64,000 nt of DNA from a virus, in the IMG/VR virus record IMGVR_UViG_3300028393_004717, positions 1 through 64,000 of that record, one strand, 5' to 3'. This document shows positions 1-64,000 of the stretch, one piece after another (within the stretch, counting starts at the first letter, position 1; each line of letters begins with the position of its first letter). The position numbers and the translations under genes were made by a program. Under the pieces are notes generated by a model. The model saw only the letters and a program-made list of their open reading frames with translations, did no database searches and was not told where the DNA came from.

Positions 1-603
1 TCAGAGTTGATTTAAAAATACGGAAGCATAATCCACATCTTCCTTTAAAATAACATGACCACCAGAGTTTTTTTCTACAACAGAAACATTATAGTTTTGT
101 CTTAAAAGAGTGTTTTTGGTTGGCATATATCTCTCTTCCCAATTAAAAACACTATCATCTCTGCAATGAATAAGAAGAATTGGATTTTTATGCTTGGAAT
201 ATCCAATTGAATTAGTATTTAAAATTGTTCCATTGTGACTAATTGCAGCCTTATATTTGTAATTTGTCATAAGACCTAATGTCACAGCAGCACCAGAAGA
301 AAAGCCAGACAAATATACTTGATTTGGATTTAAATTATCACTTGAAGTTATTGAACATATAAGTTTATTCACTTCATTAATCGTATTTTCCAATTTTTCA
401 ACAGATGATTTTTGATCTGTGATTCCATTTGGTTTTGGATACCATTCTGTCTCTGGTGACAAAATGTTTAAATTATAATTTTTTTTAATATGATCATTTG
501 ATTGATACAATTCCAATAATGTTTCTACTTGTTGGTTTCTTCCTACAAATAGAAACATTGTTTTTTCTTTTTTTTCAACCTTTTTTGAAAAAAAATTAAA
601 CAT
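1..603 (-). CDS. Alpha/beta hydrolase, phospholipase/carboxylesterase-like
   Basis: A 200-aa serine hydrolase of the Abhydrolase_2 (carboxylesterase/lysophospholipase) type. The nucleophile elbow GFSSG puts the catalytic Ser near residue 102. An Asp follows in HCRDDS near 149-150, and a His in SGGHV at 183. There is no signal peptide. I start it at 603, where ATG shares a base with the TAA of the upstream gene (TAATG); an in-frame ATG at 615 is less likely. Its tight coupling to the amidoligase at 603-1514 suggests that it hydrolyses an ester, thioester or amide in the same pathway. The substrate is unknown. Confidence 0.75.
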   Translation of the reverse strand: MFNFFSKKVEKKEKTMFLFVGRNQQVETLLELYQSNDHIKKNYNLNILSPETEWYPKPNGITDQKSSVEKLENTINEVNKLICSITSSDNLNPNQVYLSGFSSGAAVTLGLMTNYKYKAAISHNGTILNTNSIGYSKHKNPILLIHCRDDSVFNWEERYMPTKNTLLRQNYNVSVVEKNSGGHVILKEDVDYASVFLNQL

Positions 604-1514
604 TAAATATTCCATTCTTTGTAAAAATCAAAGTCTACATTTTGCAATTCTGTAATTTGTTTAACCAAATTATTAGGAAGGTAACAACTTACAATATTCA
701 TAAATGTCTCTGCTTCCTTTTTTTTGCAATGATTGATACTTTTTTGCAACAATTTTACATCATATCCAAAACAATTATGAGCAAGAGAAATATCATCATC
801 TTCTGATTGGGAATCATTTATACTCCAAAATTTTTCATGCTCATTGTTTTCAACAAAATCAATGGTAAAACTTGTGATGTCATAAACTAGTTCGACTAAT
901 TTTGGGCTTTTTATCCAAAAGTTTCCAAGACATCGATATTCCAAACCGTGTTCTGGTATTCTATGGCTTCCTGCATGACCATAAATTTTTCTTCTATATA
1001 CTTGGTTTATATCATGATCTAATAAAATTGATGGAATTCCAAGGAACAAATCAAGCATACGAACCAAATTTAATGTTTGCATTCCATCATTAAAAATATC
1101 ATTGTTTCCTAAATGTATATGGCCACCAGCAGTGCGAAATCCTGTTGTTTCAATAATTCCTTGTGGTGGCATCACTTGTTGCAAGGTATAGGCACAATAT
1201 TCTGGATTACACCCAGCAACTCTTGCTTGTTTGTGACATAGTTCTTTTTTCGGAAACCAATTTGCTGATTCGGCTTTAAGCTCATAGCCCTCTAAATCTT
1301 CAGCTATATCTTCAAATGCTGATCTAAAATTATTTACCGCATCATATTTGCTTGTGCTTGGTTTTATTTGTAATTCAACCAATACATTGTCGTAATAATA
1401 TGAATTATCACGAACCTTTATTTTATTTTCTTTGTCTGGAAGAATACCAATTGCACTTTTTAATTCGCCATTTTTTGAAAGAAAAAGTTCAGGATCTGAT
1501 CCGAAAGAAAACAT
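603..1514 (-). CDS. phiEco32-type COOH-NH2 ligase (amidoligase)
   Basis: A 303-aa protein that looks like the phage COOH-NH2 ligase type 2 family, a glutamine-synthetase-like fold that joins a carboxylate to an amine using ATP. The hallmarks visible are GSDPELFL at residues 5-12, the GGHIHLG metal/ATP motif at 130-136, and a YGHAGSHRIPEHGLEYR stretch near 178-194. The start has an excellent Shine-Dalgarno (AGGAGG, about 6 nt upstream). The gene sits between an unknown protein and a serine hydrolase, all on the minus strand. In other phages this family is predicted to make peptide tags or to modify cell-surface peptides; the product here is not known. Confidence 0.85.
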   Translation of the reverse strand: MFSFGSDPELFLSKNGELKSAIGILPDKENKIKVRDNSYYYDNVLVELQIKPSTSKYDAVNNFRSAFEDIAEDLEGYELKAESANWFPKKELCHKQARVAGCNPEYCAYTLQQVMPPQGIIETTGFRTAGGHIHLGNNDIFNDGMQTLNLVRMLDLFLGIPSILLDHDINQVYRRKIYGHAGSHRIPEHGLEYRCLGNFWIKSPKLVELVYDITSFTIDFVENNEHEKFWSINDSQSEDDDISLAHNCFGYDVKLLQKSINHCKKKEAETFMNIVSCYLPNNLVKQITELQNVDFDFYKEWNI

Positions 1515-1523
1515 AGAAACCTC

Positions 1524-2276
1524 CTAGAAAAGATGCCATTTTGGAATAATGCCTACATATCCTTCTTCTTGAGTTTTAATTTCATTACTGTACGAGAGAA
1601 TTCCGGTTGAATTGTGTATACAATCAACGCTTAAATTAGGATAATTTTTATTTATATCCCGATAGAATATTTTTCTATCTCCCATTTTCATAATTCTTTC
1701 AAATCCCAAGTAAGAATGTTTAAGCAAATATGCATCTTTTTTTTGATATGGCTTTATTTTATTTTGCAACATATCATCTAGTGTCTTTTTTGAGGTTTTA
1801 TTAGCTTTGTGGATTAATCCTATTCTAAGCATTAATACAAACAAAGAAATCATGGGTGGAGCTTTTATCCACCTTCTTGTCGCTTGAATCAAATATGTTT
1901 TATTTTTGCATACTCTTAACTTAGTATGCTTCATTCGTAAACTTGTTTCTAGTTCATTTATAAATTTAATTGAATTATTTAATTTTTCTTCAAATAAATT
2001 ATCGCTATGGTTTCTGACCAATAATCTTAATTGTTTAAGGCATATTTTGGGATCTTTGTGAGGACTGTACAAAAAATTAAAAATATTAATTGTTATTTTG
2101 TTTATGTTGGAATAAACGATATCTTGTAAAAAATCTTTACAAAGTATGAAATTATGACATTGTTCATAATTATCGGAAACGAAAGCGAATTCTAATCCCT
2201 TTTTATAGATTTGAAGAACATTGGAGTTCTTACATCCCGATTCATACCACTTTATTCGTTTCAAACAATTTGGCAT
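1524..2276 (-). CDS. Hypothetical protein of the amidoligase cluster
   Basis: A 250-aa protein I do not recognise. It is Lys- and Cys-rich, with helical predicted content, a conspicuous RWIKAPP stretch near residue 135 and a short hydrophobic helix (about 142-155) that is too weak for a confident membrane anchor. It ends 9 nt before the amidoligase start and is preceded by GAGGATATA before its ATG, so it is probably the first gene of the three-gene operon. Its job may be to supply or recognise the substrate of the ligase. That is inference from position only. Confidence 0.55.
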   Translation of the reverse strand: MPNCLKRIKWYESGCKNSNVLQIYKKGLEFAFVSDNYEQCHNFILCKDFLQDIVYSNINKITINIFNFLYSPHKDPKICLKQLRLLVRNHSDNLFEEKLNNSIKFINELETSLRMKHTKLRVCKNKTYLIQATRRWIKAPPMISLFVLMLRIGLIHKANKTSKKTLDDMLQNKIKPYQKKDAYLLKHSYLGFERIMKMGDRKIFYRDINKNYPNLSVDCIHNSTGILSYSNEIKTQEEGYVGIIPKWHLF

Positions 2277-2335
2277 TATATCCTCTGTAATACAAATTAT
2301 AAAACAATTAGTAAAGTTAATTCAATATATAATTT

Positions 2336-2644
2336 ATGCAAGGATTTACACAATTTTGTGAAAATAATTTTCAAGACTCAGAGATAATACAGAATTATCT
2401 CCATAGAGATGATTTGTCTGTCAAGAATATTGCTGCTTTACATGGCAAATCTGAAGCGGAAATATATAGAATATTGCAATATAATGGCATTAATCCAAAT
2501 AGACAAAGAATACATCACGAAAAGGTTCAGAATCTTTCTAATTTAGGTTGGGGAATTAAAGAAATTTCAAATTTCACCGGATATTCAACAAGAAATGTCA
2601 GATATATATTGAAAAAACCTACGAGGCAAGATGGCAATAGCTAA
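2336..2644 (+). CDS. Small protein with two helix-turn-helix motifs
   Basis: A 102-aa protein with two short HTH-like segments: SVKNIAALHGKSEAEIYRIL (about 28-47) and IKEISNFTGYSTRNVRYIL (about 74-92). This arrangement resembles resolvase/transposase-type HTH pairs or small phage regulators. There is no catalytic domain. The N-terminus (MQGFTQFCENN) also weakly matches the aromatic/acidic motif seen on other proteins in this window. It is divergent from the amidoligase operon, with 59 bp between the starts, and its 3' end overlaps the next gene by 14 bp. A role as a DNA-binding regulator is inferred. Confidence 0.55.
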   Translation: MQGFTQFCENNFQDSEIIQNYLHRDDLSVKNIAALHGKSEAEIYRILQYNGINPNRQRIHHEKVQNLSNLGWGIKEISNFTGYSTRNVRYILKKPTRQDGNS

Positions 2645-3470
2645 CGATGATATAAAATTGTTCTATAGTGGAGGAGTTACTAATTCAAACCCAGATCTTT
2701 GTTTGGGCGGAGAAATGTCTACTACTTTTTTCTTAAGTAATAGACTATTTGATTCCATAACAAGCACTCAAGCATCATCTGGCTCTACCGATTATAGATG
2801 TGTTTATTTTTATAATATTAATCCTACAGACACATTGCGTAATGCCAAAGTTTACATTAGCAATGAAATTTCTGGAGGAGCAGATGTGGTGATTGGTCTT
2901 GAAATAAATAATGAAAGACAAGACATTTACATTACTAATGCTACTTCCGTTGCCACAGGAAGTTTTATTTTGCAATATTATAATTATTTTAGCGACTCTG
3001 AAATTCAATTCACTGTAAATCATAGTCCAAATATAACAACATGGGCAACAAACTTACAAAATTCTATGAGATCAATAAGTGGACTTGAGGAAATTACTGT
3101 GCTTGGATCGTATATTGGATCTACAGCATATTTTCAAATCACATTTGGAGGAACTGCTCGTTATAGATATTATGAATCAATTCAGTTAGTTTCATCTTCC
3201 CAATCATTTTTAGATGTTAATTCATCATTTGCAATTCAAAAAATTATTGATGGTGGACCAAAATTAAAAACAGCAATTGAAATAAACGATGAGACAACAT
3301 TTCCAAACAATGTAATTTTTGTACCAACATCAATAAATTATCCTATAGAAATTGGGGATTTAAAACCTTTGGAATTTTACTCAATTTGGATAAAAAGAAC
3401 AGTCGCTTCCAAAACTAGCTCGATGGAAAACGATGGTTTTTCTCTAAGGATGAAAGGGGAAATTGTTTGA
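2631..3470 (+). CDS. Phage virion (tail/fibre-type) protein
   Basis: A 279-aa protein rich in Ser, Thr, Asn and aromatic beta-strand patterns. Its opening (NDDIKLFYSGG followed by an LGGEMST stretch) and its downstream pattern (YRCVYFYNINPTDTLRNAKVYI) are those of a common phage structural protein family found with tail or fibre genes. No enzyme motif is visible. It overlaps the HTH gene upstream by 14 bp, and its stop is shared with the TTG start of the next gene, so the three are translationally coupled. Which virion part it builds cannot be told from sequence alone. Confidence 0.6.
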   Translation: MAIANDDIKLFYSGGVTNSNPDLCLGGEMSTTFFLSNRLFDSITSTQASSGSTDYRCVYFYNINPTDTLRNAKVYISNEISGGADVVIGLEINNERQDIYITNATSVATGSFILQYYNYFSDSEIQFTVNHSPNITTWATNLQNSMRSISGLEEITVLGSYIGSTAYFQITFGGTARYRYYESIQLVSSSQSFLDVNSSFAIQKIIDGGPKLKTAIEINDETTFPNNVIFVPTSINYPIEIGDLKPLEFYSIWIKRTVASKTSSMENDGFSLRMKGEIV

Positions 3471-3991
3471 AATACATTATTATTTTTTATCTATTTTTTT
3501 CATTAAATATTTATGGTCAAAACCACAAAGAACATTCTCCTACTGTTGCACAATTTGAAGAAAAAATAGAATACTTTAGTTCTATAACTAAAAATATATT
3601 TCAAGAAAAAACATGGGAAAAGATAATTCTTCAAAATAAAATTACAAAAAAAGAAAATCCATGGACAGATCTTGATAATTTTCAAAAACAAATGTTCTGT
3701 TTTTCTATGGGCAATAGAACATTAAGTGCTTTTTTAAAAATGGAAGATCATTGGACTGAAGAATTAAAAAAATTTGATAATTTAAATTATAAATTAGTTA
3801 ATTCTTCAGAATCAAGACCAGCAACAAAAACAGAAGTTAAAAATTATTTAGAAAAAATTAAACAAATGAAAAATGAATTTGCCAAAGAGTTTGAAATTTT
3901 TAATTATGATTTTTTTAAAAATTACAAAAATAAACTTACATTAGAAGAAATAGAAAGTTATAATAAAAAAATACAGGATGCGAAGAAGTAA
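3467..3991 (+). CDS. Exported hypothetical protein
   Basis: A 174-aa protein with a clear N-terminal signal peptide (Lys-Tyr, then a run of Ile/Phe/Leu, ending near NIYGQ at about residue 18). The mature part is Lys- and Glu-rich, mostly helical, with no recognised motif. The start codon is TTG and overlaps the TGA of the upstream virion gene. A periplasmic or surface location is predicted. The function is unknown. Confidence 0.55.
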   Translation: MKYIIIFYLFFSLNIYGQNHKEHSPTVAQFEEKIEYFSSITKNIFQEKTWEKIILQNKITKKENPWTDLDNFQKQMFCFSMGNRTLSAFLKMEDHWTEELKKFDNLNYKLVNSSESRPATKTEVKNYLEKIKQMKNEFAKEFEIFNYDFFKNYKNKLTLEEIESYNKKIQDAKK

Positions 3992-4424
3992 ATCTATGGA
4001 TTGCCCCTTACACAATAAACCTTGTTCTGCTGTAAAAAATTTACAGTTTATGATTTCTTCAGATGAAATCATAAAAATATTTAATATATGCCAAATTTGC
4101 ATGTCTGATTATGAAATAAAAGATCAAATCTTTAACTCTTGTACTTCTTGTGAAACCTCTCTTTTTGAAATAAAAAAACATAAAAAATTTGGATGTGCAA
4201 ATTGCTATGTTCATTTTAAGGATTATGCCGAAAGGTATTTTTCTGTTTGTCAGGTAGGAACTAAACATATTGGAAAAGTTCCATCTTTATTAAACAGTCT
4301 TACAATAGATCAGCTTGGAAAAAAAATGAACGAAGCTATTATTGAAGAAAATTATGAACTAGCTAATGAATACAAAAAAATTATTTCTCAGAAATCCAAT
4401 CAGCCAAATCTTGAGGATTTATAA
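3978..4424 (+). CDS. McsA-like zinc protein with UvrB/UvrC motif
   Basis: A 148-aa protein with the layout of McsA. Several CxxC pairs (CPLHNKPC, CQICM, CTSC, GCANC) predict zinc binding. The block GCANCYVHFKDY followed by GTKHIGKVP (about 72-101) matches the McsA core, and a UvrB/UvrC motif (LTIDQLGKKMNEAIIEENYE) lies near the C-terminus. In Firmicutes McsA activates the protein-arginine kinase McsB and acts in ClpC-dependent proteolysis; related zinc/UVR proteins occur more widely. An internal ATG at 3996 (MDCPL) is an alternative start. The 3' end overlaps the convergent subtilase gene by 44 bp. No McsB-like kinase is seen in the window, so it may act on a host kinase. Confidence 0.75.
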   Translation: MRRSKSMDCPLHNKPCSAVKNLQFMISSDEIIKIFNICQICMSDYEIKDQIFNSCTSCETSLFEIKKHKKFGCANCYVHFKDYAERYFSVCQVGTKHIGKVPSLLNSLTIDQLGKKMNEAIIEENYELANEYKKIISQKSNQPNLEDL

Positions 4425-5328
4425 TTCCAAATCCTTCAAAAAACTTTTGTTTTGCGAATTCTTTATTTTTTACATCTATACAATGTTTTTTAAGCTCATC
4501 TCTGTAATCTTGACTTGATATTAACTTTATCCTATTTCCATTTTCTCTATTATAAGACAATAAAAGACAAGCAATTCCAACTGCAAAAGGATTTGCCATA
4601 CTTGTTCCAGATAGAATAGCATACCAAGATTCTGGAACTGTACTAAAAATTTCATTTCCTGGTGCTAAAAAATCTAAATCTGTTCCAGTACAACTAAAAT
4701 TAGATCTGTCAAAGTCTTTGTTTATAGAGCCTATACCTATGGTCTCTGGATAATTAGCTGGATAAAATATTTCACGAGTCTTCCCAGCATTTCCAGCAGC
4801 ACAAAAACATACAACCCCTTTTGATTCTGCATATTGAATTGCTTTTCTTACTTGCTGAACCGGATTGGGGGAACCAAGACTAAGTGTAATAAAATCAACT
4901 TTTTGATCTACTGCCCAACGAATTCCATTTGCTACATCAATTAGATTTCCAGATCCATTTTTGTCCAATACCTTTACTGGTATTACTTTAGTTTTAGGGG
5001 CAACTCCAACCATCCCAATTAGATTGTTTTCAGCACAAATAATTCCAGTGCAATGAGTTCCATGACCATTTTCGTCTATAGGTTCTTTTTTTGGATCTAT
5101 AAAGTTTTTACCTTTCAACAAATTGTTTTTTAAATCTGGGTGATTTAAATCGCAACCACTATCCAAAACAGCAACAACCACTCCTTCGCCTTGATTTTTT
5201 TTCCAAACTTTAGGAAGATCAAAAGCTGTAATACCCCATCCAAGTTGTTGCTTGGATTCTTGTATTGATAATACTTCTCTTCTTAAAAATGGAAGAAGCT
5301 TACACTTGTGCTGGATCTTTTTTGTCAT
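4381..5328 (-). CDS. Subtilisin-like serine protease (S8)
   Basis: A 315-aa subtilase with all catalytic parts: Asp56 in VAVLDSG, His89 in NGHGTH, the oxyanion Asn180 in AAGNAG, and Ser243 in SGTSMANP. The catalytic domain fills residues 30-290, with only a short N-terminal extension and no signal peptide, so the enzyme seems cytoplasmic or virion-borne unless exported another way. I chose the ATG at 5328 because GGAG lies 5 nt upstream; an ATG at 5352 has no such site. It overlaps the upstream gene by 29 bp and the convergent McsA-like gene by 44 bp. Confidence 0.92.
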   Translation of the reverse strand: MTKKIQHKCKLLPFLRREVLSIQESKQQLGWGITAFDLPKVWKKNQGEGVVVAVLDSGCDLNHPDLKNNLLKGKNFIDPKKEPIDENGHGTHCTGIICAENNLIGMVGVAPKTKVIPVKVLDKNGSGNLIDVANGIRWAVDQKVDFITLSLGSPNPVQQVRKAIQYAESKGVVCFCAAGNAGKTREIFYPANYPETIGIGSINKDFDRSNFSCTGTDLDFLAPGNEIFSTVPESWYAILSGTSMANPFAVGIACLLLSYNRENGNRIKLISSQDYRDELKKHCIDVKNKEFAKQKFFEGFGIINPQDLADWISEK

Positions 5329-5734
5329 TTTTCTCCATGTTCCATAATCCATTGCGGTATTTACTTACTATAAAATCTATAAGTTCACTTACAACAATAC
5401 TAATTAAAATCTTTTTTATAGTTGAAGACATTGGTTTTAGCCATAATGGAAAAATAGAAATAACTATGTAGTCATATAATTGCCCTGCGACTAACATAAC
5501 CACAGCTTTTTTATCTTCTCCTTTTGGTATTATTGGCTCAACAAATTGAATCATATCATCTATGGATTTTATGATAAATATTGTTCCACTTAAAAGATAA
5601 TCAGTTGGAATACTAACCCAACCACTTTTTTTGGGCTTTTCTTCATCCCATTTTTTCTTCAAATCAAAAAGACACTGTTCGCATTGAATTATTGCTGATT
5701 TTATTTCTTCTGTTGTCATTATTGTTTTTTTCAT
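5300..5734 (-). CDS. Hypothetical protein with hydrophobic hairpin
   Basis: A 144-aa protein. The N-terminal third is helical and charged, with one Cys pair (CEQC). Residues about 78-125 hold two moderately hydrophobic stretches separated by a Pro-containing loop (FPLWLKPM), which could be a membrane hairpin. The C-terminus is charged (NMEKNDKKD). It precedes and overlaps the subtilase by 29 bp, so the pair is probably co-translated. A holin-like or protease-partner role is possible but unsupported by any motif I recognise. Confidence 0.5.
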   Translation of the reverse strand: MKKTIMTTEEIKSAIIQCEQCLFDLKKKWDEEKPKKSGWVSIPTDYLLSGTIFIIKSIDDMIQFVEPIIPKGEDKKAVVMLVAGQLYDYIVISIFPLWLKPMSSTIKKILISIVVSELIDFIVSKYRNGLWNMEKNDKKDPAQV

Positions 5735-5769
5735 TTTTTCTCCTGATGTTAAAGATATATATCATTAAT

Positions 5770-6636
5770 ATGAATATAATTGTAACTGGCGGTGCTGGTT
5801 TTGTTGGTAGCAATTTAGTCGATAGACTTATCGATCAAAATTATAATGTTTTAGTTTTAGACAATTTTGCTACTGGTTTTAAAGAAAATTTAAATAAAAA
5901 ATCTGTTTTTTCAATGTTTGACATAAGGAACAATTGGAATGATTTACCCTTATTGCAAGGATTTAAGCCAGATATCATATATCATATAGCTGCTCTTGCT
6001 CGCATACAACCAAGCTTTAATAGACCTTATGAAACTTTAGATGTAAATGCTCAAGGAACTGTAAGAGCTTTGGAGTATGCAAAAAACAAAAATTGTAAAC
6101 TTGTTTATTCGGGATCTTCTTCATTTTATTTTGATCCTCATGTGAATCCATATGCTCATTCGAAATGGATTGGAGAAGAACATTGCAAGATGTACAACAA
6201 AACATACGGAGTTCCAATAGCCATAGCCAGATTTTTTAATGTTTATGGAAAAAGACATGTTCAACAAGGAGATAATGCTAATGTATTGGGAATATTTGAA
6301 TACCAAAGATCTAATGGCCTTCCAATAACTATAACTGGTAATGGGGAACAAAGACGAGATTTTACAAATATTGAAGATATATGTGATGGACTTATTTCTA
6401 TGGGTAAAGAAAGTTGGAATGCAGATATTTTTAATTTAGGAAGAAGTTATAATTATTCGATAAATGAAGTTGCTAAAATGTTTAACCCAAAAGAAATAAT
6501 TTATGTTCCATCAAGAATTGGAGAAGCAATATACACTCTTGCCGATATAAGTTTCTCAAAAGAAAAATTAAATTGGGAACCAAAACACAATTTGCCAGAT
6601 TATATTGAAGGGTTTTTAAGAAATATTAAAAACTAA
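5770..6636 (+). CDS. NAD-dependent epimerase/dehydratase (extended SDR)
   Basis: A 288-aa extended short-chain dehydrogenase of the nucleotide-sugar epimerase/dehydratase family. The Rossmann motif TGGAGFVGS starts at residue 6. The catalytic region has SGSSS followed by YAHSK (the YxxxK pair). A substrate-domain signature RFFNVYG and the late QRRDF motif follow. I start at 5770, where the Rossmann strand begins; an upstream in-frame ATG would add about 26 hydrophobic residues that do not fit the family. It probably supplies an activated sugar to the glycosyltransferases next door. It overlaps the convergent GT2 gene by 4 bp. Confidence 0.9.
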   Translation: MNIIVTGGAGFVGSNLVDRLIDQNYNVLVLDNFATGFKENLNKKSVFSMFDIRNNWNDLPLLQGFKPDIIYHIAALARIQPSFNRPYETLDVNAQGTVRALEYAKNKNCKLVYSGSSSFYFDPHVNPYAHSKWIGEEHCKMYNKTYGVPIAIARFFNVYGKRHVQQGDNANVLGIFEYQRSNGLPITITGNGEQRRDFTNIEDICDGLISMGKESWNADIFNLGRSYNYSINEVAKMFNPKEIIYVPSRIGEAIYTLADISFSKEKLNWEPKHNLPDYIEGFLRNIKN

Positions 6637-7331
6637 TAAAGATATTTTCTCAATAAAAGCTTATCAAGCAATGAATTCATAGCGGTTATTTGTTCTGGTT
6701 TTTTATCCCATCCACCGCTTTTACAAACTTGTTTAGCTTTAGCTTCTGGTATGTATTTAAATATAAATCCTTGACTAGAAAATCTAGTATGCAATTCTCT
6801 AGTCATTCCTCCATATTGATCAATCCTTTCGCAAAACATACCAGCACTAACCATGTTGCTTCTTCTAATGGCAGAAAAGTTTTCTACAAAACTTGTTTTT
6901 TGTGATCCTTTATCGCCAAACACCCATAGCTTATCATTTTTTGATCTTAAAGGTTTTATAAGATTGATCAAAGACAATTCTCCATCTGGTGTGAGCCTAT
7001 CATCTAAAAATACTAAAAATTCACCTTTAGATTCTATGACTCCAAAATTTCTTGCTCTTGCCAACCCATAATCTTTATTACCTTTATTATCAAATCTTGC
7101 ACAATAAATATATTTCACATCCAACTCTTTTAAATTATTTTCAAATTTTGTTCCATTTGAATTATAATATTTCTGATCACTATCATCACAAATGATTATT
7201 TCTTTTTTTTCATATTTTTGATTTTTAATATTATTGATATTTTCTAATGCAACCTCATATCTGTTATGAGTTGGAATTATAATTGATATCAAATCTTTAT
7301 TTACAATTGTATTACTTCTTGGGGTTCTCAT
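6633..7331 (-). CDS. Family 2 glycosyltransferase
   Basis: A 232-aa GT-A-type glycosyltransferase. It opens with ISIIIPTHNRYEVA and IIICDDS (nucleotide-sugar binding). The GLARARNFGV element comes next, then the metal-binding acidic motif FLDDR near residue 113. The gene is compact, with no membrane anchor. AAGGAAATTT precedes the ATG, and the first 20 bp overlap the end of the upstream gene, so it is coupled to it. The donor and acceptor sugars cannot be inferred. It belongs to a three-gene minus-strand glycan operon. Confidence 0.88.
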   Translation of the reverse strand: MRTPRSNTIVNKDLISIIIPTHNRYEVALENINNIKNQKYEKKEIIICDDSDQKYYNSNGTKFENNLKELDVKYIYCARFDNKGNKDYGLARARNFGVIESKGEFLVFLDDRLTPDGELSLINLIKPLRSKNDKLWVFGDKGSQKTSFVENFSAIRRSNMVSAGMFCERIDQYGGMTRELHTRFSSQGFIFKYIPEAKAKQVCKSGGWDKKPEQITAMNSLLDKLLLRKYLY

Positions 7332-8274
7332 AAATTTCCTTATATTTTAATCCAACATTTATAATTGATATTTGAGGTTTTAATTTTTTAGAAAATTCTG
7401 ATGTTTCCAACCAATATTCATGGGAAAAAAGTTTATCTGTGTCAAAAGGTTCCGCCAAGGTCAGTCCTCTTTTCATAAAATATTCATAGCTATAACTTTC
7501 TTTATTTATTGCAAAAGGTATACCAGAAGAAACATATTTTTGAGCTTTTGTCGGTGGCTTATGGCATTGACTAAAATGAGTTATTGATTTTATATCTATC
7601 GCTGCTTTTGCTTGTTCCAGAAGTTCTTTTTGAACTTCTTCAGACCACACATATGATTTTATTCCATTTATCGTATTGTAATCATCAGAAATTTGCATGG
7701 ACAATCTTAATTCTCGACATAATTTTCCAGCCCCATTTTTTGCCCTTTCATTTTTTAAATCTGAGCATATTCTTAATTCATAATTTATTGTATTCTTTTT
7801 AATGTAATCTAATAAAAATGGAATATATTGAAAGCTTCCTATCCACAATACAAAGCCATCTTTTTTATAAGAATTTGTTTCTTGAAGTGAAAATTTACTA
7901 TGATGTTCAACAAAATGAACATTATTGTTTATTTTTTCAAAATATGGAATCCATCTTTCGCAATGCAATCCAATAGCATCACACTTTGAAAGAAAATTTA
8001 AATCTTCTTTTAGCTGATTTTCACTATGGTAAAAATCTATAGGACAATATAAAACTTTTGTTCCTTTGCTTTTAATTGTTTGTATATTGATTTTTTTTAA
8101 AGGATGTTTCACTAACATTAAAAAATCACAATTTGGTATTTTTTCAAGTGATCTAAAAGTTATCACATTGTAATACTTTGAAAGTTCTTTTGCCGTATCT
8201 TTTCCAACCCAATTCCATGAAGGCATATTAGATATTTCAGGACCAACAGCTAATGTCTTTTTTATTGTTTTCAT
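7312..8274 (-). CDS. Probable GT-B-fold glycosyltransferase
   Basis: A 320-aa protein whose C-terminal half carries a GT-B-like nucleotide-sugar site. The stretch KPPTKAQKYVSSGIPFAIN (about 244-262) resembles the part of GT-B enzymes where a Lys-rich helix and a G-I/V-P turn grip the donor. The N-terminal half has alternating strands and helices (VLYCPIDFYHS, DAIGLHCERW) typical of the acceptor domain. It starts 2 nt after the stop of the GT2-DUF616 gene and overlaps the GT2 gene downstream. The fold is inferred from pattern; a less likely alternative is a non-catalytic homologue. Confidence 0.6.
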   Translation of the reverse strand: MKTIKKTLAVGPEISNMPSWNWVGKDTAKELSKYYNVITFRSLEKIPNCDFLMLVKHPLKKINIQTIKSKGTKVLYCPIDFYHSENQLKEDLNFLSKCDAIGLHCERWIPYFEKINNNVHFVEHHSKFSLQETNSYKKDGFVLWIGSFQYIPFLLDYIKKNTINYELRICSDLKNERAKNGAGKLCRELRLSMQISDDYNTINGIKSYVWSEEVQKELLEQAKAAIDIKSITHFSQCHKPPTKAQKYVSSGIPFAINKESYSYEYFMKRGLTLAEPFDTDKLFSHEYWLETSEFSKKLKPQISIINVGLKYKEIYENPKK

Positions 8275-8276
8275 AA

Positions 8277-10061
8277 CTAACGACTATTGTGAGAGAATCT
8301 TGTAAATAAATAATTTTCTTTTTTTATATCACCAGGGAAATTATTTATTTTTATATTTAATTTTCTAGCCACATAATCAAAACTTATTTGATCTCTTTTT
8401 GATCCATTTGATATTTCTTCCCACCACATTTCGTTGAATTTTTTTATTTCATTTGAATGTCTTCTTAACAAAACAGTACATTCGCTTAATCCATTATTTT
8501 TAGGATATCCATCACGGATATATTTTTGAATCTGCTTTGTTATTGTAAAAGCATCATCTAGTTTTCGAGCAATACAAGTTTTTGCTTCATCGTAAACGCA
8601 ATTTCTTTCATGATGCTTAAAAAGAGCTATGTCGCAATTAGAAAGATATATTTCGGCCAATCTGCTTATATTGAAGGGAAATTTAATTCTTATAGATCCA
8701 TCAATCCAAAGACTATATTCTTTGTCTGGAAAATAAATGTGTGATAATATCTTGTGAATTTTTGCATTTCTATTTGGATCTGAAAATGTTGTATGTATCT
8801 GCTTTGAATTCCATGTTTTTGAATCAATTGGATTTTCTAGAAACGCAACAAACTCAGTTCCATCATTGTGGTTTTTTTGATCTTTTAATTTGTCGTAATT
8901 ATTGGATGCATTCGTAATTGCAGTGTATACAACAATATTTTTTGGATCTACTTCAATATTATTTTTTGATATATTTCTTTCCAAAAACGCCTTAAGCATA
9001 TTTGTTTTTATCCACTTTTGATGAAATATATTTCTATTTTGTTTCACAAATTGATGTGAAGCTGAATTCGTGTGTCCTCCTTTGTGATATATGATGGAAT
9101 CAGGAGTAAAAAGTATTTTGTATCCATGAGCATGTGTTTTCATGCATAAGTCGGAATCTTCCCAATATCCGATCCTATATTGTGTGTCAAATTCTCCAAT
9201 CAATTTAAAAAAATCTGACGGAATCATAAAACAAGCACCAGTAACCATTTCTACTTCTCTAATTTCCATTAGATCTTTTGGTACATTATCCAAAGTAAAA
9301 GAATGATTGATATATTTCTTTTTGTATATGTGTTTTCCTATATGTAAAAAAGCACAAATACCTTCATCCCATTCAGAGCCAAGTGAATCAATAATTATTC
9401 CTTCTTTAAGATGTAAATTTCCAACTATTCCAATGTTATTTTGTTTTTGAAAACAATCATACATTGGCTTTATCCAGTTCGGAGTAGTAATTGTATCTGC
9501 GTTTAAAAATATAAGATATTTTCCTTTTGCAAATTTTGCACCTAAATTACAAGCATTTGCGAAACCACCATTTGTTCTTTCTACATGAATTATTTTCCCT
9601 ATTCCTTTTTCTGGTTTTGGTTTGTTTGACCAAGATTTAAGAATTTCAATGTGACTTTTTTCTGGACAACAATCATCCACATAAATTATTTCTTTTTTAA
9701 GATTGTCATGTTCATCGAAATTCCATGATTCGATTTGCTTTTTGATAAAATCTCTGCTTTTGTAACATGGTATTATTATGGATACATCAATTTCATTTTC
9801 TGATGATACAAACCAATGTGGGGTTTCTAATTCTTTGAAAGAAGGAGGAACATATGGAGATATATGAGGAGCAACACTTATCGTAACTGGAAAATTGTTT
9901 TTTTGTAATTTTTTATTTCTTACATTATTGTGAATTTCTATTTTTTTATTTTTCTGAAATAATTCTGCATTTTCTGGGGTTATACGAAGATATGGATTGT
10001 TAGCTTTTTTGGCCAATGCTTCTTGTATCTTTATTTTATTTGATAATTTTTTATCATCCAT
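8277..10061 (-). CDS. Two-domain glycosyltransferase: GT2 plus DUF616 (TOD1-like)
   Basis: A 594-aa fusion. The first 75 residues form a linker. A GT2 domain follows, with DVSIIIPCYKS, IIYVDDCCPE, the NGGFANACNLG loop, the metal motif FLNADT, and a late GYWEDSDLCMK motif. The C-terminal domain (about 375-594) matches DUF616, with VVYTAITN at its start, SLWIDGSIRI in the middle and EMWWEEISNGSKRDQISF near the end; plant members of this family are TOD1/MUCI70 glycosyltransferases. The start is at 10061, just after the upstream stop; the reading frame runs further upstream but without good initiation. Two catalytic domains suggest stepwise synthesis of a short glycan. Confidence 0.87.
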   Translation of the reverse strand: MDDKKLSNKIKIQEALAKKANNPYLRITPENAELFQKNKKIEIHNNVRNKKLQKNNFPVTISVAPHISPYVPPSFKELETPHWFVSSENEIDVSIIIPCYKSRDFIKKQIESWNFDEHDNLKKEIIYVDDCCPEKSHIEILKSWSNKPKPEKGIGKIIHVERTNGGFANACNLGAKFAKGKYLIFLNADTITTPNWIKPMYDCFQKQNNIGIVGNLHLKEGIIIDSLGSEWDEGICAFLHIGKHIYKKKYINHSFTLDNVPKDLMEIREVEMVTGACFMIPSDFFKLIGEFDTQYRIGYWEDSDLCMKTHAHGYKILFTPDSIIYHKGGHTNSASHQFVKQNRNIFHQKWIKTNMLKAFLERNISKNNIEVDPKNIVVYTAITNASNNYDKLKDQKNHNDGTEFVAFLENPIDSKTWNSKQIHTTFSDPNRNAKIHKILSHIYFPDKEYSLWIDGSIRIKFPFNISRLAEIYLSNCDIALFKHHERNCVYDEAKTCIARKLDDAFTITKQIQKYIRDGYPKNNGLSECTVLLRRHSNEIKKFNEMWWEEISNGSKRDQISFDYVARKLNIKINNFPGDIKKENYLFTRFSHNSR

Positions 10062-10062
10062 T

Positions 10063-10422
10063 TTATTTACCAGCGTTATTGGCACCGCCCATAGTTGGCA
10101 CATTCATTTGTTGTTTATCTAATTTATTTTGAGCAGCCTGTATATTTGAAGAAGTTCCCTTAGCAATTGCTGCAACTGCTGAAAAATTCTTTTTAAACTT
10201 TGTTTCATAAGTTTTAACAAGTTGATTGATATAAAATTCCCATTGTGGTGCAGGTAAGTTTACTGCTTGTGCCATGAATTTATCAAACATGGATTTTGCT
10301 TGGTTTTGTTTAGCAGCATCTGTGATTTGTTGTGAGGGATTTGGATAAGTCGGTGGCATCTCGCCAGCAGGAGGAACTTCAACTTCATTTAACGACCAAT
10401 CAGAAAATTTTTTCAATGCCAT
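10063..10422 (-). CDS. Small virion-type protein with terminal targeting-like motif
   Basis: A 119-aa protein, unknown by homology. Its start (ALKKFSDWSLNE) fits the aromatic/acidic N-terminal motif shared by many proteins here, and L-N-E is a T4-type prohead cleavage consensus. A Pro-rich stretch (PPAGEMPPTYPNP) follows, then a helical region and a Gln/Asn/Ala-rich tail. The ATG at 10422 has GAGGTG seven nt upstream and is preferred over 10434. It lies directly upstream of the glycosyltransferase operon and downstream of two more small genes of similar type. A head-interior protein is my inference. Confidence 0.5.
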   Translation of the reverse strand: MALKKFSDWSLNEVEVPPAGEMPPTYPNPSQQITDAAKQNQAKSMFDKFMAQAVNLPAPQWEFYINQLVKTYETKFKKNFSAVAAIAKGTSSNIQAAQNKLDKQQMNVPTMGGANNAGK

Positions 10423-10430
10423 TTTACACC

Positions 10431-10709
10431 TCAAATTAGTTTTTTGTTTTTACCAACATCATCACTTTCATCATTTATTTTTTTTAAAGCATCCTTAATA
10501 CGAGAATGCCATTTTGCTATTTTTTCACTAGGAACATCAAGAAGTTCGGACAAACCTGAAGAATTGTTCATAACTCTTAAAAAGTTATCCCAAAAATCCT
10601 CATCTACTTGCAATCCTGTTTTTACAACTGAAATAGATTTTTCAGATATATCACTTTTAGATATGGAATTATTTTCCATGTTTTCCCATAATGTGCAAAA
10701 TGATACCAT
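10431..10709 (-). CDS. Hypothetical small acidic protein
   Basis: A 92-aa protein, acidic and Ser-rich. A helical core (EDFWDNFLRVMNNSSGLSEL then KIAKWHSRIKDALKKI) covers residues 37-75. No known motif is visible. The ATG at 10709 has a weak ribosome site; ATG 10679 (MENNSIS), preceded by GGGAAAAC, is an equal alternative. It is packed between two genes whose products begin with targeting-like motifs, so it may be another small head component. Confidence 0.4.
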   Translation of the reverse strand: MVSFCTLWENMENNSISKSDISEKSISVVKTGLQVDEDFWDNFLRVMNNSSGLSELLDVPSEKIAKWHSRIKDALKKINDESDDVGKNKKLI

Positions 10710-10712
10710 AAT

Positions 10713-10925
10713 CTATTTTCCAATTTTCTTTTTTGATTTTTTCTTTTTAGGGCAAAAATAAAGCTCATCAGGATCAAAATCGCTTTGTCCAGTCTTGTTA
10801 TTTACTAAGGAATATTTACTTTTCAAATTAGTGAAATACTGTAGGTCAGCATTGTTATCGTAAGTCCAAATATTAGGACTTGGCGGGGATTCTTTGTCCA
10901 ACCATTCCTTAAATGAAATAAGCAT
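10713..10925 (-). CDS. Small protein with N-terminal FKEWL motif and basic tail
   Basis: A 70-aa protein beginning LISFKEWLDKES, one of the clearest copies of the shared N-terminal motif of this window. A Pro-rich spacer and an aromatic middle follow, and the protein ends in a poly-Lys tail with one Cys (CPKKKKSKKK). The basic tail would suit binding DNA or an acidic core. A TATAAATA sequence lies only 4 nt before the ATG on this strand, too close to serve as an ordinary promoter for it. The function is unknown. Confidence 0.5.
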   Translation of the reverse strand: MLISFKEWLDKESPPSPNIWTYDNNADLQYFTNLKSKYSLVNNKTGQSDFDPDELYFCPKKKKSKKKIGK

Positions 10926-10943
10926 ACTTTATTTATATGATTT

Positions 10944-11150
10944 TTAGTTTTTTTTAATTAAATTCTTCATATCACAGAATGGATTTTTCATTTGTACAGA
11001 CAAACACTCAGACTCAATTTCTTGATTTATTTCATCTTCTGAGTGTTTATCGCAATGCCAAAATGATTTTTTTGTAACAGAACCCTTTATTATTTTTCTT
11101 TTTACGCACTTACTTGCTTCATTATCGCAATTTTCAAAATAACATTTCAT
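10944..11150 (-). CDS. Small zinc-finger-like protein
   Basis: A 68-aa protein. The pairs CYFENC (residues 3-8) and HCDKH (about 32-36) form a plausible Cys2His2 or Cys3His zinc site, and more Cys residues follow (ESECLS, FCDM). The ATG at 11150 has AGGTGAAT just upstream, so I reject the longer frame to 11237. It follows the Dam-like gene by 7 bp. The role is unknown; small zinc proteins like this are common among large-phage accessory genes. Confidence 0.5.
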   Translation of the reverse strand: MKCYFENCDNEASKCVKRKIIKGSVTKKSFWHCDKHSEDEINQEIESECLSVQMKNPFCDMKNLIKKN

Positions 11151-11157
11151 ATTCACC

Positions 11158-11880
11158 TCAATAATTTTTCCAAATACACTCAAGCTTTTTTTTCGTGTTT
11201 TTTTGTAACATCTTTCTTTTACACGCCCAAGAAACAAAATACTTTTTACAAATCTTTTGATCTTTGCTAGTAATTAGTACCTTACCAGAAAAATTGTTGA
11301 GTAAATTGGTAATTTTTGTGTATTGTTGCTCTCGCAAATTAATTGGTAGATCACAATAAATAAAACTTTCATGATTGTTAAACTTCTGAATAACCTCAAT
11401 AGCTTCTTTATTCATAATAAATGTTTCTTGCAAACGATTTCTTATGGCTAAAGATTCATCGATAATTTCATCCCATTTTATTTTCTTGTCTATAAATGAC
11501 TTTTTACCTTCTGCTTTACTTAATTTACGCAAAACAAATTCATTTACAGCCTTTTCGATATAATCTTCATATTTTTGACCTTCATTTGCAATAAATTTTT
11601 CAAATGTTTCACTATTGCATTTAACGGCATTTATTTTTTTAACAAAATGCTTATATTCATCTTTAATAGCTCGATAAATCTGTATTATTCCTTCGTGAGA
11701 ATCATTTATAATTTCTATCTTGGATTTAGACTTTTGTAAATAAATCCCAATGTTATCACAGAATAGATCGATATAAATAAGATCTGTGTAATTTTCTGGG
11801 AATTCTTCAATAATCCAACTGATTAAGTTTTGATTATATGTGGTTGATTTAAAAATTGGTTTTATTTTTTTATTTTTCAT
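11158..11880 (-). CDS. Degenerate Dam-like (D12 class) adenine methyltransferase
   Basis: A 240-aa protein with the order of parts of D12-class N6-adenine methyltransferases. A SAM-site-like segment YIDLFCDNIGIYLQ lies near residue 38, followed by IINDSHEGIIQIYRAIKDEY (motif-X/IV-linker type), and a late FIYCDLPIN where active enzymes have DPPY. The replacement of DPPY by DLPI and the poor FxGxG glycines predict loss of catalysis or a changed role, for example DNA binding without methylation. I start at ATG 11880, 11 bp inside the end of the upstream zinc-ribbon gene. A distant, still-active methyltransferase cannot be excluded. Confidence 0.5.
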   Translation of the reverse strand: MKNKKIKPIFKSTTYNQNLISWIIEEFPENYTDLIYIDLFCDNIGIYLQKSKSKIEIINDSHEGIIQIYRAIKDEYKHFVKKINAVKCNSETFEKFIANEGQKYEDYIEKAVNEFVLRKLSKAEGKKSFIDKKIKWDEIIDESLAIRNRLQETFIMNKEAIEVIQKFNNHESFIYCDLPINLREQQYTKITNLLNNFSGKVLITSKDQKICKKYFVSWACKRKMLQKNTKKKLECIWKNY

Positions 11881-12091
11881 CTTTGTAACTCGGTGATTGA
11901 TAGATCGTATTCTGGCACTTGCTGCAAATGTATTTGAAAGGTCCATATCCTTTCTCTTGAGCATTCCAAAACCAACCTACCTTGGGGTATTTTTCGTCAT
12001 GACATTTAATGCACATCACAGAAATTTTTTGTTGCTCTTCTGGTAATGAACTATCTACATAAAAATAACAATTTTGAATTTCTTGGCTCAT
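11870..12091 (-). CDS. Zinc-ribbon protein
   Basis: A 73-aa protein with two Cys pairs, CIKC (27-30) and CSKC (about 56-59), separated by a Trp/Tyr/Gly-rich segment (KVGWFWNAQEKGYGPF). This is a classic four-Cys zinc ribbon. It could bind nucleic acid or a protein partner. It overlaps the Dam-like gene by 11 bp, suggesting co-translation. The family is unknown. Confidence 0.55.
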   Translation of the reverse strand: MSQEIQNCYFYVDSSLPEEQQKISVMCIKCHDEKYPKVGWFWNAQEKGYGPFKYICSKCQNTIYQSPSYKDEK

Positions 12092-12125
12092 AATGCATCC
12101 TCTTCATTAAAAGAGAATGTATGCG

Positions 12126-12154
12126 TAAAAAAAGCCCACCAAACTGGTAGGCTT
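12126..12154 (-). terminator. Rho-independent terminator
   Basis: A 10-bp stem (AAGCC-ACCA type) with a 3-nt GTT loop. On the minus strand it is fully paired with one U-G wobble and is followed by seven Ts. It lies just beyond the stop of the minus-strand membrane-protein gene at 12182. Confidence 0.8.
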
Positions 12155-12181
12155 CTGCAAATTGCATATATTTTATTCGCC

Positions 12182-12484
12182 TCAAGGCCTACATCTGAAG
12201 AATTTGAAGAAATGACTACGCTCATTTTTAGGAGACTCTTTTTCATCAGAATCGGGTTTAACTTCAGATTTTTTATCAGAATCTGACTTAATCTCAGGTT
12301 TTTCTTCTTTCTTTTCAATATTAGGCTTAGATTTCCAATTTGGATCTTTATTTTGCCAATTCTCACTAGAATTAGAAAGAGGCATAAATTTATCGAATAA
12401 ATTAGGATCTGTTTTCTTTATATAAATAAAGCAAACAGTTAAAGACAATAACAATATTATACCATACAGGAAGTTTCTGTCCAT
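12182..12484 (-). CDS. Single-pass membrane protein with charged Lys/Glu/Asp tail
   Basis: A 100-aa protein. Residues 5-22 are a transmembrane helix or uncleaved signal anchor (FLYGIILLLSLTVCFIYI). The rest is a low-complexity charged tail of Lys, Glu, Asp and Ser. The ribosome site is strong (GGAGG about 5 nt before ATG). It is divergent from the secreted trypsin-like protease gene (22 bp apart) and is followed by a good terminator, so it forms a single-gene unit. The topology could suit a spanin-like or holin-regulator role, but there is no family match. Confidence 0.55.
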   Translation of the reverse strand: MDRNFLYGIILLLSLTVCFIYIKKTDPNLFDKFMPLSNSSENWQNKDPNWKSKPNIEKKEEKPEIKSDSDKKSEVKPDSDEKESPKNERSHFFKFFRCRP

Positions 12485-12506
12485 ATGACCTCCAAAAAGG
12501 ATTAAA

Positions 12507-13334
12507 ATGAAATATATTCTGTATCTTATATTCCCTATGATTGTATTTAGTGCAGATCCTGATAAAAAATTACATCAGAATAGTTTGTGTCCAACCGTAA
12601 AAATAAGCTATAACAAAAACAATTGTGATTGCGAAGATTGTAAGAAAAATCAACCTCAAGCAATTGCCACAGGATTTATAGTAAAATCTATAAAAATAAA
12701 AGAAAAAACACTTGAAAATAAGTTTTTAAATGTGGTTGTTACGGCAGCACATACAGTTGAAAACACACCAAATAATTTGACAACTCATGTCGGCAATTAT
12801 TTAAATTGGTCATCACTTGAAAAATTTGATTCATATCCAACTATGATTTATGGAATTAATCAAAATAAAGATCTTGCTGTTATTGTTTTTATATCAGATA
12901 AAATGCTACCAATTGTGGAAATTGATTTTGATAGTAAATTGTATTTTGGTAATGATATTTTTAAAATTGGATATGGCTTAGGAGATGATGTTAGATTAGA
13001 TTTCGGACAAATTACAGCCATAGAAACCAAATCTCCAATTAAGCTTAAAGGATATCTAAGAACTAATGCTTATACTATATTTGGAGACTCCGGTGGCCCT
13101 TTATTCTCTAAAGAAAATTATAAGGTCATTGGAGTAACAAGCTCTATCCGTGGATCAGATAGTATATTTCTTCATAAGCAATCTTACTTTAGTCCAATTA
13201 TTTGGTTAAAAAATTGGGATGATGAATCAAAAGGATCTTTGTCCTTTATATATAAGGAAGATAAAAAAATACCAGAAACTTTGATATTTCAATTATGGTT
13301 AAGAGAATTTGACATTAAAGGAACTAGACAATGA
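12507..13334 (+). CDS. Secreted trypsin-like serine protease (S1 fold)
   Basis: A 275-aa protein with a signal peptide (residues 1-15, ending FSA) and a chymotrypsin-fold protease domain. The catalytic triad is visible: His82 in VTAAHT, Asp122 in NKDLAV, and Ser195 in GDSGGP. A Cys cluster (CPTVK... then CDCEDC, residues 28-45) lies before the domain and may be disulfide-bonded. It overlaps the 508-aa gene downstream by 4 bp. Export to the periplasm or outside is predicted. It may attack host surface proteins, or process exported phage proteins; which of these is inference. Confidence 0.88.
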   Translation: MKYILYLIFPMIVFSADPDKKLHQNSLCPTVKISYNKNNCDCEDCKKNQPQAIATGFIVKSIKIKEKTLENKFLNVVVTAAHTVENTPNNLTTHVGNYLNWSSLEKFDSYPTMIYGINQNKDLAVIVFISDKMLPIVEIDFDSKLYFGNDIFKIGYGLGDDVRLDFGQITAIETKSPIKLKGYLRTNAYTIFGDSGGPLFSKENYKVIGVTSSIRGSDSIFLHKQSYFSPIIWLKNWDDESKGSLSFIYKEDKKIPETLIFQLWLREFDIKGTRQ

Positions 13335-14857
13335 TTACATTTAAAGAATCTATCGAAATTAAAAACACTATAAAATTGGCAGAAAAGTGCTTCTATATGA
13401 TGGAATCATATAAAATTAGTTCTATCAATTTCGTTGATTGGATTGAATCTTCTTTTGATGACAACCAAGATATCAATGAAAATCTTAGACTTTGGCTACA
13501 AACAGAAATCAATTTTCTTGAAAATTACGATAGTGAAGTTTTTGAAGAAGAAGATATTACATTCGGACAATCATTGGCAAAAGATTTTGATGCTGTAAAA
13601 AATTCAACTATTGGAAAAAAAATTGGACAGTTGGGTTCTGCTGCTTTTCAAGGTGTAAAAAAAGGAATGCAACAATATTCTGCATATAGCGATGTTCAAA
13701 GTATGGCTAAAAATGTTGGAACTGCTAAACAAAAATTAATCGATCTTTTTAAAAGAGGAGAAAGACAAGGTTCTATTCTTAGTAACGACAAAATAAAAAC
13801 AGCTTTAAGTAACATAATCAATATGTTGCAAAAAATCGACCCATCAACAATTGGAAGAACACCACAACCAGATATGGCTAATGTAACTTTTAATGGTCAG
13901 CCTTCAGGCGGGGATGCTAAACAGATCACTCCATTTGATCCGACAACCTCAATAACTCCAAATTTACAAACAAATTCATTTTCTCCAATTGGACAAAAAT
14001 TATTTGAGACAAGAATTAAATCTATTTGTTATAAATTAGATGAATTAAAAATTAATCCATATCACTTCGCTACTTGTTTTGTAGATGAATTTTGCGAAGA
14101 CAATAATATCAATGAATCTGGATTTATTGGTGGTGCTTGGTCTGGACTTAAAGGTGCTGTAAAAGGTGGTTGGGATAGATTGATGGGTGGTGGCGAAGGT
14201 TCAATTTGGGATTCTATACAAGGTGGTTATAGATCTGGAAGAGATTCTAAATATGATGACTACGATAGACAAGCAATAGCAGATGCGATTAAACATTTAG
14301 GAAATTTTTCGAAGCAAATAGAAGGTAGCACACTGCAAAATTTCCAACAACAAATCAATGGCCTTATAACAAATTTAAATAAAACATTAACTTATAAGCC
14401 ACAACAAAATGTAGCACCTAAAAAAGCTAGTGCAATGGATATGGACAAATTAAGTGCATCTAGCATTGTTCCTCCAACCGATCAAGAAAAAAGAGCAGCA
14501 GCAGAAGAAGCCGAAAAAATTAGTAATGCGGCCATCGTAGTTAAAAATGCATCTGATAAATCTCTAGAAGAAAAAATTGACGCATCAAATAAATTCTGGA
14601 AAATTAAAACCAAGACCCAATCAAGACTTCAAATACAAGAAAAATGGGCAAAATTACCAAATGAAATTAAAGCTAAAGTTATAGATTTAGATGCTTACAA
14701 AAAAATAATTGCTGATGAAGATAAAAGTAAATCCACTCATATTCCCACAATGGAAAAAGGAAAATTATACAAAAAAATACTTAAATTTATAGATGATGAA
14801 CTAGCCTTACTACCTCAACCTACAGCAGATATGAAACCAGCAGCAGCAGCAAAATAA
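13331..14857 (+). CDS. Large virion-type protein with internal duplication
   Basis: A 508-aa protein. It begins MITFKESIEIK, a version of the shared N-terminal motif. Residues about 7-120 and 233-310 look like two divergent copies of one module: a Cys-containing helix with KISSINFVDWIESSFDDN in the first and KINPYHFATCFVDEFCEDN in the second. Each is followed by a Gly-rich amphipathic stretch (GKKIGQLGSAAFQGVKKGM and GAVKGGWDRLMGG). The C-terminal third is helical and charged, ending in poly-Ala. No enzyme motif is visible. The amphipathic repeats would suit a capsid-interior or membrane-active protein. The gene overlaps the secreted protease by 4 bp. Confidence 0.55.
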   Translation: MITFKESIEIKNTIKLAEKCFYMMESYKISSINFVDWIESSFDDNQDINENLRLWLQTEINFLENYDSEVFEEEDITFGQSLAKDFDAVKNSTIGKKIGQLGSAAFQGVKKGMQQYSAYSDVQSMAKNVGTAKQKLIDLFKRGERQGSILSNDKIKTALSNIINMLQKIDPSTIGRTPQPDMANVTFNGQPSGGDAKQITPFDPTTSITPNLQTNSFSPIGQKLFETRIKSICYKLDELKINPYHFATCFVDEFCEDNNINESGFIGGAWSGLKGAVKGGWDRLMGGGEGSIWDSIQGGYRSGRDSKYDDYDRQAIADAIKHLGNFSKQIEGSTLQNFQQQINGLITNLNKTLTYKPQQNVAPKKASAMDMDKLSASSIVPPTDQEKRAAAEEAEKISNAAIVVKNASDKSLEEKIDASNKFWKIKTKTQSRLQIQEKWAKLPNEIKAKVIDLDAYKKIIADEDKSKSTHIPTMEKGKLYKKILKFIDDELALLPQPTADMKPAAAAK

Positions 14858-14862
14858 TAATT

Positions 14863-14945
14863 AAGCAGTAAGATAAGCTTATGTTCGCAAAAGTGAAGTT
14901 CACCCCCTTGTAACGCAGAACAAATAAAGGCTTATCTCACTACTT
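14863..14945 (-). ncRNA. Structured RNA element at the 3' end of convergent genes
   Basis: Between the convergent genes at 14857 and 14944 is an 83-nt nested fold. The outer arms 14863-14878 and 14930-14945 pair over 16 bp. An inner GTTC-GC/GC-A-GAAC stem lies at 14883-14888 and 14915-14921, and a small GTGA-AGT-TCAC hairpin at 14893-14903. On the plus strand two positions are A-C mismatches, while on the minus strand both become G-U wobbles. The RNA is therefore probably transcribed on the minus strand, as the 3' end of the 14944-15249 gene. There is no U-tract, so a simple terminator is unlikely. Confidence 0.45.
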
Positions 14946-15249
14946 AAATGTATCCATTCTTTCTGGCATCATCGATCTCTTTCGCAGTGACCTTTCTACC
15001 AAGAAATTCAGAGCATGATTGAGTAAAATGTCTAACAATATCAGTCTTTAACATTTCCATGTATTGCGGACCCATCTTTTTTGCTTCAAATAAATCACCA
15101 ACATCTATAGACCAGTCTAAAAGCTCGTTATTTATGAATACCCCTTGCTTTAGCACTCCTTGGCCATCAGTATACATTTTTGTCTCAAACTTATTTTTAC
15201 CTTCTGGGATTGGATTATTTGTTTCCATATTCAAAAAATTTTCTTGCAT
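14944..15249 (-). CDS. Hypothetical protein
   Basis: A 101-aa protein, with a polar N-terminus (NNPIPEGKNKFETK), a beta-rich middle (GQGVLKQGVFINNELLDW) and a helical C-terminus (MEMLKTDIVRHFTQSCSEFLG). It is unknown to me. It is divergent from the SWIM protein gene by 27 bp, and its 3' end runs into the structured element at 14863-14945. Confidence 0.5.
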   Translation of the reverse strand: MQENFLNMETNNPIPEGKNKFETKMYTDGQGVLKQGVFINNELLDWSIDVGDLFEAKKMGPQYMEMLKTDIVRHFTQSCSEFLGRKVTAKEIDDARKNGYI

Positions 15250-15276
15250 ACTGCTCCCCTACACCATAAATATAAT

Positions 15277-15813
15277 ATGAACTTTAACGAATTTTTAAAT
15301 TTAAAAGAATCTACACTACTCGATCTTTATAAGAGTACAGTCGATGCATTTCCTAAGACTACCAAAAGACAAAATTCTATCGATATGATAAAAATTATAG
15401 AAATGAATTATACGCCATATATAGGTATGAAGACTTTGTTTGTCAAGGGAATGGCAAAAAACATAGATAACCAAAAAGAATATGATTCTATTATTTTATT
15501 TAAAAATATAAATTATGCAAAAGCAAAGAATGAAAGCATAGTAGAACTAATCGCAAGCAATAATAAAAAGTATTATATAGAAAGAATAAACCCTTATTTA
15601 AACGAAGTGGCAGTAAAATGCAGTTGTCCAGATTTTAACTGGCGATTCAATTACTACAACTCTTTGGATAAGAGCCTGTATGGAAGAAAAAGAAAGAAAT
15701 ATGAGTCAAGAACTAATGCAAAGAAAGCAAATGTTAATGAAGCAGAAGGAATGTGCAAGCATTTGATCAAATTGGTCAAAGCTATAAAAGACTCAAAACT
15801 CATGGAGGACTAA
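15277..15813 (+). CDS. SWIM zinc-finger protein with N-terminal targeting-like motif
   Basis: A 178-aa protein with a SWIM-type zinc site: VKCSCPDF (CxC) about residue 112, followed after an insert by GMCKHLIKLV (CxH) near 161. SWIM domains bind DNA or protein partners. The start MNFNEFLNLKES carries the shared F-x-E-F motif plus an L-K-E cleavage-type site. I start at ATG 15277; the frame extends upstream but only antisense to the neighbouring gene. Its stop overlaps the next start (TAATG). It may be a DNA-binding protein packaged in the head. Confidence 0.65.
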   Translation: MNFNEFLNLKESTLLDLYKSTVDAFPKTTKRQNSIDMIKIIEMNYTPYIGMKTLFVKGMAKNIDNQKEYDSIILFKNINYAKAKNESIVELIASNNKKYYIERINPYLNEVAVKCSCPDFNWRFNYYNSLDKSLYGRKRKKYESRTNAKKANVNEAEGMCKHLIKLVKAIKDSKLMED

Positions 15814-16364
15814 TGAAAAATGATTATCAAACTTTTTACAAAATGTTTTCAAAATTGGAAGGAATTAAAATATTTCAAAGCGAAGAAGATCCTAGTACTT
15901 GGTTTTTCTTTTCTTGTAATTCTGAATACTCTTTTGCATTTGTTACCGCAATTGTAGAAGAAATAGGAGATGATAATATTTGTAAAATGGTTTCTCTTGG
16001 ACACCCAATAAGCACAGAAGATACGGCTTACCAACTTGTTTTTCATGCGGATAAAGAACAATTGTATAAAACATTCATAGCTAAAATTAATGCTTATTTG
16101 GAAAATTCAAAAAATCTTAAACACGATGAATTTGGTAATCCAGATTTATCACTTGTGACAATTAAGCAAATTGCAAAAGAACTTAAAAAAAGAAAGAATT
16201 TGTCGTTTGCCGTTGTTTGGATGGAAGATACAAATAAAGAAAATATCGCAATAGAAGGTAATGGAAATCCAACTCAAATAGTTGGACTATTAGCTAGAGG
16301 ACTACACATGGCAATAGAATGGTCAGATAAATTTTTGAAGATAAGTAAACCAGAAAAAGATTAA
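15813..16364 (+). CDS. Hypothetical protein
   Basis: A 183-aa protein with no recognised domain, beginning MKNDYQTFYKMFSKLEGIK. It has mixed alpha/beta character: a strand-rich centre (STWFFFSCNSEYSFAFVTAIVEE) and a second helical half. GGAGG lies 6 nt before the ATG, which shares a base with the stop of the SWIM gene, so the two are coupled. It overlaps the convergent end of the first tail-cassette gene by 4 bp. Confidence 0.5.
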   Translation: MKNDYQTFYKMFSKLEGIKIFQSEEDPSTWFFFSCNSEYSFAFVTAIVEEIGDDNICKMVSLGHPISTEDTAYQLVFHADKEQLYKTFIAKINAYLENSKNLKHDEFGNPDLSLVTIKQIAKELKKRKNLSFAVVWMEDTNKENIAIEGNGNPTQIVGLLARGLHMAIEWSDKFLKISKPEKD

Positions 16365-16696
16365 GCAATACCAATCTTTACTATCATCCAGTTGACAACA
16401 GAATTGTTGCTGGATGATATTGTAAATGTCCAATCATGACTTTGTGGAACTGGACTTATTTCTTTTGAAATGTAAGGACAACCCTTATCGTTTGATGTGA
16501 GAAATATGGCGTAATCGGTAAAATCACCAGAGGGTGATGGAAATTTTATCGTGGCACTTGTGCCATTCATTTTTTCTATCCCAGCAGCAACTATTTTTGG
16601 GCCAACAAGATTTGTTATACTCAATGAAGCTCTAGATAAATCATTCGATTTATAAGCCGAACCAATTCCTGTTCCTGTTACGCTTGAAGCACCCAT
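16361..16696 (-). CDS. Tail-cassette paralogue 1 (short, shared N-terminal anchor)
   Basis: A 111-aa protein. The first 15 residues (MGASSVTGTGIGSAY) are the Gly/Ser/Thr anchor shared by the six tandem genes at 16361-19944. The rest is a short beta-rich domain containing TIKFPSPSGDFTDYAIFLTSND and ending in MIVKIGIA, which resembles the C-terminal domain of paralogue 6. AAGGAG precedes the ATG. The modular design, a constant N-terminus with a variable domain, is typical of virion fibre or decoration proteins. Confidence 0.6.
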   Translation of the reverse strand: MGASSVTGTGIGSAYKSNDLSRASLSITNLVGPKIVAAGIEKMNGTSATIKFPSPSGDFTDYAIFLTSNDKGCPYISKEISPVPQSHDWTFTISSSNNSVVNWMIVKIGIA

Positions 16697-16723
16697 TTAT
16701 ACTCCTTAATATATGTAAGCTTC

Positions 16724-16772
16724 AAAAAATAAAAAAGTAATGTGGTTTTTACACATCACCTTTTTATTTTTT
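16724..16772 (-). terminator. Hairpin terminator after paralogue 2
   Basis: Two 21-nt arms at 16724-16744 and 16752-16772 flank a 7-nt loop. On the minus strand they pair completely with two G-U wobbles (A-C mismatches on plus) and end in an A/T-rich run giving a U-rich tail. Confidence 0.7.
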
Positions 16773-16787
16773 AAAATTAATTTAAAA

Positions 16788-17369
16788 TTATGTATTGGTA
16801 CCAAAAGGATTACTTACAGTTTGACCACCATCCGTAATGACATCACCTTGTATCCAGTAACTGGTTCCCAAACTAATCGCCACCACATAACTTCCTATGA
16901 TACCACCAGTCTTATTGTTGGTTCCATATTCTATTTTGTTACTCGTAGCACTGGCAGCAAAAGTTCTAGTTTCAGCTACGCCATTTTTGTGTAGCGTTAA
17001 ACTACCAGTCATTAGATCAGAAAAAGGATAACATTGAATAAAGAATTGATCTGGTCGAACCGTGGTCAAAAAGCGGAATGTCTGACCAATCGTAGTAGTG
17101 CTTAATTCTGGTAATGTTATGAATCCATTTGGCCCGTGATCTAACAAAAAAAGTTTCCCATCATCAGATGCAGATATCTGATGAACAGGAAGTGATACAA
17201 CAGATTCGGTGTACGACACTATAGTCGAAATTTCAGAGGAAGATGATGCATTAGCAATTGCAGAGGTCACATCTACTGCTAGATTTAGTAGTTTTACATT
17301 ATTTTGAATTCTTGGTAATGATCTCTCTACTGCTCCATTTCCTGTTCCTTCATTGGTTTTAGCTCCCAT
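16788..17369 (-). CDS. Tail-cassette paralogue 2
   Basis: A 193-aa protein. The anchor MGAKTNEGTGNGAVERS leads into LPRIQNN, almost identical at DNA level to paralogue 3, so these two share a recent duplication of the 5' module. The rest is beta-rich, with ISASDDGKLFLLDHGPNGFITLPEL and a late IEYGTNNKTGGIIGSYVVAIS, a pattern that recurs in paralogue 4 as DTITMDGSTKGGKKGNHVEIL. This looks like a small trimeric beta-domain used in phage fibres. The ribosome site AAGGAG and the 21-nt leader are identical to those of paralogue 3. Confidence 0.6.
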   Translation of the reverse strand: MGAKTNEGTGNGAVERSLPRIQNNVKLLNLAVDVTSAIANASSSSEISTIVSYTESVVSLPVHQISASDDGKLFLLDHGPNGFITLPELSTTTIGQTFRFLTTVRPDQFFIQCYPFSDLMTGSLTLHKNGVAETRTFAASATSNKIEYGTNNKTGGIIGSYVVAISLGTSYWIQGDVITDGGQTVSNPFGTNT

Positions 17370-17390
17370 AATAATCTCCTTTTTGTTATG
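17370..17390 (-). promoter_or_regulatory. Conserved 5' leader of cassette genes
   Basis: The 21 nt before the paralogue-2 ATG match the 21 nt before the paralogue-3 ATG (18020-18040) exactly and contain AAAAAGGAGATTATT. Paralogues 4 and 5 keep only the AAGGAGATTA part. Beyond it lies a decayed copy of the TGCATCTTGG half-hairpin seen at 18053-18084, showing that leader and gene start were copied as a unit. Confidence 0.6.
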
Positions 17391-17415
17391 TTAAATGAAT
17401 ATATTTGCATCTTGG

Positions 17416-17460
17416 AAAAAACAAAGTGATATATCAAAAAATAAATCACTTTGTTTTTTT
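17416..17460 (-). terminator. Hairpin terminator after paralogue 3
   Basis: A 15-bp stem of ACAAAGTGAT type, arms 17416-17430 and 17445-17460, with long A and T runs on both sides. It therefore looks bidirectional, but it sits directly downstream of the minus-strand gene ending at 17492. Confidence 0.75.
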
Positions 17461-17491
17461 AAATTATCAACTTTGTTTTAATGATGCTATA

Positions 17492-18019
17492 TTAAAGTGC
17501 AGCAATTGCAGTTTTAAAAGCATCAAAATCAGCAGCAGCAGCAGTCAAGGTCTTTAAATCAGATATTTTAATCCAAATAGCATTGCCGTTAAAATCTTTA
17601 ATGTTTCCACCATCTGGTAATGTCATAATACCATCATTGTGAAATCTCCAGTTGTTATCGTCAACATCAATGTTCACTTGATGTTGGTGATTGAGGCTGT
17701 TTCCACCATCAAGATTATCATCAAGGTTATGATTGCCTACTGTAATGCTTACATCAGGACCATAACTAGGCATCATGTCTCTTTGACCGCCCCACCATAA
17801 TCCTAAATATTCTGTGTTACTTGAAGCCCAAATTACTGATTCTTGATCATTCTGTCTTGATGCCCCTAGTGTTCCAACTAAAAGACCACCAGTAAAAGCA
17901 GTAAGATCAGTTATGTTTGATAGATTTCTTACATTTTCTGGTTTGATATTATTTTGAATTCTCGGAAAAGAATTCTCTACTGCTCCATTGCCTCTTCCTT
18001 CTGTTGTTGTAGCTGCCAT
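17492..18019 (-). CDS. Tail-cassette paralogue 3
   Basis: A 175-aa protein with anchor MAATTTEGRGNGAVENS and the same FPRIQNN continuation as paralogue 2. The variable part carries ESVIWASSNTEYLGLWWGG, a His/Asp/Asn-rich segment (GNHNLDDNLDGGNSLNHQHQVNID would be its core) and a helical end (ADFDAFKTAIAAL). The His/Asp repeat could bind metal, as in some fibre tips. The shared 5' leader and own terminator indicate an independent unit. Confidence 0.6.
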   Translation of the reverse strand: MAATTTEGRGNGAVENSFPRIQNNIKPENVRNLSNITDLTAFTGGLLVGTLGASRQNDQESVIWASSNTEYLGLWWGGQRDMMPSYGPDVSITVGNHNLDDNLDGGNSLNHQHQVNIDVDDNNWRFHNDGIMTLPDGGNIKDFNGNAIWIKISDLKTLTAAAADFDAFKTAIAAL

Positions 18020-18040
18020 AATAATCTCCTTTTTGTTATG
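18020..18040 (-). promoter_or_regulatory. Conserved 5' leader of cassette genes (second copy)
   Basis: This 21-nt stretch is identical to 17370-17390 and holds the ribosome-binding site of paralogue 3. Identity ends soon after, where the 18053-18084 hairpin begins. Confidence 0.6.
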
Positions 18041-18052
18041 TGGAATGAATAA

Positions 18053-18084
18053 ATCTGCATCTTGGTTTTTGCCAAGATGCAGAT
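18053..18084 (-). terminator. Perfect 13-bp hairpin after paralogue 4
   Basis: Arms 18053-18065 and 18072-18084 (ATCTGCATCTTGG type) pair without mismatch around a 6-nt loop. On the minus strand the stem is followed by TTTATT, a weak U-tract. It lies 11 bp beyond the stop of the gene at 18095. Confidence 0.65.
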
Positions 18085-18094
18085 CAAATTAAAC

Positions 18095-18676
18095 TTAGGA
18101 AACTGCGTTACTGAAAGGGGTTACTTCAGTAGCTGTCTGAGTAAGAACTGCTCTTACATGGAATATGCCAGCAGCCATATCGAGTATTTCGACATGATTA
18201 CCTTTTTTACCACCTTTGGTAGAGCCATCCATAGTAATCGTATCATCACTAGCACCTGCAATCCACATATCGATTGCGGTAGGTGTGCCAGACAATGGTG
18301 TTTCGTCATCAGAACCAAAAGCAACGCCACTCATGATGTCAGTTCCATTGGCTACCTGAATCTTGTAAACATTGCTAGTTACAGTAGTTTTAACATAAAA
18401 CTTGTAGGTGTCACCAGTTCCAGTAGCTGCTGGAAGAGTAACGACAACACCTGCTAATCTATCTAAAATTAAAGGTATGTTAGCCTTGCTAGAATCAAGA
18501 GTTATTGTCGCAGTATCAAGAACAAATGGTGTTTTTGATAATGCGTTATTATCGAGTTTTGCTGCGGTCACAGCGTTTGGTTCAATGTTTACTGTTTTAA
18601 CAGAACCATTGAGAATCAATGGTTTGATGTTTGATGCAGAACCATTTCCTGTTCCTTCTGTTGTTGTAGCTGCCAT
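18095..18676 (-). CDS. Tail-cassette paralogue 4
   Basis: A 193-aa protein. After the anchor MAATTTEGTGNGSASN comes IKPLILNGSVKTVNIEPNAV, closely matching paralogue 5. The body is an all-beta domain: LPAATGTGDTYKFYVKTTV, then YKIQVANGTDIMSGVAF and a late MWIAGASDDTITMDGS. This is a typical phage fibre/tail-spike type of domain with Thr/Val-rich strands. It ends in a beta strand before NAVS. AAGGAG precedes the ATG. Confidence 0.62.
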   Translation of the reverse strand: MAATTTEGTGNGSASNIKPLILNGSVKTVNIEPNAVTAAKLDNNALSKTPFVLDTATITLDSSKANIPLILDRLAGVVVTLPAATGTGDTYKFYVKTTVTSNVYKIQVANGTDIMSGVAFGSDDETPLSGTPTAIDMWIAGASDDTITMDGSTKGGKKGNHVEILDMAAGIFHVRAVLTQTATEVTPFSNAVS

Positions 18677-18719
18677 AGTAATCTCCTTTTATATATATAA
18701 AAACCAATCAAACACAATA

Positions 18720-18746
18720 AACTTAGCTTAACATAAAGACTAAGTT
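18720..18746 (-). terminator. Weak hairpin after paralogue 5
   Basis: A 7-bp AACTTAG/CTAAGTT stem with a 13-nt loop overlaps the stop codon at 18745 and is followed on the minus strand by TTATTG. A terminator role is tentative. Confidence 0.4.
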
Positions 18747-19461
18747 ACCTTGCGTATTCAGAAACTTTCAACACCGCACTGTTGGTGTTCAATGTAAGGA
18801 TGTCATCTGCTCCATCCCTCTTTGCTTGAATTTTAATGGTCAACGCACTCGTGACAGAATTTGAAAAAACCATGGCGATGGGAAACAGCACCGCACTTCT
18901 AGTGCCACCACCTGCACTATTCAACCATGTTTGGTTTCTCCATGTTATCTCAACATCGTTGACCGTTATTCTGGATCTGAAATTATCTGCCAAGCCTCCA
19001 CCGACAGCATAAGTTGAGTTGTACTCGATATACAAGGAACTGCTGCCAGAAACTGGCGTGTACGAAACCGATGCAAAATCAACATAATTGTTATTATCAC
19101 CATTACTTACTTCGCCAGCGGTGAATGTATAGAAACTCGTATTTAAATGTTGTCCATTTAATCCCCCTCTGATGTAACCATCTGCGGTTATATTGTTGCC
19201 AGACGAAATGTCACCATCAGCGGATATAGAGCCACCAGACAAAATGTCGCCATCAGCGGATATGTTGTTATTAGAGGTTATATTTCCCTCTGCACTGACA
19301 TTTGATTCGGTTGTCATATCGCCAGTTGCGTTGATGTCGTATTTCCAATTATGGAGAATGTCAACGCCAAGATTTTCAGCTTTCACTACACCATTGATGA
19401 TAAGTGGCTTTTGTTTGCTTACAGATCCTATTCCCACACCCTCTTGACTTGTAGCTCCCAT
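18745..19461 (-). CDS. Tail-cassette paralogue 5 with tandem Ser/Asn repeats
   Basis: A 238-aa protein with anchor MGATSQEGVGIGSVSK. Residues about 46-92 hold five short repeats of the form S-A-D-G-D-I-S-S-G-N (SAEGNITSNN, SADGDILSGG and so on), a beta-helix-like stalk in which each copy is 10-11 residues. The C-terminal domain is beta-rich, with SLYIEYNSTYAVGGGL, and ends in ILTLNTNSAVLKVSEYAR. Repeats of this kind form slender fibre stalks. The gene keeps the AAGGAGATTA ribosome site. Confidence 0.62.
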   Translation of the reverse strand: MGATSQEGVGIGSVSKQKPLIINGVVKAENLGVDILHNWKYDINATGDMTTESNVSAEGNITSNNNISADGDILSGGSISADGDISSGNNITADGYIRGGLNGQHLNTSFYTFTAGEVSNGDNNNYVDFASVSYTPVSGSSSLYIEYNSTYAVGGGLADNFRSRITVNDVEITWRNQTWLNSAGGGTRSAVLFPIAMVFSNSVTSALTIKIQAKRDGADDILTLNTNSAVLKVSEYAR

Positions 19462-19502
19462 AATAATCTCCTTTTTAAAAAAAATTTATACGGACATGGA
19501 AA

Positions 19503-19532
19503 TTTCCAGCGTGAAGAAATCCACGCTGGAAA
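19503..19532 (-). terminator. Perfect 11-bp hairpin after paralogue 6
   Basis: Arms 19503-19513 and 19522-19532 (TTTCCAGCGTG type) flank an 8-nt loop. A run of seven As follows on plus, so a U-tract exists before rather than after the stem on minus; the terminator call is therefore moderate. Confidence 0.5.
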
Positions 19533-19542
19533 AAAAGTTAAA

Positions 19543-19944
19543 TTACTTTCTTACATTGATGCCGCTTTTAACGACCATGTACATGAAGGTTTGCGTATTG
19601 TTATCCCCAGTATGAAGGATAAAACCAGCAAATCCGCTATCGAATCCATCATTGCTGTAGTTTTCGTTAGCATCGAACTTAGCAATGTGTGGTGGTTTGT
19701 TGTTCGCCAAATATAAAGAATCATCAAGATCTGATTGCATTGCAAATACTGAGTAATTATCAGGATTTAATGGAAGTTCTGGAAATCTGACAATCACTTG
19801 CCAGTTTCCATGTTCGGCTGAAATAACCGTAGTCGCAATACCAGTCAAAACGATATGTGGATCGTTAATGGTAATGTTCTTGATTGCTGGTCCAACCTTG
19901 CTGGCTGAACCTTGACCTACGCCCGTTACGCTAGTAGCACCCAT
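19543..19944 (-). CDS. Tail-cassette paralogue 6
   Basis: A 133-aa protein. The anchor MGATSVTGVGQGSASK is followed by VGPAIKNITINDPHIVLTGI. The beta-rich body contains WQVIVRFPELPLNPDNYSVF and ends in TFMYMVVKSGINVRK, clearly related to paralogue 1. It is the first gene of the array in transcription order. AAGGAGG precedes the ATG. The upstream 110 bp hold short inverted CTATAG repeats but no confident promoter. Confidence 0.6.
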   Translation of the reverse strand: MGATSVTGVGQGSASKVGPAIKNITINDPHIVLTGIATTVISAEHGNWQVIVRFPELPLNPDNYSVFAMQSDLDDSLYLANNKPPHIAKFDANENYSNDGFDSGFAGFILHTGDNNTQTFMYMVVKSGINVRK

Positions 19945-20053
19945 AATAGCCTCCTTGAAATTAAGGTATAGAAACTACTATAGATATAACTATAGGTTAT
20001 TTTTAATATAATCTATTGGATAAAAAATTGCGAAAATAATATATACATTTATC

Positions 20054-20620
20054 ATGACTTATGAAAACAGTCCGATTATAAAATCATATCAAAAACAAAT
20101 CCTTTATGGAACCATATTGGGAGGATCTTCAATTGTAAATCCAACTTATGGAAGAAATTGTTATTTGGCCATGAGAGATAATAATTTGAATTGGCTTTCA
20201 TATAAAATAGATGAACTTAAAGAATTTTTTAAAATAGATAGTAGTACAATTAAAAAAGATAAAAACACTTATCGATGCTATTCGGTTGCTTATCCTTGTT
20301 TTAATGATTTGTATAGAACATTTTACAAAGAAGGTAAAAAGGTCGTAACTAAGGAGATATTAGAATCACTCAACGACCTAGCTTGGATGATTTGGTATAT
20401 CGATTCTGGTAGGAAAAGCAAAAGAAAGGTTTATCTTAGAACACAAAAATTTGGAGAAGAGGGAACTGTGATAATAGCAGATTATTTTAATTCTCTTGAT
20501 TGTTTTTGTGAAATTAAAAAACAAAAAGATAGATTCGAAATTGTATTTGACAATAAAGGCTCACAAGAGTATCTTAAAACATTCGCACACAGAATACCAA
20601 ATTTTCTCACAAAAGAGTAG
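20054..20620 (+). CDS. LAGLIDADG homing-endonuclease relative, first motif altered
   Basis: A 188-aa free-standing protein with the layout of LAGLIDADG endonucleases. Motif 1 reads LYGTILGGSSI where active enzymes have LxGDGS, so the first catalytic acid is missing. Motif 2, AWMIWYIDSGRKS, keeps its Asp. Between them are the family's FFKIDSS and FNDLYRTFYKEGKKVVTKEIL elements. With one acid lost, it may be inactive as a nuclease or act as a DNA-binding protein. No intron or intein is seen around it. It is followed 3 bp later by an unknown gene. Confidence 0.7.
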   Translation: MTYENSPIIKSYQKQILYGTILGGSSIVNPTYGRNCYLAMRDNNLNWLSYKIDELKEFFKIDSSTIKKDKNTYRCYSVAYPCFNDLYRTFYKEGKKVVTKEILESLNDLAWMIWYIDSGRKSKRKVYLRTQKFGEEGTVIIADYFNSLDCFCEIKKQKDRFEIVFDNKGSQEYLKTFAHRIPNFLTKE

Positions 20621-20623
20621 CTG

Positions 20624-21055
20624 ATGAGTACAAAAGTAAGTTTGTATTATGATCCAAAAATACATCTTTATCAAGAATCCTTTAGAGACGATTCTATTCA
20701 CCTAAATGTTAATGAAAAAGGAATCGATCTTAAAATTGAATTTTCACTTGTTGATTTTATAAAAATGATCCAATCAATTGATTTAAATTCACTGAGAAAA
20801 CAAGCCAACATTACAGATGAACAAATAAAATCTTATTGTGAAAAACAAGTTGAAAAAAGAATCGGTTTAAATAATGACATTTGTCAAATGTTTGGATATA
20901 TGATTTATGGGGATTGCAAAGAATCAAAAGAAAAGCAAATAACAAATGGCATTCAATATCATGAAAATTTAAGAGAAAAATTGAAAAAAATAATTGAAGA
21001 ATTAGGTTGTAATAAAAATACTTATTATTTTGGGCTTGAAGATATTTTGCATTAA
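20624..21055 (+). CDS. Hypothetical protein
   Basis: A 143-aa protein with no recognised domain. A strand-rich start (KVSLYYDPKIHLYQE) is followed by helical, Lys/Glu-rich segments and a central YMIYGDCKESKEKQ. It lies 3 bp after the LAGLIDADG relative. Two small genes follow, all plus strand, in an apparent early-gene-like operon leading to the DNA methyltransferase. Confidence 0.45.
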   Translation: MSTKVSLYYDPKIHLYQESFRDDSIHLNVNEKGIDLKIEFSLVDFIKMIQSIDLNSLRKQANITDEQIKSYCEKQVEKRIGLNNDICQMFGYMIYGDCKESKEKQITNGIQYHENLREKLKKIIEELGCNKNTYYFGLEDILH

Positions 21056-21070
21056 TAGCATAATATTCAA

Positions 21071-21289
21071 ATGACTGTAATTGAAAAAACAATATTTGAT
21101 ATTCTTGTTCAATATTCAAAAAATAATGACTGGATTTTATTTGATGGCAACTACTTTCAAATCGATTCAAGTAAAACCAATGGTATAAATATGCACAAAT
21201 TAAAAAACTTGTCATCTTCTGATGCTTTTTTGTGCCTTAAAAAATACCTCAAAAGACAATTTAAAAAAGTGAATAATTCATGCTCATAA
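21071..21289 (+). CDS. Hypothetical small protein
   Basis: A 72-aa protein starting MTVIEKTIFDILVQY, helical at both ends with a DGNYFQIDSS turn. It is unknown. Its end overlaps the ATG of the small membrane protein at 21280. Confidence 0.42.
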   Translation: MTVIEKTIFDILVQYSKNNDWILFDGNYFQIDSSKTNGINMHKLKNLSSSDAFLCLKKYLKRQFKKVNNSCS

Positions 21290-21378
21290 ATATTGGAATA
21301 ATTTTTGTAATTATTTTAATATTTTGCAGACTCGTTCTTTTGCACAACCAAATACATGAATATTATGAAGATCAATAG
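21280..21378 (+). CDS. 32-aa single-pass membrane protein
   Basis: A very short frame, MLINIGIIF and then VIILIF, giving one transmembrane helix of about 15 residues followed by a polar tail rich in His, Tyr and Glu. The ATG overlaps the end of the upstream gene by 10 nt, and the methyltransferase gene follows after 17 nt. Its similarity in size and overlap to the frame at 22611 supports it being real. Function is unknown; small membrane proteins often modulate host envelope enzymes. Confidence 0.4.
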   Translation: MLINIGIIFVIILIFCRLVLLHNQIHEYYEDQ

Positions 21379-21395
21379 TATTTAGTGATTGAAAT

Positions 21396-22211
21396 ATGAT
21401 AAAAACAACAAAAGATGCAGAGCAAGAAGGTGTGTTGGAAAATTGTATTTACAATGCAAATTGTCTTGATTTAATGAAACATATTAAAAGCAATAATATT
21501 GATATGGTTCTAACATCTCCTCCTTACGATAATCTTCGAACATATAGTGGAAGTTTAGATTGGGGCGAACACATTTGGAAACCAGCAATTCAAGAATTGT
21601 TTAGAGTAATAAAGGAAGGTGGGGTAGTAGTTTGGGTAGTCGGAGATGCTACCATCAAGGGCAATGAGACAGGAACTTCATTTAAACAAGCACTTCACTT
21701 TAAAGATGTAGGATTTAATCTTCATGATACGATGATATGGCATAAGACCGCCATTTTTCCTCACCACTTGAACGCACAACGATACAAACAACAGTTCGAT
21801 TACATGTTCGTGTTCACAAAGGGAAGCGTAAATACATACAATCCTATTCACGATATACCAAATGAATCTGCTGGTAAAACTTTTCAAATTAAAAAAAAGA
21901 TTAAGACATCAGACAATGGACGATATAATGGGCGAACCAAAAACCTAAAAATATCTGATTTTCGTATGCGTGACAATGTTTGGCGTGAAGGTCGTTCTGG
22001 CTATAAAGGACATCCAGCCCCTTTCCCAGAGAAACTTGCCTATGACCATATTTTATCATGGTCAAATGAAGGTGACATAATACTAGACCCATTTGCTGGT
22101 AGTGGAACAGTAGGTAAAATTGCAAAACAAATAAATCGTAAATATATCCTTATAGAAAAAGAATCAAAATATACAGATATAATCAATAAAAGAATAAATG
22201 AAAATCAATAA
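21396..22211 (+). CDS. DNA methyltransferase (N4-cytosine or N6-adenine, beta class)
   Basis: A 271-aa site-specific DNA methyltransferase. Catalytic motif IV is TSPPYD at residues 40-45, and the SAM-binding motif I is DPFAGSGT near residue 236. The catalytic motif precedes the SAM motif, which is the beta-class order. TSPPY favours N4-cytosine methylation, but N6-adenine enzymes of this class share it. There is no linked restriction enzyme, so it is an orphan, probably protecting phage DNA. The target-recognition region lies around residues 120-220. Confidence 0.88.
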   Translation: MIKTTKDAEQEGVLENCIYNANCLDLMKHIKSNNIDMVLTSPPYDNLRTYSGSLDWGEHIWKPAIQELFRVIKEGGVVVWVVGDATIKGNETGTSFKQALHFKDVGFNLHDTMIWHKTAIFPHHLNAQRYKQQFDYMFVFTKGSVNTYNPIHDIPNESAGKTFQIKKKIKTSDNGRYNGRTKNLKISDFRMRDNVWREGRSGYKGHPAPFPEKLAYDHILSWSNEGDIILDPFAGSGTVGKIAKQINRKYILIEKESKYTDIINKRINENQ

Positions 22212-22245
22212 AATTATATTATCGGTCAATATATACAAATAGACC

Positions 22246-22614
22246 ATGAATATTTCGGGTCTAAAAGAGAGGAGAATGCACTTAGTAAAAAATGATGACA
22301 TCTGGTCTTTTCTTGAGAGTCTAAACATATCAAAAGTTTTTATTTTATATCAAGGCAAATGCAAAGAAAAAGAATTGCCATCTATAAAAATCGATAGCGT
22401 AATTGTTACAACAAAATGTGGCAAGAATGAAATAAAATGGGATAACGAGCTTTATAATAACAAATCTTTTTTGACAAAACCAATTTATGATTTACATATT
22501 GATTTTACTGGTAAAATTGATGGCATGCTAACTTATGACAATGTGAAAAAAAAAGCAACTATTACTGGAAAACATAAATATAAAATCACCGAAAAGTTCA
22601 ACAAAGAAATATGA
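22246..22614 (+). CDS. Hypothetical protein
   Basis: A 122-aa protein with a beta-rich body (KVFILYQGKC, IKIDSVIVTTKCG, YDLHIDFTGKIDGML). I do not recognise it. The stop overlaps the start of the next 32-aa frame as ATGA, indicating translational coupling. Confidence 0.45.
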   Translation: MNISGLKERRMHLVKNDDIWSFLESLNISKVFILYQGKCKEKELPSIKIDSVIVTTKCGKNEIKWDNELYNNKSFLTKPIYDLHIDFTGKIDGMLTYDNVKKKATITGKHKYKITEKFNKEI

Positions 22615-22709
22615 TTTATATTATCTTTATTTTTGAATATATTGTCTTTACTTTAATCTATAATTTATTTATCATTGTGTTTAATGAGATGTTAACAGAT
22701 TTAGATTAA
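22611..22709 (+). CDS. 32-aa single-pass membrane protein
   Basis: A second very short frame, almost entirely hydrophobic (MIYIIFIFEYIVF and then TLIYNLFIIVF), with a short acidic end (NEMLTDLD). The start overlaps the preceding stop as ATGA, and the GMP reductase ATG follows 9 nt after its stop. It is the same length as the small frame at 21280. Confidence 0.4.
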   Translation: MIYIIFIFEYIVFTLIYNLFIIVFNEMLTDLD

Positions 22710-22718
22710 GGCGATTAC

Positions 22719-23735
22719 ATGCAAATTATCAATGAAATAAAACTTGGATTTAATGATGTCCTCATAAAGCCAAAACGATCTAAAACAGCCAGTAGAAAAG
22801 ATGTAGTCCTATCAAGAAGCTTTAAAGGACTAAATAGCAATTCAATAATAAAAGGAGTGCCAATCATTGTTGCCAACATGGATACTGTTGGAACTTTGAA
22901 AATGGCAGAATCATTAGGTAAATTAAATATTTTTACTTGTCTTCATAAATTCTATGAATTGCCTGTACTACAGAAATTCTTTGATTCTAATGAATACTCA
23001 GAATTCGCATTTTACACAACTGGAATTACCGATGACGATTTTATCAAACTGAAAGAAATGAAATCTACAAATCGAAAAATAAACATCTCAATTGATGTCG
23101 CTAATGGCTATACAGAACACTTTCAAAACAAAGTCAAAGAAATTAGATCTATATTCCCAGATTCATTTATCATGGCTGGAAATGTATGTACCCCAGAAAT
23201 GGTTCAAGAACTCTTATTGTCAGGTGCAGCAGATTGTATAAAAGTCGGAATAGGAGGTGGTAGCGTATGTAAAACTCGGATGGTTACAGGAGTAGGATAT
23301 CCCCAACTTAGTGCCGTAATTGAATGTGCAGAAGCAGCACATGGATTAAATGGACTTATATGTTCAGATGGTGGATGCAAAGAATCTGGTGATGTGGCAA
23401 AAGCTTTCGGAGCAGGATCAGACTTTGTAATGCTTGGAGGAATGTTTGCTGGTACAGATGAATGTGAAGGAGAATGGATATTTGAAGATGATACGAAATA
23501 TTTGAAGTTTTATGGAATGTCTAGTGAAGAGGCAAATAACAAATATTGTGGCGGAATGAAGGATTATAGGGCTTCAGAAGGCGAAGTTAAATTTGTTGGC
23601 TATAAAGGTAGTGCCGAAACTGTAGTAAATCAAATTCTTGGAGGACTAAGATCTGCATGTGCTTATGTTGGAGCTAATCAATTGAAAGATTTAAGCAAAT
23701 GCACCACTTTTGTAAGATGTAATTCTATAAAGTGA
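22719..23735 (+). CDS. guaC: GMP reductase
   Basis: A 338-aa enzyme of the IMPDH/GMPR family that reduces GMP to IMP and ammonia with NADPH. The flap and active site match GuaC: the catalytic Cys184 lies in GGGSVCKTR, followed by TGVGYPQLSAV, and SDGGCKESGDVAKA and GGMFAGTDE come later. Its length is close to that of bacterial GuaC (about 347 aa), with no CBS domains, which separates it from IMP dehydrogenase. AAGG precedes the ATG. The likely effect is diverting guanine nucleotides towards adenine, useful for an AT-rich genome. Confidence 0.93.
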   Translation: MQIINEIKLGFNDVLIKPKRSKTASRKDVVLSRSFKGLNSNSIIKGVPIIVANMDTVGTLKMAESLGKLNIFTCLHKFYELPVLQKFFDSNEYSEFAFYTTGITDDDFIKLKEMKSTNRKINISIDVANGYTEHFQNKVKEIRSIFPDSFIMAGNVCTPEMVQELLLSGAADCIKVGIGGGSVCKTRMVTGVGYPQLSAVIECAEAAHGLNGLICSDGGCKESGDVAKAFGAGSDFVMLGGMFAGTDECEGEWIFEDDTKYLKFYGMSSEEANNKYCGGMKDYRASEGEVKFVGYKGSAETVVNQILGGLRSACAYVGANQLKDLSKCTTFVRCNSIK

Positions 23736-23738
23736 AAT

Positions 23739-25007
23739 TTAAATATGAATTTTATAAAAAATGGACTTTAAATAACTTTTTGTTATTCCATCATTTGATT
23801 TTTCTGCATAATCTTTCATCAAATGCATCATTTTAAGCTTACCTTTTTTGTCTTTTGATGCAATGTTTGTTTTTGCAAATGGATCATTTTTTATATTGTA
23901 TAATTCTTCTGGTTCCCTAAATCTAATTTTGTTATGCATCTTTATATCAGTTCTAGTTATTCCACACATACTCAAAGATTCACTGTTGCAACCACATTCA
24001 ATAAATTCATTTTTTCCATTAGACCAAAAATTAACAATATAACAATAATCTTCATTGTGTATTGCCCTAGTTTGAAAATTTCTGTTTCCCCATAATTGGC
24101 ATAAACAAGTGTAAGCATTATTTTTAAATGAAGATCCTTTTTTAATCGTATTAAAATAAGATGTTCCATCCATATCTTTTTTTTGCAATCCTAGTAATTC
24201 AAGAATGGTTGGCATTATATCCACACTAGAAACATAAGTATCGCTTATCTTAGGCTTTAAAACTTCTGGACAATGCCATATCAAAGGAATCCTACTGCTA
24301 AAATGATAACAATTAGCCTTAACAAATGGAAATGACATACCATGGTCACTAGTGAAAATTATAAGAGTGTTATCTGTTTTGCCACTTTCTTTTAAAGCAC
24401 GAATAATCTCGCCAACAGTCAAATCACACCTTTTGACCCCTTCATAATATTGTGCTAATTCAGTTCTAACTTCTGGAATATCAGGAAGGAAACCAGGCAC
24501 TTTCACACTGCTAGGATCATATCTTGTTTTTTTCTCAAATGGCCTATGTGGATAATGAGAATTTACCATGAGAAAAAAAGGATCTGGAACCGATGAAAAA
24601 AAAGACTTACAAAAGTTGTAATAAGCATTTATATTTTTACCATGACCAGTTATTTTATCGTAACCTAATATCTTCTGACTCCATTTGAATTTATGGTCTG
24701 GACATAAATGCTCCGCTTTTCCAATTATCCCAGTTGTATATCCTCTATTTTTTAAAATGTCTGGAAGTGTAGTTATATGTTCATTTATACAATTGAATCC
24801 AACAGCACCATTATTCCAAGGGTAAAGACCTGTCATCCATACTGATCTAGATGGCTGACAAAGACCTACTGTGGTGTGTGCATTTTCAAAAAATACACCT
24901 TCTTGTCCTAATTTGTCTAAATTTGGTGTTATGTCTGGAATTTCACATCCAGACATACCAGTAGAATTGTAACTCATGTCATCGGCAGATATAAATACTA
25001 TATTCAT
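23739..25007 (-). CDS. Formylglycine-dependent sulfatase
   Basis: A 422-aa sulfatase of the arylsulfatase/heparan-sulfatase superfamily. The metal site Asp9-Asp10 is in ISADDM. The C-x-P-S-R signature is CQPSR at residues 50-54, followed by the helper sequence TG at 59-60. Asp221-His222 in TSDHG complete the calcium site. The Cys must be oxidised to formylglycine; no FGE gene is seen here, so a host enzyme would do this. There is no signal peptide. I prefer ATG 25007 over the GTG at 25010, which overlaps the TAG of the upstream gene. Confidence 0.93.
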   Translation of the reverse strand: MNIVFISADDMSYNSTGMSGCEIPDITPNLDKLGQEGVFFENAHTTVGLCQPSRSVWMTGLYPWNNGAVGFNCINEHITTLPDILKNRGYTTGIIGKAEHLCPDHKFKWSQKILGYDKITGHGKNINAYYNFCKSFFSSVPDPFFLMVNSHYPHRPFEKKTRYDPSSVKVPGFLPDIPEVRTELAQYYEGVKRCDLTVGEIIRALKESGKTDNTLIIFTSDHGMSFPFVKANCYHFSSRIPLIWHCPEVLKPKISDTYVSSVDIMPTILELLGLQKKDMDGTSYFNTIKKGSSFKNNAYTCLCQLWGNRNFQTRAIHNEDYCYIVNFWSNGKNEFIECGCNSESLSMCGITRTDIKMHNKIRFREPEELYNIKNDPFAKTNIASKDKKGKLKMMHLMKDYAEKSNDGITKSYLKSIFYKIHI

Positions 25008-25009
25008 CA

Positions 25010-25414
25010 CTACCGCATAGCTTGATACAAACTTGTAATTGGAGTTAAATCCATAGACTTTGCACCCATACTAGCAACTGGAATGCCACCACACCCACCC
25101 TCTTCTTCATCTTCATCTTTGTCGTTTTTAAATGCATGGCCAACATCAGACATGTACGCTCTGCAAACCGAAATTTTATTTTCCATCCACTCATCAAGCT
25201 GGTCATGATCTTCTAGCATAGAAAGAATGAGGTCAGCGTATTCCTTTATATCTTTTAGGTTATTCATCAACATTCTGTTTCCATCGTTTGAGGCTTCAAG
25301 TTTGTTACTATCATCCGTAGCTATACTATGGTTTTCGCATCGATCATAGTACTCACTTTCAGAAATGATACCAGCTAAATAAAACTTGTAGTTTTCATTT
25401 TTTTTATCAAACAT
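25010..25414 (-). CDS. Small virion-type protein
   Basis: A 134-aa protein. The middle (DLILSMLEDHDQLDEWMENKIS and then VCRAYMSDVGHAF) has the pattern of a widespread phage structural family, where a D-x-L-x-x-W-x-x-x-K-I core is followed by a D/S-Y-hydrophobic helix. An acidic run and GGCGGIPVASMG come next. It is adjacent to and overlaps the sulfatase start. A virion role is likely by pattern; its exact place is unknown. Confidence 0.5.
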   Translation of the reverse strand: MFDKKNENYKFYLAGIISESEYYDRCENHSIATDDSNKLEASNDGNRMLMNNLKDIKEYADLILSMLEDHDQLDEWMENKISVCRAYMSDVGHAFKNDKDEDEEEGGCGGIPVASMGAKSMDLTPITSLYQAMR

Positions 25415-25452
25415 TTTAATTTTCCTTTTTCCAAAATATTAGTTTACTAATT

Positions 25453-25797
25453 TTATTTTCTTACATCAAATTTACGAGAAATATTATCTTTTTTATCATT
25501 CAATCCAAGATCATGTCCAGTCTGGTAATCATCATTCTTGCCAAATAATTTTATCTTCTTGCTAATCATCACATCGTTGTATCCACGCATAAAGTCTTCA
25601 CTTACTATTGTACGAATCGCACATGGCTTACAATATAAAACATCATCAGTCGTCTTGCATAAACTCGTATTCTTGAAAGACGCTTTTTCTTGATGATATA
25701 AGGGAAAACCACTGTAATTGTTTTCTATATCCCTATGTCTAATTCTCCCACAACCAGAAACAAATAAAAATAAAATTAAAAAACATGTAATTCTCAT
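25453..25797 (-). CDS. Putative lipoprotein
   Basis: A 114-aa protein with a lipoprotein signal peptide: MRITCFLILFLFVSGC, with the lipobox VSGC and the modified Cys at residue 16. The mature protein is polar, with a CKTTDDVLYCKPC Cys cluster. I start at ATG 25797 because GGAGATAAA lies directly upstream; 25812 would spoil the signal peptide. The gene probably encodes an envelope-anchored protein, which could act in superinfection exclusion, but that role is not shown. Confidence 0.7.
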   Translation of the reverse strand: MRITCFLILFLFVSGCGRIRHRDIENNYSGFPLYHQEKASFKNTSLCKTTDDVLYCKPCAIRTIVSEDFMRGYNDVMISKKIKLFGKNDDYQTGHDLGLNDKKDNISRKFDVRK

Positions 25798-25862
25798 TTT
25801 ATCTCCATACATTTAAATGATTACTCTTATATCATATATATGTTTTTAAGTGAGATAAATTT

Positions 25863-26222
25863 ATGGATGAGAAAAATTTTATAAGTAAAGAACAATTTAA
25901 AAAAGAAATTAATGATTATAAAAAATTTCTATTTTCAAGTAACTTGTTTTCTATGGCCATAACCTTAATATCAGCACAAACAGTTCAAAAATTTGTTTCA
26001 ATTATATCAGAAACAATATTTATGCCTTTTATAAATTATATAATAAACTCAACTGGAGGAAATTGGAGAAATCTAATATTCATACCAGTCACAGGAATGG
26101 AAATAGAACTTGGTAAGCTTTTAGGTGGAATCTTAGAATTCACAATTACCATCACATTCATTTATATAGTTTTTTCTAAAATTATAAAAAAGTTCGACCC
26201 CAATAGCGAAATTAAACATTAA
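25863..26222 (+). CDS. MscL-like membrane channel protein
   Basis: A 119-aa protein whose pattern fits the large-conductance mechanosensitive channel family. Transmembrane helix 1 (about 30-54) starts NLFSMAITLISAQTVQKFVS. A periplasmic-type loop (NSTGGNWRNLIFIPVTGMEI) follows, then TM2 (about 80-104) and a charged cytoplasmic tail (KKFDPNSEIKH). Viral MscL-like proteins are known. Here it could let solutes out at lysis or replace a holin. The match is by pattern only and lacks the full N-terminal GNV motif. Confidence 0.65.
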   Translation: MDEKNFISKEQFKKEINDYKKFLFSSNLFSMAITLISAQTVQKFVSIISETIFMPFINYIINSTGGNWRNLIFIPVTGMEIELGKLLGGILEFTITITFIYIVFSKIIKKFDPNSEIKH

Positions 26223-26877
26223 TGTCTTTCTTGGGAATGCTTGCAATCTGAGGAATTCTGGTCGTTATTGTTTTCCAATTTCTTTTTACCCATTGCATGA
26301 ATATACCTTCTGCCTTTACTGGGCCAACCTCACTGGTAGTACCTGTTTTTTGCCTTTCTAATTCATGAGTACATTCGTGAACAATCGTACTGGCAAGCTC
26401 CAAAACGCATTCCAGCGTGTCTCCATGTGACTGTAAATGTTTTTGTACATTTATATGAATGACATCAGATGATTTTATCTGATTTAAATCAACATCTGGT
26501 ATGTATTTCTTTATTACTGCCGATGGAAGAGTATTGATTTTTTGACTTGATATAAAATCATCTCCAAATTTCATTCTTATTTTACCAACAACATTTGCTC
26601 CAATTACCTTCTTATCTTCGGCAGAACTATACATCCCATAAACACCTTTGTTTAATGTGGCTATAGTACTTATATTTAAAAGTAATTTCTGATCTCTTGG
26701 CAAAGTCTCATCATACATTTGAACTAATTTTACAGCAAATTTTGCCTTGTCGTATGCTGAATCTATTTGTCTCTCATCAACCATCTCAGTTCCAAGAGTA
26801 GATTGTTCTAACCATTGTATAAAACTTTTCAAGTTAGCCTCATTATTTAAAAATAAACTTATTATATTATTTATCAA
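26212..26877 (-). CDS. Predicted zinc metallopeptidase (HExxH)
   Basis: A 221-aa protein with HECTH at residues 167-171, the HExxH zinc motif, preceded by a helix (LELASTIV) and followed by Glu residues (E183, E190) that could be the third ligand. The N-terminal half is helical, with the shared motif LKSFIQWLEQS at about 16-26. There is no signal peptide. It overlaps the convergent MscL-like gene by 11 bp. It may be a packaged or cytoplasmic protease. A structural protein carrying a chance HExxH is less likely. Confidence 0.7.
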   Translation of the reverse strand: MINNIISLFLNNEANLKSFIQWLEQSTLGTEMVDERQIDSAYDKAKFAVKLVQMYDETLPRDQKLLLNISTIATLNKGVYGMYSSAEDKKVIGANVVGKIRMKFGDDFISSQKINTLPSAVIKKYIPDVDLNQIKSSDVIHINVQKHLQSHGDTLECVLELASTIVHECTHELERQKTGTTSEVGPVKAEGIFMQWVKRNWKTITTRIPQIASIPKKDINV

Positions 26878-26910
26878 TAATTCTGTAATTTAAAATGTAA
26901 ATAATTCAAC

Positions 26911-27495
26911 ATGAATAACATTACATTAAATTATTTGATCAAAAAAAATAAACTAAATGCAAATAGATCTTCTGGAACTGATAAAGTTAGAAGACATAGC
27001 TACATTGATGTTTACGAATCTTTGTTTGCATCAAAAAGAAATGAAAATTTGACAATTCTTGAAATTGGAACACATTTTGGTGGTTCTGCTCTTTTATGGC
27101 ATGATTATTTTCCAAAATCAAATCTTGTTCTTATTGATATAATGGATAGAACTTTGGATCAACATATGAAACAAATGAATCCAAATAGATATAAAAAAAT
27201 AATTTCAAATGCTTATTCTCAAGAAGTTGTAAGCCAAATTAAAATTGATTACCCAAATGGATTAGATATAGCCATAGATGATGGGCCACACACTCCACAA
27301 AGCCAAAAAGATTTTATACAACTTTATTTGCCCATGATGCGTAAAAATGGAATCCTTGTCATTGAAGATATAAGTAAAATTGAATATGCACATGAACTAA
27401 AAAAAATAACATCAGAAAATTACATTTCAGAAATAATAGATCTTAGACATGTAAAAAATAGATATGATGATATTATGTTAATTGTCAAAAGTTGA
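26911..27495 (+). CDS. Class I SAM-dependent methyltransferase
   Basis: A 194-aa methyltransferase of the cephalosporin-hydroxylase/O-methyltransferase type. The SAM motif I is ILEIGTHFGGSALLW, the acidic end of strand 2 is LVLIDI, and the catalytic-region strand is LDIAIDDGPHTPQSQKDF. An ILVIEDI strand follows. These proteins usually methylate sugar hydroxyls, which fits the glycan genes elsewhere in the window. A bidirectional terminator lies 50 bp downstream. Confidence 0.82.
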   Translation: MNNITLNYLIKKNKLNANRSSGTDKVRRHSYIDVYESLFASKRNENLTILEIGTHFGGSALLWHDYFPKSNLVLIDIMDRTLDQHMKQMNPNRYKKIISNAYSQEVVSQIKIDYPNGLDIAIDDGPHTPQSQKDFIQLYLPMMRKNGILVIEDISKIEYAHELKKITSENYISEIIDLRHVKNRYDDIMLIVKS

Positions 27496-27545
27496 TGAGC
27501 CATTTTCACAAACACGATTAAATAAAAAACATAATAATTTTATAA

Positions 27546-27585
27546 AAAAAGCGAGATCTATATAATTTGATAGATCTCGCTTTTT
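27546..27585. terminator. Bidirectional terminator
   Basis: A perfect 16-bp stem, GCGAGATCTAT with flanking A5/T5, and an 8-nt loop. It lies between convergent genes (methyltransferase on plus, propeller protein on minus) and has T-runs on both strands. Confidence 0.88.
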
Positions 27586-27593
27586 GTGTTTAT

Positions 27594-29717
27594 TTAGAAC
27601 AATCTTTGATTACAAACAGTAATTGCAGCGACATAAGCTCCTGCTTTGCCATTGCAAGTTCCTGCTGCAATATTAGCTCTTGTGCATTGTGGATAAAGTA
27701 ATTTCCACCCCGCACAAGTACAACCAGATGGAGTTGATGTGGTTGAAAAATGACAAGGAAAACCAATTGTGGTTGTGCAAACAGTTTTTGCACAAGATCT
27801 TATTTCCTTTACTTCTTTTACTACTAAACCTAAAAATGTTTGAGCAATCAAAGTTATATCTTCTTCACTTGTTGCAGTTTGATCCATTCTGCCAAAAGTT
27901 AAAACATATAGTTCTTTTCTTCCAGTCAAACCAGTCAAAATTTGATCAGAACTGTTTTCTATATCCTCAAAACTCTGTGTTATTCCAGATACAACACCAT
28001 CAACAATAATGATTTGATTTATAGCGGGTTCATTAGAATCATTATCATAAGAAGTTTTGTAAAATACAGCATAGTTGCTTCCATTTACACTTATATCAAT
28101 AGTACCAGTATTTGCGTATCCTTGCCCATCCTGCCCTGTTCCGCCTGTAATGCTGAATTCTTCGATACTGATATTGTTTGCACCAAGAACTAAAAGACCG
28201 GGGTACATATTAGTAAAATAAGTACTTCCAGAACCAAAATAACTTGAGCCATCTTCTATAGTTCCATCAAGTGAAGGTAAATCGTAATTTACATCATCTA
28301 TGGCTATATCATAGTTGGTTTCATTTTCATCACTCCATCCATAAAAGAAAGAATGAGTGAAAGGTATAGATTGATCATCTTGAATGCTTTCGTATGTGTT
28401 GGTTAGATTTGTATTAAAAAAGGAACCTCCATCATACATGTCATCTCCACCATCATTTATACCCATAGCTCTCATTGTTGACTTTAAAGGAGTTCCAACC
28501 AAAGCACCTACAGAGTTTAGTTTTGCACAACCACCAGCCATATCAGCATTTAGATAATTGAACTGAACTGTACAAAGGCTATCTTTATATCTGTAGAAAA
28601 ATCCTGCACAAAATATATTTCCGCTATTATCTAAGCGAATTTTTTGCACACGATCATTGAAACCTTCTCCAACCAAAAAAGTATCATCTTTTGTTCCATT
28701 AGAATTAAATCTAATAATTCGACCCAATCTTGCGTTATTGTATGCGTAGAACCAACCGCCAGCTAAAATTTTACCATCAGATTGAATGGCTAAATTTTGA
28801 ACATTTTGATCGTTTGGAAAAGCTAAACCGGGAGATGATGTTTGAAAAGTACTATCTAAATCACCATTTGTTTCTAATCTAACTATGCCAATGTTACAAG
28901 ATGATCTTTTATATGAAGTAAACCAACCTCCAACTATAACTTTACCATTAGATTGTACTTGAATATCATTAACACGATTATCGAATCCAGAACCTACATC
29001 AAAAGTTACATCTGTTGTTCCATCAGATGACAACTTAACAATTCTATTTGAAAATTGTCCACCTACATAGATATCACCACCAGAGTTGATGGCGATTGCG
29101 TATACAAAATTATTGAATGATGGCATATTTGATGTGAAAGTAGAATCAAAAGCTCCATTTACACCAAGTTTAGCCAAACGATTTGAACTATTTCCATCAT
29201 AAGTAGAAAAAATACCACCTACTAAAAGACTATCATCAGACAACACTTTACATACAAATGCGTGATTATTGAAACCATCTCCAACAACAAAAGTATTATC
29301 AATACTTCCGTTTGTATTTAATCTTACAATTTTGCTATAATAATCACCATTGACGGTTTCAAAGTGACCAATCACTATAAGTTTTCCACTTGATTGTTGT
29401 ACTATTTCACGAATATGTCCATCATATGAGTAAAATTTTGGAGATGTAAATGTTTCATCTAAAGAACCATTAGCATTAAATCTTTTTAAAACAGTGTAAT
29501 TATCACCATCGTACAAACCACTCATACCGCCAACTACAATTTTTCCATCAGATTGGATGCAAAGAGCATTTCCCATTCCAATGTAGTCATAATCTGTAAC
29601 ATCTGATAAAAAAGCATCTGGTTGATCAGCAAAATTGAATTTGTTTGGTATCAAATTAGTTACTGAAACATAACTCGTATTCATCCCTGTCAATAAATTT
29701 GGTAAAGAAATAGACAT
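27594..29717 (-). CDS. Delta-60 repeat beta-propeller virion protein with Cys-rich end
   Basis: A 707-aa protein. Residues about 45-400 hold eight or so delta-60 (DUF5122-type) repeats, recognisable as DGKIVVGG, NGSLDETF and IVRLNTNGSID variants, each about 45 residues and together folding as a beta-propeller. The next 180 residues are a beta-rich domain. The C-terminal 70 residues are Cys-rich (CAKTVC, CHFSTTSTPSGCTC, CTRANIAAGTC). The whole looks like a receptor-binding or adhesin fibre. The unusual Cys-rich end may form disulfides outside the cell. Confidence 0.78.
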   Translation of the reverse strand: MSISLPNLLTGMNTSYVSVTNLIPNKFNFADQPDAFLSDVTDYDYIGMGNALCIQSDGKIVVGGMSGLYDGDNYTVLKRFNANGSLDETFTSPKFYSYDGHIREIVQQSSGKLIVIGHFETVNGDYYSKIVRLNTNGSIDNTFVVGDGFNNHAFVCKVLSDDSLLVGGIFSTYDGNSSNRLAKLGVNGAFDSTFTSNMPSFNNFVYAIAINSGGDIYVGGQFSNRIVKLSSDGTTDVTFDVGSGFDNRVNDIQVQSNGKVIVGGWFTSYKRSSCNIGIVRLETNGDLDSTFQTSSPGLAFPNDQNVQNLAIQSDGKILAGGWFYAYNNARLGRIIRFNSNGTKDDTFLVGEGFNDRVQKIRLDNSGNIFCAGFFYRYKDSLCTVQFNYLNADMAGGCAKLNSVGALVGTPLKSTMRAMGINDGGDDMYDGGSFFNTNLTNTYESIQDDQSIPFTHSFFYGWSDENETNYDIAIDDVNYDLPSLDGTIEDGSSYFGSGSTYFTNMYPGLLVLGANNISIEEFSITGGTGQDGQGYANTGTIDISVNGSNYAVFYKTSYDNDSNEPAINQIIIVDGVVSGITQSFEDIENSSDQILTGLTGRKELYVLTFGRMDQTATSEEDITLIAQTFLGLVVKEVKEIRSCAKTVCTTTIGFPCHFSTTSTPSGCTCAGWKLLYPQCTRANIAAGTCNGKAGAYVAAITVCNQRLF

Positions 29718-29731
29718 TTATACTCCTATAT

Positions 29732-29968
29732 TTAGAAATAAAGTTCGTTGTTGCAGAAAGGACATGATTTGTTCTTTTTTGCATCTTCTACATCAAATGC
29801 AAAACGACTTTTACAAAATAAACAAATAATTTTTTCTCGACCAGACATCCAGCCTTTTGCTATCTGTTGCTTGACCATATCATCAGTTACTGTTTGTTTT
29901 TCAAACATTTCTTTGATAATTTTATTTTTCATTTCTTTGAAAATTTCATCTATTTGAGTTGCATCCAT
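29732..29968 (-). CDS. Small zinc-ribbon protein
   Basis: A 78-aa protein with two Cys pairs, CLFC (49-52) and CPFC (69-72), forming a zinc ribbon at the C-terminal end after a helical N-terminus (FKEMKNKIIKEMFEKQ). AAGGAG precedes the ATG. It lies 14 bp upstream of the propeller gene and is probably co-transcribed with it. The role is unknown. Confidence 0.6.
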   Translation of the reverse strand: MDATQIDEIFKEMKNKIIKEMFEKQTVTDDMVKQQIAKGWMSGREKIICLFCKSRFAFDVEDAKKNKSCPFCNNELYF

Positions 29969-30148
29969 AAAAATCTCCTTATAGTATTTTTACACTACAT
30001 TTATATAATGTTATATTTTTTTTTAAAGAAATAAATTAATTTTTTTTTATATTTTAAACATTATTTTTGTATATTTTTTTGAGAAAAGATCTTATATTTT
30101 TTTCAATATTAATTGTCAAAAGTTGACAAGATAAACATTTAAAATTAA
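29969..30148. other. AT-rich intergenic gap
   Basis: 180 bp of almost pure A/T with T-runs. A TATATAAATG box lies near 29999-30008 on the minus strand, about 35 nt before the zinc-ribbon ATG, and could be a promoter. No frame or strong hairpin is visible. Confidence 0.5.
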
Positions 30149-31768
30149 TCATTTATTTTTTTTATTGTATTTTTCTTTTGCTTTTTTAGATCTGCAAATT
30201 TTACACGATCTGCATAATCCGTCTGATTTTGAATTGTCTGGAGAGAAAAGTTTAAATTCCAATATTTGCAAACAGTTAACGCATTCTTTCTTTCCGTAAG
30301 CTACATGAGGATTGTTTTTTTGCAAATGTGGCTTCGCTCTACTTCCTGTTATATGACCTCCCTCACGCTCACATATGTAGCGACCATTTCTGGCTATATT
30401 CTTATCGTGCGTAAGTCTTAGCGGAGTATGTTCCTCGTTGCAGAAGGAGCAAAATAAGGTAATTTTGTCGTTGGCAATATGGGTGTGGTAATATCTTTTT
30501 GATTTTTTATTGGCATTTTTCTTTGACTGCTCTTGAAATGTTTTGTCTCCTTGAGTTTCAGCAAGGTATTTCTTGGCCCAAGAAACTATATCCTTATCCG
30601 ATACAAGTTGGCTATCATCTTCAGTCCATAATTTAAATTTTAATCCTTTTTTTGCTGCGAAATCCTTCGAATCATTGATTTGATCGATCACAGTTTGATG
30701 TTTTAACCATAGTTTTGGCTTTATTTCCCATATTTCTGTTCCACTATTTAATTCTACATAGAGGTCTGGATTTCTCCATGATTTCTCTCCACGGAAAACT
30801 TCACAACGACAAAAAGATTTAACTGAAGGATTTGATTCTAAAAGAAATAGGCATCTTAGTTCATATGATGAAGAAAAATAAATAGGTGAATTGTTTTTTT
30901 CGGATTGAAAGTAACCTCTAATGTGCGAATGTTTGAAGTCTCCACTAGCGTGTTGACTGGCACATTTTTTCGAGATGTTTTCCTTCCATGTCATTCGAAC
31001 CTCTGGCTTTAAATTCATAACCCAACGATTTTTTCCATAATCATAAATTCGTACAAGACCACGACTAAAGGCCCATTCGGATTCGGTCATACCATCTGGA
31101 CATTTGCTACTAGATTTCTTCTGGCTTTGTTTGCTTAATCGTCTTTGCAATATGGTGTTTAAGTACGAATAATCAGACTTGTGTTTCTTTTCAAGGGTAA
31201 ATCCAATAGATTCATAGACTTTTCCAATACTCATACGATTGTCGCTGAAACTTATGATTTCATCATAGTCCATTTTCTTTGCCCAATCTACGGCTTTTTT
31301 TAGTAACTTCCCAGCACCACCAATCACTTGTGTTTTGGTTCGGAAACATAGTCGATCTAAAACAATTTTGTTTTCAGATATCTGTCGGCTATGTCTTCCA
31401 AGTGACATGACACCAACTAATTCTTCTTTGTGCCAAAGACCAAAATATACTATTCCAAGATTGTTTGATCCTTGAATGTGAAATTCTTCTAAAAATGATT
31501 TTGAATCTAATTTTGAAAGTTCTTTTACCTCACAATTTCTAGCTGACAATCTTTTCGAGTAACAACCAGCCTTGGACAACAAAAGTCCTTCCCATTGTTT
31601 TCTTCTAGAAGACCATTCGTCTGAAAAAACGACTATATTTGTTCCCGAAGAAGGCGTTTTAAACTTTGAAAACGATTTTGAATCGGACAAATCGACAAAG
31701 TCAATTGCGAGTTCAATACCAATACTTTGCAGCCATTCTTGTGGTGTTGTTTGTTTCATTTTAGCCAT
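30149..31768 (-). CDS. Free-standing homing endonuclease: GNAT-like plus PD-(D/E)XK plus zinc fingers
   Basis: A 539-aa mosaic protein. Residues about 40-215 match the GNAT-like domain often fused to phage homing endonucleases (FSDEWSSRRKQWEG, then IVYFGLWHKEELVGVMSLGRH, and VIGGAGKLLKKAVDW). Residues 300-385 look like a PD-(D/E)XK/TnsA-type nuclease, with SSYELRCLFLLES giving the Glu, NPDLYV the Asp and EIWEIKPK the ExK. The C-terminal third has Cys pairs (CSFC, CVNC, CRSC, CKIC) for DNA-binding zinc fingers. It sits directly downstream of the major capsid gene, a classic site for free-standing homing endonucleases. Confidence 0.8.
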   Translation of the reverse strand: MAKMKQTTPQEWLQSIGIELAIDFVDLSDSKSFSKFKTPSSGTNIVVFSDEWSSRRKQWEGLLLSKAGCYSKRLSARNCEVKELSKLDSKSFLEEFHIQGSNNLGIVYFGLWHKEELVGVMSLGRHSRQISENKIVLDRLCFRTKTQVIGGAGKLLKKAVDWAKKMDYDEIISFSDNRMSIGKVYESIGFTLEKKHKSDYSYLNTILQRRLSKQSQKKSSSKCPDGMTESEWAFSRGLVRIYDYGKNRWVMNLKPEVRMTWKENISKKCASQHASGDFKHSHIRGYFQSEKNNSPIYFSSSYELRCLFLLESNPSVKSFCRCEVFRGEKSWRNPDLYVELNSGTEIWEIKPKLWLKHQTVIDQINDSKDFAAKKGLKFKLWTEDDSQLVSDKDIVSWAKKYLAETQGDKTFQEQSKKNANKKSKRYYHTHIANDKITLFCSFCNEEHTPLRLTHDKNIARNGRYICEREGGHITGSRAKPHLQKNNPHVAYGKKECVNCLQILEFKLFSPDNSKSDGLCRSCKICRSKKAKEKYNKKNK

Positions 31769-31888
31769 TGTTTAAGTGTAAAGTCAAATGCCCTACTCCT
31801 AAAGAGGACTTTGCTTTTATTGTATCATTTTTATTTAATTTTTTATGCTTATATTATTACACTTTTTAAATAGTAAGCACCATTAAAT

Positions 31889-31929
31889 AAAAAAACCCAC
31901 TCAGCTTAACACTAAGTGGGGTTTTTTTT
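31889..31929. terminator. Bidirectional terminator downstream of the capsid gene
   Basis: A stem of CCCACTCAG/CTAAGTGGGG type, with a 7-nt loop and A7 and T8 tails on either side. It is the likely end of the minus-strand head transcript, separating it from the homing endonuclease gene. Confidence 0.88.
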
Positions 31930-31973
31930 ATTATTCTAAAACTTTATGTTAGTTTAAGAATAGAGTGTAAAAA

Positions 31974-33419
31974 TCAAATAATAAAATTAGCAATCGACAT
32001 TCTTGCGTAGAACTTCGCACCTTCACGAAGCAATTTCTTGCCGTATCGTGTTAAAATTCCCTTACGAGGACAGAAGCTCTCTGGATCGAGAACAACAGGA
32101 GTCTGAGTAAGAGGAACATAAGGGCAATAGAAATATCCTGAGTCAAGATATGAATCGCCTTTATAGCCCATAAGGATTTGGTTAGATGGGAACAATGGAT
32201 CTTTATATAGTCTCCAACGATTGTTCACAGTACCAACATACTGGATACCCAAGCTGCTGCTGAAAGTTTCAGAAGGTGCAGGAGCAAAACCAGCGGTTGC
32301 GGTTTCAAAGATCGAAGCAACTTCAGGAGATGTAACGATGAAGTTAGCACCACCACGAAGGGTCTTACGATGAATAACGGAGGAAATTTCAACGATCTTC
32401 ACATAAAGAGATTCGTATTTTTCTTTGATAGTATCACCCAAGGAGGTGTTGAAATCCCAAGCGGTTACAGTACCAGCATTTTGACGGAGGTCGGTGAGGA
32501 CTTCACGATCAATTTCAAGATTAATTTCTTGAGCAAGAACTGCGGTCAATTCGGCTTCAGCATCCAAGTTGTGTTGTGAGCGAAGATCTTGTTGAGCTTC
32601 ATAAGACCATACAGCCTTCAACTTACGGGTTTTGGCAGTAATATCTTCAGATTCAACAACGAGGTTGATTTCTGGAAGATCTTGTGAGCATTCAAGATTA
32701 GCTTCGTAACTTGCAACGATATGGTTATCACCAGGGTTGCCACCAGTCCAAGCAAGGGTAACCACGCCAGTAGTAGCATTTAAGCTTGATCCTGCGGAGG
32801 TTGCTTTTGGGCTAGGAGTTCCGATATCGGTAAAGTTAAATACACCAGCGGAACTTACGCTGAATGTTTGAATAGCTACAGCACCTTTATAAACGGTACC
32901 AGTAACGGTTCCGGTTAAGATAGGGGTGTGTTCAAAAGGACTATATACAGATGTTGAGGTTACACCAGCATCGGTAGCTCCCACTTCATTTTGAACGAAC
33001 TGATGGGAATAGAAGATATCGAGATTAGCAGTACCATCTGCTCTCTGCATCAATGAATTTGCATCATCGCCAGGGAAACCGCTATTATTATCAGCACCAC
33101 GAGTAGCACCCTTGTTGGAAGAGTATCTAAAGCGGAGATAATAAACAAGACCAGTAGGTCCGAGCAAAGGCTGGACTGATACGATCTTATTAGCGATCAA
33201 TTGTGGGTAGATCCTACGAACCAATGGGATTGAGATTCGTTTGAACTGTGCGATGTCAGCGGTGTCGGTAGACACTTCGTTGATAAGGCGTTGGTTTTCG
33301 AGAAGAACTGCTGTGGCTGCACGAGTATTACGGTCTTCGATGCCTTCGAGGAGACCAGTCTTAGCCCAGCGTCCTTCTAACTCTTTAGCTTCATTTAAAA
33401 ATCTAGCATTAGCGTTCAT
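31974..33419 (-). CDS. gp23: Major capsid protein, T4 gp23-like
   Basis: A 481-aa capsid subunit. The N-terminus ARFLNEAKELEGRWAKTGLLEGI and the following TAATAVLLENQRLINE-like stretch (AATAVLLENQRLINEVS here) are those of T4-type gp23, as is PLVRRIYPQLIANKIVSVQPLLGPTG-type sequence (IPLVRRIYPQLIA then VSVQPLLGPTG). TGLLE near residue 24 fits the gp21 cleavage consensus. An insertion of beta-rich sequence at about 165-225 would lie on the capsid surface. Codon use is less AT-biased than in its neighbours, as expected of a highly expressed gene. Confidence 0.95.
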   Translation of the reverse strand: MNANARFLNEAKELEGRWAKTGLLEGIEDRNTRAATAVLLENQRLINEVSTDTADIAQFKRISIPLVRRIYPQLIANKIVSVQPLLGPTGLVYYLRFRYSSNKGATRGADNNSGFPGDDANSLMQRADGTANLDIFYSHQFVQNEVGATDAGVTSTSVYSPFEHTPILTGTVTGTVYKGAVAIQTFSVSSAGVFNFTDIGTPSPKATSAGSSLNATTGVVTLAWTGGNPGDNHIVASYEANLECSQDLPEINLVVESEDITAKTRKLKAVWSYEAQQDLRSQHNLDAEAELTAVLAQEINLEIDREVLTDLRQNAGTVTAWDFNTSLGDTIKEKYESLYVKIVEISSVIHRKTLRGGANFIVTSPEVASIFETATAGFAPAPSETFSSSLGIQYVGTVNNRWRLYKDPLFPSNQILMGYKGDSYLDSGYFYCPYVPLTQTPVVLDPESFCPRKGILTRYGKKLLREGAKFYARMSIANFII

Positions 33420-33456
33420 ATTAAAATTTCCTTTATAACTTGTTAGAATTTAGCTT

Positions 33457-34356
33457 TTACTTTGGTTTCTTTATACCTGAAAGAACCAAAATTTGGTCTA
33501 TTTCACTGCTGTTGTTGCCGACATTTTCCGCAATGACGACTTCTTGATCAACAACTTTTTGTCCTCTCCCCGTTACATTCTTTGCTTTTTCAAATCTTTC
33601 TTTCTGTTCTGTGATTACTTCAGATCTCTTCTGTGAAGATGTCGCTTGTTTTTGCTCTGTAATCAAATTTTTAGCATAGCGTACATTTTCATTAAGTTTG
33701 GTATTTTCGGTAGACAAGCGAATATTGCGAGCTTCCATAATACGGAGTTGGCCTCTAGACTCTTCCAATTGTTTTTGGAATTCTTCAACTTTAGCTGAAG
33801 AGAAGTTTTGAGATTCATCATCAGACAAATAGTTACTTGCGATATCAACGATTTTATCCAATGCAACTTTATGTTCTGCGATACGAGGATCGCTAACAAC
33901 ATCTTTGCGAGCTTGTTCGTAAATTTCTTGACCTTTTGCTTGCAAGAATTGATCTACTTTGTCTACGATATATTCTTTCATTTCTTGAAGTTTCTTGTCG
34001 TATTCTTCATACAACTCAACTTCGATGTTGCCGTTTTTGGATCGTTCCGACTTCAACATTTGATAAGCTTCTTCGTATCCTTCTTCAAGAGCGTTTTTGT
34101 ATTCTTCGCCTTGAATATCTAGACGATTCCGCAAATCGGCAATGATAGCATATGCTTCTTCATAGCCTTGTTCTGCGGTTTTTTCAGAGTTTGACAATTC
34201 CCCAGAAAGTTCAGTATAGGCTTCTTCAAGTTTCTCGTTATATTCTTTTTCGAGATCTAGCTTTGCCTGATTCAGCATTTCATTGATAGCTGAACTTACT
34301 TCCTTTACATCGGATTCTGGTAAAAGTTTTTTGATTGCTTCGATTATCTTTTCCAT
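33457..34356 (-). CDS. gp22: Prohead scaffold/core protein, gp22-like
   Basis: A 299-aa, highly charged, almost entirely helical protein between the capsid and protease genes, the T4 position of gp22. Two to three tandem repeats around residues 35-110 (GYEEAYAIIADLRNRL and GYEEAYQMLKSERSK) form a coiled coil. The DPRIAEHKVALDKIV region and a long helix (EFQKQLEESRGQLRIMEAR) follow. It should fill the prohead interior and be cut by the gp21-like protease. Sequence similarity to T4 gp22 is weak, so the name rests on order and character. Confidence 0.8.
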   Translation of the reverse strand: MEKIIEAIKKLLPESDVKEVSSAINEMLNQAKLDLEKEYNEKLEEAYTELSGELSNSEKTAEQGYEEAYAIIADLRNRLDIQGEEYKNALEEGYEEAYQMLKSERSKNGNIEVELYEEYDKKLQEMKEYIVDKVDQFLQAKGQEIYEQARKDVVSDPRIAEHKVALDKIVDIASNYLSDDESQNFSSAKVEEFQKQLEESRGQLRIMEARNIRLSTENTKLNENVRYAKNLITEQKQATSSQKRSEVITEQKERFEKAKNVTGRGQKVVDQEVVIAENVGNNSSEIDQILVLSGIKKPK

Positions 34357-34402
34357 TAGCCTAACCTCACTTTGCTAGTATTTCGTTTTTAAAAAAATTA
34401 AA

Positions 34403-35083
34403 TCAAACAATTTTAGATTTTATATTCTTTGTTTGATCTTCAATTATTCCACCTAAGCAAGCTATTAATGCTTCTTTGCTAATTTTATGTATGCTTCTGC
34501 TTTCGTTTTTAACTGAAGAATCAGAAGATTCCACTGAATTATTTGATGGAATGTAACTTTCACGCTTGCTTACAACTTTTTCTTGGAAAGCAGAATGTGT
34601 AGATGGATCAGCCACTGCATCGAATGTTAATAGTTTATAACTTTCGCCAATGACAAGAATTCCACTTTCATCTACTCGTCCATTACCAACACCTCTGCTG
34701 CTGATTCCAACACGCACACCATCATTGATGAGTGCTTTTAGAATACGGCCATGAGGAGTGTTTAATATCTCGCCTTCACCCATAAGATTATTTCCTTCCC
34801 ACCATAACTTAGTAATTACATGGGAAGCTTTTTCGAAATGTATGATACTATCTGTAGGATGATCTAATTCGCCAATCAATCCTCTTGCTTCAATTATTGG
34901 AGTCAGAGCCTTAACATTGTCGTTTAAGACGCTGTAAGGATATTTCCTTTTATTTTTATTGACAGCTTCTGCTTCTTGGAATTTCCCTCTAAAGCTAGTT
35001 AATCCTTTATTAGTGGATTCATTTAGACTTAGAACGAAACCGCCAGAATTGCAGGAGTCAACAAGTAGCATTTTATCACTCAT
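34403..35083 (-). CDS. gp21: Prohead maturation protease, gp21-like
   Basis: A 226-aa serine protease of the T4 gp21/herpesvirus-assemblin type. The catalytic His75 is in GELDHP and the nucleophile Ser128 or Ser129 in VGISSRGVG. NKNKRKYPYSVL upstream and the TFDAVADPS strand are also typical. The C-terminal tail (Ser-rich, about 175-226) is likely self-cleaved. It should cut scaffold, core and capsid proteins after L/I-x-E sites. AAGGAG precedes the ATG. Confidence 0.93.
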   Translation of the reverse strand: MSDKMLLVDSCNSGGFVLSLNESTNKGLTSFRGKFQEAEAVNKNKRKYPYSVLNDNVKALTPIIEARGLIGELDHPTDSIIHFEKASHVITKLWWEGNNLMGEGEILNTPHGRILKALINDGVRVGISSRGVGNGRVDESGILVIGESYKLLTFDAVADPSTHSAFQEKVVSKRESYIPSNNSVESSDSSVKNESRSIHKISKEALIACLGGIIEDQTKNIKSKIV

Positions 35084-35092
35084 TACTCTCCT

Positions 35093-36931
35093 TTATTGGT
35101 TGATTACTGGTCTTTTGCTTTCTGGGGATAAAGTATTTTTAAGATTAGGCCAAGTATCACTATCTTGGTATGTTCCTAATTCATCATTATCTTTATCTGC
35201 ACCTTTTTCGCCCTTCATTGTAAATTCAAAAGCATCAGGAATGTAGGGATTGTTTAGGGAAGGCCAAGTATTATCTCCGCTATCGTTTCCTAAAGCATCA
35301 CCCATCATTTCTTCTTCGCCACCGAAGGACTTTCCATCGCTTACTGGACTGTGATTAAGACCATATTCATCCCCACCATTAAATTTGGAAGGAACAGCAT
35401 CGGTTTGTTTTGCAGCCCAAGCATTCATGGGGTGATCTCCACCTACCGAGGTATGAACATCCATGTCTTTCCATTCGCCAGAGTGATCCAAGTTTGCTTC
35501 AACCAATTCACTGATATAATCAGCGATATTTTCTGCTAATTCCAAACTAGGAGCAGAATTTCTATTGAGTACAGATTCACATTCAGACATGAAACTAGCG
35601 GTTTCTACCTTAGCAACTTCATCTCCGATTTGAATTGCTGCTTTATTCATTTCGTGAAGTGCTTTGTATAAATCGGAAAATACTTTTAAATCAATGCTAT
35701 CGCTTTCGTCTATTTTGTCAAAGAAATCAACAGCTATGTTTTGGAATTCAACATATGAATCTTTGCATGTTTTGCATTCGGAAGTTACATCATTAGAGTA
35801 ACCAGCCAACTTAGCGATTTTGCTAACACGACCAGTATAAGCATGATGTGCGGTTCTTAGAATTGCTTCTGCCATAAAGTTACAAACGCTATCATCATAA
35901 TTATTTACATTTGCGATTTCAAGAGCTTCAGCGATGTTTGCTGATAGTTCATCTTGAGTCAAATAAAGAACTGATGGCCATTTTGCGACAATGTTTTCCA
36001 AGCATTCTTCAAGATTAGCATTGTCAGATATATTGTTATATCTTTTAAGTTCAGCAATAGCCTTTACGAATGATTGGTCTTCATTTACTCTTTTTGCTTT
36101 GCCACGAAGAACTTTAACTTCGGTATCTAAAGTCTTCCAATTAAATGCAAGAACTTTACCTTCGTTACGCTTTTGTATGTTTGGAATTGCCAAAGCAACT
36201 ACATTGCCGTTGTTGTCATTTTTGACTACAGATTCAGAAATAACATGACCATAATTTTTATAATCGACATATCCAAATACATTTTCAGCTAATTTTGACC
36301 ATTCTTTCATAGTCTTTTTAATACGAGTATGAACTCCCCATCGTTTATTGGATGTTTTTCCCAATTTTTTCTTTGCTTGTGCAGCTTTTCTTTTCAGTTC
36401 TCTTTTTATAGAATCTGGGATCATCGCTGCTCGTTTAGCCCTAGTGCGAACACCAGCCATAACTTCAGCATGATTCCTTTTCTTGTGATATTTTTTTGAT
36501 CGTTTTCCAGTTGGCTTGCTAGTAGTAACCACAGCCTTATATCCTTCAGTTAGTTCTCTTCGAACATTTGGCATTAGGAAATATTCTTCAAATTTAGTAT
36601 TTGCTTTTTCTTTGTTATTATCAAGCAATGCATCAACCATTTCTGAAATGGTATTACGAGAATTTGCTTTTGCTGATTCATTATCGATTACAAGTTCTTG
36701 AATGTTTTCAAGAATAACTTGATCATCTTCTAATTTATAAATTGCATGAATATATGTGTCATCAGATGTTTTATATGTAACATCTGATTCTCCGTAGCAA
36801 TGCAATTCAACATCAACGCCAAGGGTTTTACCCAAAACATCTTGTGCATTGATTAATTCTTGTTCTGATCTTGTCAAAGATCCTTCTTCTAAATTTCTAA
36901 ACGCTTCAAAACTGATAAGTTTTCTTTTCAT
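35093..36931 (-). CDS. Very large prohead core-type protein
   Basis: A 612-aa protein in the T4 gp67/gp68 position between protease and portal but far larger. The N-terminus KLISFEAFRNLEEGS has the shared motif plus an L-E-E site. Residues about 142-210 are very basic (KRSKKYHKKRNHAE, KRELKRKAAQAKKKLGK), suited to DNA or acidic-core contact. The middle is helical with CKTCKD. The acidic C-terminus carries two D-N/S-T-W-P repeats (DNTWPSLNN and SDTWPNLKN). It is probably a packaged core or internal protein that is processed in the prohead. Confidence 0.6.
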   Translation of the reverse strand: MKRKLISFEAFRNLEEGSLTRSEQELINAQDVLGKTLGVDVELHCYGESDVTYKTSDDTYIHAIYKLEDDQVILENIQELVIDNESAKANSRNTISEMVDALLDNNKEKANTKFEEYFLMPNVRRELTEGYKAVVTTSKPTGKRSKKYHKKRNHAEVMAGVRTRAKRAAMIPDSIKRELKRKAAQAKKKLGKTSNKRWGVHTRIKKTMKEWSKLAENVFGYVDYKNYGHVISESVVKNDNNGNVVALAIPNIQKRNEGKVLAFNWKTLDTEVKVLRGKAKRVNEDQSFVKAIAELKRYNNISDNANLEECLENIVAKWPSVLYLTQDELSANIAEALEIANVNNYDDSVCNFMAEAILRTAHHAYTGRVSKIAKLAGYSNDVTSECKTCKDSYVEFQNIAVDFFDKIDESDSIDLKVFSDLYKALHEMNKAAIQIGDEVAKVETASFMSECESVLNRNSAPSLELAENIADYISELVEANLDHSGEWKDMDVHTSVGGDHPMNAWAAKQTDAVPSKFNGGDEYGLNHSPVSDGKSFGGEEEMMGDALGNDSGDNTWPSLNNPYIPDAFEFTMKGEKGADKDNDELGTYQDSDTWPNLKNTLSPESKRPVINQ

Positions 36932-37016
36932 GTGTAATCAACTCCCTGTGCTGTAGGTTACAAATATATTTTTATTAGCACGATTTTGGATGCCGTGTCA
37001 TTATCGTATATATTGC

Positions 37017-37022
37017 ATTATA
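37017..37022 (-). promoter_or_regulatory. Possible -10 box in the divergent gap 36932-37119
   Basis: The 188-bp gap between the core-type gene and the plus-strand gene at 37120 holds a TATAAT on the minus strand. A TTGAAA lies 20 bp upstream, a poor spacing. On the plus strand, TATATAAG near 37081 could serve the gene at 37120. Both are weak calls. Confidence 0.25.
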
Positions 37023-37119
37023 ACAATATTTTTACTTTTATTTTTCAATATTTGTTTGTGTCAAAAACAAATGTCACAACTATATAAGTATGCTTATCAA
37101 TATAAAAATGAGGTAAAAA

Positions 37120-37434
37120 ATGAAAACATTTTATGAATTTATGGAAAGTGTGGGAACTGAGTTGGCCAATGAAATTGGTCCAATGGGATTAACAAAAGAA
37201 AGAATGGAAGTTTTAGCACCAATGTTTGTCTTCGTTGACAAATCAATTAGTAATGATCCTAGCTTCATGAGCAGACTATATAATTTGTTCAAAACAGAAG
37301 TTTCAAATTTTCCTCAACTTCAAGAGGATTTTGACAAATTGGATATTGCAAAAATCAAAAGGGTTGCTGGTAGCGTTGAAAAAAATCGCACTACCGACAT
37401 GGTTGTTTTGCCTAATTCAGATAGCCCAATGTAA
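37120..37434 (+). CDS. Small protein with T4-like capsid-targeting N-terminus
   Basis: A 104-aa protein whose start, MKTFYEFMESVG, is the closest match in the window to the T4 internal-protein targeting peptide MKTYQEFIAE. The rest is helical (KERMEVLAPMFVFVDKSI, then MSRLYNLFKTEVS) with a short polar tail. It lies on the plus strand inside the head block, isolated between two minus-strand genes, so it has its own promoter. It is a good candidate for an internal head protein. Confidence 0.6.
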   Translation: MKTFYEFMESVGTELANEIGPMGLTKERMEVLAPMFVFVDKSISNDPSFMSRLYNLFKTEVSNFPQLQEDFDKLDIAKIKRVAGSVEKNRTTDMVVLPNSDSPM

Positions 37435-37435
37435 T

Positions 37436-37678
37436 TTATTTTGAAAACCAATACTTAAAAGATTTTTGCAAATTACTTTCAGTAAGTTCATATCCGATGC
37501 AATCAAATATTATTGCATCAACTTTACAAATTGGACAAAGTGCAGTTTCCCCTGCATCTGTAAATTCTTTTACTTCATCTGCTTTAAAAATTTTACAACA
37601 ATGATAACATCCTGCATTTCTGGAAATAGAAATTAAGGATTTATTTTTAAACACAAATGATGGTAATTGTCTTTCCAT
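37436..37678 (-). CDS. Small zinc-binding cytoplasmic protein family
   Basis: An 80-aa protein with Cys pairs CYHC (23-26) and CPIC (48-51). The layout, AGCYHCCKIF followed by EVKEFTDAGETALCPICKVDAII, matches a widespread bacterial family of small zinc proteins in which CYYC is followed by an I-x-E-W segment and ALCPxCGID. The function of that family is not known. It lies 7 bp upstream... downstream of nothing but the portal stop, immediately after the portal in transcription order, and may be co-transcribed with it. Confidence 0.65.
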   Translation of the reverse strand: MERQLPSFVFKNKSLISISRNAGCYHCCKIFKADEVKEFTDAGETALCPICKVDAIIFDCIGYELTESNLQKSFKYWFSK

Positions 37679-37685
37679 TGTAATA

Positions 37686-40214
37686 TTAACTCAAATAACT
37701 AGTGTCTTTATCTTCGTAATCTTGTTCTGTGCCATAGCTATAGATTTCAAGGTTATATTTCTTCAAATCTTCCTCATCTGCTTCTGGTATTTCAGAGGCG
37801 GACGAACCAGCTTCTTCCTTTGATTCACTTTCTTCTGGAGGAGTACCATCTGGCGGTGGCGTTCCTTCTGGTGGTGGCGTTCCTTCTGGTGGTGGATTTC
37901 CTTCTGCACCCAATTCTGGAGTAGGTCCACCAGCTTCAGCACCAATTTCTGGAGCAGCTTTTTCTTCGCTTGGAACACCGACTCCAAGCAATTGTGGATT
38001 TTGCCCCATGATAGCAATTTTTAAATCTTCAAGTTTTTGTAATTTCAAACGACTCAACATCATCGATGCATCTTCTTCGCTATGCATAAGTATTTTTGTT
38101 AATATGTCGAAATCTGACATAAGCAAACTTCCCTTAAGCGATGCAGCATTACCGAATCTTGCAGTCTTAACTTCATTTCTTGACAATTCACGCCAATCAG
38201 AAGGTGATGTCATTTTTATTTTAAGATCTTGATACATTTCGCTTGGATAGCCACGAAGCTCTAAATGTCTTTCGCAAAGATCAAGAATACCATCTTCAAA
38301 ATTTGATTGTAATCTTTCAATCATGCGAGCAAATTTTACATCTTGTGCAGACAATGTAATTCTTGTTGCATTTACATCTTCGCTTGAGAAATAATTTTTG
38401 GGGAAGTTTAGAGATACAAATAATTTATTTCTGAAGTACAAAGCATCATCTACTTCTCCAAGATTTTGCGCACCAGGCAAAGTTTCAATTCTTGTATTTG
38501 CATTAGGTCGAATTGGAATCCAAAAGTCTTCATCTTGTGCAGGTGGTTGCCATCTTTCTTCAACCATATTGGCTCCGCTATTGCCACGATTGCCAGCAAT
38601 TTTTCTCTTTCTGAATTGATCTTTCATTCTTTCCAAAAATGCTTCTGCTTTAAATGGAGGAAGCTGACCAACATCAATATAGAATACTCTACGCTCTGGC
38701 GCCCGGGTTAGCCTATACACCACCATTGCATCTTCCATGAGTCTTAATTGATGTGCTGGCCCTCTGGCTGGCTCAATAAGAGACTGTCCATAAGGATAGA
38801 AGTTTCTTCTATCATCTCCTATTCTAATATGTAAAACTTGTAATGGATTAAATCTAATTGCTGTAGATTGATTGAGTTCCGCATCACTAAGTTGTGATAT
38901 GTCTCCTCTTCCCAACGATTGATAATCTGGGCCTTCTTTAGATTGTTGGAATTCGATTAATCTTCCTTTGATGGTTTCAATCCTATACATGGTTTCTGGT
39001 GGTAGTGTTGTAAGTTTATATATTCCATCAGAAGGCTTGTCTGGATTTATAACTATTTCAAAAAATTTATCACCATGGACAATTAAATCTTTGAAATAGG
39101 CAAATGCGTGACGATTCAAATTTAACATTTTTCTATGTAACAATAAAAATTCAAGTTCTTTTTTCACTTCATCATTTTTGCAATCAATTCTAAAAACATT
39201 ACCAGTATCATCTTTTTGGCAATTGTGAAGTATAACAGAATCAGTTGCGAAGCATTTGTGTTTTTCAACAGAGATGTCATACACATCAATTTCTTTTCCT
39301 TCTGTGACTCCAACTACTTTGCGACAAGTTTTACTTTTACTTAAATATTTTAATTCTTTAAGTGAGAATCCATTTTTGTGAATACAATTTTCTACTGTGT
39401 GCCAATCTAAATTCATGATTTTGGCAATTTGTCGAACAGGAATATCTCCACAAATCAATCTTGTTGCTCTATTTAATTTTTCATATTCTGGATTTGTTTT
39501 TCCATATCTCCAATCATCGATAAATTGTCTTTCATGTACCCATCCTTTTTCAAAGCTCATGATTCTTGGAAATTGATTTGTTTTGATTTTTGTAAGGTCT
39601 TGATTTGCTGGGGTTCGATAAAACGGCATTAGTTCATCGCCAAATTCTAATTCGCCACAGGCTATCCATTCTCCATTTCTTTTAAGAACTCTATGATCTG
39701 GTGTTGCGATAATTGACTTTCCATTGTCCAAAAGTATTTCAATTGTTTTTGCTTTTTTTACAATTCTTGGAGCAAATGCCCATCCTAAACTGTAATCATT
39801 TTTTTCAAAATCATAACAATATACTAGAAATCTTTCATCTGCTTTATTGTTTGTTAGCCATTCAATTGTTTGATAGCCGAATGGAGTTGCAATTTTAGTA
39901 TCACCAGAAACACAAGCTTCATCAGCAAATACGGTCATAGCCATTTCGATTTCTGGAACATTTCTTAATCTTTCGTATTCCTTGTACCTCATACTCCTAT
40001 TGCCAAGAGTAGTAGTATCAATCATGTCATAGGTTTGACGAAGATTTACATAATTACTTGGGCCTTGGCCTGTTACTAGCTCTCCGCCAGTTTGAAGGGC
40101 ATCGGTTTGTGCTATACCTGCACCCGTAAATTTTGAAGTATCCTTTATTTTGCTTAAAGGATCTTTTTCGGTTGCGTATGTAAACAATTTAAAAAAATCT
40201 GACCAAACTGTCAT
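37686..40214 (-). CDS. gp20: Portal protein, gp20-like, with embedded intein
   Basis: An 842-aa precursor; without the 231-aa intein the portal is 611 aa. The extein N-terminus (residues 1-100) ends IEMAMTVFADEA and rejoins as CQKDDTGNVFRID. Portal features follow: YRLTRAPERRVFYIDVG, the crown/stem sequence ERMKDQFRKRKIAGN and the late LFVSLNFPKNYFSSEDVNAT. The C-terminal 120 residues are Pro/Glu-rich with TPPPEG repeats and an acidic end. It should form the dodecameric DNA gate at one capsid vertex. Splicing is needed for function because the insertion is inside the conserved core. Confidence 0.93.
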   Translation of the reverse strand: MTVWSDFFKLFTYATEKDPLSKIKDTSKFTGAGIAQTDALQTGGELVTGQGPSNYVNLRQTYDMIDTTTLGNRSMRYKEYERLRNVPEIEMAMTVFADEACVSGDTKIATPFGYQTIEWLTNNKADERFLVYCYDFEKNDYSLGWAFAPRIVKKAKTIEILLDNGKSIIATPDHRVLKRNGEWIACGELEFGDELMPFYRTPANQDLTKIKTNQFPRIMSFEKGWVHERQFIDDWRYGKTNPEYEKLNRATRLICGDIPVRQIAKIMNLDWHTVENCIHKNGFSLKELKYLSKSKTCRKVVGVTEGKEIDVYDISVEKHKCFATDSVILHNCQKDDTGNVFRIDCKNDEVKKELEFLLLHRKMLNLNRHAFAYFKDLIVHGDKFFEIVINPDKPSDGIYKLTTLPPETMYRIETIKGRLIEFQQSKEGPDYQSLGRGDISQLSDAELNQSTAIRFNPLQVLHIRIGDDRRNFYPYGQSLIEPARGPAHQLRLMEDAMVVYRLTRAPERRVFYIDVGQLPPFKAEAFLERMKDQFRKRKIAGNRGNSGANMVEERWQPPAQDEDFWIPIRPNANTRIETLPGAQNLGEVDDALYFRNKLFVSLNFPKNYFSSEDVNATRITLSAQDVKFARMIERLQSNFEDGILDLCERHLELRGYPSEMYQDLKIKMTSPSDWRELSRNEVKTARFGNAASLKGSLLMSDFDILTKILMHSEEDASMMLSRLKLQKLEDLKIAIMGQNPQLLGVGVPSEEKAAPEIGAEAGGPTPELGAEGNPPPEGTPPPEGTPPPDGTPPEESESKEEAGSSASEIPEADEEDLKKYNLEIYSYGTEQDYEDKDTSYLS
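39222..39914 (-). mobile_element. Mini-intein in the portal gene (231 aa)
   Basis: Block A begins at Cys101 (CVSGDTKI). Block B is GKSIIATPDHRVLKRNGEW, with the TxxH motif. The C-terminal blocks are DVYDISVEKHKCFATDSVILHN, ending in His-Asn before the +1 Cys. No LAGLIDADG or HNH nuclease motif is visible. The 100-residue centre instead contains a helix-turn-helix-like segment (VRQIAKIMNLDWHTVENCI). It is thus a splicing-competent element with a degenerate or unusual insert. Confidence 0.92.
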
Positions 40215-40283
40215 AATATTCCTCTAATTAACTTAGTATGGATTATTTAGTTATTATAAGGCTAATTGTTTTTAAGGTTATAG

Positions 40284-40877
40284 ATGAAAAAAGTTTTATT
40301 TTTATCAAGTCATTTAGGATCTGGGTCTGATCAATTATATGTCGCTTTTTGCGATTTATTATCAATTCAGGGATACAAAAAAGAAAATATCTACAGAAGC
40401 ATGCAAGATATATTTTTTTTAACGGAACAAAAGCATAAACTCAAAACATCGGCAAGAGTTTACATGGATCATTTGCTTTTTAATTATCAATTTTCATGCA
40501 AACAAGCATATGAAAATTGTAAATTTATATTCATTGTACGAGAGCCAGAGGAGACAATTGAATTCTTAGTTTCAAATAAATTTTATAATAAAAAAGATGC
40601 AATTTCATATTATCTTTACAGAATCAGAAGAATATGTGAAATGGCAAAGAATTCAAAAGATGGATTATTTTTAACACATGCAAATTTGAAAAATGGCAAA
40701 GGAATACAGGAAATTAAAGATTATCTTAACATAAAAGAAAGATTTAATTTTGTTTTTGAAAATATTGAAAATAAAAATAAAAATATTTTGACATATAAAG
40801 AAATTGAAAATTTAAATCAGGTTTATGAAAAATATCTTTATTTTGTTCATAATATTAATTGCACTAGTATTAAATAA
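40284..40877 (+). CDS. Possible sulfotransferase-like P-loop protein
   Basis: A 197-aa protein that resembles the sulfotransferase fold. The N-terminal strand and loop VLFLSSHLGSGSDQLY occupy the place of the 5'-phosphosulfate loop, and FIFIVREPEETIEF (about 89-102) resembles the 3'-phosphate motif with its R-x-P. Other expected features are weak, so the call is tentative; a kinase-like P-loop protein is the alternative. It is divergent from the portal by 69 bp. If correct, it would add sulfate groups that the sulfatase at 23739 could remove. Confidence 0.45.
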   Translation: MKKVLFLSSHLGSGSDQLYVAFCDLLSIQGYKKENIYRSMQDIFFLTEQKHKLKTSARVYMDHLLFNYQFSCKQAYENCKFIFIVREPEETIEFLVSNKFYNKKDAISYYLYRIRRICEMAKNSKDGLFLTHANLKNGKGIQEIKDYLNIKERFNFVFENIENKNKNILTYKEIENLNQVYEKYLYFVHNINCTSIK

Positions 40878-40880
40878 TGT

Positions 40881-41099
40881 ATGAAATTTTTAAATTGGAT
40901 TATGAAAAGAGATGAGAACTTCAATGCTACCATGCCTTCTGATGTTGGAGATGCAGGTGGAAAAGACACTGATACTCCTCCATTAGAAACTAGAGGGGCT
41001 TTTCCATTCTATTCAGATGAGGAAAAGCCGCCTGTTCCGCCTAGACCCAAAAAAGAAAAATGTAGTAAAAAGAAAAATCAATTTGGGAATAAAATATAA
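40881..41099 (+). CDS. Hypothetical Pro/Lys-rich small protein
   Basis: A 72-aa protein beginning MKFLNWIMKRDENF and ending in a Pro-rich (KPPVPPRPKKEK) and Lys-rich tail. The middle is disordered (GDAGGKDTDTPP). The function is unknown. It follows the sulfotransferase-like gene by 3 bp, and its end overlaps the convergent peptidase gene by 22 bp. Confidence 0.42.
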   Translation: MKFLNWIMKRDENFNATMPSDVGDAGGKDTDTPPLETRGAFPFYSDEEKPPVPPRPKKEKCSKKKNQFGNKI

Positions 41100-41785
41100 T
41101 TATTCGGAACAACAAAATGATTATAATAATCAACAATTTTTATTTGAGAAGCAATTGTTTTCATGTGAATAATATCATTGTCAGCATAAATTGCACAAAT
41201 CCATCCATCCCATCTTTGATCAAACTCAGACATTTTCCATGTTCTAATTTTTAGTTCTTTATCACTATTATTGATATATTTTATTATTTTCTTATCTTCA
41301 TCATAGTGAACCATCACCATAGCATGGCCAGGTATTCCAAATAAAACTCCTCTTTTTTCAATTACTATGGCCTTTTTTATAAGACTTCTATCTTTTATGC
41401 TATTTGTTTGTTCAAATTTTACACCTAGTTTTTTTAATTTCCAAGATGCATTTGACGGACTGCTATAACTTTGGCAATCACGGTCTTTAGTAAGATCAAA
41501 CAATTTAATTTCATTGGCATATCTTCCTATGCATTCCAATGATGCCCACACACATTGGATGCCAGTTTTGTTGAAAACTCTATCCTTCATGGGGATTGGA
41601 ATCATAACATCAGACAAATTTTCATCCGCTTCACCTTCATAAAGTGAAACTGGATTGCGTCTTGTGTCATTTGGATTTGGATATAAGCTTTTATCGGATT
41701 GCTTAAAAGCAAATATGATAAAAGACGAAAAAAGCAAAAAAGTACAGACATGGACTAAGAAAAAGCTAGTTTTTTTTAAACGCAT
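41078..41785 (-). CDS. Exported C39-like cysteine peptidase
   Basis: A 235-aa protein with a signal anchor (residues 8-28) and a papain-like/C39-type domain. The catalytic Cys78 lies in TGIQCVWASLECIGR, His154 in GIPGHAMVMVHYD, and Asn172/Asn173 in KYINNSD. The RWDGWICAIYA element near the end is typical of a group of related bacterial proteins I associate with Planctomycetes. AGGAGGAA precedes the ATG. It is probably exported and may cut or cross-link peptides at the host surface. Confidence 0.78.
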   Translation of the reverse strand: MRLKKTSFFLVHVCTFLLFSSFIIFAFKQSDKSLYPNPNDTRRNPVSLYEGEADENLSDVMIPIPMKDRVFNKTGIQCVWASLECIGRYANEIKLFDLTKDRDCQSYSSPSNASWKLKKLGVKFEQTNSIKDRSLIKKAIVIEKRGVLFGIPGHAMVMVHYDEDKKIIKYINNSDKELKIRTWKMSEFDQRWDGWICAIYADNDIIHMKTIASQIKIVDYYNHFVVPNNYILFPN

Positions 41786-41887
41786 ATTCCTCCTTGAAAT
41801 GTCTATAAATATATAGAATTGCGATTAATTTAAGATTAGTCTTTTGATAAGATTATTGATTATTTACCTATTTTTGGGTTTAATTGA

Positions 41888-41923
41888 AAAATGCCCTCAA
41901 TATCTAAATATTGAAGGCATTTT
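41888..41923 (-). terminator. Hairpin terminator after the poly-Asp gene
   Basis: Sixteen-bp arms (AAAATGCCTTCAATAT type) with a 4-nt loop. Pairing is complete on the minus strand with one U-G wobble, while plus has an A-C mismatch. A T-rich tail follows. Confidence 0.8.
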
Positions 41924-41941
41924 GGTTTAATTATTTAAAAA

Positions 41942-42331
<390 letters not shown>

Positions 42332-42382
42332 GTTTTGTTTCCTTTTATGTAAGACCTTAATACATAATATAAGGAGATAGTA

Positions 42383-42811
42383 ATGAAAAATACATCGATT
42401 TTTTTAATTTTTATGATTTTTTTTTCAGGTTGTCAATTTATTCCACTATTTAGCCCTATTATTACAGGAATAATCATTTGGAAAGAAGGTCAAGCACAAA
42501 AATATTATGAAATAAATACTTCAATAATGTACAGGTGCGTAAAGAATTCTCTTCGTGATTTAAATATAAAAATAACAAAAGATCAAAAAAATAAAAATGG
42601 CTATTATTTACAGGCAGAAAACAAAGACACTTTTTATATTCATATATATTATGTTAAAAAAGATGTTAGCAATGTAGCGATAAGAATAAACACATTTGGA
42701 AATAAATCCTACACAGAACTTATATATCAAAAAATTGATTCCAATATGGATATCATAAATTATGACAATAAAGGATTACCAGTAAAAATAGAAAGCTCTT
42801 ATTTGGATTAA
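42383..42811 (+). CDS. Lipoprotein, DUF3568-like
   Basis: A 142-aa protein with lipoprotein signal MKNTSIFLIFMIFFSGC, the lipobox Cys at residue 17. The mature domain has the pattern of DUF3568: a helix (NTSIMYRCVKNSLRDLNI), strands with YYLQAENKDTFYIHIYYV, then VAIRINTFGNKSYTELIYQKI. DUF3568 proteins are envelope lipoproteins of unknown role. GGAG lies upstream of the ATG. It may be displayed in the host envelope during infection. Confidence 0.7.
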   Translation: MKNTSIFLIFMIFFSGCQFIPLFSPIITGIIIWKEGQAQKYYEINTSIMYRCVKNSLRDLNIKITKDQKNKNGYYLQAENKDTFYIHIYYVKKDVSNVAIRINTFGNKSYTELIYQKIDSNMDIINYDNKGLPVKIESSYLD

Positions 42812-42814
42812 ATA

Positions 42815-43417
42815 ATGTTAAAAAATAATAATATAATAACTCGTGACAATCTTGTTGATCACACTCAAAATTATAGTCTTGATAAAAATGAAGTTCATTT
42901 GGGTTCTATTCCACAAGATTCAATTGAAAAAATAATTGAACTAATAAATGAAAATGATTTAAAAAATGGATTACAAATTGGTGGATTTGTCGGAATAACT
43001 CATTGCTGTCTTGCTTATGCCCTTAAAGACAAGGGAACCATGTGTACAATAGATCCAAATATTGAACATCGTAAAATAAAAAGACCAATGGATATAGCAA
43101 TAATAATGGCTACAGAATATAAATTAATGAAAAACTCTATGTTTATTTGTGGTTATGCCCAACAACAAATGGAAATATTTTATTCTTTGGGATTAAAATT
43201 CGATTTTATTTTGATTGATGGTGATCATCAAGAAAATATTTATAGCGAGATTGAACAAGCGGATAGAATCTTGAAAACTAATGGGTTGTTAATCATTGAT
43301 GATATCGATCATTGGGATTTCCCTAAAAAATCATATGAAAACTTCCCATTAGAATCTCGCTATAAAAAAATACCAGTAAACAAAAGAATAGGCGTTCTTA
43401 GCAAACTTTCCTGCTAA
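42815..43417 (+). CDS. Class I SAM-dependent methyltransferase
   Basis: A 200-aa methyltransferase. LQIGGFVGITHCCLAYAL is the SAM motif I region, TMCTIDPN the end of strand 2, and FDFILIDGDHQENIYSEIEQA the catalytic strand and helix, followed by GLLIIDDID. This is the Methyltransf_24/O-methyltransferase pattern, similar to the gene at 26911 though diverged. It overlaps the convergent gluzincin gene by 20 bp. The substrate is unknown, perhaps a glycan hydroxyl. Confidence 0.78.
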   Translation: MLKNNNIITRDNLVDHTQNYSLDKNEVHLGSIPQDSIEKIIELINENDLKNGLQIGGFVGITHCCLAYALKDKGTMCTIDPNIEHRKIKRPMDIAIIMATEYKLMKNSMFICGYAQQQMEIFYSLGLKFDFILIDGDHQENIYSEIEQADRILKTNGLLIIDDIDHWDFPKKSYENFPLESRYKKIPVNKRIGVLSKLSC

Positions 43418-45056
43418 TCAACGATCCTATTGTTCTACAAATTTTAGAACAAATTGTACTTGATGTATAACATCCTCTTTTTACAGCAACTGGCTCTTCT
43501 TGTGGAGAGCAACTGCAATCTACAGTAACGCCTTTAGAGCCACAGCCAGCGTTATTCTGTCCTTTCCATGGCTTGCCGTACTCTGGAGCATTTGGATCAC
43601 AAGCATTATTTGGATTGCATTTACAAACAATTTTCTTTCTTAAAAGTTTATTGTTTATAACTTCAAACATGTGAGAATCATCTTCTCCAATAAGATTATT
43701 TTCACTCAATGAATTAACACAAGAATTTGCCATTTCATTAACTTCTTCTTCGGTAGTTTCAATCGAATGAACTAAATTCTTATTTTTATCAAACATATAC
43801 ATATTTCTGCAAGGAACTTCTACAGTCATATCTTTTTTGTTTGATAAGATTGAAACTTCTTTTTTGATTTTAACTTGTGATGCTGATTGTGTTTTTAAAA
43901 CAAATCCATCATCACAAATGATTTTCTTTACTTCTAGTTTATTTTCCTTTATGATACTTTCATAACTTTTATTAGAAAGTACTTGAAGAGTTACTGAAAT
44001 TATATTCCTTTTAATAAAAACTTTTCTTAAAACACTTGCATATTTTGAATTATTTTTCGAACTATCATAATTCAACATTTGCAAAGCGGCAGAATTATAA
44101 AACTTGATGGTATCTGCAAATTGACAAGCATACAAAATATATGTTACTGCTGTATCTCTAGCAGATTTAAGTGCTGGCAAGGGTTGCATGCCACTAGACA
44201 TATTTTGTTTGAATATTTCAATCATACATTCATACCAAGTTCCAGTCCACACTCTGCTAAAGCTATGTGGTTCATTAGATAGTTGATCATTAGGGCTATC
44301 TGCTGGTAATTTTTTAGGATCAGCATAAATGAAATCGTTAACTGCATCACGAAGAAAATATTGATATGTATTATCCCCAGTCACATCAAATATTGCCTTG
44401 CCCAATTCTTCGGCCAATCTTGATATGATATTGGATTTAGAAAGATCGTTATTTGTTTGCGTTAAAGCTTTTTGAAGTATTTGGTCATATTGCATAATAT
44501 TTGAAATAGCTGAAATATCACCAAAAGATTCATGAAAAGCCCAAGCCTCATATGATTGTGCATTCCAAAGATCTGGTCTGAGTATGTCTAAGAAAGCATG
44601 TCCGAATTCGTGAGACACAATATCTGCTGATTCTGCTGTATATACCGTTTTCTTAGTTACAGTATCAATATCGTAAAAGAATTTAAGATTAGATCTATCA
44701 TAATATGCATTAAAATCTTTACCTGCTCTTGGCAACACATTTAAAGTATTTGTAGCTGCCCATTTTGTAAATGTCTTTTTTGTTTTGTTTTGCGAGATTA
44801 AATATTTCGCAGTATTTTGAATAGTCACATAGCAACTTGCTGCTTGGCCTTGCAGTGAGTGCATATCATATCCAGCACCAACATATCCTTGTACATTCAA
44901 TTTAAGCGAACATGCAGTTGGTGGAACAATTTTAACACCTTGTTCTGGTGTAGTCGGGTCATTCAAAAGATAATCTATTGTTTTTACGGGTGTAGCAGCA
45001 ATTTTGTTTTTCGCTGTACATACAGATTTAAAAATGTTTTTTATCCAGTTTAACAT
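43398..45056 (-). CDS. Gluzincin metalloprotease (M4/M36-like) with Cys-rich tail
   Basis: A 552-aa protease. The zinc site is His149-Glu150 and His153 in SHEFGHAF, with the third ligand Glu176 in FHESFGDISAI, as in thermolysin/fungalysin families. A pro-like N-terminal part precedes it. The last 90 residues are Cys-rich (CKCNPNNAC, GCGSKGVTVDCSC, CYTSSTICSKIC). There is no signal peptide from the chosen start at 45056, which has AAGGAGG; a longer frame begins 45191 but lacks one. The Cys-rich tail suggests action outside the cytoplasm, perhaps as a virion-borne enzyme. Confidence 0.83.
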   Translation of the reverse strand: MLNWIKNIFKSVCTAKNKIAATPVKTIDYLLNDPTTPEQGVKIVPPTACSLKLNVQGYVGAGYDMHSLQGQAASCYVTIQNTAKYLISQNKTKKTFTKWAATNTLNVLPRAGKDFNAYYDRSNLKFFYDIDTVTKKTVYTAESADIVSHEFGHAFLDILRPDLWNAQSYEAWAFHESFGDISAISNIMQYDQILQKALTQTNNDLSKSNIISRLAEELGKAIFDVTGDNTYQYFLRDAVNDFIYADPKKLPADSPNDQLSNEPHSFSRVWTGTWYECMIEIFKQNMSSGMQPLPALKSARDTAVTYILYACQFADTIKFYNSAALQMLNYDSSKNNSKYASVLRKVFIKRNIISVTLQVLSNKSYESIIKENKLEVKKIICDDGFVLKTQSASQVKIKKEVSILSNKKDMTVEVPCRNMYMFDKNKNLVHSIETTEEEVNEMANSCVNSLSENNLIGEDDSHMFEVINNKLLRKKIVCKCNPNNACDPNAPEYGKPWKGQNNAGCGSKGVTVDCSCSPQEEPVAVKRGCYTSSTICSKICRTIGSLISRKVC

Positions 45057-45141
45057 GATTGCCTCCTTGGAATAATGTGATATAATATATAATAATGTAA
45101 GATTATATATAAATTTAATATTTACATAATATGGAAACAAT

Positions 45142-45675
45142 ATGCACAATAGAGAGAAGTTAATACAAGAGCAAAGAACAATAGAGGCCATGAAAAAAGG
45201 ATATATTGGATATGAAGGAAAGTTTGCCTACATAGCTAAAAAATTAGGATACCCAATTATATCACAGGGTGGAGGCAATTATAACCAAACATTTCTAGAT
45301 GATTTTTATGACTTTAATGATATTGATGATGGTAAAAACGAATTGCCAATAATGGATGAAAATGAATCTATAAGTGAAATTGGAATGTCTTATGAGGGAT
45401 TGCAATTTGGAAAAAATTTAACCATTATTTTGCTATACGGAAATGCAGATATAACAGTTAGACATGAGAGCAACCTTGTTTATAAGGAGGTTGCTGGAGA
45501 ACTTGAAGGATTTGTTCCTAATGAAATATGGGAAAATCATATTGACCAAATGTACGAATATGCAAAAAAAATAGAAAAGAAAAAAAGACCTTTAGAAAAT
45601 GAGGATTTGGAAAAAAAAGCAAATAAAAAGAAAAAAGAAATATTAGATGATCTTAAGAAAAAATGGGGAATATGA
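45142..45675 (+). CDS. Hypothetical protein
   Basis: A 177-aa protein, unknown. The N-terminal half has aromatic and Gly-rich turns (IGYEGKFAYIAKKLGY, ISQGGGNYNQ). An acidic middle and a strand-rich stretch (NLTIILLYGNADITVRHESN) follow, and the C-terminus is Lys-rich helical. The stop overlaps the next start by 4 bp (ATGA), so the two are co-translated. It diverges from the metalloprotease by 85 bp. Confidence 0.45.
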   Translation: MHNREKLIQEQRTIEAMKKGYIGYEGKFAYIAKKLGYPIISQGGGNYNQTFLDDFYDFNDIDDGKNELPIMDENESISEIGMSYEGLQFGKNLTIILLYGNADITVRHESNLVYKEVAGELEGFVPNEIWENHIDQMYEYAKKIEKKKRPLENEDLEKKANKKKKEILDDLKKKWGI

Positions 45676-46031
45676 TGGAAAATATATATAAATCACTTTT
45701 GAACCTTGGTTTTATCATATATGAGGATAAAAATGAATTTTTTTTACAAAAAGTTTCTTTGCCACATAGTCCTAAAATGATATCTCAAATTAGTTTTGCA
45801 ACATATGATGAAGCGTTAAATTTTGCAAAATCTGTTGTAGATATTGAAAAAAAAACGAATTACAAAGCTCTAATTAGATATAGACAAGGATTAGGCGTAG
45901 AATATGTTACTGTGCCTAGTATTGTTGCCAAGGATGAGAAGGAAGCCGAAATAATTGCTTTAGAAAAAAGCGGATTACTTAAAAATTTGAAAGCTAAGAT
46001 AATAGAAATAAAAATAAGGTTTCAAAATTAA
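45672..46031 (+). CDS. Hypothetical protein
   Basis: A 119-aa protein, unknown, with two beta/alpha halves: EDKNEFFLQKVSLPHS and, later, VTVPSIVAKDEKEAEIIAL. ATGs at 45672 and 45675 are both possible, and both overlap the TGA of the previous gene. No motif is recognised. Confidence 0.42.
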   Translation: MMENIYKSLLNLGFIIYEDKNEFFLQKVSLPHSPKMISQISFATYDEALNFAKSVVDIEKKTNYKALIRYRQGLGVEYVTVPSIVAKDEKEAEIIALEKSGLLKNLKAKIIEIKIRFQN

Positions 46032-46046
46032 AATCCATGGCATAAA

Positions 46047-46054
46047 TATAAATA
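46047..46054 (+). promoter_or_regulatory. T4-late-type TATAAATA box
   Basis: An exact TATAAATA lies 29 nt before the ATG of the membrane-protein gene at 46084, the spacing expected of a T4-type late promoter. The same octamer is not regularly found before other genes here, so the call is weak. Confidence 0.3.
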
Positions 46055-46083
46055 GATGTCACTTTATATAATCAAGGGGAACT

Positions 46084-46629
46084 ATGAATAATCAAAATGT
46101 AGAAAAATGGACTTTAGAAGACGGAAGAAAAGCAGAAAAAAGAATTTCTGAGAGCGTCAATCATTCTGATTTGACCAGTGAAAAAATTGTAGAACTTCAC
46201 ATGGAAGATGAAAGACCTTTGAAGCTTAAACAAAGAATAGTCGAAAAGACTAAGCCTGTACTTTATGAACGCAAGATTGAAACCTTGGATGCACAAGGCA
46301 ATGTTGTCGATGTCAAAGTAGAATCGGCAGAACCAAAAATTCCAATGCAACTTGTTGAACATATTGCGTTGGCCAACAATCATGTTGCTGCCCAAGGGTG
46401 CAAAGCTGCTTGCAAAAAAGGCTTAACGAAAGAAGATTTGGCAGAAGCATTTGCAACAGCACTAAAATCAGTAAAGTCTGAAAATTGCAACTTAAATAGC
46501 CTTGGAATCGCAGATCAAATTGCTGAAAGAGTTAATGGAGATTCCGATAATAATCTTACAAACAAGATTTTAATTGGAATTATTGTTCTTTTAGTTGTTG
46601 GTTTGGGATACATGTTATTTGCAATGTAA
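46084..46629 (+). CDS. Tail-anchored membrane protein
   Basis: A 181-aa protein with a single C-terminal transmembrane helix (residues about 161-179, ILIGIIVLLVVGLGYMLFAM) and a soluble, charged N-terminal body. A Cys/Ala segment (AAQGCKAACKKGLT) and a helix (LAEAFATALKSV) lie just before the anchor. There is no signal peptide. AAGGGGA precedes the ATG. It is a single-gene unit: a candidate promoter upstream and a strong terminator downstream. Confidence 0.58.
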   Translation: MNNQNVEKWTLEDGRKAEKRISESVNHSDLTSEKIVELHMEDERPLKLKQRIVEKTKPVLYERKIETLDAQGNVVDVKVESAEPKIPMQLVEHIALANNHVAAQGCKAACKKGLTKEDLAEAFATALKSVKSENCNLNSLGIADQIAERVNGDSDNNLTNKILIGIIVLLVVGLGYMLFAM

Positions 46630-46656
46630 TGAATCTAAAGAGATAAAATCAAATTG

Positions 46657-46685
46657 GGGGAAGCTTCACAACTTCCCCTTTTTTT
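46657..46685 (+). terminator. Rho-independent terminator
   Basis: A GGGGAAG/CTTCCCC stem, 8-nt loop and T7 tail, 27 bp after the membrane-protein stop. It is a textbook terminator. Confidence 0.93.
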
Positions 46686-46789
46686 CTATTCATATTTTCA
46701 AAAACAAAGAAATTTTATCAATTCATAAAAAAGTTTCTATCGCAGAATTGGAAGATAGTGCAGAAAATTGGTCTCTAAGAGAATTTTCT

Positions 46790-48721
46790 TTACGCCTTCC
46801 TGATTCCAAAGGTAGTCTCATATCCAGCGGAAACATATAACCAGTTGGTGTCTGCCATAATTGTTTGAACTGGGGATGATCTATCAACATTTGTGTTGTC
46901 TCCCAATCGACCACTGCCATTGTCGCCCCAAACCCAACATGTTCCATCATTCTTAATCGCAGCGGAATGATCCTGTCCTCCGTCAACCTGTTTCCAATCA
47001 GTTCCATATGTAACCGTTTGAACTGGTGAAGATCTATTAGTTGTTGTTTCGTCACCTAATTGACCATTACCGTTACTTCCCCAAGTCCAGCATGTTCCAT
47101 TATTCTTGATAGCAAGCATGTGATTGTCGCCACAAGAAATTTGTTTCCAATCGGTTCCTCCAGCTATGGTTTGAACTGGTGAAGATTTATTGCCTGTTGT
47201 TTCATCGCCCAATTGACCATCATTATTCTCGCCCCAAGTCCAACATGTTCCATTGTTCTTTATTGCTGCGGTAAATTTTTCTCCACAAGAAACGGATTTC
47301 CAGTCAGTTCCGCCACATATCGTCTGTATTGGCGATGATTTATCATCAGTTGTATTGTCGCCTAATTGACCATCTTCATTATAACCCCACATCCAAAGAG
47401 TTCCATTGTTTTTTATTGCTGCCGTGTGGTTGCCACCAGAAGCAACTTGTTTCCAATCAGTTCCACCGCATACTGTTTGAACTGGTGATGATTTATCAAC
47501 AGTTGTTTCATCACCGATTTCTCCACTATTATTGTAACCCCAAAGCCATAATGTTCCATCAGTCTTTATTGCAGCACAATGTTCATAGTAAGTTCCGACC
47601 ACCATTGTTTTCCAATCAGTTCCGCCACAAATGGTTTGTACTGGTGATGATTTCTGAATAGTTGTATTATCTCCCAAACCGCCATCGTTATTCTGACCCC
47701 AAGTCCAAAGTGTTCCATCATCTTTCAAACCAGCGATGTTATAGTAGCCACAATTGATTTCAACCCAATTGCTGCCACCACAAATAGTCTGCACTGGAGA
47801 TGACCTGTCATCTGTTGTATTGTCGCCAAGTTCACCATCATTATTGTAACCAACACCCCATACTGTTCCAATGATTGGTGTGACAGGAGTTACAGGAGGT
47901 GTGATCAAGTCATCAGATGTGAGAACATGTGGTATCTGAAAAACTTCATCAGGTTGGGTGTTTGTGTCGGTAAAAGTGTAGATGGTCTTTCTTGCTAGAT
48001 CGCCAACCAATGCACCTGCTGGATATTCGATTATCTCGACAATTCTTCCTTCGTAATCTACGGTTTGTTTCTTGAATGTGTATATGCCAGAAGCACGACC
48101 ACGCAACAGTTCCCAATCTGCTTTTGGGCTGGCTGGATTGAAACCACCTTCTGAAATAATTTGAGCATCGAATTCGTTTTCTGGATCAAGTTCTATTAAA
48201 TGGGCAAGGCTTAAAGGAAATGTAAATCTATTGTCTATGGTATCTCTTGAGAAAAAAGACATTATTTCGCCAACAGGTGCTTTCTTATTGAATCTTAAAA
48301 TTCTTTCAGCAGATGTGTTTGAGATATACATTTTGACAATACGCTTTGGGCGATTTTGCTTTGCAACAATCAAAACATGATTTTTTATTCCATTTTTTGA
48401 TACTCTGGCTTCAAACATGCTTGCAAAATTTGCATCTGCATTTAAAGAACTAACAACTTCGTATGCAGTCACTTGATTGGAGTTTAGGCCACTAATATTT
48501 ATCTCTACAGAAGACCAATTCCTAAATTCTTCATCCCAAGCATAATTTATCTTTATCGTATTATAAACGGAGAAATCAAATGGGTCATGATTCCAACTAT
48601 AGGTAAAATCTTGTGTATTTTGATTTGCAGCAATTTTAAATGTCAGCGAATATTGACGATCATTGCCCGTATTGAGATATCCCTGATATTCTTGTGCGAA
48701 AACATTTTGAAAAAATGACAT
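46790..48721 (-). CDS. RCC1-repeat beta-propeller virion protein
   Basis: A 643-aa protein. Residues 1-285 are a beta-rich virion domain (YSLTFKIAANQNTQDFTYSW, then FDFSVYNTIKINYAW), of a type seen in phage structural proteins. Residues 287-643 hold seven RCC1-type repeats of about 50 residues, each with AAIKNNGTLWMWGYNEDGQLGD-like and SSPVQTICGGTDWK-like parts, which fold as a seven-bladed propeller. The repeat DNA is also conserved, hinting at recent expansion. It is a likely fibre tip or receptor-binding protein. Confidence 0.82.
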   Translation of the reverse strand: MSFFQNVFAQEYQGYLNTGNDRQYSLTFKIAANQNTQDFTYSWNHDPFDFSVYNTIKINYAWDEEFRNWSSVEINISGLNSNQVTAYEVVSSLNADANFASMFEARVSKNGIKNHVLIVAKQNRPKRIVKMYISNTSAERILRFNKKAPVGEIMSFFSRDTIDNRFTFPLSLAHLIELDPENEFDAQIISEGGFNPASPKADWELLRGRASGIYTFKKQTVDYEGRIVEIIEYPAGALVGDLARKTIYTFTDTNTQPDEVFQIPHVLTSDDLITPPVTPVTPIIGTVWGVGYNNDGELGDNTTDDRSSPVQTICGGSNWVEINCGYYNIAGLKDDGTLWTWGQNNDGGLGDNTTIQKSSPVQTICGGTDWKTMVVGTYYEHCAAIKTDGTLWLWGYNNSGEIGDETTVDKSSPVQTVCGGTDWKQVASGGNHTAAIKNNGTLWMWGYNEDGQLGDNTTDDKSSPIQTICGGTDWKSVSCGEKFTAAIKNNGTCWTWGENNDGQLGDETTGNKSSPVQTIAGGTDWKQISCGDNHMLAIKNNGTCWTWGSNGNGQLGDETTTNRSSPVQTVTYGTDWKQVDGGQDHSAAIKNDGTCWVWGDNGSGRLGDNTNVDRSSPVQTIMADTNWLYVSAGYETTFGIRKA

Positions 48722-48815
48722 TTTTAACCTCTTTTTTTAAAAACTCTACAAATTTATGTAGTAATTATCTATGAAAATATTTTGATCTATTAGATATTAG
48801 AGAAAGATCAAAAAA

Positions 48816-48843
48816 ATAAGACAGGATATTATTCCTGTCTTAT
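48816..48843 (-). terminator. Hairpin terminator after the exported protein gene
   Basis: An 11-bp stem (ATAAGACAGGA type) with a 6-nt loop, followed by a T-rich run on the minus strand, 18 bp beyond the stop at 48862. Confidence 0.85.
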
Positions 48844-48861
48844 GAAAATTATAAAAATAGT

Positions 48862-49308
48862 TTATTGTGCAAATGTTGTATAAACTGGTTGTTCGTAAAC
48901 TTTATAAGGTATTCCGCATCTAATGATTTTATCAGTATATCCAATTATTGTTGGTTGATTAACGATAATTTGTTCCTGTACATTAGTAGGAACCATTATA
49001 TTATATCCATTAACACATTGTGGCATAAGAACACACTTGTTTAAAACTACTACTTTGGCAAAATTTTGGGTAATTGGCACTTTTTCGACCCATACTCTTT
49101 TGCGGTATGTAACAGCATAATCTCGAAATTCAAATTTCAAAAAACAACCATTGCAAACATGAACTAACTTTTTTTCAATTTTAGTTTCTTCTACAAATGA
49201 TATTTGTACATCATTTGTAGTCATATTAAAAATTCTACTTATAATACCATCATCGGCATAAGATAATGATGGAACAAAACACATTACAATTACAAAAAAA
49301 TACTTCAT
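48862..49308 (-). CDS. Exported hypothetical protein
   Basis: A 148-aa protein with signal peptide MKYFFVIVMCFVPSLSYA (cleavage near residue 18-19). The mature part is beta-rich with Cys pairs (CNGC, CVLMPQC) and Val/Gln/Ile-rich strands (TNVQEQIIVNQP). The gene lies alone between a terminator and a 115-bp AT-rich gap. No family is recognised. Confidence 0.55.
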   Translation of the reverse strand: MKYFFVIVMCFVPSLSYADDGIISRIFNMTTNDVQISFVEETKIEKKLVHVCNGCFLKFEFRDYAVTYRKRVWVEKVPITQNFAKVVVLNKCVLMPQCVNGYNIMVPTNVQEQIIVNQPTIIGYTDKIIRCGIPYKVYEQPVYTTFAQ

Positions 49309-49423
49309 ATTTTACTTCTTTCTACAAAAAATTAAATCCACAAAAATAAATTACCACAAAAAAAACAATACTACAATATTTTTTGTATATTTTATAAAAT
49401 ATTTCAATACTCATACAAATTAT

Positions 49424-49606
49424 CTATTTTGACTTTGATAAATTAAAACAAACTTTGCAAGGAAGATTTTTAATTTTTTCATATCTGCTTTTAGAAATTG
49501 GAAATGGTGTTAATTTTTCATCAAAAACAAAATTATGACCACATTCCAAACAAATACGATATTTGTTGAATTGTAAAAATTGAGTCTTTATAATTTTTTT
49601 CAACAT
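49424..49606 (-). CDS. Small zinc-binding protein
   Basis: A 60-aa protein with CLEC (19-22) and CKVC (about 50-53), a zinc-ribbon layout. It begins with a basic, hydrophobic helix (MLKKIIKTQFLQF) and lies 3 nt after the ferritin-like gene, so it is likely part of that operon. Confidence 0.5.
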   Translation of the reverse strand: MLKKIIKTQFLQFNKYRICLECGHNFVFDEKLTPFPISKSRYEKIKNLPCKVCFNLSKSK

Positions 49607-49608
49607 AA

Positions 49609-50058
49609 TTAAAATCCAGAATTAATGCCACGAATAATTTGTTTTAATTCGTCAACATCTAATCTGCTTTCTTCTATTTGTTTTTCAAGAAATATATGAA
49701 TCCAGTCACCATCAACTGTCTTCAAATCTTCAGCTTGGTGCATTCTTGTTGAGTAATTAGAAACTACTTCCTCTTCAAGTGTCAAGGCTTGTTTCAATAT
49801 ATCTGCTGGATTCTTTAATTTTGGTAATTTTTCATAATAGGGTATATTGGTTATTTCAATACCAAGCCCAATTAGAAGATCACTAAATTGACTTACATGC
49901 CTTAATTCTTTGCCGGATTCCTCTAAAAAATGTTCTTTATATTCTTTTGAGTGTAATCCTTGAACTAAAGCAGCACTTTGCAGATAAAAATGCAAGTGAG
50001 TTAGTTCATTGCGAAGATCGCTTGCCAACAAGGTGTAAAGTTCTTCTTTGGTTATCAT
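49609..50058 (-). CDS. Ferritin-like four-helix protein
   Basis: A 149-aa protein. The first helix pair has NELTHLHFYLQSAALVQGLH and FLEESGKELRHVSQF, giving the ferritin-like E...ExxH pattern. The second pair has LEEEVVSNYSTRMHQAEDL and FLEKQIEESRLDVDEL. It probably binds iron and may act as an oxidation or iron-storage protein. The ATG at 50058 overlaps the TGA of the M28 gene by 4 bp (ATGA), and the GGAG of its ribosome site lies 8 nt upstream, so the longer start is rejected. Confidence 0.72.
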   Translation of the reverse strand: MITKEELYTLLASDLRNELTHLHFYLQSAALVQGLHSKEYKEHFLEESGKELRHVSQFSDLLIGLGIEITNIPYYEKLPKLKNPADILKQALTLEEEVVSNYSTRMHQAEDLKTVDGDWIHIFLEKQIEESRLDVDELKQIIRGINSGF

Positions 50059-51161
50059 TTTTTTCTCCATTCGTTAAAGTTTTTAATTCCATGATCGTGA
50101 TCGTAATTCATTTCTTTAAAGTCACTATGATTGAATACTGGTTTCTTTTCTTCCTGTGATATCTTCCAAATTAATTCTAGTGCATATTTTGAAATATTTT
50201 CTATACCATTGTAATTTAATTTATCTGCCGTGTCTTGTGGTGTGTGATAATAATCATGTCCTCCAGTATGGAGAAATGCTATTGGTATTTTTTTATTATA
50301 AAAGCTTGCATGATCGCTTCCGCTAGTTCCTCTAGTAGTTATACTTTTTGCAAAGTTATATTTATCACTAAGCTCACCGATATATTTTGTAATATCTACA
50401 GAGCTATTTAAATCAGAGAAACCTGCAAGCTGCTTTCCTTTTTTAAGGTATCCAATCATATCCATATTAAGCATAAATGTATGATTTTTTATATTAGGAT
50501 TATCTTGTGGGAATAATGGGTTGTTTACATAATATAGGCTACCAAGCAATCCCATTTCTTCTGCTGAAAAAGCTATAAACAAAATTGTTCTTTTGTTTTT
50601 AAGCTTTGACATACCTTTAGCGATTTCAAGTAAGGCAGCAGTACCAGATGCATTATCGTCAGCACCAGGGTGTATTTTTATTTTTGATTGCATGCTCATT
50701 TGAGGCCCATAACCGATATGATCCATATGTGCGCCAACAACTATAATTTCATCTTTTAAATTTTCTTCTTTGCCTTCTGACCATGCTAAAATATTATTTG
50801 TAAAATCATCTCCAGATTCTTTATTTGGCCCATAATTTAATTTTTTGATTGGGAATTTTTGATATTTTGATTTATAGCCATAAGACTCAAATTTGTTTTT
50901 AATAAATTCTGCTGCTAAAATGTTTCCCTTTTTACCAGACATTCTTCCTTCAAGCTCTTGAGATGCTAAATATTCAACAGTTTTTTGGGAAGAATCGCTT
51001 GTTATTTTAGATAAACCTTCATTTAAAGATTCAAATTTTTGAGGTTCATTATCAAGTTTTTCATTATTTTCTTGAAATTCTTTTATATTTGTCGTTTTAG
51101 AAATGTAAACAATTAAAAGCATAAATCCTAATGCTAATATTGTAATTTGTAATTTTTTCAT
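50055..51161 (-). CDS. M28-family zinc aminopeptidase, membrane-anchored or exported
   Basis: A 368-aa enzyme with an N-terminal hydrophobic segment (residues 4-20) serving as a signal peptide or anchor. The co-catalytic zinc site has His145 and His148 in GAHMDH, Asp168 in PGADDNASG, Glu201/Glu202 in SAEEMGLLGS, Asp234 in NMDMIG, and His306 in YYHTPQDTAD. The enzyme would remove N-terminal residues from peptides in the periplasm or outside. GGGAG precedes the ATG at 51161. Its stop overlaps the ferritin-like start. Confidence 0.9.
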   Translation of the reverse strand: MKKLQITILALGFMLLIVYISKTTNIKEFQENNEKLDNEPQKFESLNEGLSKITSDSSQKTVEYLASQELEGRMSGKKGNILAAEFIKNKFESYGYKSKYQKFPIKKLNYGPNKESGDDFTNNILAWSEGKEENLKDEIIVVGAHMDHIGYGPQMSMQSKIKIHPGADDNASGTAALLEIAKGMSKLKNKRTILFIAFSAEEMGLLGSLYYVNNPLFPQDNPNIKNHTFMLNMDMIGYLKKGKQLAGFSDLNSSVDITKYIGELSDKYNFAKSITTRGTSGSDHASFYNKKIPIAFLHTGGHDYYHTPQDTADKLNYNGIENISKYALELIWKISQEEKKPVFNHSDFKEMNYDHDHGIKNFNEWRKK

Positions 51162-51237
51162 GATATCTCCCAAATAAAATTTCATTTTCCTATATATTTT
51201 AAAGTAGTTTCACAAAAAAAGAAAGTCATTTAAAATA

Positions 51238-53052
51238 ATGAGTTTACCAGAATTTTTAAAAAATCAATCTGATTCCGTTTGGAGATTGAAATATAAATCC
51301 TTAAAGCAATATTACGCAAGTGAATATAATTCTAAATATTATTCATTTGACAAATATCAATTGGAAATAGATCCAGATGAAACCATGGAATATGTTGAAA
51401 AATATGATGCAAATAGAAGGCAATTAGAAATCATAAAGTGTTGTCATAGTTTTTCTTATTTTTGTCACAAATATGTAAAGATTCTACATCCAACAAAAGG
51501 ACTTGTTCCTTTTATAATGTTTAAATACCAGCACAAAGTAATAAGTGACTATGTGAATCATAGATTCAATATTATTTCAAAGTTTCGTCAAGGTGGTTTA
51601 ACAACAGTTACTCTTTTGTGGGGCATGTGGAAATGCATGTTTCAAACCGATCAACAAATTATGCTATTATCAAAAACAGATAGAGAAGCTACAGATATTG
51701 GAATGATGATTGATCGTGCTTCTGAAAATATACCAGATTGGCTCAGGCCGAAAAAAGATGGAAAATGGAATGACCATTTGAAAATGTTTACCGAAACTGG
51801 AAGTTCTTTGAAGTTTTATTCTCCTCAAGCAGCCCGTGGAAAATCAGTTACATTTTTAATTATTGACGAAGTTGCGTTTATCGAAGATATGGACAAGCAT
51901 TGGAAAGCTATGTGGCCTGTGCTTTCTACTGGTGGTAGTTGTGCCTTGGTATCCACTGTAAATGGTATCGGCAATTGGTATCATCAGACATATATTGAAG
52001 CCAGAGAGAAAAGAAATTTATTTCATATTATAGATTTAGATTATTGGGAACATCCAGATTACAACAATCCTAAGTGGGCATCGGAACAAAAAGCTCAGTT
52101 GGGAGAAAAAGGTTTTTTACAAGAAGTTTTGAGAGAGTTTTTGGGAACTGGTGAGACTTATTTTTCATCCAAGATAGTTCGAGAGCTTACAGAACAAACC
52201 ATAAACAACAATCCAAATAGAAAATTATTTGCAAAGTGGTGCAATCTTATGGGATTTGCAGCAATTTGTGAATCAGAAGAGAATAAAGGTGCTTTGTGGG
52301 TATGGAAAGAGCCAGTTGAAGGTCACGAATATATTATTGGTGCAGATTGTGCAGAAGGTCAGGGGGAAAACAATGATAATAGTTGTTTTCAAGTAATTGA
52401 CATGTTGACTTTAGAACAAGTTGCAGAATTTTATTCAAATACCATACCTCCACATCTATTTGCACAAACATTAAAAGAAGTTGGAATTTACTATAATAAT
52501 TCACTTATGGTTGTTGAAAATATGGGGCCTGGTATAGCTGTTTTAAATAATTTACAAAATCAATTGTATTATGACAATTTGTATTTTGATTCGACCAAGT
52601 CTAATTCTAGGGCTGGTATAAAAATGGGTCAGGTGAATCGCCCATTGTTTCTTGAAACTTTACAAAATAAATTAATGAATCAACAAATAAGAATAAATAG
52701 TATTAGATTTACAAATGAACTTGGTACATTTGAATATAATTCAACGACTAAAAAAGCACAAGCTCAAAAAGGAAAGCACGATGACGCTATCATGTCAATG
52801 TGCATGGCATTATATGTTAGAGATTCCATGATGCAAGATATTCCATTAGGGGCTTCTATTGATACGAACAGAATTGACAAAATAAATAATGAAGTTTACG
52901 AAGAAATAAAAAGAGAACTAGAAGAGGGCAAACCAGAGGACATTCTTAAAATTACAAAATCTAGTTTATTTGATGAAGATGATATCTATAATTCTGATGG
53001 CGTTTCCTTCAGAAGAAAAAATGAAAGTTTGCTAAGAGAGTTCGGATGGTAA
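51238..53052 (+). CDS. gp17: Terminase large subunit, gp17-like
   Basis: A 604-aa DNA-packaging motor. The ATPase domain has a variant Walker A (KFRQGGLTT, 115-123) with Lys at the start rather than in the usual GKT position, Walker B FLIIDE (Asp210, Glu211) and the STVNGIGNW coupling motif. The RNase H-like nuclease domain has acidic residues Asp370 (GADCAEG), Glu427 (VVEN) and Asp515-Asp516 (KHDDAI). It lies away from the portal/capsid block, in the plus direction, and heads a structural operon. Confidence 0.95.
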   Translation: MSLPEFLKNQSDSVWRLKYKSLKQYYASEYNSKYYSFDKYQLEIDPDETMEYVEKYDANRRQLEIIKCCHSFSYFCHKYVKILHPTKGLVPFIMFKYQHKVISDYVNHRFNIISKFRQGGLTTVTLLWGMWKCMFQTDQQIMLLSKTDREATDIGMMIDRASENIPDWLRPKKDGKWNDHLKMFTETGSSLKFYSPQAARGKSVTFLIIDEVAFIEDMDKHWKAMWPVLSTGGSCALVSTVNGIGNWYHQTYIEAREKRNLFHIIDLDYWEHPDYNNPKWASEQKAQLGEKGFLQEVLREFLGTGETYFSSKIVRELTEQTINNNPNRKLFAKWCNLMGFAAICESEENKGALWVWKEPVEGHEYIIGADCAEGQGENNDNSCFQVIDMLTLEQVAEFYSNTIPPHLFAQTLKEVGIYYNNSLMVVENMGPGIAVLNNLQNQLYYDNLYFDSTKSNSRAGIKMGQVNRPLFLETLQNKLMNQQIRINSIRFTNELGTFEYNSTTKKAQAQKGKHDDAIMSMCMALYVRDSMMQDIPLGASIDTNRIDKINNEVYEEIKRELEEGKPEDILKITKSSLFDEDDIYNSDGVSFRRKNESLLREFGW

Positions 53053-53055
53053 ATT

Positions 53056-53949
53056 ATGTCGCTACAAAAATATATTGAAAAAAAATATCATAAATCAAAA
53101 GTGAATTATGATATTTCTGAATATAAAAAAAATGTGCAAGACATATGTTTTGTTTTTAAGAACAAGCGTGAATTGCGTGAGTATTATATTGATTTGTCAG
53201 AATTATCTAAAGATTTAGATTTTATAAATTATCCAAAAAAATTTAAATTACTTTTAAATATATGTTCGCCTAACGAATCTGAATATCTAAAAGAATTTGA
53301 ACATTTCTTTGAATGGGCATCTGTAAGAGAAAATTATAAAATTAGAAGAATAGAAGAAAATATTACAAACATTAAATCATTTTATTTTTTAAAAGAGGAT
53401 GTTAATTTGGATGACATCTCATTTGTATTAGAATCAAAGTGTTTAAAGGCATTAAATAAATTTAAAATTTTAGATATTTATATAAATGAAGCGATTCAAG
53501 AAACAAATTGGAATGGAACTGATGTTATTGTTCATATTTTAACCGATGATTCTGCAAAAATTCAAGTTGGCGATGGAAATATATTTTTATTAATGGATGA
53601 TAATGGTATTAAGTATGTGTCTGAAGATATATCTAATTGCAATCAAGATTTTGAAATATTAAGAGACAGGTTGTTTAATCCAATTAAACATTATTTTGAT
53701 TTCTATATTCAAGAAACAACTGATAATAAAAAAAAGATAAACAATTTTAAAAGAAACTTTTATTTAAATAAAATAAATGAATATTTTTATTTTCCTCTGG
53801 ATTTAAAAAGACCAGAACCAAAAAATGAAATGGATATTTGGAAGATTAAATTAAAATTAAATCAAATAATTTTTGAAGAAGGTTTTTTTAGAGTTAAAGA
53901 CTGTTTGCAAAAAATAAGATATCTGGAATTGGAGTCACATGAAAGTTAA
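53056..53949 (+). CDS. Hypothetical protein downstream of terminase
   Basis: A 297-aa, Lys/Glu/Asn-rich protein with mostly helical segments (FKNKRELREYYIDLSELSKD, NEYFYFPLDLKRPEP). The central DVIVHILTDDSAKIQVGDG reads as beta strands. I do not recognise it. It follows the terminase by 3 bp and overlaps the next gene by 11 bp. A neck or tail-completion role is possible from position only. Confidence 0.48.
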   Translation: MSLQKYIEKKYHKSKVNYDISEYKKNVQDICFVFKNKRELREYYIDLSELSKDLDFINYPKKFKLLLNICSPNESEYLKEFEHFFEWASVRENYKIRRIEENITNIKSFYFLKEDVNLDDISFVLESKCLKALNKFKILDIYINEAIQETNWNGTDVIVHILTDDSAKIQVGDGNIFLLMDDNGIKYVSEDISNCNQDFEILRDRLFNPIKHYFDFYIQETTDNKKKINNFKRNFYLNKINEYFYFPLDLKRPEPKNEMDIWKIKLKLNQIIFEEGFFRVKDCLQKIRYLELESHES

Positions 53950-54253
53950 TTTAAATGAAATTAAAAATTATATTTCCATGGCCTTGTCTGGAACATCTGG
54001 AGATTTTCAAATGGCAGAAATAAACTTCCATTTGAAAACAGCTTTGCAAAAAATTGAACAAAAACAAATCAAAGAAAACAAAAAGTCTGAATTTGTATCT
54101 TCTAATATGGTTCTAAAAAATGGCACACTAATAAACCCAATAGATGCAAAAAAGGCTATTTCTAAAATTGACGAGTTAATCAACTTTGAGCAAAATAAGA
54201 TTAATTCGTCATTTATAAAACAAGACAAAGAAATAAAAACTATTATAGATTAG
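53939..54253 (+). CDS. Hypothetical small helical protein
   Basis: A 104-aa protein, helical and Lys-rich. It opens KVNLNEIKNYISMALSGTSGDF and has a repeated-looking FHLKTALQKIEQKQIKENKK stretch. Unknown. It overlaps the previous gene by 11 bp and lies 8 bp before a tail-type gene. Confidence 0.45.
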   Translation: MKVNLNEIKNYISMALSGTSGDFQMAEINFHLKTALQKIEQKQIKENKKSEFVSSNMVLKNGTLINPIDAKKAISKIDELINFEQNKINSSFIKQDKEIKTIID

Positions 54254-54261
54254 GTGAAAAT

Positions 54262-54783
54262 ATGAAAACAAATTGGAATGGAATTTTAAAAATAACTCAT
54301 GCACAACACATAAGAAACAATGAAGTTATTTGGGAAGATAAAAATCTTTATAATATTCTTCATTCTCAAGGAGAAGAATTATTTTTAAAAACTTTATTTT
54401 ATAATGATGGCACACTGCCAACACCAATATATTATCTTGGCTTAGACTCAAGAGCAGCAATAGCTTATGCTGACAGTATGACAAGCTTAGTTGGCGAACC
54501 TACTGGAAGTGGATACACAAGACAACCATTGAATTCAACATCTACAGGTAATACAGGATGGACTATTTCTGCGGAAACTAGTATTCATAAAGCTTTATCT
54601 AATGTGGTTTCATTTGTTGCTAGTGGTGGTTCTTATGGCCCTATGTATAATTTGTTTTTGACAAATAAATCAGATAATACAGGTAGTCTTATTTCAAGCG
54701 TTTCATTGTCAACCCCATCAACATTGATAAGTGGAGATGTGCTTAATTTGAGAATGACCTTATCTCTTAGAGATGTGCCTTAA
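54262..54783 (+). CDS. Phage tail-type structural protein
   Basis: A 173-aa protein with the pattern of a small phage tail/fibre protein. It has the N-terminal NWNGILKITHAQHIRNNEV, the conserved LGLDSRAAIAYADSMTSL and then EPTGSGYTRQPL, and beta-rich SNVVSFVASGGSYGPMYNLF near the end. No catalytic motif is visible. It overlaps the convergent gene by 4 bp. Confidence 0.65.
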   Translation: MKTNWNGILKITHAQHIRNNEVIWEDKNLYNILHSQGEELFLKTLFYNDGTLPTPIYYLGLDSRAAIAYADSMTSLVGEPTGSGYTRQPLNSTSTGNTGWTISAETSIHKALSNVVSFVASGGSYGPMYNLFLTNKSDNTGSLISSVSLSTPSTLISGDVLNLRMTLSLRDVP

Positions 54784-55208
54784 ACTATAGTTGATATTAA
54801 TCTTTGATCGTCATATATTTCAATAATGTGAATTATACTGTAATTTATAGTTTTCTTTTTTATACGACTATATTCTTTGTATTGTAGACTTTCTTTTCCA
54901 CCATCTTTTGAATCTCTAAGCATAATACCTATTGGCAAAGTGCTATTGTCTAAGAATGGTGGTAAAAATATATTATAACCTTCATCAAACTTTGTGACTG
55001 CCTTTTTACCATCATCTATTTTGAGCTTATATTTACAAAAAACCTCAATTGCAGGTTCTGATGTTTTTCCATTTAAATACCATACCGGAATTGATACACC
55101 TATAGCTTCTATTTCTGCATCTGGTTCTGCAAATAAATATCTCTGCTCTTTTGTAAGAAAGATATTATGAGATACCGTTAGAGTTAGAACATTTTGGTCT
55201 ATATACAT
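54780..55208 (-). CDS. Hypothetical protein
   Basis: A 142-aa, beta-rich protein (LTLTVSHNIFLTKEQRYLF; YSIIHIIEIYDDQRL). No family is recognised. It is the only minus-strand gene in a plus-strand stretch, and its start faces the trypsin-like gene at 55234 (divergent, 25 bp). Confidence 0.42.
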   Translation of the reverse strand: MYIDQNVLTLTVSHNIFLTKEQRYLFAEPDAEIEAIGVSIPVWYLNGKTSEPAIEVFCKYKLKIDDGKKAVTKFDEGYNIFLPPFLDNSTLPIGIMLRDSKDGGKESLQYKEYSRIKKKTINYSIIHIIEIYDDQRLISTIV

Positions 55209-55233
55209 AAAGGATTACTCTAAAAGAGGAAAT

Positions 55234-56112
55234 ATGAAAAAATTTATTATAAACCTTTTCTGTTTATTTACCATTTTATCTACAAATTTGGCATTTGGTC
55301 AAGAAATAAAAGTACATCCTCTTGACAAAATGCCATTATTGCCATCAAAAATTGGCTATTATGGCGAAGCACCTGTTGAGCAAAGAGGGATTGAATTTAG
55401 AAAATGGTTGTCACCATCGGTTAAAATAGCTGTGTCAGATGGTTCTGGTTCTGGAACTATAGTTTATTACGATTCTTTAAAAAACATAGCTTATGTGGCG
55501 ACATGTGGTCATCTTTGGAATAACGGAGCCATGAGTACTCAAGAAGGATTAAAAAGAAATATAACATGTAAGATTATCACATGGTTTCATAATGAAAAAA
55601 AATTAGCAGAACCAAAAACATATACTGCAAAAGTCCTTTTTTACAATCATATTACCAATGCGGATACAGCACTTGTTTCATTTGAACCAGATTGGGTGCC
55701 AAATTATTTTCCAATTGCACCTAAAGATTACCAGTATAAAAAAGGTAGTATTATGCATAGTTGTGGATGTGATGGTGGTGACGAAGTGGCTCATTATGAG
55801 GTCGAAGTGGTTGGTGTAATTAGTGAAAGTCTCACAACAATAAGAAACAGCCCAAGACCAGGCCGTTCTGGTGGTGGTTTAATGGATGATAAATATTACA
55901 TTGCAACTTGTTGGGCAACATCAATGTACAAAGGAACGAGTGAAGGCTATTTTACGCCACTACCAGTAATTCATGACATATGGACAAAAAATGGATATGA
56001 ATTTTTACTCAAGATCAGACCAGATTTTGATTTAGCTAAAAAATTAAAAATTATTGATAGAACTATTAGGCAGCATAAGTATGATGAAGAATATATTTTG
56101 ATTCCAAATTAA
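55234..56112 (+). CDS. Second exported trypsin-like serine protease
   Basis: A 292-aa protein with signal peptide (residues 1-22, ending AFG). The S1-fold domain has His93 in ATCGHLW, Asp144 in NADTALV and Ser212 in PGRSGGG. The pattern CGH and RSGGG is that of V8/HtrA-like enzymes, but there is no PDZ domain. It is unlike the one at 12507 beyond the fold, so the two have separate histories. It would act in the periplasm or outside. The next gene starts 10 bp later. Confidence 0.85.
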   Translation: MKKFIINLFCLFTILSTNLAFGQEIKVHPLDKMPLLPSKIGYYGEAPVEQRGIEFRKWLSPSVKIAVSDGSGSGTIVYYDSLKNIAYVATCGHLWNNGAMSTQEGLKRNITCKIITWFHNEKKLAEPKTYTAKVLFYNHITNADTALVSFEPDWVPNYFPIAPKDYQYKKGSIMHSCGCDGGDEVAHYEVEVVGVISESLTTIRNSPRPGRSGGGLMDDKYYIATCWATSMYKGTSEGYFTPLPVIHDIWTKNGYEFLLKIRPDFDLAKKLKIIDRTIRQHKYDEEYILIPN

Positions 56113-56121
56113 GGTTTTTAT

Positions 56122-56967
56122 ATGATAACATTTTTAGAATTTTTAGATTATAAAGAAAATAACAATTTATCTTCTGATGAATATACCGAACTTCAATCAA
56201 CATTAAGAAAAATGATGTCTGATAATCTTGATCTTGGAAATTTCGTATCAAACCTTAAGCAATTTATTTCTAATCCTAATTTTGTTGATTTTTTAAAATC
56301 TGGCGATGAGAATGATGCTTTGAAAATCACAAGAAAAGATATATCTGTAATGGATTTAATTCCAACCCAAGATGAAATCTTTCTTGAATCATCTTTAGAC
56401 AATGGACTAACTGATAGATTTGGCAACCTTGCACAATTCCTTGATGGTAATGCACAAGTAAAGGGCTATGTGGTCACTTGTATGGTGAATGGTAGTGTTT
56501 TCATTCTTGATGGTCATCATAGATGGTCACAATATTTTCTATTCAATCCACAATCAGAAGTTCCTTGTTTGATAATTGAAAATTTAAATTCATATTTACG
56601 AGGATTAAAAATAGCACATTTAGCTGTTGCTGCAAAATTAAGTCGTGTTCCTTTAGCTTCTGGAGATGAGACTAATCTATTCACCATAGATTACGAATCA
56701 TTTGAAAACCATATTAAAAATATAATTACAGAAAAATCCTTACAAATATTTATTGATAAGAATTTGGCCAAAAATGTTGATGATGTGGTTGATTTTCTTT
56801 GGAATAATGTATTGAAAATAAGAAAATACAATTTAGGAAAAGAATCAAGAGGTTTAATGCCTCAAACTGGTGGTGCTGCCAAAGGATTTGAAAAAGACTT
56901 AGAACAAGGAAAAATAAATGTCATCCCAGATTGGTTAACTTTATCTGGATTATTAGCAGAAAATTAA
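56122..56967 (+). CDS. ParB-like protein with targeting-like N-terminus, copy 1
   Basis: A 281-aa protein. It begins MITFLEFLDYKEN, the shared motif. The core FILDGHHRWSQYFLFNP (about 128-144) is the D-G-H-H-R-W motif of ParB/sulfiredoxin-like nucleotide-binding or nuclease domains. A helical C-terminal domain follows, with RGLMPQTGG and a final INVIPDWLTLSG. It is a tandem paralogue of the next gene. It is probably packaged and may handle nucleotide or DNA, though enzymatic activity is not shown. Confidence 0.72.
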   Translation: MITFLEFLDYKENNNLSSDEYTELQSTLRKMMSDNLDLGNFVSNLKQFISNPNFVDFLKSGDENDALKITRKDISVMDLIPTQDEIFLESSLDNGLTDRFGNLAQFLDGNAQVKGYVVTCMVNGSVFILDGHHRWSQYFLFNPQSEVPCLIIENLNSYLRGLKIAHLAVAAKLSRVPLASGDETNLFTIDYESFENHIKNIITEKSLQIFIDKNLAKNVDDVVDFLWNNVLKIRKYNLGKESRGLMPQTGGAAKGFEKDLEQGKINVIPDWLTLSGLLAEN

Positions 56968-57008
56968 AAATTTATATTATATATAATAAATCAATAACAG
57001 GAGTCATT

Positions 57009-58025
57009 ATGAAATCATTTTTAGAGTTTTGGAGCCAAATAAAAGAAGAAGCACCAGTAGCACCACAAGCACCAGTAGTGGGGCAACAACAAGTGGCTAA
57101 ACAACAACCAGCAGCAGGACAACAACCAGCAGCAGGACAACAACCAGCAGCAGGACAACAACCAGCAGCAGGACAACAACAAGTTACAGGACAACAACCA
57201 GCAGCAGGACAACAACAAGTTACAGAAGTATTAAAATCTATATTGGATGCTCCAAATATGGAAAATTTTATAAGTCAATTGAAAACTGCAATAAGTAACC
57301 CAGAATTTTTAAAATTATTGAAAAGTGGTGATGGACAAAAAGATAAAATAAGTGTTTCTGAAAATGTTCCACTTGATGTGACCGCACTTATTCCAACTCA
57401 AGCTGAAATTTATCTAAGTAAATCAGTCAAAAATGGATTAGAAAACTTTAAAGGTTCTTTGGCAAAACTTTTATCTGGCGATATAGGTGCTATTCCTGGA
57501 AGTGTTATTGTTGGAGCTACAAAAGATGGAAAATATGCAATTATTGATGGTCATCATAGATGGTCACAATATTTTGTTTTTAATCCTCAATCAAAAATTA
57601 ATTGTAGGGTTTTATCAGGAATTAATTCTTCTCTTGATGCATTAAAAAAAACTCAATTGGCATTAACTGCAAAAAGTGGCACAGTAATATTAGAGCCTGA
57701 TAGTGGAGTGGATTTAATGACTACATCTGAGCAAGTTTTTAAAGATTATTCATTGGGAATTTTAAAGGCTAAACCAGAACATATATCTATTTTTACACAA
57801 GTAATACCAGAAATAAAAGATGAAAATCAAGCAGTTGATTATTTGTGGAAAAATGTATTGCGATTACAAGCCGTAAAAGAAAAACAAGATCAAGCAAACG
57901 CAAGGCCTTTAATGCCTCAAACTGACAAGGATGCTCATAAAGGCTGGGAAAAAAGCTTGGCTGCTGGGGAAATTAATATTGTTCCTGATTGGCTAGTACT
58001 TTCTGGCGTAGTCCTTCGTGACTAA
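57009..58025 (+). CDS. ParB-like protein with targeting-like N-terminus and repeat linker, copy 2
   Basis: A 338-aa paralogue of the previous protein. It begins MKSFLEFWSQIKEE, with I-K-E as a cleavage-type site, followed by a Gln/Pro/Ala repeat linker (residues 32-73) and then the ParB-like core AIIDGHHRWSQYFVFNP and C-terminal RPLMPQTD and INIVPDWLVLSG. The start is at 57009 (AGGAG seven nt upstream), not the frame start at 56931. The linker may be a flexible spacer removed or exposed after prohead cleavage. Confidence 0.75.
   Translation: MKSFLEFWSQIKEEAPVAPQAPVVGQQQVAKQQPAAGQQPAAGQQPAAGQQPAAGQQQVTGQQPAAGQQQVTEVLKSILDAPNMENFISQLKTAISNPEFLKLLKSGDGQKDKISVSENVPLDVTALIPTQAEIYLSKSVKNGLENFKGSLAKLLSGDIGAIPGSVIVGATKDGKYAIIDGHHRWSQYFVFNPQSKINCRVLSGINSSLDALKKTQLALTAKSGTVILEPDSGVDLMTTSEQVFKDYSLGILKAKPEHISIFTQVIPEIKDENQAVDYLWKNVLRLQAVKEKQDQANARPLMPQTDKDAHKGWEKSLAAGEINIVPDWLVLSGVVLRD
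57102..57227 (+). repeat. Seven 18-bp tandem repeats coding QQPAAG units
   Basis: Units of CAACAACCAGCAGCAGGA (five copies) and two variants with AAGTTA replacing CAGCAGCA. In protein terms, QQPAAG x4, QQVTG, QQPAAG, QQVTE. It is in frame and probably varies in copy number. Confidence 0.95.
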
Positions 58026-58780
58026 TTTTTATAAAAAGTACAAACCTTTCTATAATCACAAAATCTACAATGGTTTCCTACTGATCCAACAACTAAAGAT
58101 GGATCAGAGGAAACTATGCGATCATAAGTTTCTATAAGTTCTTGTTGTGCCGAATCAAGACTTTCTTGTGTGAATCCAGTCGATACTATTTCAGATCCTT
58201 CTAGATAAAACAAAGCTGCTTTGATGTTTTCTGCTTTTGCACCAAAGTGATTTTGAATTATTTTTCCATATGTTCTTAATTGTAGGTCTTTTCCTATATT
58301 ACTTTTATTTTTTCGCCACATTCCTTGTTTCGTAGTTTTGTAATCAAGAATAAAGAATTTATCTCCACGAATTATAAGTCGATCAATAAATCCTTTTATT
58401 TTTTTATTATTTGGCGGATCAATATCATAATTAAATTCCCACTCTAATTCGCCATCAAACCCAATTTTGTCGGTAATTGTTTTGACATTTGCCAAATGAA
58501 TTGGTAATTTTTTCTTGTATTGGGAAGGCAATGGTGGTGAAGGATTGTCCTGTTCCAACATGATTTTGCCAGTCAAAATTTCTGAGGCAATTTCTTCTAT
58601 TGGTTTTTTACCTTTTTCCATCACATAATGTTCTGCAACTTTATGAACAATTTTTCCATATGTGAAGTGGTCAGCAACTGGTTCATTTGATATAATTTTC
58701 AAATGATACCTGTATTTGTATTGGGCATGACAAGTATCGAAGCACTGTTTTCTAGATACCGAGATATGTTCAATGTTCAT
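58022..58780 (-). CDS. RecB/Cas4-like PD-(D/E)XK nuclease with Fe-S-type Cys cluster
   Basis: A 252-aa nuclease. An N-terminal Cys pair (CFDTC) and a C-terminal CRFCDYRKVC cluster could hold an iron-sulphur centre, as in Cas4/AddB. The nuclease motifs are KGFIDRLI (Asp) and FILDYKTT (D-x-K), with a following QLRTYGKII (the QxxxY motif). The start at 58780 has GGAGAAAC upstream; the frame start at 58900 is rejected because it overlaps the primase gene. It diverges from the primase by 39 bp. It may process DNA ends in replication or recombination. Confidence 0.82.
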   Translation of the reverse strand: MNIEHISVSRKQCFDTCHAQYKYRYHLKIISNEPVADHFTYGKIVHKVAEHYVMEKGKKPIEEIASEILTGKIMLEQDNPSPPLPSQYKKKLPIHLANVKTITDKIGFDGELEWEFNYDIDPPNNKKIKGFIDRLIIRGDKFFILDYKTTKQGMWRKNKSNIGKDLQLRTYGKIIQNHFGAKAENIKAALFYLEGSEIVSTGFTQESLDSAQQELIETYDRIVSSDPSLVVGSVGNHCRFCDYRKVCTFYKN

Positions 58781-58819
58781 TTTTGTTTCTCCGCTTAATT
58801 GTAAAGAGAAAGAATTAAA

Positions 58820-59860
58820 ATGGCAATAAATTTTGACAAATTTGTTGAATGGGCAGAATCTAGATTTAGCGATGTGATTGTTAAAGGTAACGAGATTCAT
58901 TTAAATAGTATATTTTCAGATGATACAAAACATCATTTGTGGTGCAATCCGACTGGTGGCAAAAAATCTAGAGATTTTGGTGTTTATCATTGTTGGAAGA
59001 CTGATCAAAAGGGTTCTTTGGTAAAACTTGTTCAATTAGTTGATAAGTGTTCTCGTGAAGAAGCTTTATCTACTTTGCTTGGATATCAGACAATAGCACA
59101 ATTAGAAAAGAAATTGGATGAATTTTTTAATGATCAATCTGAAGTTATAGAAGAGCCTAAGCAAAAATCTGGTTTACAATTACCTTATGGTTCTAATTTG
59201 ATATCTGAGCTTGGAACAAATAATTGGTTCAGAAAGCATGCAGAAGATTATTTGTCTCGTAGGAAAATACCAATAGATGGTCTTTATGTTTGTATGGAAC
59301 AGCCATATAAGTTTAGGATTGTCATTCCCTATTATGGTCGTGATGGAAGATTGATTTATTGGAACTCAAGGCATATTAGTCCTAAAGCAAAACTTAGATA
59401 TTTAGGGCCACCAAAAGAATGTGGTGTTGGAAAAGAAGATGTGATTTATATGGCTGGGAATTGGCCACAAAAAGGAAAAACATTACACCTTTGCGAAGGC
59501 GAATTTAATGCAATAAGCTTGAAATTATGCGAATTGAGTGCTGCTGCGTGTGGTGGCAAGAATATGAGCGAAAAACAAGCAATTATGCTGTCTGATTATA
59601 AGATTGTTATTTGTTTAGATAGAGACAAGGCAGGTTCTCAGGGTAGTGCTAAAATGATGAATATGTTATCTTTAAGTAAGAACATAAATTCTAATGACAA
59701 GCTAATGTTTGTAAGACCACCAGAACAGTACAATGATTGGAATGAGATGTATATTGAAGTTGGGGCAGTAATTTTAAATGCTTGGATAAAACAAAAACAA
59801 AAAGCTGTTGATTTTTTGGCACCACATGGAATGTCTGGTGATATTCTTGGTTTTTTATAA
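58820..59860 (+). CDS. DNA primase (DnaG-type TOPRIM)
   Basis: A 346-aa primase. The N-terminal zinc-binding domain has His39, Cys42 (LWCNP), His57 and Cys58 (YHCWKT). The TOPRIM core has HLCEGEFNAISL (catalytic Glu) and VICLDRDKAGSQGS (Asp-x-Asp). There is no helicase domain. The start MAINFDKFVEW loosely resembles the shared N-terminal motif, but I treat it as chance. It heads the operon leading into the ExbB/ExbD-like genes. Confidence 0.9.
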   Translation: MAINFDKFVEWAESRFSDVIVKGNEIHLNSIFSDDTKHHLWCNPTGGKKSRDFGVYHCWKTDQKGSLVKLVQLVDKCSREEALSTLLGYQTIAQLEKKLDEFFNDQSEVIEEPKQKSGLQLPYGSNLISELGTNNWFRKHAEDYLSRRKIPIDGLYVCMEQPYKFRIVIPYYGRDGRLIYWNSRHISPKAKLRYLGPPKECGVGKEDVIYMAGNWPQKGKTLHLCEGEFNAISLKLCELSAAACGGKNMSEKQAIMLSDYKIVICLDRDKAGSQGSAKMMNMLSLSKNINSNDKLMFVRPPEQYNDWNEMYIEVGAVILNAWIKQKQKAVDFLAPHGMSGDILGFL

Positions 59861-59882
59861 ACATTAACTCAATTAAATTACA

Positions 59883-60269
59883 ATGAAAATAACAACAGTA
59901 AAAAACCTAAAGCAAACATTTCAAGGGAAAATTTGCACAATTCTGACTCATCCTATAGCAAAGAGAGACTTTAATGATGCTCAATTTGCAGATTTTTTCA
60001 CTGGTGTTGTCGATGAAATTGATGATGATGGGATATTTACCACTCATGCATTGACAGCTTGTAAAAACTTCTATTTTTTTTCTCAGGTTATTGGCATTAT
60101 CGAGGAACAAGTTCTCGATCAGCAAAATCCAGAACACATTAAGATCATTGAAGAAGTTAAAGAGAATATGAAAAATCCTAAAAAAACAAGTGAAACAAAT
60201 GAAGATCAATTCATAAATATAGAGGATTTAGCGGAGCTAACTGCGAAACTACAAAAAGGAAAAACATGA
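59883..60269 (+). CDS. Hypothetical protein of the primase/ExbBD operon
   Basis: A 128-aa protein. The first 75 residues are beta-rich and may be a small barrel (GKICTILTHPIAKRDFN, then FFTGVVDEIDDDGIFTTHAL). The last third is an acidic helical tail. It follows the primase by 22 bp and its stop overlaps the start of the ExbB-like gene by 4 bp. A role as adaptor between DNA and the membrane complex is speculation. Confidence 0.5.
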   Translation: MKITTVKNLKQTFQGKICTILTHPIAKRDFNDAQFADFFTGVVDEIDDDGIFTTHALTACKNFYFFSQVIGIIEEQVLDQQNPEHIKIIEEVKENMKNPKKTSETNEDQFINIEDLAELTAKLQKGKT

Positions 60270-60784
60270 AATATATTTTATTCTTACAGTGGTGGTTGAT
60301 CTTTACTATAATATGCGTTTTATCAATATTCACATCATATACTGGTTTTGCAAAAGAAATTTGGGTTAAGGACAGTAGCTTTATAAGTTATTTTACTTAT
60401 ATTGTATTTTTAATATGCACTATATTTTGCGGAAACATTTCTTATCTTATTTGTAAAAATGGTAAAAAATTTGGAGAATTGGCCTTAAATGATTATGCAA
60501 ACAAGGCTGAAATAGGATGGTTTACAAGTGAATTGTGCCTGACTCTTGGAATGATAGGAACTATAGTTGGATTTATAATGATGTTATCTGGTTTTAATAC
60601 ATTGGATATACAAAACATACAAACAGTACAACAATTATTATCACAATTAGGTCAAAGCATGGCAACAGCATTGTATACAACAATAGTTGGTTTAGTTTGT
60701 GGTTCTTTTTTAAAATTACAATTTTTTTTGGTTTCTATAGAACTTGATAAACTTGAAAATGCTCTTAAACATAAAAAAGATTAA
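60266..60784 (+). CDS. ExbB/TolQ/MotA-like proton-channel protein
   Basis: A 172-aa membrane protein with four hydrophobic segments: about 5-27, 40-60, 90-112 and 130-152. The third and fourth carry the family signatures. CLTLGMIGTIVGFIMMLSGF is the GLLGTVxG helix of ExbB/TolQ/MotA, and LGQSMATALYTTIVGLVCGS the A-L-x-T-T-x-x-G-L helix. In bacteria this subunit forms a pentamer around an ExbD/TolR/MotB dimer and conducts protons. It lacks the long cytoplasmic arm of MotA or ZorA. The gene overlaps the previous gene by 4 bp and precedes the ExbD-like gene by 2 bp. Confidence 0.8.
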   Translation: MKYILFLQWWLIFTIICVLSIFTSYTGFAKEIWVKDSSFISYFTYIVFLICTIFCGNISYLICKNGKKFGELALNDYANKAEIGWFTSELCLTLGMIGTIVGFIMMLSGFNTLDIQNIQTVQQLLSQLGQSMATALYTTIVGLVCGSFLKLQFFLVSIELDKLENALKHKKD

Positions 60785-60786
60785 AT

Positions 60787-61431
60787 ATGAAAATAAGAAA
60801 AAACTATAGCTGCAATACATCTTTTTTAGATTTGCTATTTAATATGCTTTTAGCTTTTGCTTGTCTTTTTGTTTTGGCTTTCGCACTTATAAATCAAAAT
60901 AAAAAAACACCAGATGTTAAAGCTTCATATCTCATAACCTTTACATGGCCAAAAGAATTAGACAATGATGTTGATGCATATGTAGAAGATCCAGAAGGAA
61001 ATTTGGTATGTTTTGTGCGTAGAGAAGATGGATTGATGCATCTGGATAGAGATGATTTGGGTCATAAGAATGACACTATAAACACTCGTTTTGGGAAAAT
61101 AACATATAACGAAAACAAAGAAATTATAACCTTGCGTGGCACTACTGTTGGGGAATATTGTGTGAATATTCACGCATATAACTTTAATCATCAAGTTCCA
61201 ACTGAGGTTACAGTTCAGCTTGAAAAAGTAAGTCCTACTTATTCCGTTTTGGTACAAAGAAAGATAACATTAAATAAAGCTGGCGATGAAAAAACAGCAT
61301 TTAGATTTAAAATAAATTCTAAAGGTGATCTTGAAAGTGTTTCTGATTTAGAAAAGAAGCTTTTGGGAACAAGAAACAAACAAGGCCAACAGCCAGCAAA
61401 TGTTCCAACAATACCACCAGAAACACCTTAA
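60787..61431 (+). CDS. ExbD/TolR-like protein with YfaP/DUF2135-like periplasmic domain
   Basis: A 214-aa protein with a short cytoplasmic start, then SFLDLLFNMLLAFACLFVLAF (residues 12-32), the single helix of ExbD/TolR/MotB with its ion-binding-type Asp15. The periplasmic part (about 45-170) is not a peptidoglycan-binding domain. It reads FTWPKELDNDVDAYVEDPEGNL, then DRDDLG and TVGEYCVNIHAYNF, matching the D-V-D-L-H-V/pGtY pattern of DUF2135/YfaP. A Pro-rich tail closes it. With the ExbB-like neighbour it should form an ion-driven membrane complex of new architecture. Confidence 0.75.
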   Translation: MKIRKNYSCNTSFLDLLFNMLLAFACLFVLAFALINQNKKTPDVKASYLITFTWPKELDNDVDAYVEDPEGNLVCFVRREDGLMHLDRDDLGHKNDTINTRFGKITYNENKEIITLRGTTVGEYCVNIHAYNFNHQVPTEVTVQLEKVSPTYSVLVQRKITLNKAGDEKTAFRFKINSKGDLESVSDLEKKLLGTRNKQGQQPANVPTIPPETP

Positions 61432-61438
61432 GGAAAAA

Positions 61439-62050
61439 ATGAACATAAATGCAATTGGAATTCCTTTAACATTCATTATCTTAGCATCTATAGGCTTATG
61501 GATTATATTGTATTCTAGGGGAGCTTGGTATTTTAAGCTTGTGTTTGTATTTTTGTCTTTATATTTTAGTTTTCTCATGTGGTTTTCACTTAGTGATTTA
61601 AGTGGTTGGGCAACAGAATCTAAATTTCCAAATAAAACAGTGATTCATTGGCTTTTGGTGCAAGAACCATCTAAAACTAATTCTAAACATCTTGGCAATA
61701 TTTTCATTTGGGCCACTGAAGTCGATGATGATAATAATGTCAAGGAGATTGACACCAATCTATTTTTAAAGCCATTTTCTTCAAAGAAAAATAATTCAGA
61801 GCCTAGAGCTTATAGATTGCCATATACAGAAGAATTACACAAACAGGCAGCTAAGGCCATGCAATTGATTATGTCTGGAAAAACCCTTGTTGGAGAAGCG
61901 AATTCTGATGGTGGAGAATCTGAAAATTCTGCACAAAATAAGTCAAATAAAAAAAATGGGAATGGTAGTTTGAGTCAAGAACAGATTTTTAGATTTTACG
62001 AATTACCACCAACTAAACTTCCATCAAAAATTACTGGCTTTGATAATTGA
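61439..62050 (+). CDS. Membrane protein, third member of ExbBD-like operon
   Basis: A 203-aa protein with two transmembrane helices (residues about 4-25 and 30-50) and a large soluble part that reads VIHWLLVQEPSKTNSKHLGNIFIWATEVDD and then YRLPYTEELHKQAAKAMQLIMSGKTL. I do not recognise it. AAGGA precedes the ATG at 61439. It follows the ExbD-like stop by 7 bp and probably joins the complex or is its effector. Confidence 0.6.
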   Translation: MNINAIGIPLTFIILASIGLWIILYSRGAWYFKLVFVFLSLYFSFLMWFSLSDLSGWATESKFPNKTVIHWLLVQEPSKTNSKHLGNIFIWATEVDDDNNVKEIDTNLFLKPFSSKKNNSEPRAYRLPYTEELHKQAAKAMQLIMSGKTLVGEANSDGGESENSAQNKSNKKNGNGSLSQEQIFRFYELPPTKLPSKITGFDN

Positions 62051-62052
62051 AT

Positions 62053-62235
62053 TTATCTTTTTTCTTTTAATTCAAGCCATTCTTTAAATGACTTTCTTTT
62101 AATTTTAGATTTTTTTATTTTATCTGGAATGCTTTTATAGTCGGTTTTTCTAGCCCATTCTTCGCAATCCACTTTTCCTCCAAATCCTTTTGTAACAAAA
62201 CATTTTTTAGATTGTGCTTTACTTAAAAATGGCAT
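62053..62235 (-). CDS. Small protein with C-terminal SFKEWL motif
   Basis: A 60-aa protein. Its end, KRKSFKEWLELKEKR, matches the shared targeting-like motif but at the C-terminus, with an L-K-E site. The start region has MPFLSKAQSKKCF and a GFGGKVDCEEW turn. ATG 62235 or 62241 is possible. It is the last gene of a minus-strand unit after the 405-aa protein. Confidence 0.45.
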   Translation of the reverse strand: MPFLSKAQSKKCFVTKGFGGKVDCEEWARKTDYKSIPDKIKKSKIKRKSFKEWLELKEKR

Positions 62236-62243
62236 AATCATCT

Positions 62244-63461
62244 CTATCTTTCAGAAATTAATTCTTTTATATAAATTGTTTTTTCTTTTAAGCTTAAAGA
62301 ATACAAAGGACTAATGCGAGATTCAAATTTTATTGTTTCGTCATTTTTTTCTTGGCTTTTAATTACATGACTTACAAAAACTTTATATTTTTTTATGATT
62401 TTTTCTTGAATATCTAAAGAAATATCTTCTCTTCCAACTAATATTTTGTCTACTTTTTCATCTAATTGATTGAAAATTTCTATATCTTCTTCTGACGCTA
62501 TTTTTCCCCAATTTTTAAAAGCATTTTTATACTCTTTATTGGTTCTGATTTTTCTTCTAATTTTTTCAAGTCCTTCTTTAGTATCTGGAACATCAAAAGG
62601 AAATTCCTCTTCAGTACCATCTTTAAGTTCATCTTTATCCCTATAAAAAGTTGGTTCGACTTTCATAGTTGACACACCACTTATTTTGTTTTCCAAATCT
62701 GTCAATTCATCTTCAACATCTGGTTGCCAACCATTCCATAGAGAGTGATCTCCTATTTCTATAAGATTCTTTTTTATTGAATTATATATTTCTTCTGGCA
62801 TACCTTTATTTTTAAATGCATCTTCAAGATCTTCTAAAGCTTTGTTTATTCTAACTCCATAATCCCGTTTAATATCATGACGAACTACTGGCTCTGAATC
62901 TTTTGTATTTTCTGGTTCTTCTGTTGGCTCTGGTTCTTCTGTTGTTTTTTCTACTGGTGCTGTTACTCCTTTTGTCGCCATAATAGCCATATGATCAGAT
63001 ACAATTTTTGAAATAGCTTTTTTTAAATTTTGGGCAAGATCATCTAACATTCTTATAATTTGTAAATTTTCTGCACCTTTAGGCATACTTACTTCTAAAA
63101 TATTTGATAATTTATTTTCAAATATTTCAAATTCTTTTCCCAATATTCTATACTCTTCAATAGTTAATCTTTTTTTAAATATTGGATTGTAGTTTTCTTT
63201 TTTGGGTATGGGAATTTCACTAGATGCAGGTTTATTTTTTTCGGGAAGTGGAACACCACCCATATCGCCTAAACGATTTACGAAATAATAAGGATTAGTT
63301 TTTCCATATCTTCCATATACAACATTAGACATCCAATTTTTAAATCTATCCCATATGCCTCTTTTGGGAGATGATGGTGATAATAAATCTCTTTTTAATA
63401 TGTTTACAAGATTATCTACCGTTGTATCGATTTTTGTTTTTAAGTCGTGATCTAATTCCAT
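62244..63461 (-). CDS. Hypothetical virion/core-type protein
   Basis: A 405-aa, highly charged helical protein with a Pro/Glu-rich linker (EEPEPTEEPENTKD, about 175-190). The N-terminal region has KRGIWDRFKNWMSNVVYGRYGK, an amphipathic helix like that of the 508-aa protein at 13331. The C-terminal half is helical and acidic. Unknown by homology. Together with its neighbour at 62053 it may belong to the packaged core set. Confidence 0.48.
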   Translation of the reverse strand: MELDHDLKTKIDTTVDNLVNILKRDLLSPSSPKRGIWDRFKNWMSNVVYGRYGKTNPYYFVNRLGDMGGVPLPEKNKPASSEIPIPKKENYNPIFKKRLTIEEYRILGKEFEIFENKLSNILEVSMPKGAENLQIIRMLDDLAQNLKKAISKIVSDHMAIMATKGVTAPVEKTTEEPEPTEEPENTKDSEPVVRHDIKRDYGVRINKALEDLEDAFKNKGMPEEIYNSIKKNLIEIGDHSLWNGWQPDVEDELTDLENKISGVSTMKVEPTFYRDKDELKDGTEEEFPFDVPDTKEGLEKIRRKIRTNKEYKNAFKNWGKIASEEDIEIFNQLDEKVDKILVGREDISLDIQEKIIKKYKVFVSHVIKSQEKNDETIKFESRISPLYSLSLKEKTIYIKELISER

Positions 63462-63524
63462 AATTTCTCCATTATTACTAAATGTATATAGTTGGAGATA
63501 TGATGATTTAGATAATTGCTATTA

Positions 63525-63983
63525 TCAATTTATTTGATTGCTCATGTATTCATTGATTTTTTTCAAAGACATAAGACAAGAATCAAATCTATGGAAGTCG
63601 CTTGATAGGTATTCCAAACTAAGTTCATCAAATTTATCGCAACCGTCTTCTTCTATTTCGAAATAGATAGCTTTGCCTTTTTTGCCAAGAACTTTGTATT
63701 TATGCATTAAAATATATGCTGCTGCACCAAGGTCTGTTACAAATCTTTGATTTTTTGACTGAAAGTGATAATCTCCAATTTTTTTAAGAGACATGATACA
63801 GGCATCAAATCTGTGAAATTCACTAGAGAGATAATCTAATGTGATTTGATCAAATTTATCAGGATTTTCTTCATCTGTGGTTAAGAAGTAAATATCCTTT
63901 GCTTTTCTTCCTATGACCTTATAATCATGCATAAGTAAATATGCGGCACTTCCCAAATCACTTACATTTTTTTGCTTACTCAT
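63525..63983 (-). CDS. Tandem DUF5659-like protein
   Basis: A 152-aa protein made of two copies of a 70-residue module: DLGSAAYLLMHDYKVIGRK with a YLSSEFHRFDACIMSLKKI ending, and DLGAAAYILMHKYKVLGKK with YLSSDFHRFDSCLMSLKKI. This matches the DUF5659 pattern, a small phage-associated domain of unknown role. The near identity of the two copies shows recent duplication. A TTTC repeat lies just upstream and includes its ribosome site (AAGAAAG). Confidence 0.7.
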   Translation of the reverse strand: MSKQKNVSDLGSAAYLLMHDYKVIGRKAKDIYFLTTDEENPDKFDQITLDYLSSEFHRFDACIMSLKKIGDYHFQSKNQRFVTDLGAAAYILMHKYKVLGKKGKAIYFEIEEDGCDKFDELSLEYLSSDFHRFDSCLMSLKKINEYMSNQIN

Positions 63984-64000
63984 TTCTTTCTTTCTTTCTT
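63984..64000. repeat. TTTC tandem repeat at the window edge
   Basis: Four TTTC/TTCT units directly before the ATG at 63983, continuing past the window end. On the minus strand it reads AAGA repeats that would serve as a purine-rich ribosome site. Confidence 0.75.

Follow-up and report, generated by a model that had tools for sequence, protein, structure and literature searches.

Identification of a complete sulfatase gene

The window analyzed here, a stretch of 64,000 nt from an IMG/VR fragment of 66,970 bases, is predicted to encode a complete S1 formylglycine-type sulfatase (23739..25007, minus strand) with all catalytic residues present; chance can be excluded. As judged from sequence comparison, the gene is optional cargo of one T4-like huge-phage lineage. 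We regard the chances as about even that its product is an active-type enzyme that is matured by the host and hydrolyzes sugar sulfate in the cytosol of the infected cell. Such a role is supported by the intact active site, by purifying selection, by the constant position of the gene among genes of the clade and by a leaderless sister on a second phage contig.

The 422-aa protein scored 163 bits (E 1.3e-47) with the Pfam profile PF00884 (Sulfatase), the cut-off of which is 25 bits. It also matched 93 PDB sequences at E<=1e-3, among which human sulfamidase (SGSH) ranked first (1.4e-35). By sequence, SGSH and S1_8A are the nearest solved structures, with about 24% identity. An AlphaFold model of low confidence (pLDDT 60), which served as support only, gave 4miv as the best Foldseek match (E 7e-21), and the nearest folds were sulfamidase and the S1_8 lambda-carrageenan sulfatases.

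S1 sulfatases carry the motif C/S-x-P-x-R-xxxx-TG, which was found in the translation, aligned with 11 relatives, as C50-Q-P-S-R54-S-V-W-M-T59-G60 (24828..24860; this and the following sites lie on the minus strand). The metal-binding Asp9-Asp10 (24978..24983) was invariant in the alignment, and the active-site residues Lys97...His100 (24708..24719) aligned with GKKH of SGSH. Active-site His154 (24546..24548) occupies the position of SGSH H181, the metal-binding Asp221-His222 (24342..24347) belongs to the sequence T219-S-D221-H222-G, and Lys230 (24318..24320) stands where SGSH has R282. The S1 active-site set D9, D10, C50, R54, K97, H100, H154, D221, H222 and K230 is present, with K97, H100, H154 and K230 aligning with the SGSH active site. 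The CQPSR-xxxx-TG motif, the Asp pair and TSDHG are all as the initial annotation of this DNA had described them.

With SGSH (4mhx) and the SulfAtlas S1_8 enzymes (S1_8A-C, Pseudoalteromonas distincta) the phage protein has in common the fold, the formylglycine motif, the metal ligands, the Lys-His pair and an FP...N.Y segment after TSDHG. However, at about 24% identity it is shorter and leaderless, it has K230 in place of the Arg of the SGSH/S1_8 subfamily (R282 in SGSH), and SGSH and S1_8A fall outside its supported tree clade (reference sequences partial). A sugar sulfate is the predicted substrate by analogy with these distant relatives, which are sugar sulfatases. Those S1_8 enzymes that have been characterized work on position 2 of a sugar (PMC12549532; PMC5066984), and the same specificity may be considered as a lead only for the phage protein, which lies outside the clade of S1_8A. 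Alternatively, the gene could encode a hydrolase of phosphodiesters or phosphonate monoesters from this superfamily and not a sulfatase, as PMH/PehA enzymes have the formylglycine motif too and match at lower score. However, the best structure matches were all sulfatases and the PehA model reached 100 bits against a cut-off of 900; we consider this assignment very unlikely.

Genomic context

The sulfatase frame is open over 23739..25010 on the minus strand. With the ATG at 25007 as start codon the product has 422 aa, and with an alternative GTG at 25010 it has 423 aa. This start region overlaps the TAG stop codon of an upstream ORF (25010..25414, minus strand) that encodes a 134-aa protein with no assigned function. 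The upstream ORF is a clade gene, found in relatives both with and without the sulfatase, and yielded no match among the phage collection sequences. From the other side a gene for IMP dehydrogenase/GMP reductase (22719..23735, plus strand; PF00478, 230 bits) converges on the sulfatase. The late-promoter motif TATAAATA was matched 10 times in the window, with 10.6 matches expected, and is thus uninformative. An MscL-type mechanosensitive channel homologue (25863-26222; PF01741, 41.7 bits) adjoins the sulfatase operon.

The window encodes a T4-like portal with an intein, a prohead protease, a major head protein and a terminase. Its capsid protein and that of LR756511, an uncultured phage of 595 kb, are 78% identical, and the gene order of parts of the window is common to both; the window is accordingly placed, by its genes, in a T4-like huge-phage clade. 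The portal gene (37686-40214) carries an intein-splicing domain (PF14890).

Conservation and loss of the gene

Three other IMG/VR contigs contain the sulfatase with the same gene neighbors (100% identical in one, 97% in two). The two diverged alleles differ at 40 bases with unchanged active-site residues, and gave dN 0.013, dS 0.118 and dN/dS about 0.11. Because the gene stands in the same place in three further contigs at 97–100% identity and has this low ratio, it is under purifying selection and is neither contamination nor decaying. An assembly chimera or bacterial contamination might be suspected from the best public 'phage' match to the sulfatase (MT835799.1), a gut contig that has 7 sulfatases within 28 kb and looks bacterial; however, independent contigs from other metagenomes show the same phage flanks, and a deletion scar in two sister contigs (L112 and L113) lies in phage sequence. 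We rejected this explanation, the probability of which is negligible. The proposal of a phage-borne sulfatase in the initial annotation is thus upheld by the flanking phage genes and the recurrence of the gene in independent contigs, and the recent bacterial contamination that it had named as a possible refutation is itself refuted by this shared context.

Other members of the clade are devoid of the gene. A PF00884 match was absent from LR756511 and from 29 related records, one of which has 532,729 bases. In more distant members of the clade, the homologues of ORF 25010 and ORF 22246 enclose a stretch that lacks both the sulfatase and the IMPDH gene next to it. In L112 and L113 (capsid proteins 99% identical) the flanks are kept and the sulfatase is reduced to its start (ATGATG) and roughly its last 16 codons, with the scar at 10835-10905 in L112 and 15060-15125 in L113. 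The remnants are joined at the 7-bp repeat AATGATG, which stands at both gene ends in intact relatives. Sequence comparison places the 3′ copy of this repeat at 23789..23795 in the window and the 5′ site, which reads AGTGATG here and overlaps the start codon, at 25005..25011 (both on the minus strand). The state of L112 and L113 is a sulfatase loss by short-repeat deletion, which implies that their ancestor had the gene. This deletion could also be expected if the sulfatase were a non-functional passenger gene, a view that is hardly probable in light of the dN/dS of about 0.11 and the active site kept intact in two diverged alleles. Phage flanks, a patchy distribution in the clade and a host-type enzyme agree with what is known of phage auxiliary metabolic genes (morons), which likewise are accessory enzymes in a phage locus that are gained or lost between close relatives.

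Bacterial relatives

In a phylogenetic tree the phage sulfatase was located in a clade with 100/99 support together with sulfatases of Bacteroidota, Verrucomicrobiota, Planctomycetota and Acidobacteriota, and its identity to these relatives (L025-L033, L217, L219-L228) is roughly 34–46%. In contrast to the phage gene the relatives are chromosomal; many of them are secreted and some lie in sulfatase clusters. Genome sampling covered Verrucomicrobiota and Bacteroidota and detected close relatives (E<=1e-50) in 28 of 388 and 3 of 395 genomes, respectively. The phage branch was long and basal in the mixed clade in three trees, so that the phylogeny that had been called for placed the protein with bacterial sulfatases but singled out no donor phylum among Verrucomicrobiota, Bacteroidota and their neighbors. 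A Planctomycetes donor was not borne out. We also considered public phage records as precedent and discarded them: most of the 34 matched records are unannotated gut contigs labeled 'Bacteriophage sp.'.

Localization and maturation

Judged by length and sequence, the phage sulfatase has no signal peptide, lipobox or tail-fiber fusion and shows no export signal of the kind expected of a secreted polysaccharide sulfatase. Since it carries no leader or other N-terminal extension and begins directly at beta-strand 1, a cytosolic site of action is probably the simplest reading. Many bacterial relatives possess a leader of 21–55 aa, which is hydrophobic, lipoprotein-like or Tat-like. However, several Verrucomicrobiota copies (L219-L222, L224, L226) are leaderless, so a cytosolic form of this sulfatase clade exists.

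The initial annotation had envisaged that the phage removes sulfate from the surface or capsule of its host, which would call for a virion- or lysis-borne enzyme. A leaderless sulfatase could act after lysis or on the virion, about 7 kb separate the gene from the capsid gene, which has the same orientation, and the relatives include secreted sulfatases in sulfatase clusters. On the other hand, the lack of a signal peptide, which many bacterial relatives have, argues against direct stripping; no fiber or baseplate domain is fused to the protein, and the sister phages L112 and L113 do without it. Stripping of the host surface is thus not supported, and we judge it quite unlikely.

The chemistry of S1 sulfatases requires conversion of Cys to formylglycine, which is made by FGE or anSME. 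Neither was found in the record of the window or in LR756511, and across the clade the phages yielded none, the one exception being an FGE-like domain that forms part of a 1689-aa ORF in G018/G019. As the phage gave no such gene, maturation of the sulfatase would have to come from the host, in agreement with the host requirement stated in the initial annotation. The open frame with the FGE-like domains (G018 C1 52154-56266) possibly encodes a variable fiber protein. FGE has been reported in Pseudoalteromonas phages (PMC10232697). On a prophage-like contig (L232, IMG/VR 2751185864_000002; 6226-8912) an FGE gene is directly followed by a secreted sulfatase gene, and this pair lies near terminase- and portal-like genes.

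In the cytosolic role that we favor, the oxidation of Cys50 to formylglycine by host FGE or anSME would take place in the cytosol; the mature enzyme would then hydrolyze a sulfate ester (or N-sulfate) on a sugar. It would most likely act within the infected cell on a small sulfated glycan or a glycan precursor, at the non-reducing end. Sulfate and sugar would be freed, or sulfated surface-glycan precursors would be altered during infection.

A second phage sulfatase next to a sulfotransferase gene

A further sulfatase without a leader, which has 41% identity to the one in the window, was found on L229 (IMG/VR 3300010885_069090), a contig of 25,970 bases with a median GC content of 0.53 (1.8-kb windows) that carries genes for a head–tail adaptor (phrog_211), a DNA methyltransferase, a COOH.NH2 ligase and a homing endonuclease. 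The window-type and L229 sulfatases form one clade in the tree (99/98 support), and both match phrog_19870, a family of the PHROGs phage database with no function name. IMG/VR pattern scans, which detect only relatives keeping the chosen peptides, yielded no further close members. The L229 sulfatase gene (GC 0.28) converges on a Sulfotransfer_2 gene (GC 0.23; PF03567, 31.2 bits, cut-off 22), which is assigned to phrog_3347, galactose-3-O-sulfotransferase. Both genes lie in a roughly 1.8-kb AT-rich insert (7958-9775, about 26% GC), at the edges of which the composition shifts sharply to the about 53% GC of the remaining contig.

The L229 pair suggests a sulfate-editing cassette that moves between phages. 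As a tentative proposal, well short of even chances, phages would trade a mobile module that comprises a cytosolic phage-specific sulfatase and, in L229, a galactose-type sulfotransferase and that rewrites host glycan sulfation during infection, the sulfatase of the window being a second, independently maintained member.

The window itself contains a protein of sulfotransferase fold (40284..40877, plus strand), a tentative sulfotransferase in the initial annotation. Its AlphaFold model (pLDDT 91) matched sulfotransferase-family structures (PAPS sulfotransferases and retinol dehydratase) in Foldseek matches 1–46 with a best E of 3.1e-5, although sequence-profile support for a sulfotransferase is weak. 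Homologues are clade-wide, 25 of them in the loci searched. S13-G14 and R86/P88 are largely kept among them, whereas the Lys/Arg of the PAPS 5′-phosphosulfate loop is not conserved and position 12 varies. Since homologues also occur in phages without a sulfatase, the protein is not a dedicated sulfatase partner; the initial assignment is upheld at fold level.

These proteins bear on the possibility that sulfatase and phage sulfotransferases together change how glycans or lipids of the host surface are sulfated, via cytosolic precursors, leading to a receptor change or superinfection exclusion. The adjoining genes within one low-GC insert of L229 and the sulfotransferase-fold protein of the window phage speak for it. 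However, the pairing was found on one contig, and the 40284 protein is clade-wide, present in sulfatase-less phages and without the conserved 5′-PSB Lys/Arg, so that we deem such joint action unlikely, if worth considering beside the cytosolic sulfatase role.

No report of a phage sulfatase was found in the open-access literature. The S1 enzyme family and the moron/AMG principle are already known. What is new is that two unrelated phages maintain a phage-type sulfatase without a leader, that sister phages have lost it by a natural deletion, and that in one case it is physically linked to a sulfotransferase. Aquatic environments and microbial surfaces are rich in sulfated glycans, yet the literature searched held no account of phages that take sulfate off them. 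Owing to the purifying selection, the deletion in the closest sisters and the L229 copy beside a sulfotransferase gene, these phages offer a concrete system to ask whether phages rewrite host sulfation or tap it as a source of sulfur and sugar.

Two further observations concern the neighborhood of the sulfatase. An N6_N4 DNA methyltransferase gene (21396-22211) has no match at the corresponding place in the 97% identical relatives L003/L004 and is probably another cargo gene. Neighboring short proteins (16361-19944) begin with a common M(G/A)A(T/S/K)-EG-G-G N-terminus and differ behind it; they vary strongly among close relatives and are possibly fiber-like.

Follow-up and report, generated by a model that had tools for sequence, protein, structure and literature searches.

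The locus and the A–B–C unit

The window analysed here is a stretch of 64,000 nucleotides (positions 1–64,000 of IMG/VR record IMGVR_UViG_3300028393_004717) from a tailed phage, as judged from the genes for a head protein, portal, head protease and terminase on this record. Three consecutive genes for membrane proteins, here called A, B and C (Table 1), lie where the original prediction had placed them, with a gap of 2 bases between A and B. The signatures that had been reported (GTIVG and ALYTTIVGL in A, SFLDLLF in B) are all present, and a crude hydropathy analysis returns the expected four, one and two hydrophobic segments for A, B and C, respectively. Agreement with its relatives makes 61439 the most likely start of C rather than 61400.

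Table 1. Genes of the A–B–C locus and its upstream region (window coordinates).
Feature	Position	Strand	Description
T	55234..56112	+	Trypsin-like protease, signal-peptide-like start; Trypsin_2 6.1e-6
Primase-like Toprim protein	58820..59860	+	Upstream neighbour outside the conserved unit; Toprim_2, PHROG
Small protein	59883..60269	+	Unassigned function, no hydrophobic segment; overlaps the start of A
A	60266..60784	+	172 aa; Pfam MotA_ExbB; assigned by sequence as a short MotA/TolQ/ExbB-family subunit
B	60787..61431	+	214 aa; predicted membrane helix with Asp15 and outer β-sandwich
C	61439..62050	+	203 aa; predicted membrane hairpin and small, mostly β domain

Of 56 dereplicated loci, 53 retain the gene order A–B–C, which had been proposed to be linked. 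Two of the exceptions are truncated by a contig end, and the apparent other order in L169 stems from an over-extended ORF. With gene starts assigned mechanically in the compared loci, the gap is at most 50 bases between A and B in 45 of these 53 loci and between B and C in 43. The position of C after A and B in the same 53 loci shows that the two-helix third protein, which had been noted earlier, belongs to the unit. Clustering of the neighbours of the 56 loci gives no universal fourth partner, the next commonest family being found in nine; the genes seen repeatedly, in a few loci, are those for trypsin-like and Clp proteases, DNA polymerase B and SbmA/BacA.

The genes directly upstream of A fare differently. 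One of them indeed encodes a primase-like protein (Toprim_2, 3.5e-10; PHROG DNA primase, 6.7e-35), but the general tie to a primase that had been suggested turns out to be specific to one lineage: the gene is present in all 17 loci of the window group, which represent seven distinct records, and elsewhere among the loci searched only in L034, where it lies 5 kb away on the opposite strand. The small protein encoded next to it had been described as barrel-like, for which we find no support. It contains zero hydrophobic segments by crude hydropathy, Pfam gives nothing above cut-off and PHROG gives no match, and in the loci searched its gene is confined to close relatives and L034.

Sequence families and predicted structures of A, B and C

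Sequence profiles place A in the MotA/TolQ/ExbB channel family. The window protein matches Pfam MotA_ExbB (PF01618) with an E-value of 2.6e-8 (34.1 bits versus a curated cut-off of 22.9), as do 51 of 52 aligned members at an E-value of 0.01, in line with the predicted ExbB/MotA-type subunit. The profile of A matches TolQ/ExbB-like proteins at 94.0–96.2%, the upper value being obtained with a comparison set of four sequences and the lower with all 30. Matches by sequence to solved structures are to MotA, PomA, ZorA and TolQ, the best being to a MotA (3.7e-5). In profile alignments Thr99 and Thr139 of A fall onto the motif threonines of TolQ/ExbB, and the glycines and threonines that form the motif in the last two helices are present in A. 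Asp36, Gly98, Thr139 and Gly142 are invariant in the 52 rows, while Thr99 is found in 48 and is replaced by Asn in the other four. In 28 further rows Thr139 and Asp36 are each kept in 27 and Thr99 in 19, with Asn, Lys or Ala taking its place in nine. The 52-row alignment omits the long or divergent sequences L146, L147, L149, L150, L154, L156 and L096, and the large alignments of both A and B also omit the named phages and the genome loci retrieved later. Of the divergent rows, L149 (33.2) exceeds the PF01618 cut-off and L156 (17.2) falls short of it.

The predicted structure of B is that of a single membrane helix (residues 10–36) with Asp15 inside it, followed by an outer β-sandwich (residues 48–186; pLDDT 85.2). 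Exactly one hydrophobic segment is seen in 58 of 61 B members. Each of the 60 alignment rows spanning this position has Asp15, which bears out the proposed one-helix partner of A with an Asp in its helix, and the residue is kept in all six named phages added later. It is not universal: in 21 further rows it is kept in 11 and is replaced by Val in ten, which form a bacterial clade (L172–L180 and L183) accounting for ten of the 15 extra bacterial loci. Since this clade has an Asp four residues before the Asp15 position, either the ion site has moved there or the channel is of another type, and our confidence in an ion-driven reading is reduced as a consequence. Among the bacterial copies, the SAR116 type has Asp15 and the type of the G394 genus lacks it. 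Asp61, Asp63 and Glu112 are conserved in 61 of 61 rows and all lie outside the pattern L-x-R-D-D-L-G in B by which the loci were retrieved; the invariance of Arg88, Asp89, Asp90, Leu91 and Gly92 in these rows is therefore there by construction. The ExbD model (PF02472) gives no match for window B at an E-value of 1, nor for any of the 61 members at 0.1. A profile of the helix alone matches ExbD weakly (16.9%, with controls at 0.8–1.8%) when compared with 20 sequences kept by a regular expression.

The outer domain of B had been predicted to be DUF2135/YfaP-like, and its profile matches that of DUF2135 (PF09906) at 96.8% (E = 2.1e-10) with five of 20 sequences chosen by a regular expression, a choice that could favour a match, and at 95.5% with all 20 rows, some of which are in the wrong frame. 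Direct Pfam matches to DUF2135 are found in just five of the 61 members (best 0.0018). Searched against whole genomes, the B profile gives four weak matches; the three of them compared with DUF2135, all but that of G058, are in proteins that match it as well. The one DUF2135 protein examined further (L188) differs from B in having TPR repeats and not an ExbD-type helix. Structural comparison of the predicted fold places three TerD-titled entries in the top six (Z = 11.4, 9.7 and 8.9; r.m.s.d. 4.8, 3.8 and 4.4) together with 9a6r, 2qng and 7jtk, the next row having a Z of 6.2. In a plain Foldseek search with the same model TerD is not among the first 50 matches; PAD4 ranks first and nothing is under 0.001. 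Sequence kinship between B and TerD (PF02342) finds no support, with a profile match of 0.3–0.4% in several alignment modes against 27 sequences kept by a regular expression. The outer domain is TerD-like in its predicted fold only and DUF2135-like by profile. In a viral structure library the best match of B is a 713-amino-acid protein of Cellulophaga phage phi4:1 (1.7e-5), and B also matches phrog_1735 (4e-5), which is annotated as having unknown function.

C is modelled as a hairpin of helices 3–25 and 30–54 with a small, mostly β domain (pLDDT 80.0) that is probably located in the periplasm. Lys197 is found in 58 of 59 rows. Structure searches return weak rows only, the best of which (eIF5A entries, Z = 6.3) is under the noise level of the tool, and absence from these lists excludes no family.

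A–B–C is neither ExbB/ExbD proper nor Zorya. With ExbB/ExbD (Ton) and TolQ/TolR (Tol) it shares the Pfam family of the channel subunit, the single-helix subunit that comes next and has an Asp within its helix, and the presence of a third protein anchored in the membrane. In contrast to these systems, A is shorter, B carries a DUF2135/TerD-like domain and C has no TonB or TolA match in Pfam, NCBIfam or the sequences of solved structures. ExbB, TolQ and MotA typically contain a sizeable cytoplasmic domain, whereas in window A 33 residues separate hydrophobic segments 2 and 3; the bacterial A proteins that were read are mostly longer (226–303 amino acids). Window A has four hydrophobic segments like the MotA/MotB and PomA/PomB stators, but with a very short loop, and the Pfam matches of B include no OmpA-like domain. 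ZorA models score A at up to 34.3 bits and ZorB1 weakly touches the helix of B (16.2 bits). The ZorA models concerned span 461–683 positions, however, whereas A lacks a long cytoplasmic tail; moreover, the outer domain of B is of a different type, and C has no PADLOC match. Among the five window proteins scanned with PADLOC, none matches a ZorC, ZorD or ZorE model.

Distribution in phages and bacteria

Sets related to A–B–C are found both on bacterial chromosomes and in further phages. B is matched in 26 of 50,697 named phage records (E-value 0.1), all of them Rhizobium or Sinorhizobium phages. The statement that phages rarely carry such pairs thus holds for named records, but it does not extend to viral contigs, where one pattern search yielded 92 relatives, of which 80 were retained. 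The carriers range from 59 to 171 kb among the named phages and reach 527 kb among the viral contigs. In bacteria, the unit is present in one SAR116 family (45 of 58 genomes) and in one further genus (69 of 80). Phage and bacterial rows are interleaved in the tree of B, which speaks for exchange between the two, and the B proteins of Rhizobiaceae genomes cluster with those of phages.

Possible function of the unit

Starting from the channel family of A, the helix Asp and outer-domain type of B, the unit itself and its distribution, all of which are established at the level of sequence, we tentatively propose that A–B–C may be a phage version of an envelope complex, so far undescribed, that is driven by ions. 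The three proteins would be subunits of one inner-membrane machine powered by ion flow, in which A would form the ring that lines the channel and B would provide the central helix, with Asp15 carrying the ion; a 5:2 assembly is one example of how they could combine. The DUF2135/TerD-like domain of B would act in the periplasm as a moving head, in which conserved acidic residues would probably bind a metal ion, for example calcium, while C would sit beside A and B and couple or gate this head. Such a machine would be common to phages and an envelope-maintenance operon of Alphaproteobacteria, and the phage copy would keep or alter the envelope state of the infected cell. The likeliest benefit to the phage would be the exclusion of rival phages, by analogy with the Ter systems of jumbo phages (PMC7824862).

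A wider claim would be that, alongside Ton, Tol, Mot and Zorya, A–B–C constitutes a so far unrecognised class of envelope machine driven by ions, namely a common chromosomal operon of Alphaproteobacteria, SAR116 among them, that has been exchanged repeatedly with phages, has a TerD-like metal-binding moving head and is used by phages to guard the cell against rivals; as a whole, we consider this rather unlikely. To our knowledge, few envelope-acting ion-driven inner-membrane machines have been described. If the proposal is true, A–B–C would be another, present as a three-gene unit kept in bacteria and in many phages; it could connect a fold of the Ter type with periplasmic work driven by ions, and the question would be open to laboratory testing in a phage such as 16-3. 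We found no description of the unit in phages in the literature that was accessible (including PMC10460002, PMC10783043, PMC12505986, PMC7824862, PMC12363816 and PMC12429752).

The presence of the unit in most of the searched genomes of two bacterial groups also suits a function in host envelope physiology, which phages would have acquired in order to substitute for or strengthen a function of the host they infect, without acting against other phages. The surroundings of the unit are conserved in SAR116, and in nine of the 15 bacterial loci that were read, most of them closely related, it stands divergent to genes for a histidine kinase and for a regulator of the LuxR type; both observations point in the same direction. 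The named carriers, however, infect Rhizobium and Sinorhizobium, and as the B proteins of Rhizobiaceae group with phages a native host copy is not seen there. We regard this explanation as somewhat unlikely. A metal or stress sensor, in which a TerD-like head would respond to an ion, calcium or some other, and the channel pair would signal instead of performing mechanical work, is improbable: the predicted fold, the conserved Asp61, Asp63 and Glu112 and the loss of Asp15 in one clade, which would fit a non-conducting form, are consistent with it, but B has no sequence kinship to TerD and its metal binding is putative.

Two bacterial groups commonly carry the whole operon, which makes an anti-Zorya or anti-Tol weapon less likely as the chief role. 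In such a counter-defence, A and B would act as mimics of ZorA and ZorB (or TolQR) that co-assemble with the host complex and thereby poison it, as the scores with the ZorA and ZorB1 models might suggest. The retention of Thr139 and Asp15 in phage rows rather suggests a working channel, and C is kept in nearly all loci, so that we judge this very improbable. The chance is slighter still that the unit sets the time of lysis by letting ions leak in a regulated way until their gradient collapses. It lies within ∼4 kb of a lysozyme gene in RHph_TM3_3_14B and RHph_X2_25, but in other phages it is near replication genes (topoisomerase and clamp; DNA polymerase B), and for the chromosomal copies in bacteria a role in lysis is not evident.

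Besides the proposed ion-driven complex itself, the protease T is a possible fourth component of the set. Its Trypsin_2 score of 27.5 bits is just below the cut-off of 27.6. T is present in 16 of the 17 window-group loci, while L001, the remaining one, is not long enough to reveal it, and trypsin-like genes lie directly upstream of A in five of the 56 dereplicated groups and farther away in two.

Proteins of the A-B-C unit

The original prediction gave coordinates and motifs for three adjacent membrane-protein genes, A, B and C, and these are correct; judged from relatives, C probably starts at 61439. The full viral record has 66,970 bases and is a tailed phage, as identified from its head protein, portal, head protease and terminase genes.

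Coordinates of the A-B-C genes and of the genes that identify the tailed phage
Gene	Position	Strand	Assignment
A	60266-60784	+	MotA/TolQ/ExbB by Pfam
B	60787-61431	+	one helix and beta-sandwich in model
C	61439-62050	+	two membrane helices and small domain in model
head protein	31974-33419		
head protease	34403-35083		
portal	37686-40214		
terminase	51238-53052		

By its sequence, A belongs to the MotA/TolQ/ExbB family, which is matched in Pfam by the window protein (2.6e-8) and by 51 of 52 aligned members. Searched against the sequences of solved structures, the A profile hits MotA, PomA, ZorA and TolQ (best 3.7e-5). In profile comparison A matches TolQ/ExbB-like proteins at 96.2% when four of these are used and at 94.0% when 30 are used; T99 and T139 align with the threonines of the TolQ/ExbB motifs. 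D36, G98, T139 and G142 are each present in 52/52 rows and T99 in 48/52; a further 28 rows, which take in divergent A proteins and those of bacteria and named phages, have T139 and D36 in 27 cases each and T99 in 19. Crude hydropathy gives four hydrophobic segments for window A and, over the 52 rows, four in 22, three in 22, two in six and five in two. A PHROG search with A at E 1 gave no match.

The model of B (pLDDT 85.2) consists of a single helix (residues 10-36) followed by a beta-sandwich (48-186). Asp15 in the helix is kept in 60/60 covered rows and D61, D63 and E112 in 61/61, while conservation of R88, D89, D90 and G92 is uninformative as these lie within the search pattern L-x-R-D-D-L-G. 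All 21 further rows keep D61, D63 and E112; Asp15 is present in 11 and replaced by Val in 10, which form one bacterial clade (L172-L180 and L183) with an Asp four residues before the Asp15 place. This replacement is evidence against a universal ion-carrying Asp in B. In profile comparison of the helix with ExbD, the Asp residues of the two fall on each other, at a match of just 16.9%.

The outer domain of B is DUF2135-like in sequence (96.8% in profile comparison, against 0.1-1.6% for three unrelated comparisons). Pfam DUF2135 is matched weakly by 5 of 61 members, and of four weak genome matches of the B profile the three that were checked overlap DUF2135 matches. Structure alignment of the B model placed three TerD-titled entries (Z 11.4, 9.7 and 8.9) in the top six rows; the other three places go to 9a6r (10.0), 7jtk (9.9) and 2qng, an entry of unknown function (9.9), after which the score falls to 6.2. 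Plain Foldseek returned nothing below 0.001, with PAD4 ranked first and TerD absent from the first 50 rows, and TerD kinship by sequence was unsupported in profile comparison.

In its model (pLDDT 80.0), C combines two membrane helices with a small, mostly beta domain; structure matches of C are weak. No known family was found for C in Pfam, NCBIfam or solved-structure sequences; Lys197 is present in 58/59 rows.

Gene neighbourhood and distribution

Dereplication of the loci at 75% identity left 56 groups, in 53 of which A, B and C follow each other in this order on one strand. Two of the exceptions start right at the edge of their contig, and the third, L088, has no recognisable C. After these three, the commonest neighbour family is found in 9/56 groups; its example member is a Clp protease. 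Close relatives of the window locus have the primase and the small gene at 59883 in 17/17 loci (7 distinct records), and the exonuclease and the trypsin-like protease gene in 16/17, the exception (L001) being short; beyond them, in all the loci searched, primase and 59883 gene were seen solely in L034. An SbmA/BacA-like gene lies near A-B-C in four viral loci, L012 (2712-3728, the member run against Pfam), L067, L080 and L052.

The trypsin-like protease is a possible fourth part of the unit. In phages and genomes of Rhizobiaceae, and in a single bacterial locus, L181, its gene precedes A at a distance of less than 0.3 kb or with one small ORF between them; the encoded proteins often have a signal-peptide-like start. 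As it adjoins the unit in 5/56 groups, it is not a general partner, and in the window it lies about 4 kb upstream of A. The L181 protein (9489-10133, minus strand), beside the A-B-C operon, has a lipoprotein-like start. In phage 16-3 the unit (p038, p040 and p042) and the trypsin-like gene (p036) both lie downstream of the immX genes, at a distance of some 3 to 4 kb.

A pattern search of viral contigs gave 92 relatives (80 kept), the largest contig having 527,112 bases, a contig size that need not be that of a whole phage. A search of 50,697 named phage records with B yielded 26 at E 0.1, all from phages of Rhizobium or Sinorhizobium; 16-3 is one of them, as are P10VF and RL38J1 of the Pootjesviridae. 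The named records examined hold no functional names for A, B or C except an overlapping endonuclease label in one. Seven of 72,556 plasmid records have relatives, in every case from Azospirillum.

One pattern scan of genomes gave 58 relatives, 46 of them in a single SAR116-type cluster, and a phylum-wide search with the B profile gave matches in 20/398 genomes (16 strong). The unit is present in 45/58 genomes of the SAR116 family of G001 and in 69/80 of the genus of G394. Of 15 bacterial loci read at length, 13 have A-B-C, one lacks C and one (L169) is an ORF artefact. Neighbours in SAR116, metabolic-looking by eye, recur in divergent members as well. Histidine kinase and LuxR-type response regulator genes diverge from A-B-C in 9/15 loci (L172-L179 and L183), mostly close relatives; Pfam confirmed one of each. 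In the B tree (77 rows, some on long branches, so that details are unsure) phage rows are interleaved with bacterial rows, and the starred branches require at least eight phage-label and at least six bacterial-label changes.

Possible function

A, B and C would together make an ion-driven machine of the ring-and-axle type, the head of which is unusual. From family knowledge, we infer that A and B may form such a machine, that ions would flow through it and that the head may bind metal. That chromosomal copies are common speaks more for a role in the envelope than for a dedicated weapon, with the large bacterial clade without Asp15 as a counterpoint. As a guess, the phage might benefit through exclusion of rivals, in analogy to the Ter systems proposed in jumbo phages (PMC7824862). 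According to a 2025 MotAB survey (PMC12505986), Exb/Tol scaffolds bear varied domain additions; phage-encoded ones are not mentioned in the passages covered.

Other genes of the window

Two adjacent genes (56122-56967 and 57009-58022) encode similar proteins that share a DGHHRW motif; the product of the second also matches a ParB-like nuclease weakly (0.05) and has a Gln/Ala-rich repeat close to its start. On the minus strand, the product of 46790-48721 matches PHROGs named regulator of chromosome condensation (3.1e-45) and that of 603-1514 a COOH.NH2 ligase PHROG (5e-50), while 63525-63983 encodes a short protein with two halves that look alike by eye, an internal duplication.
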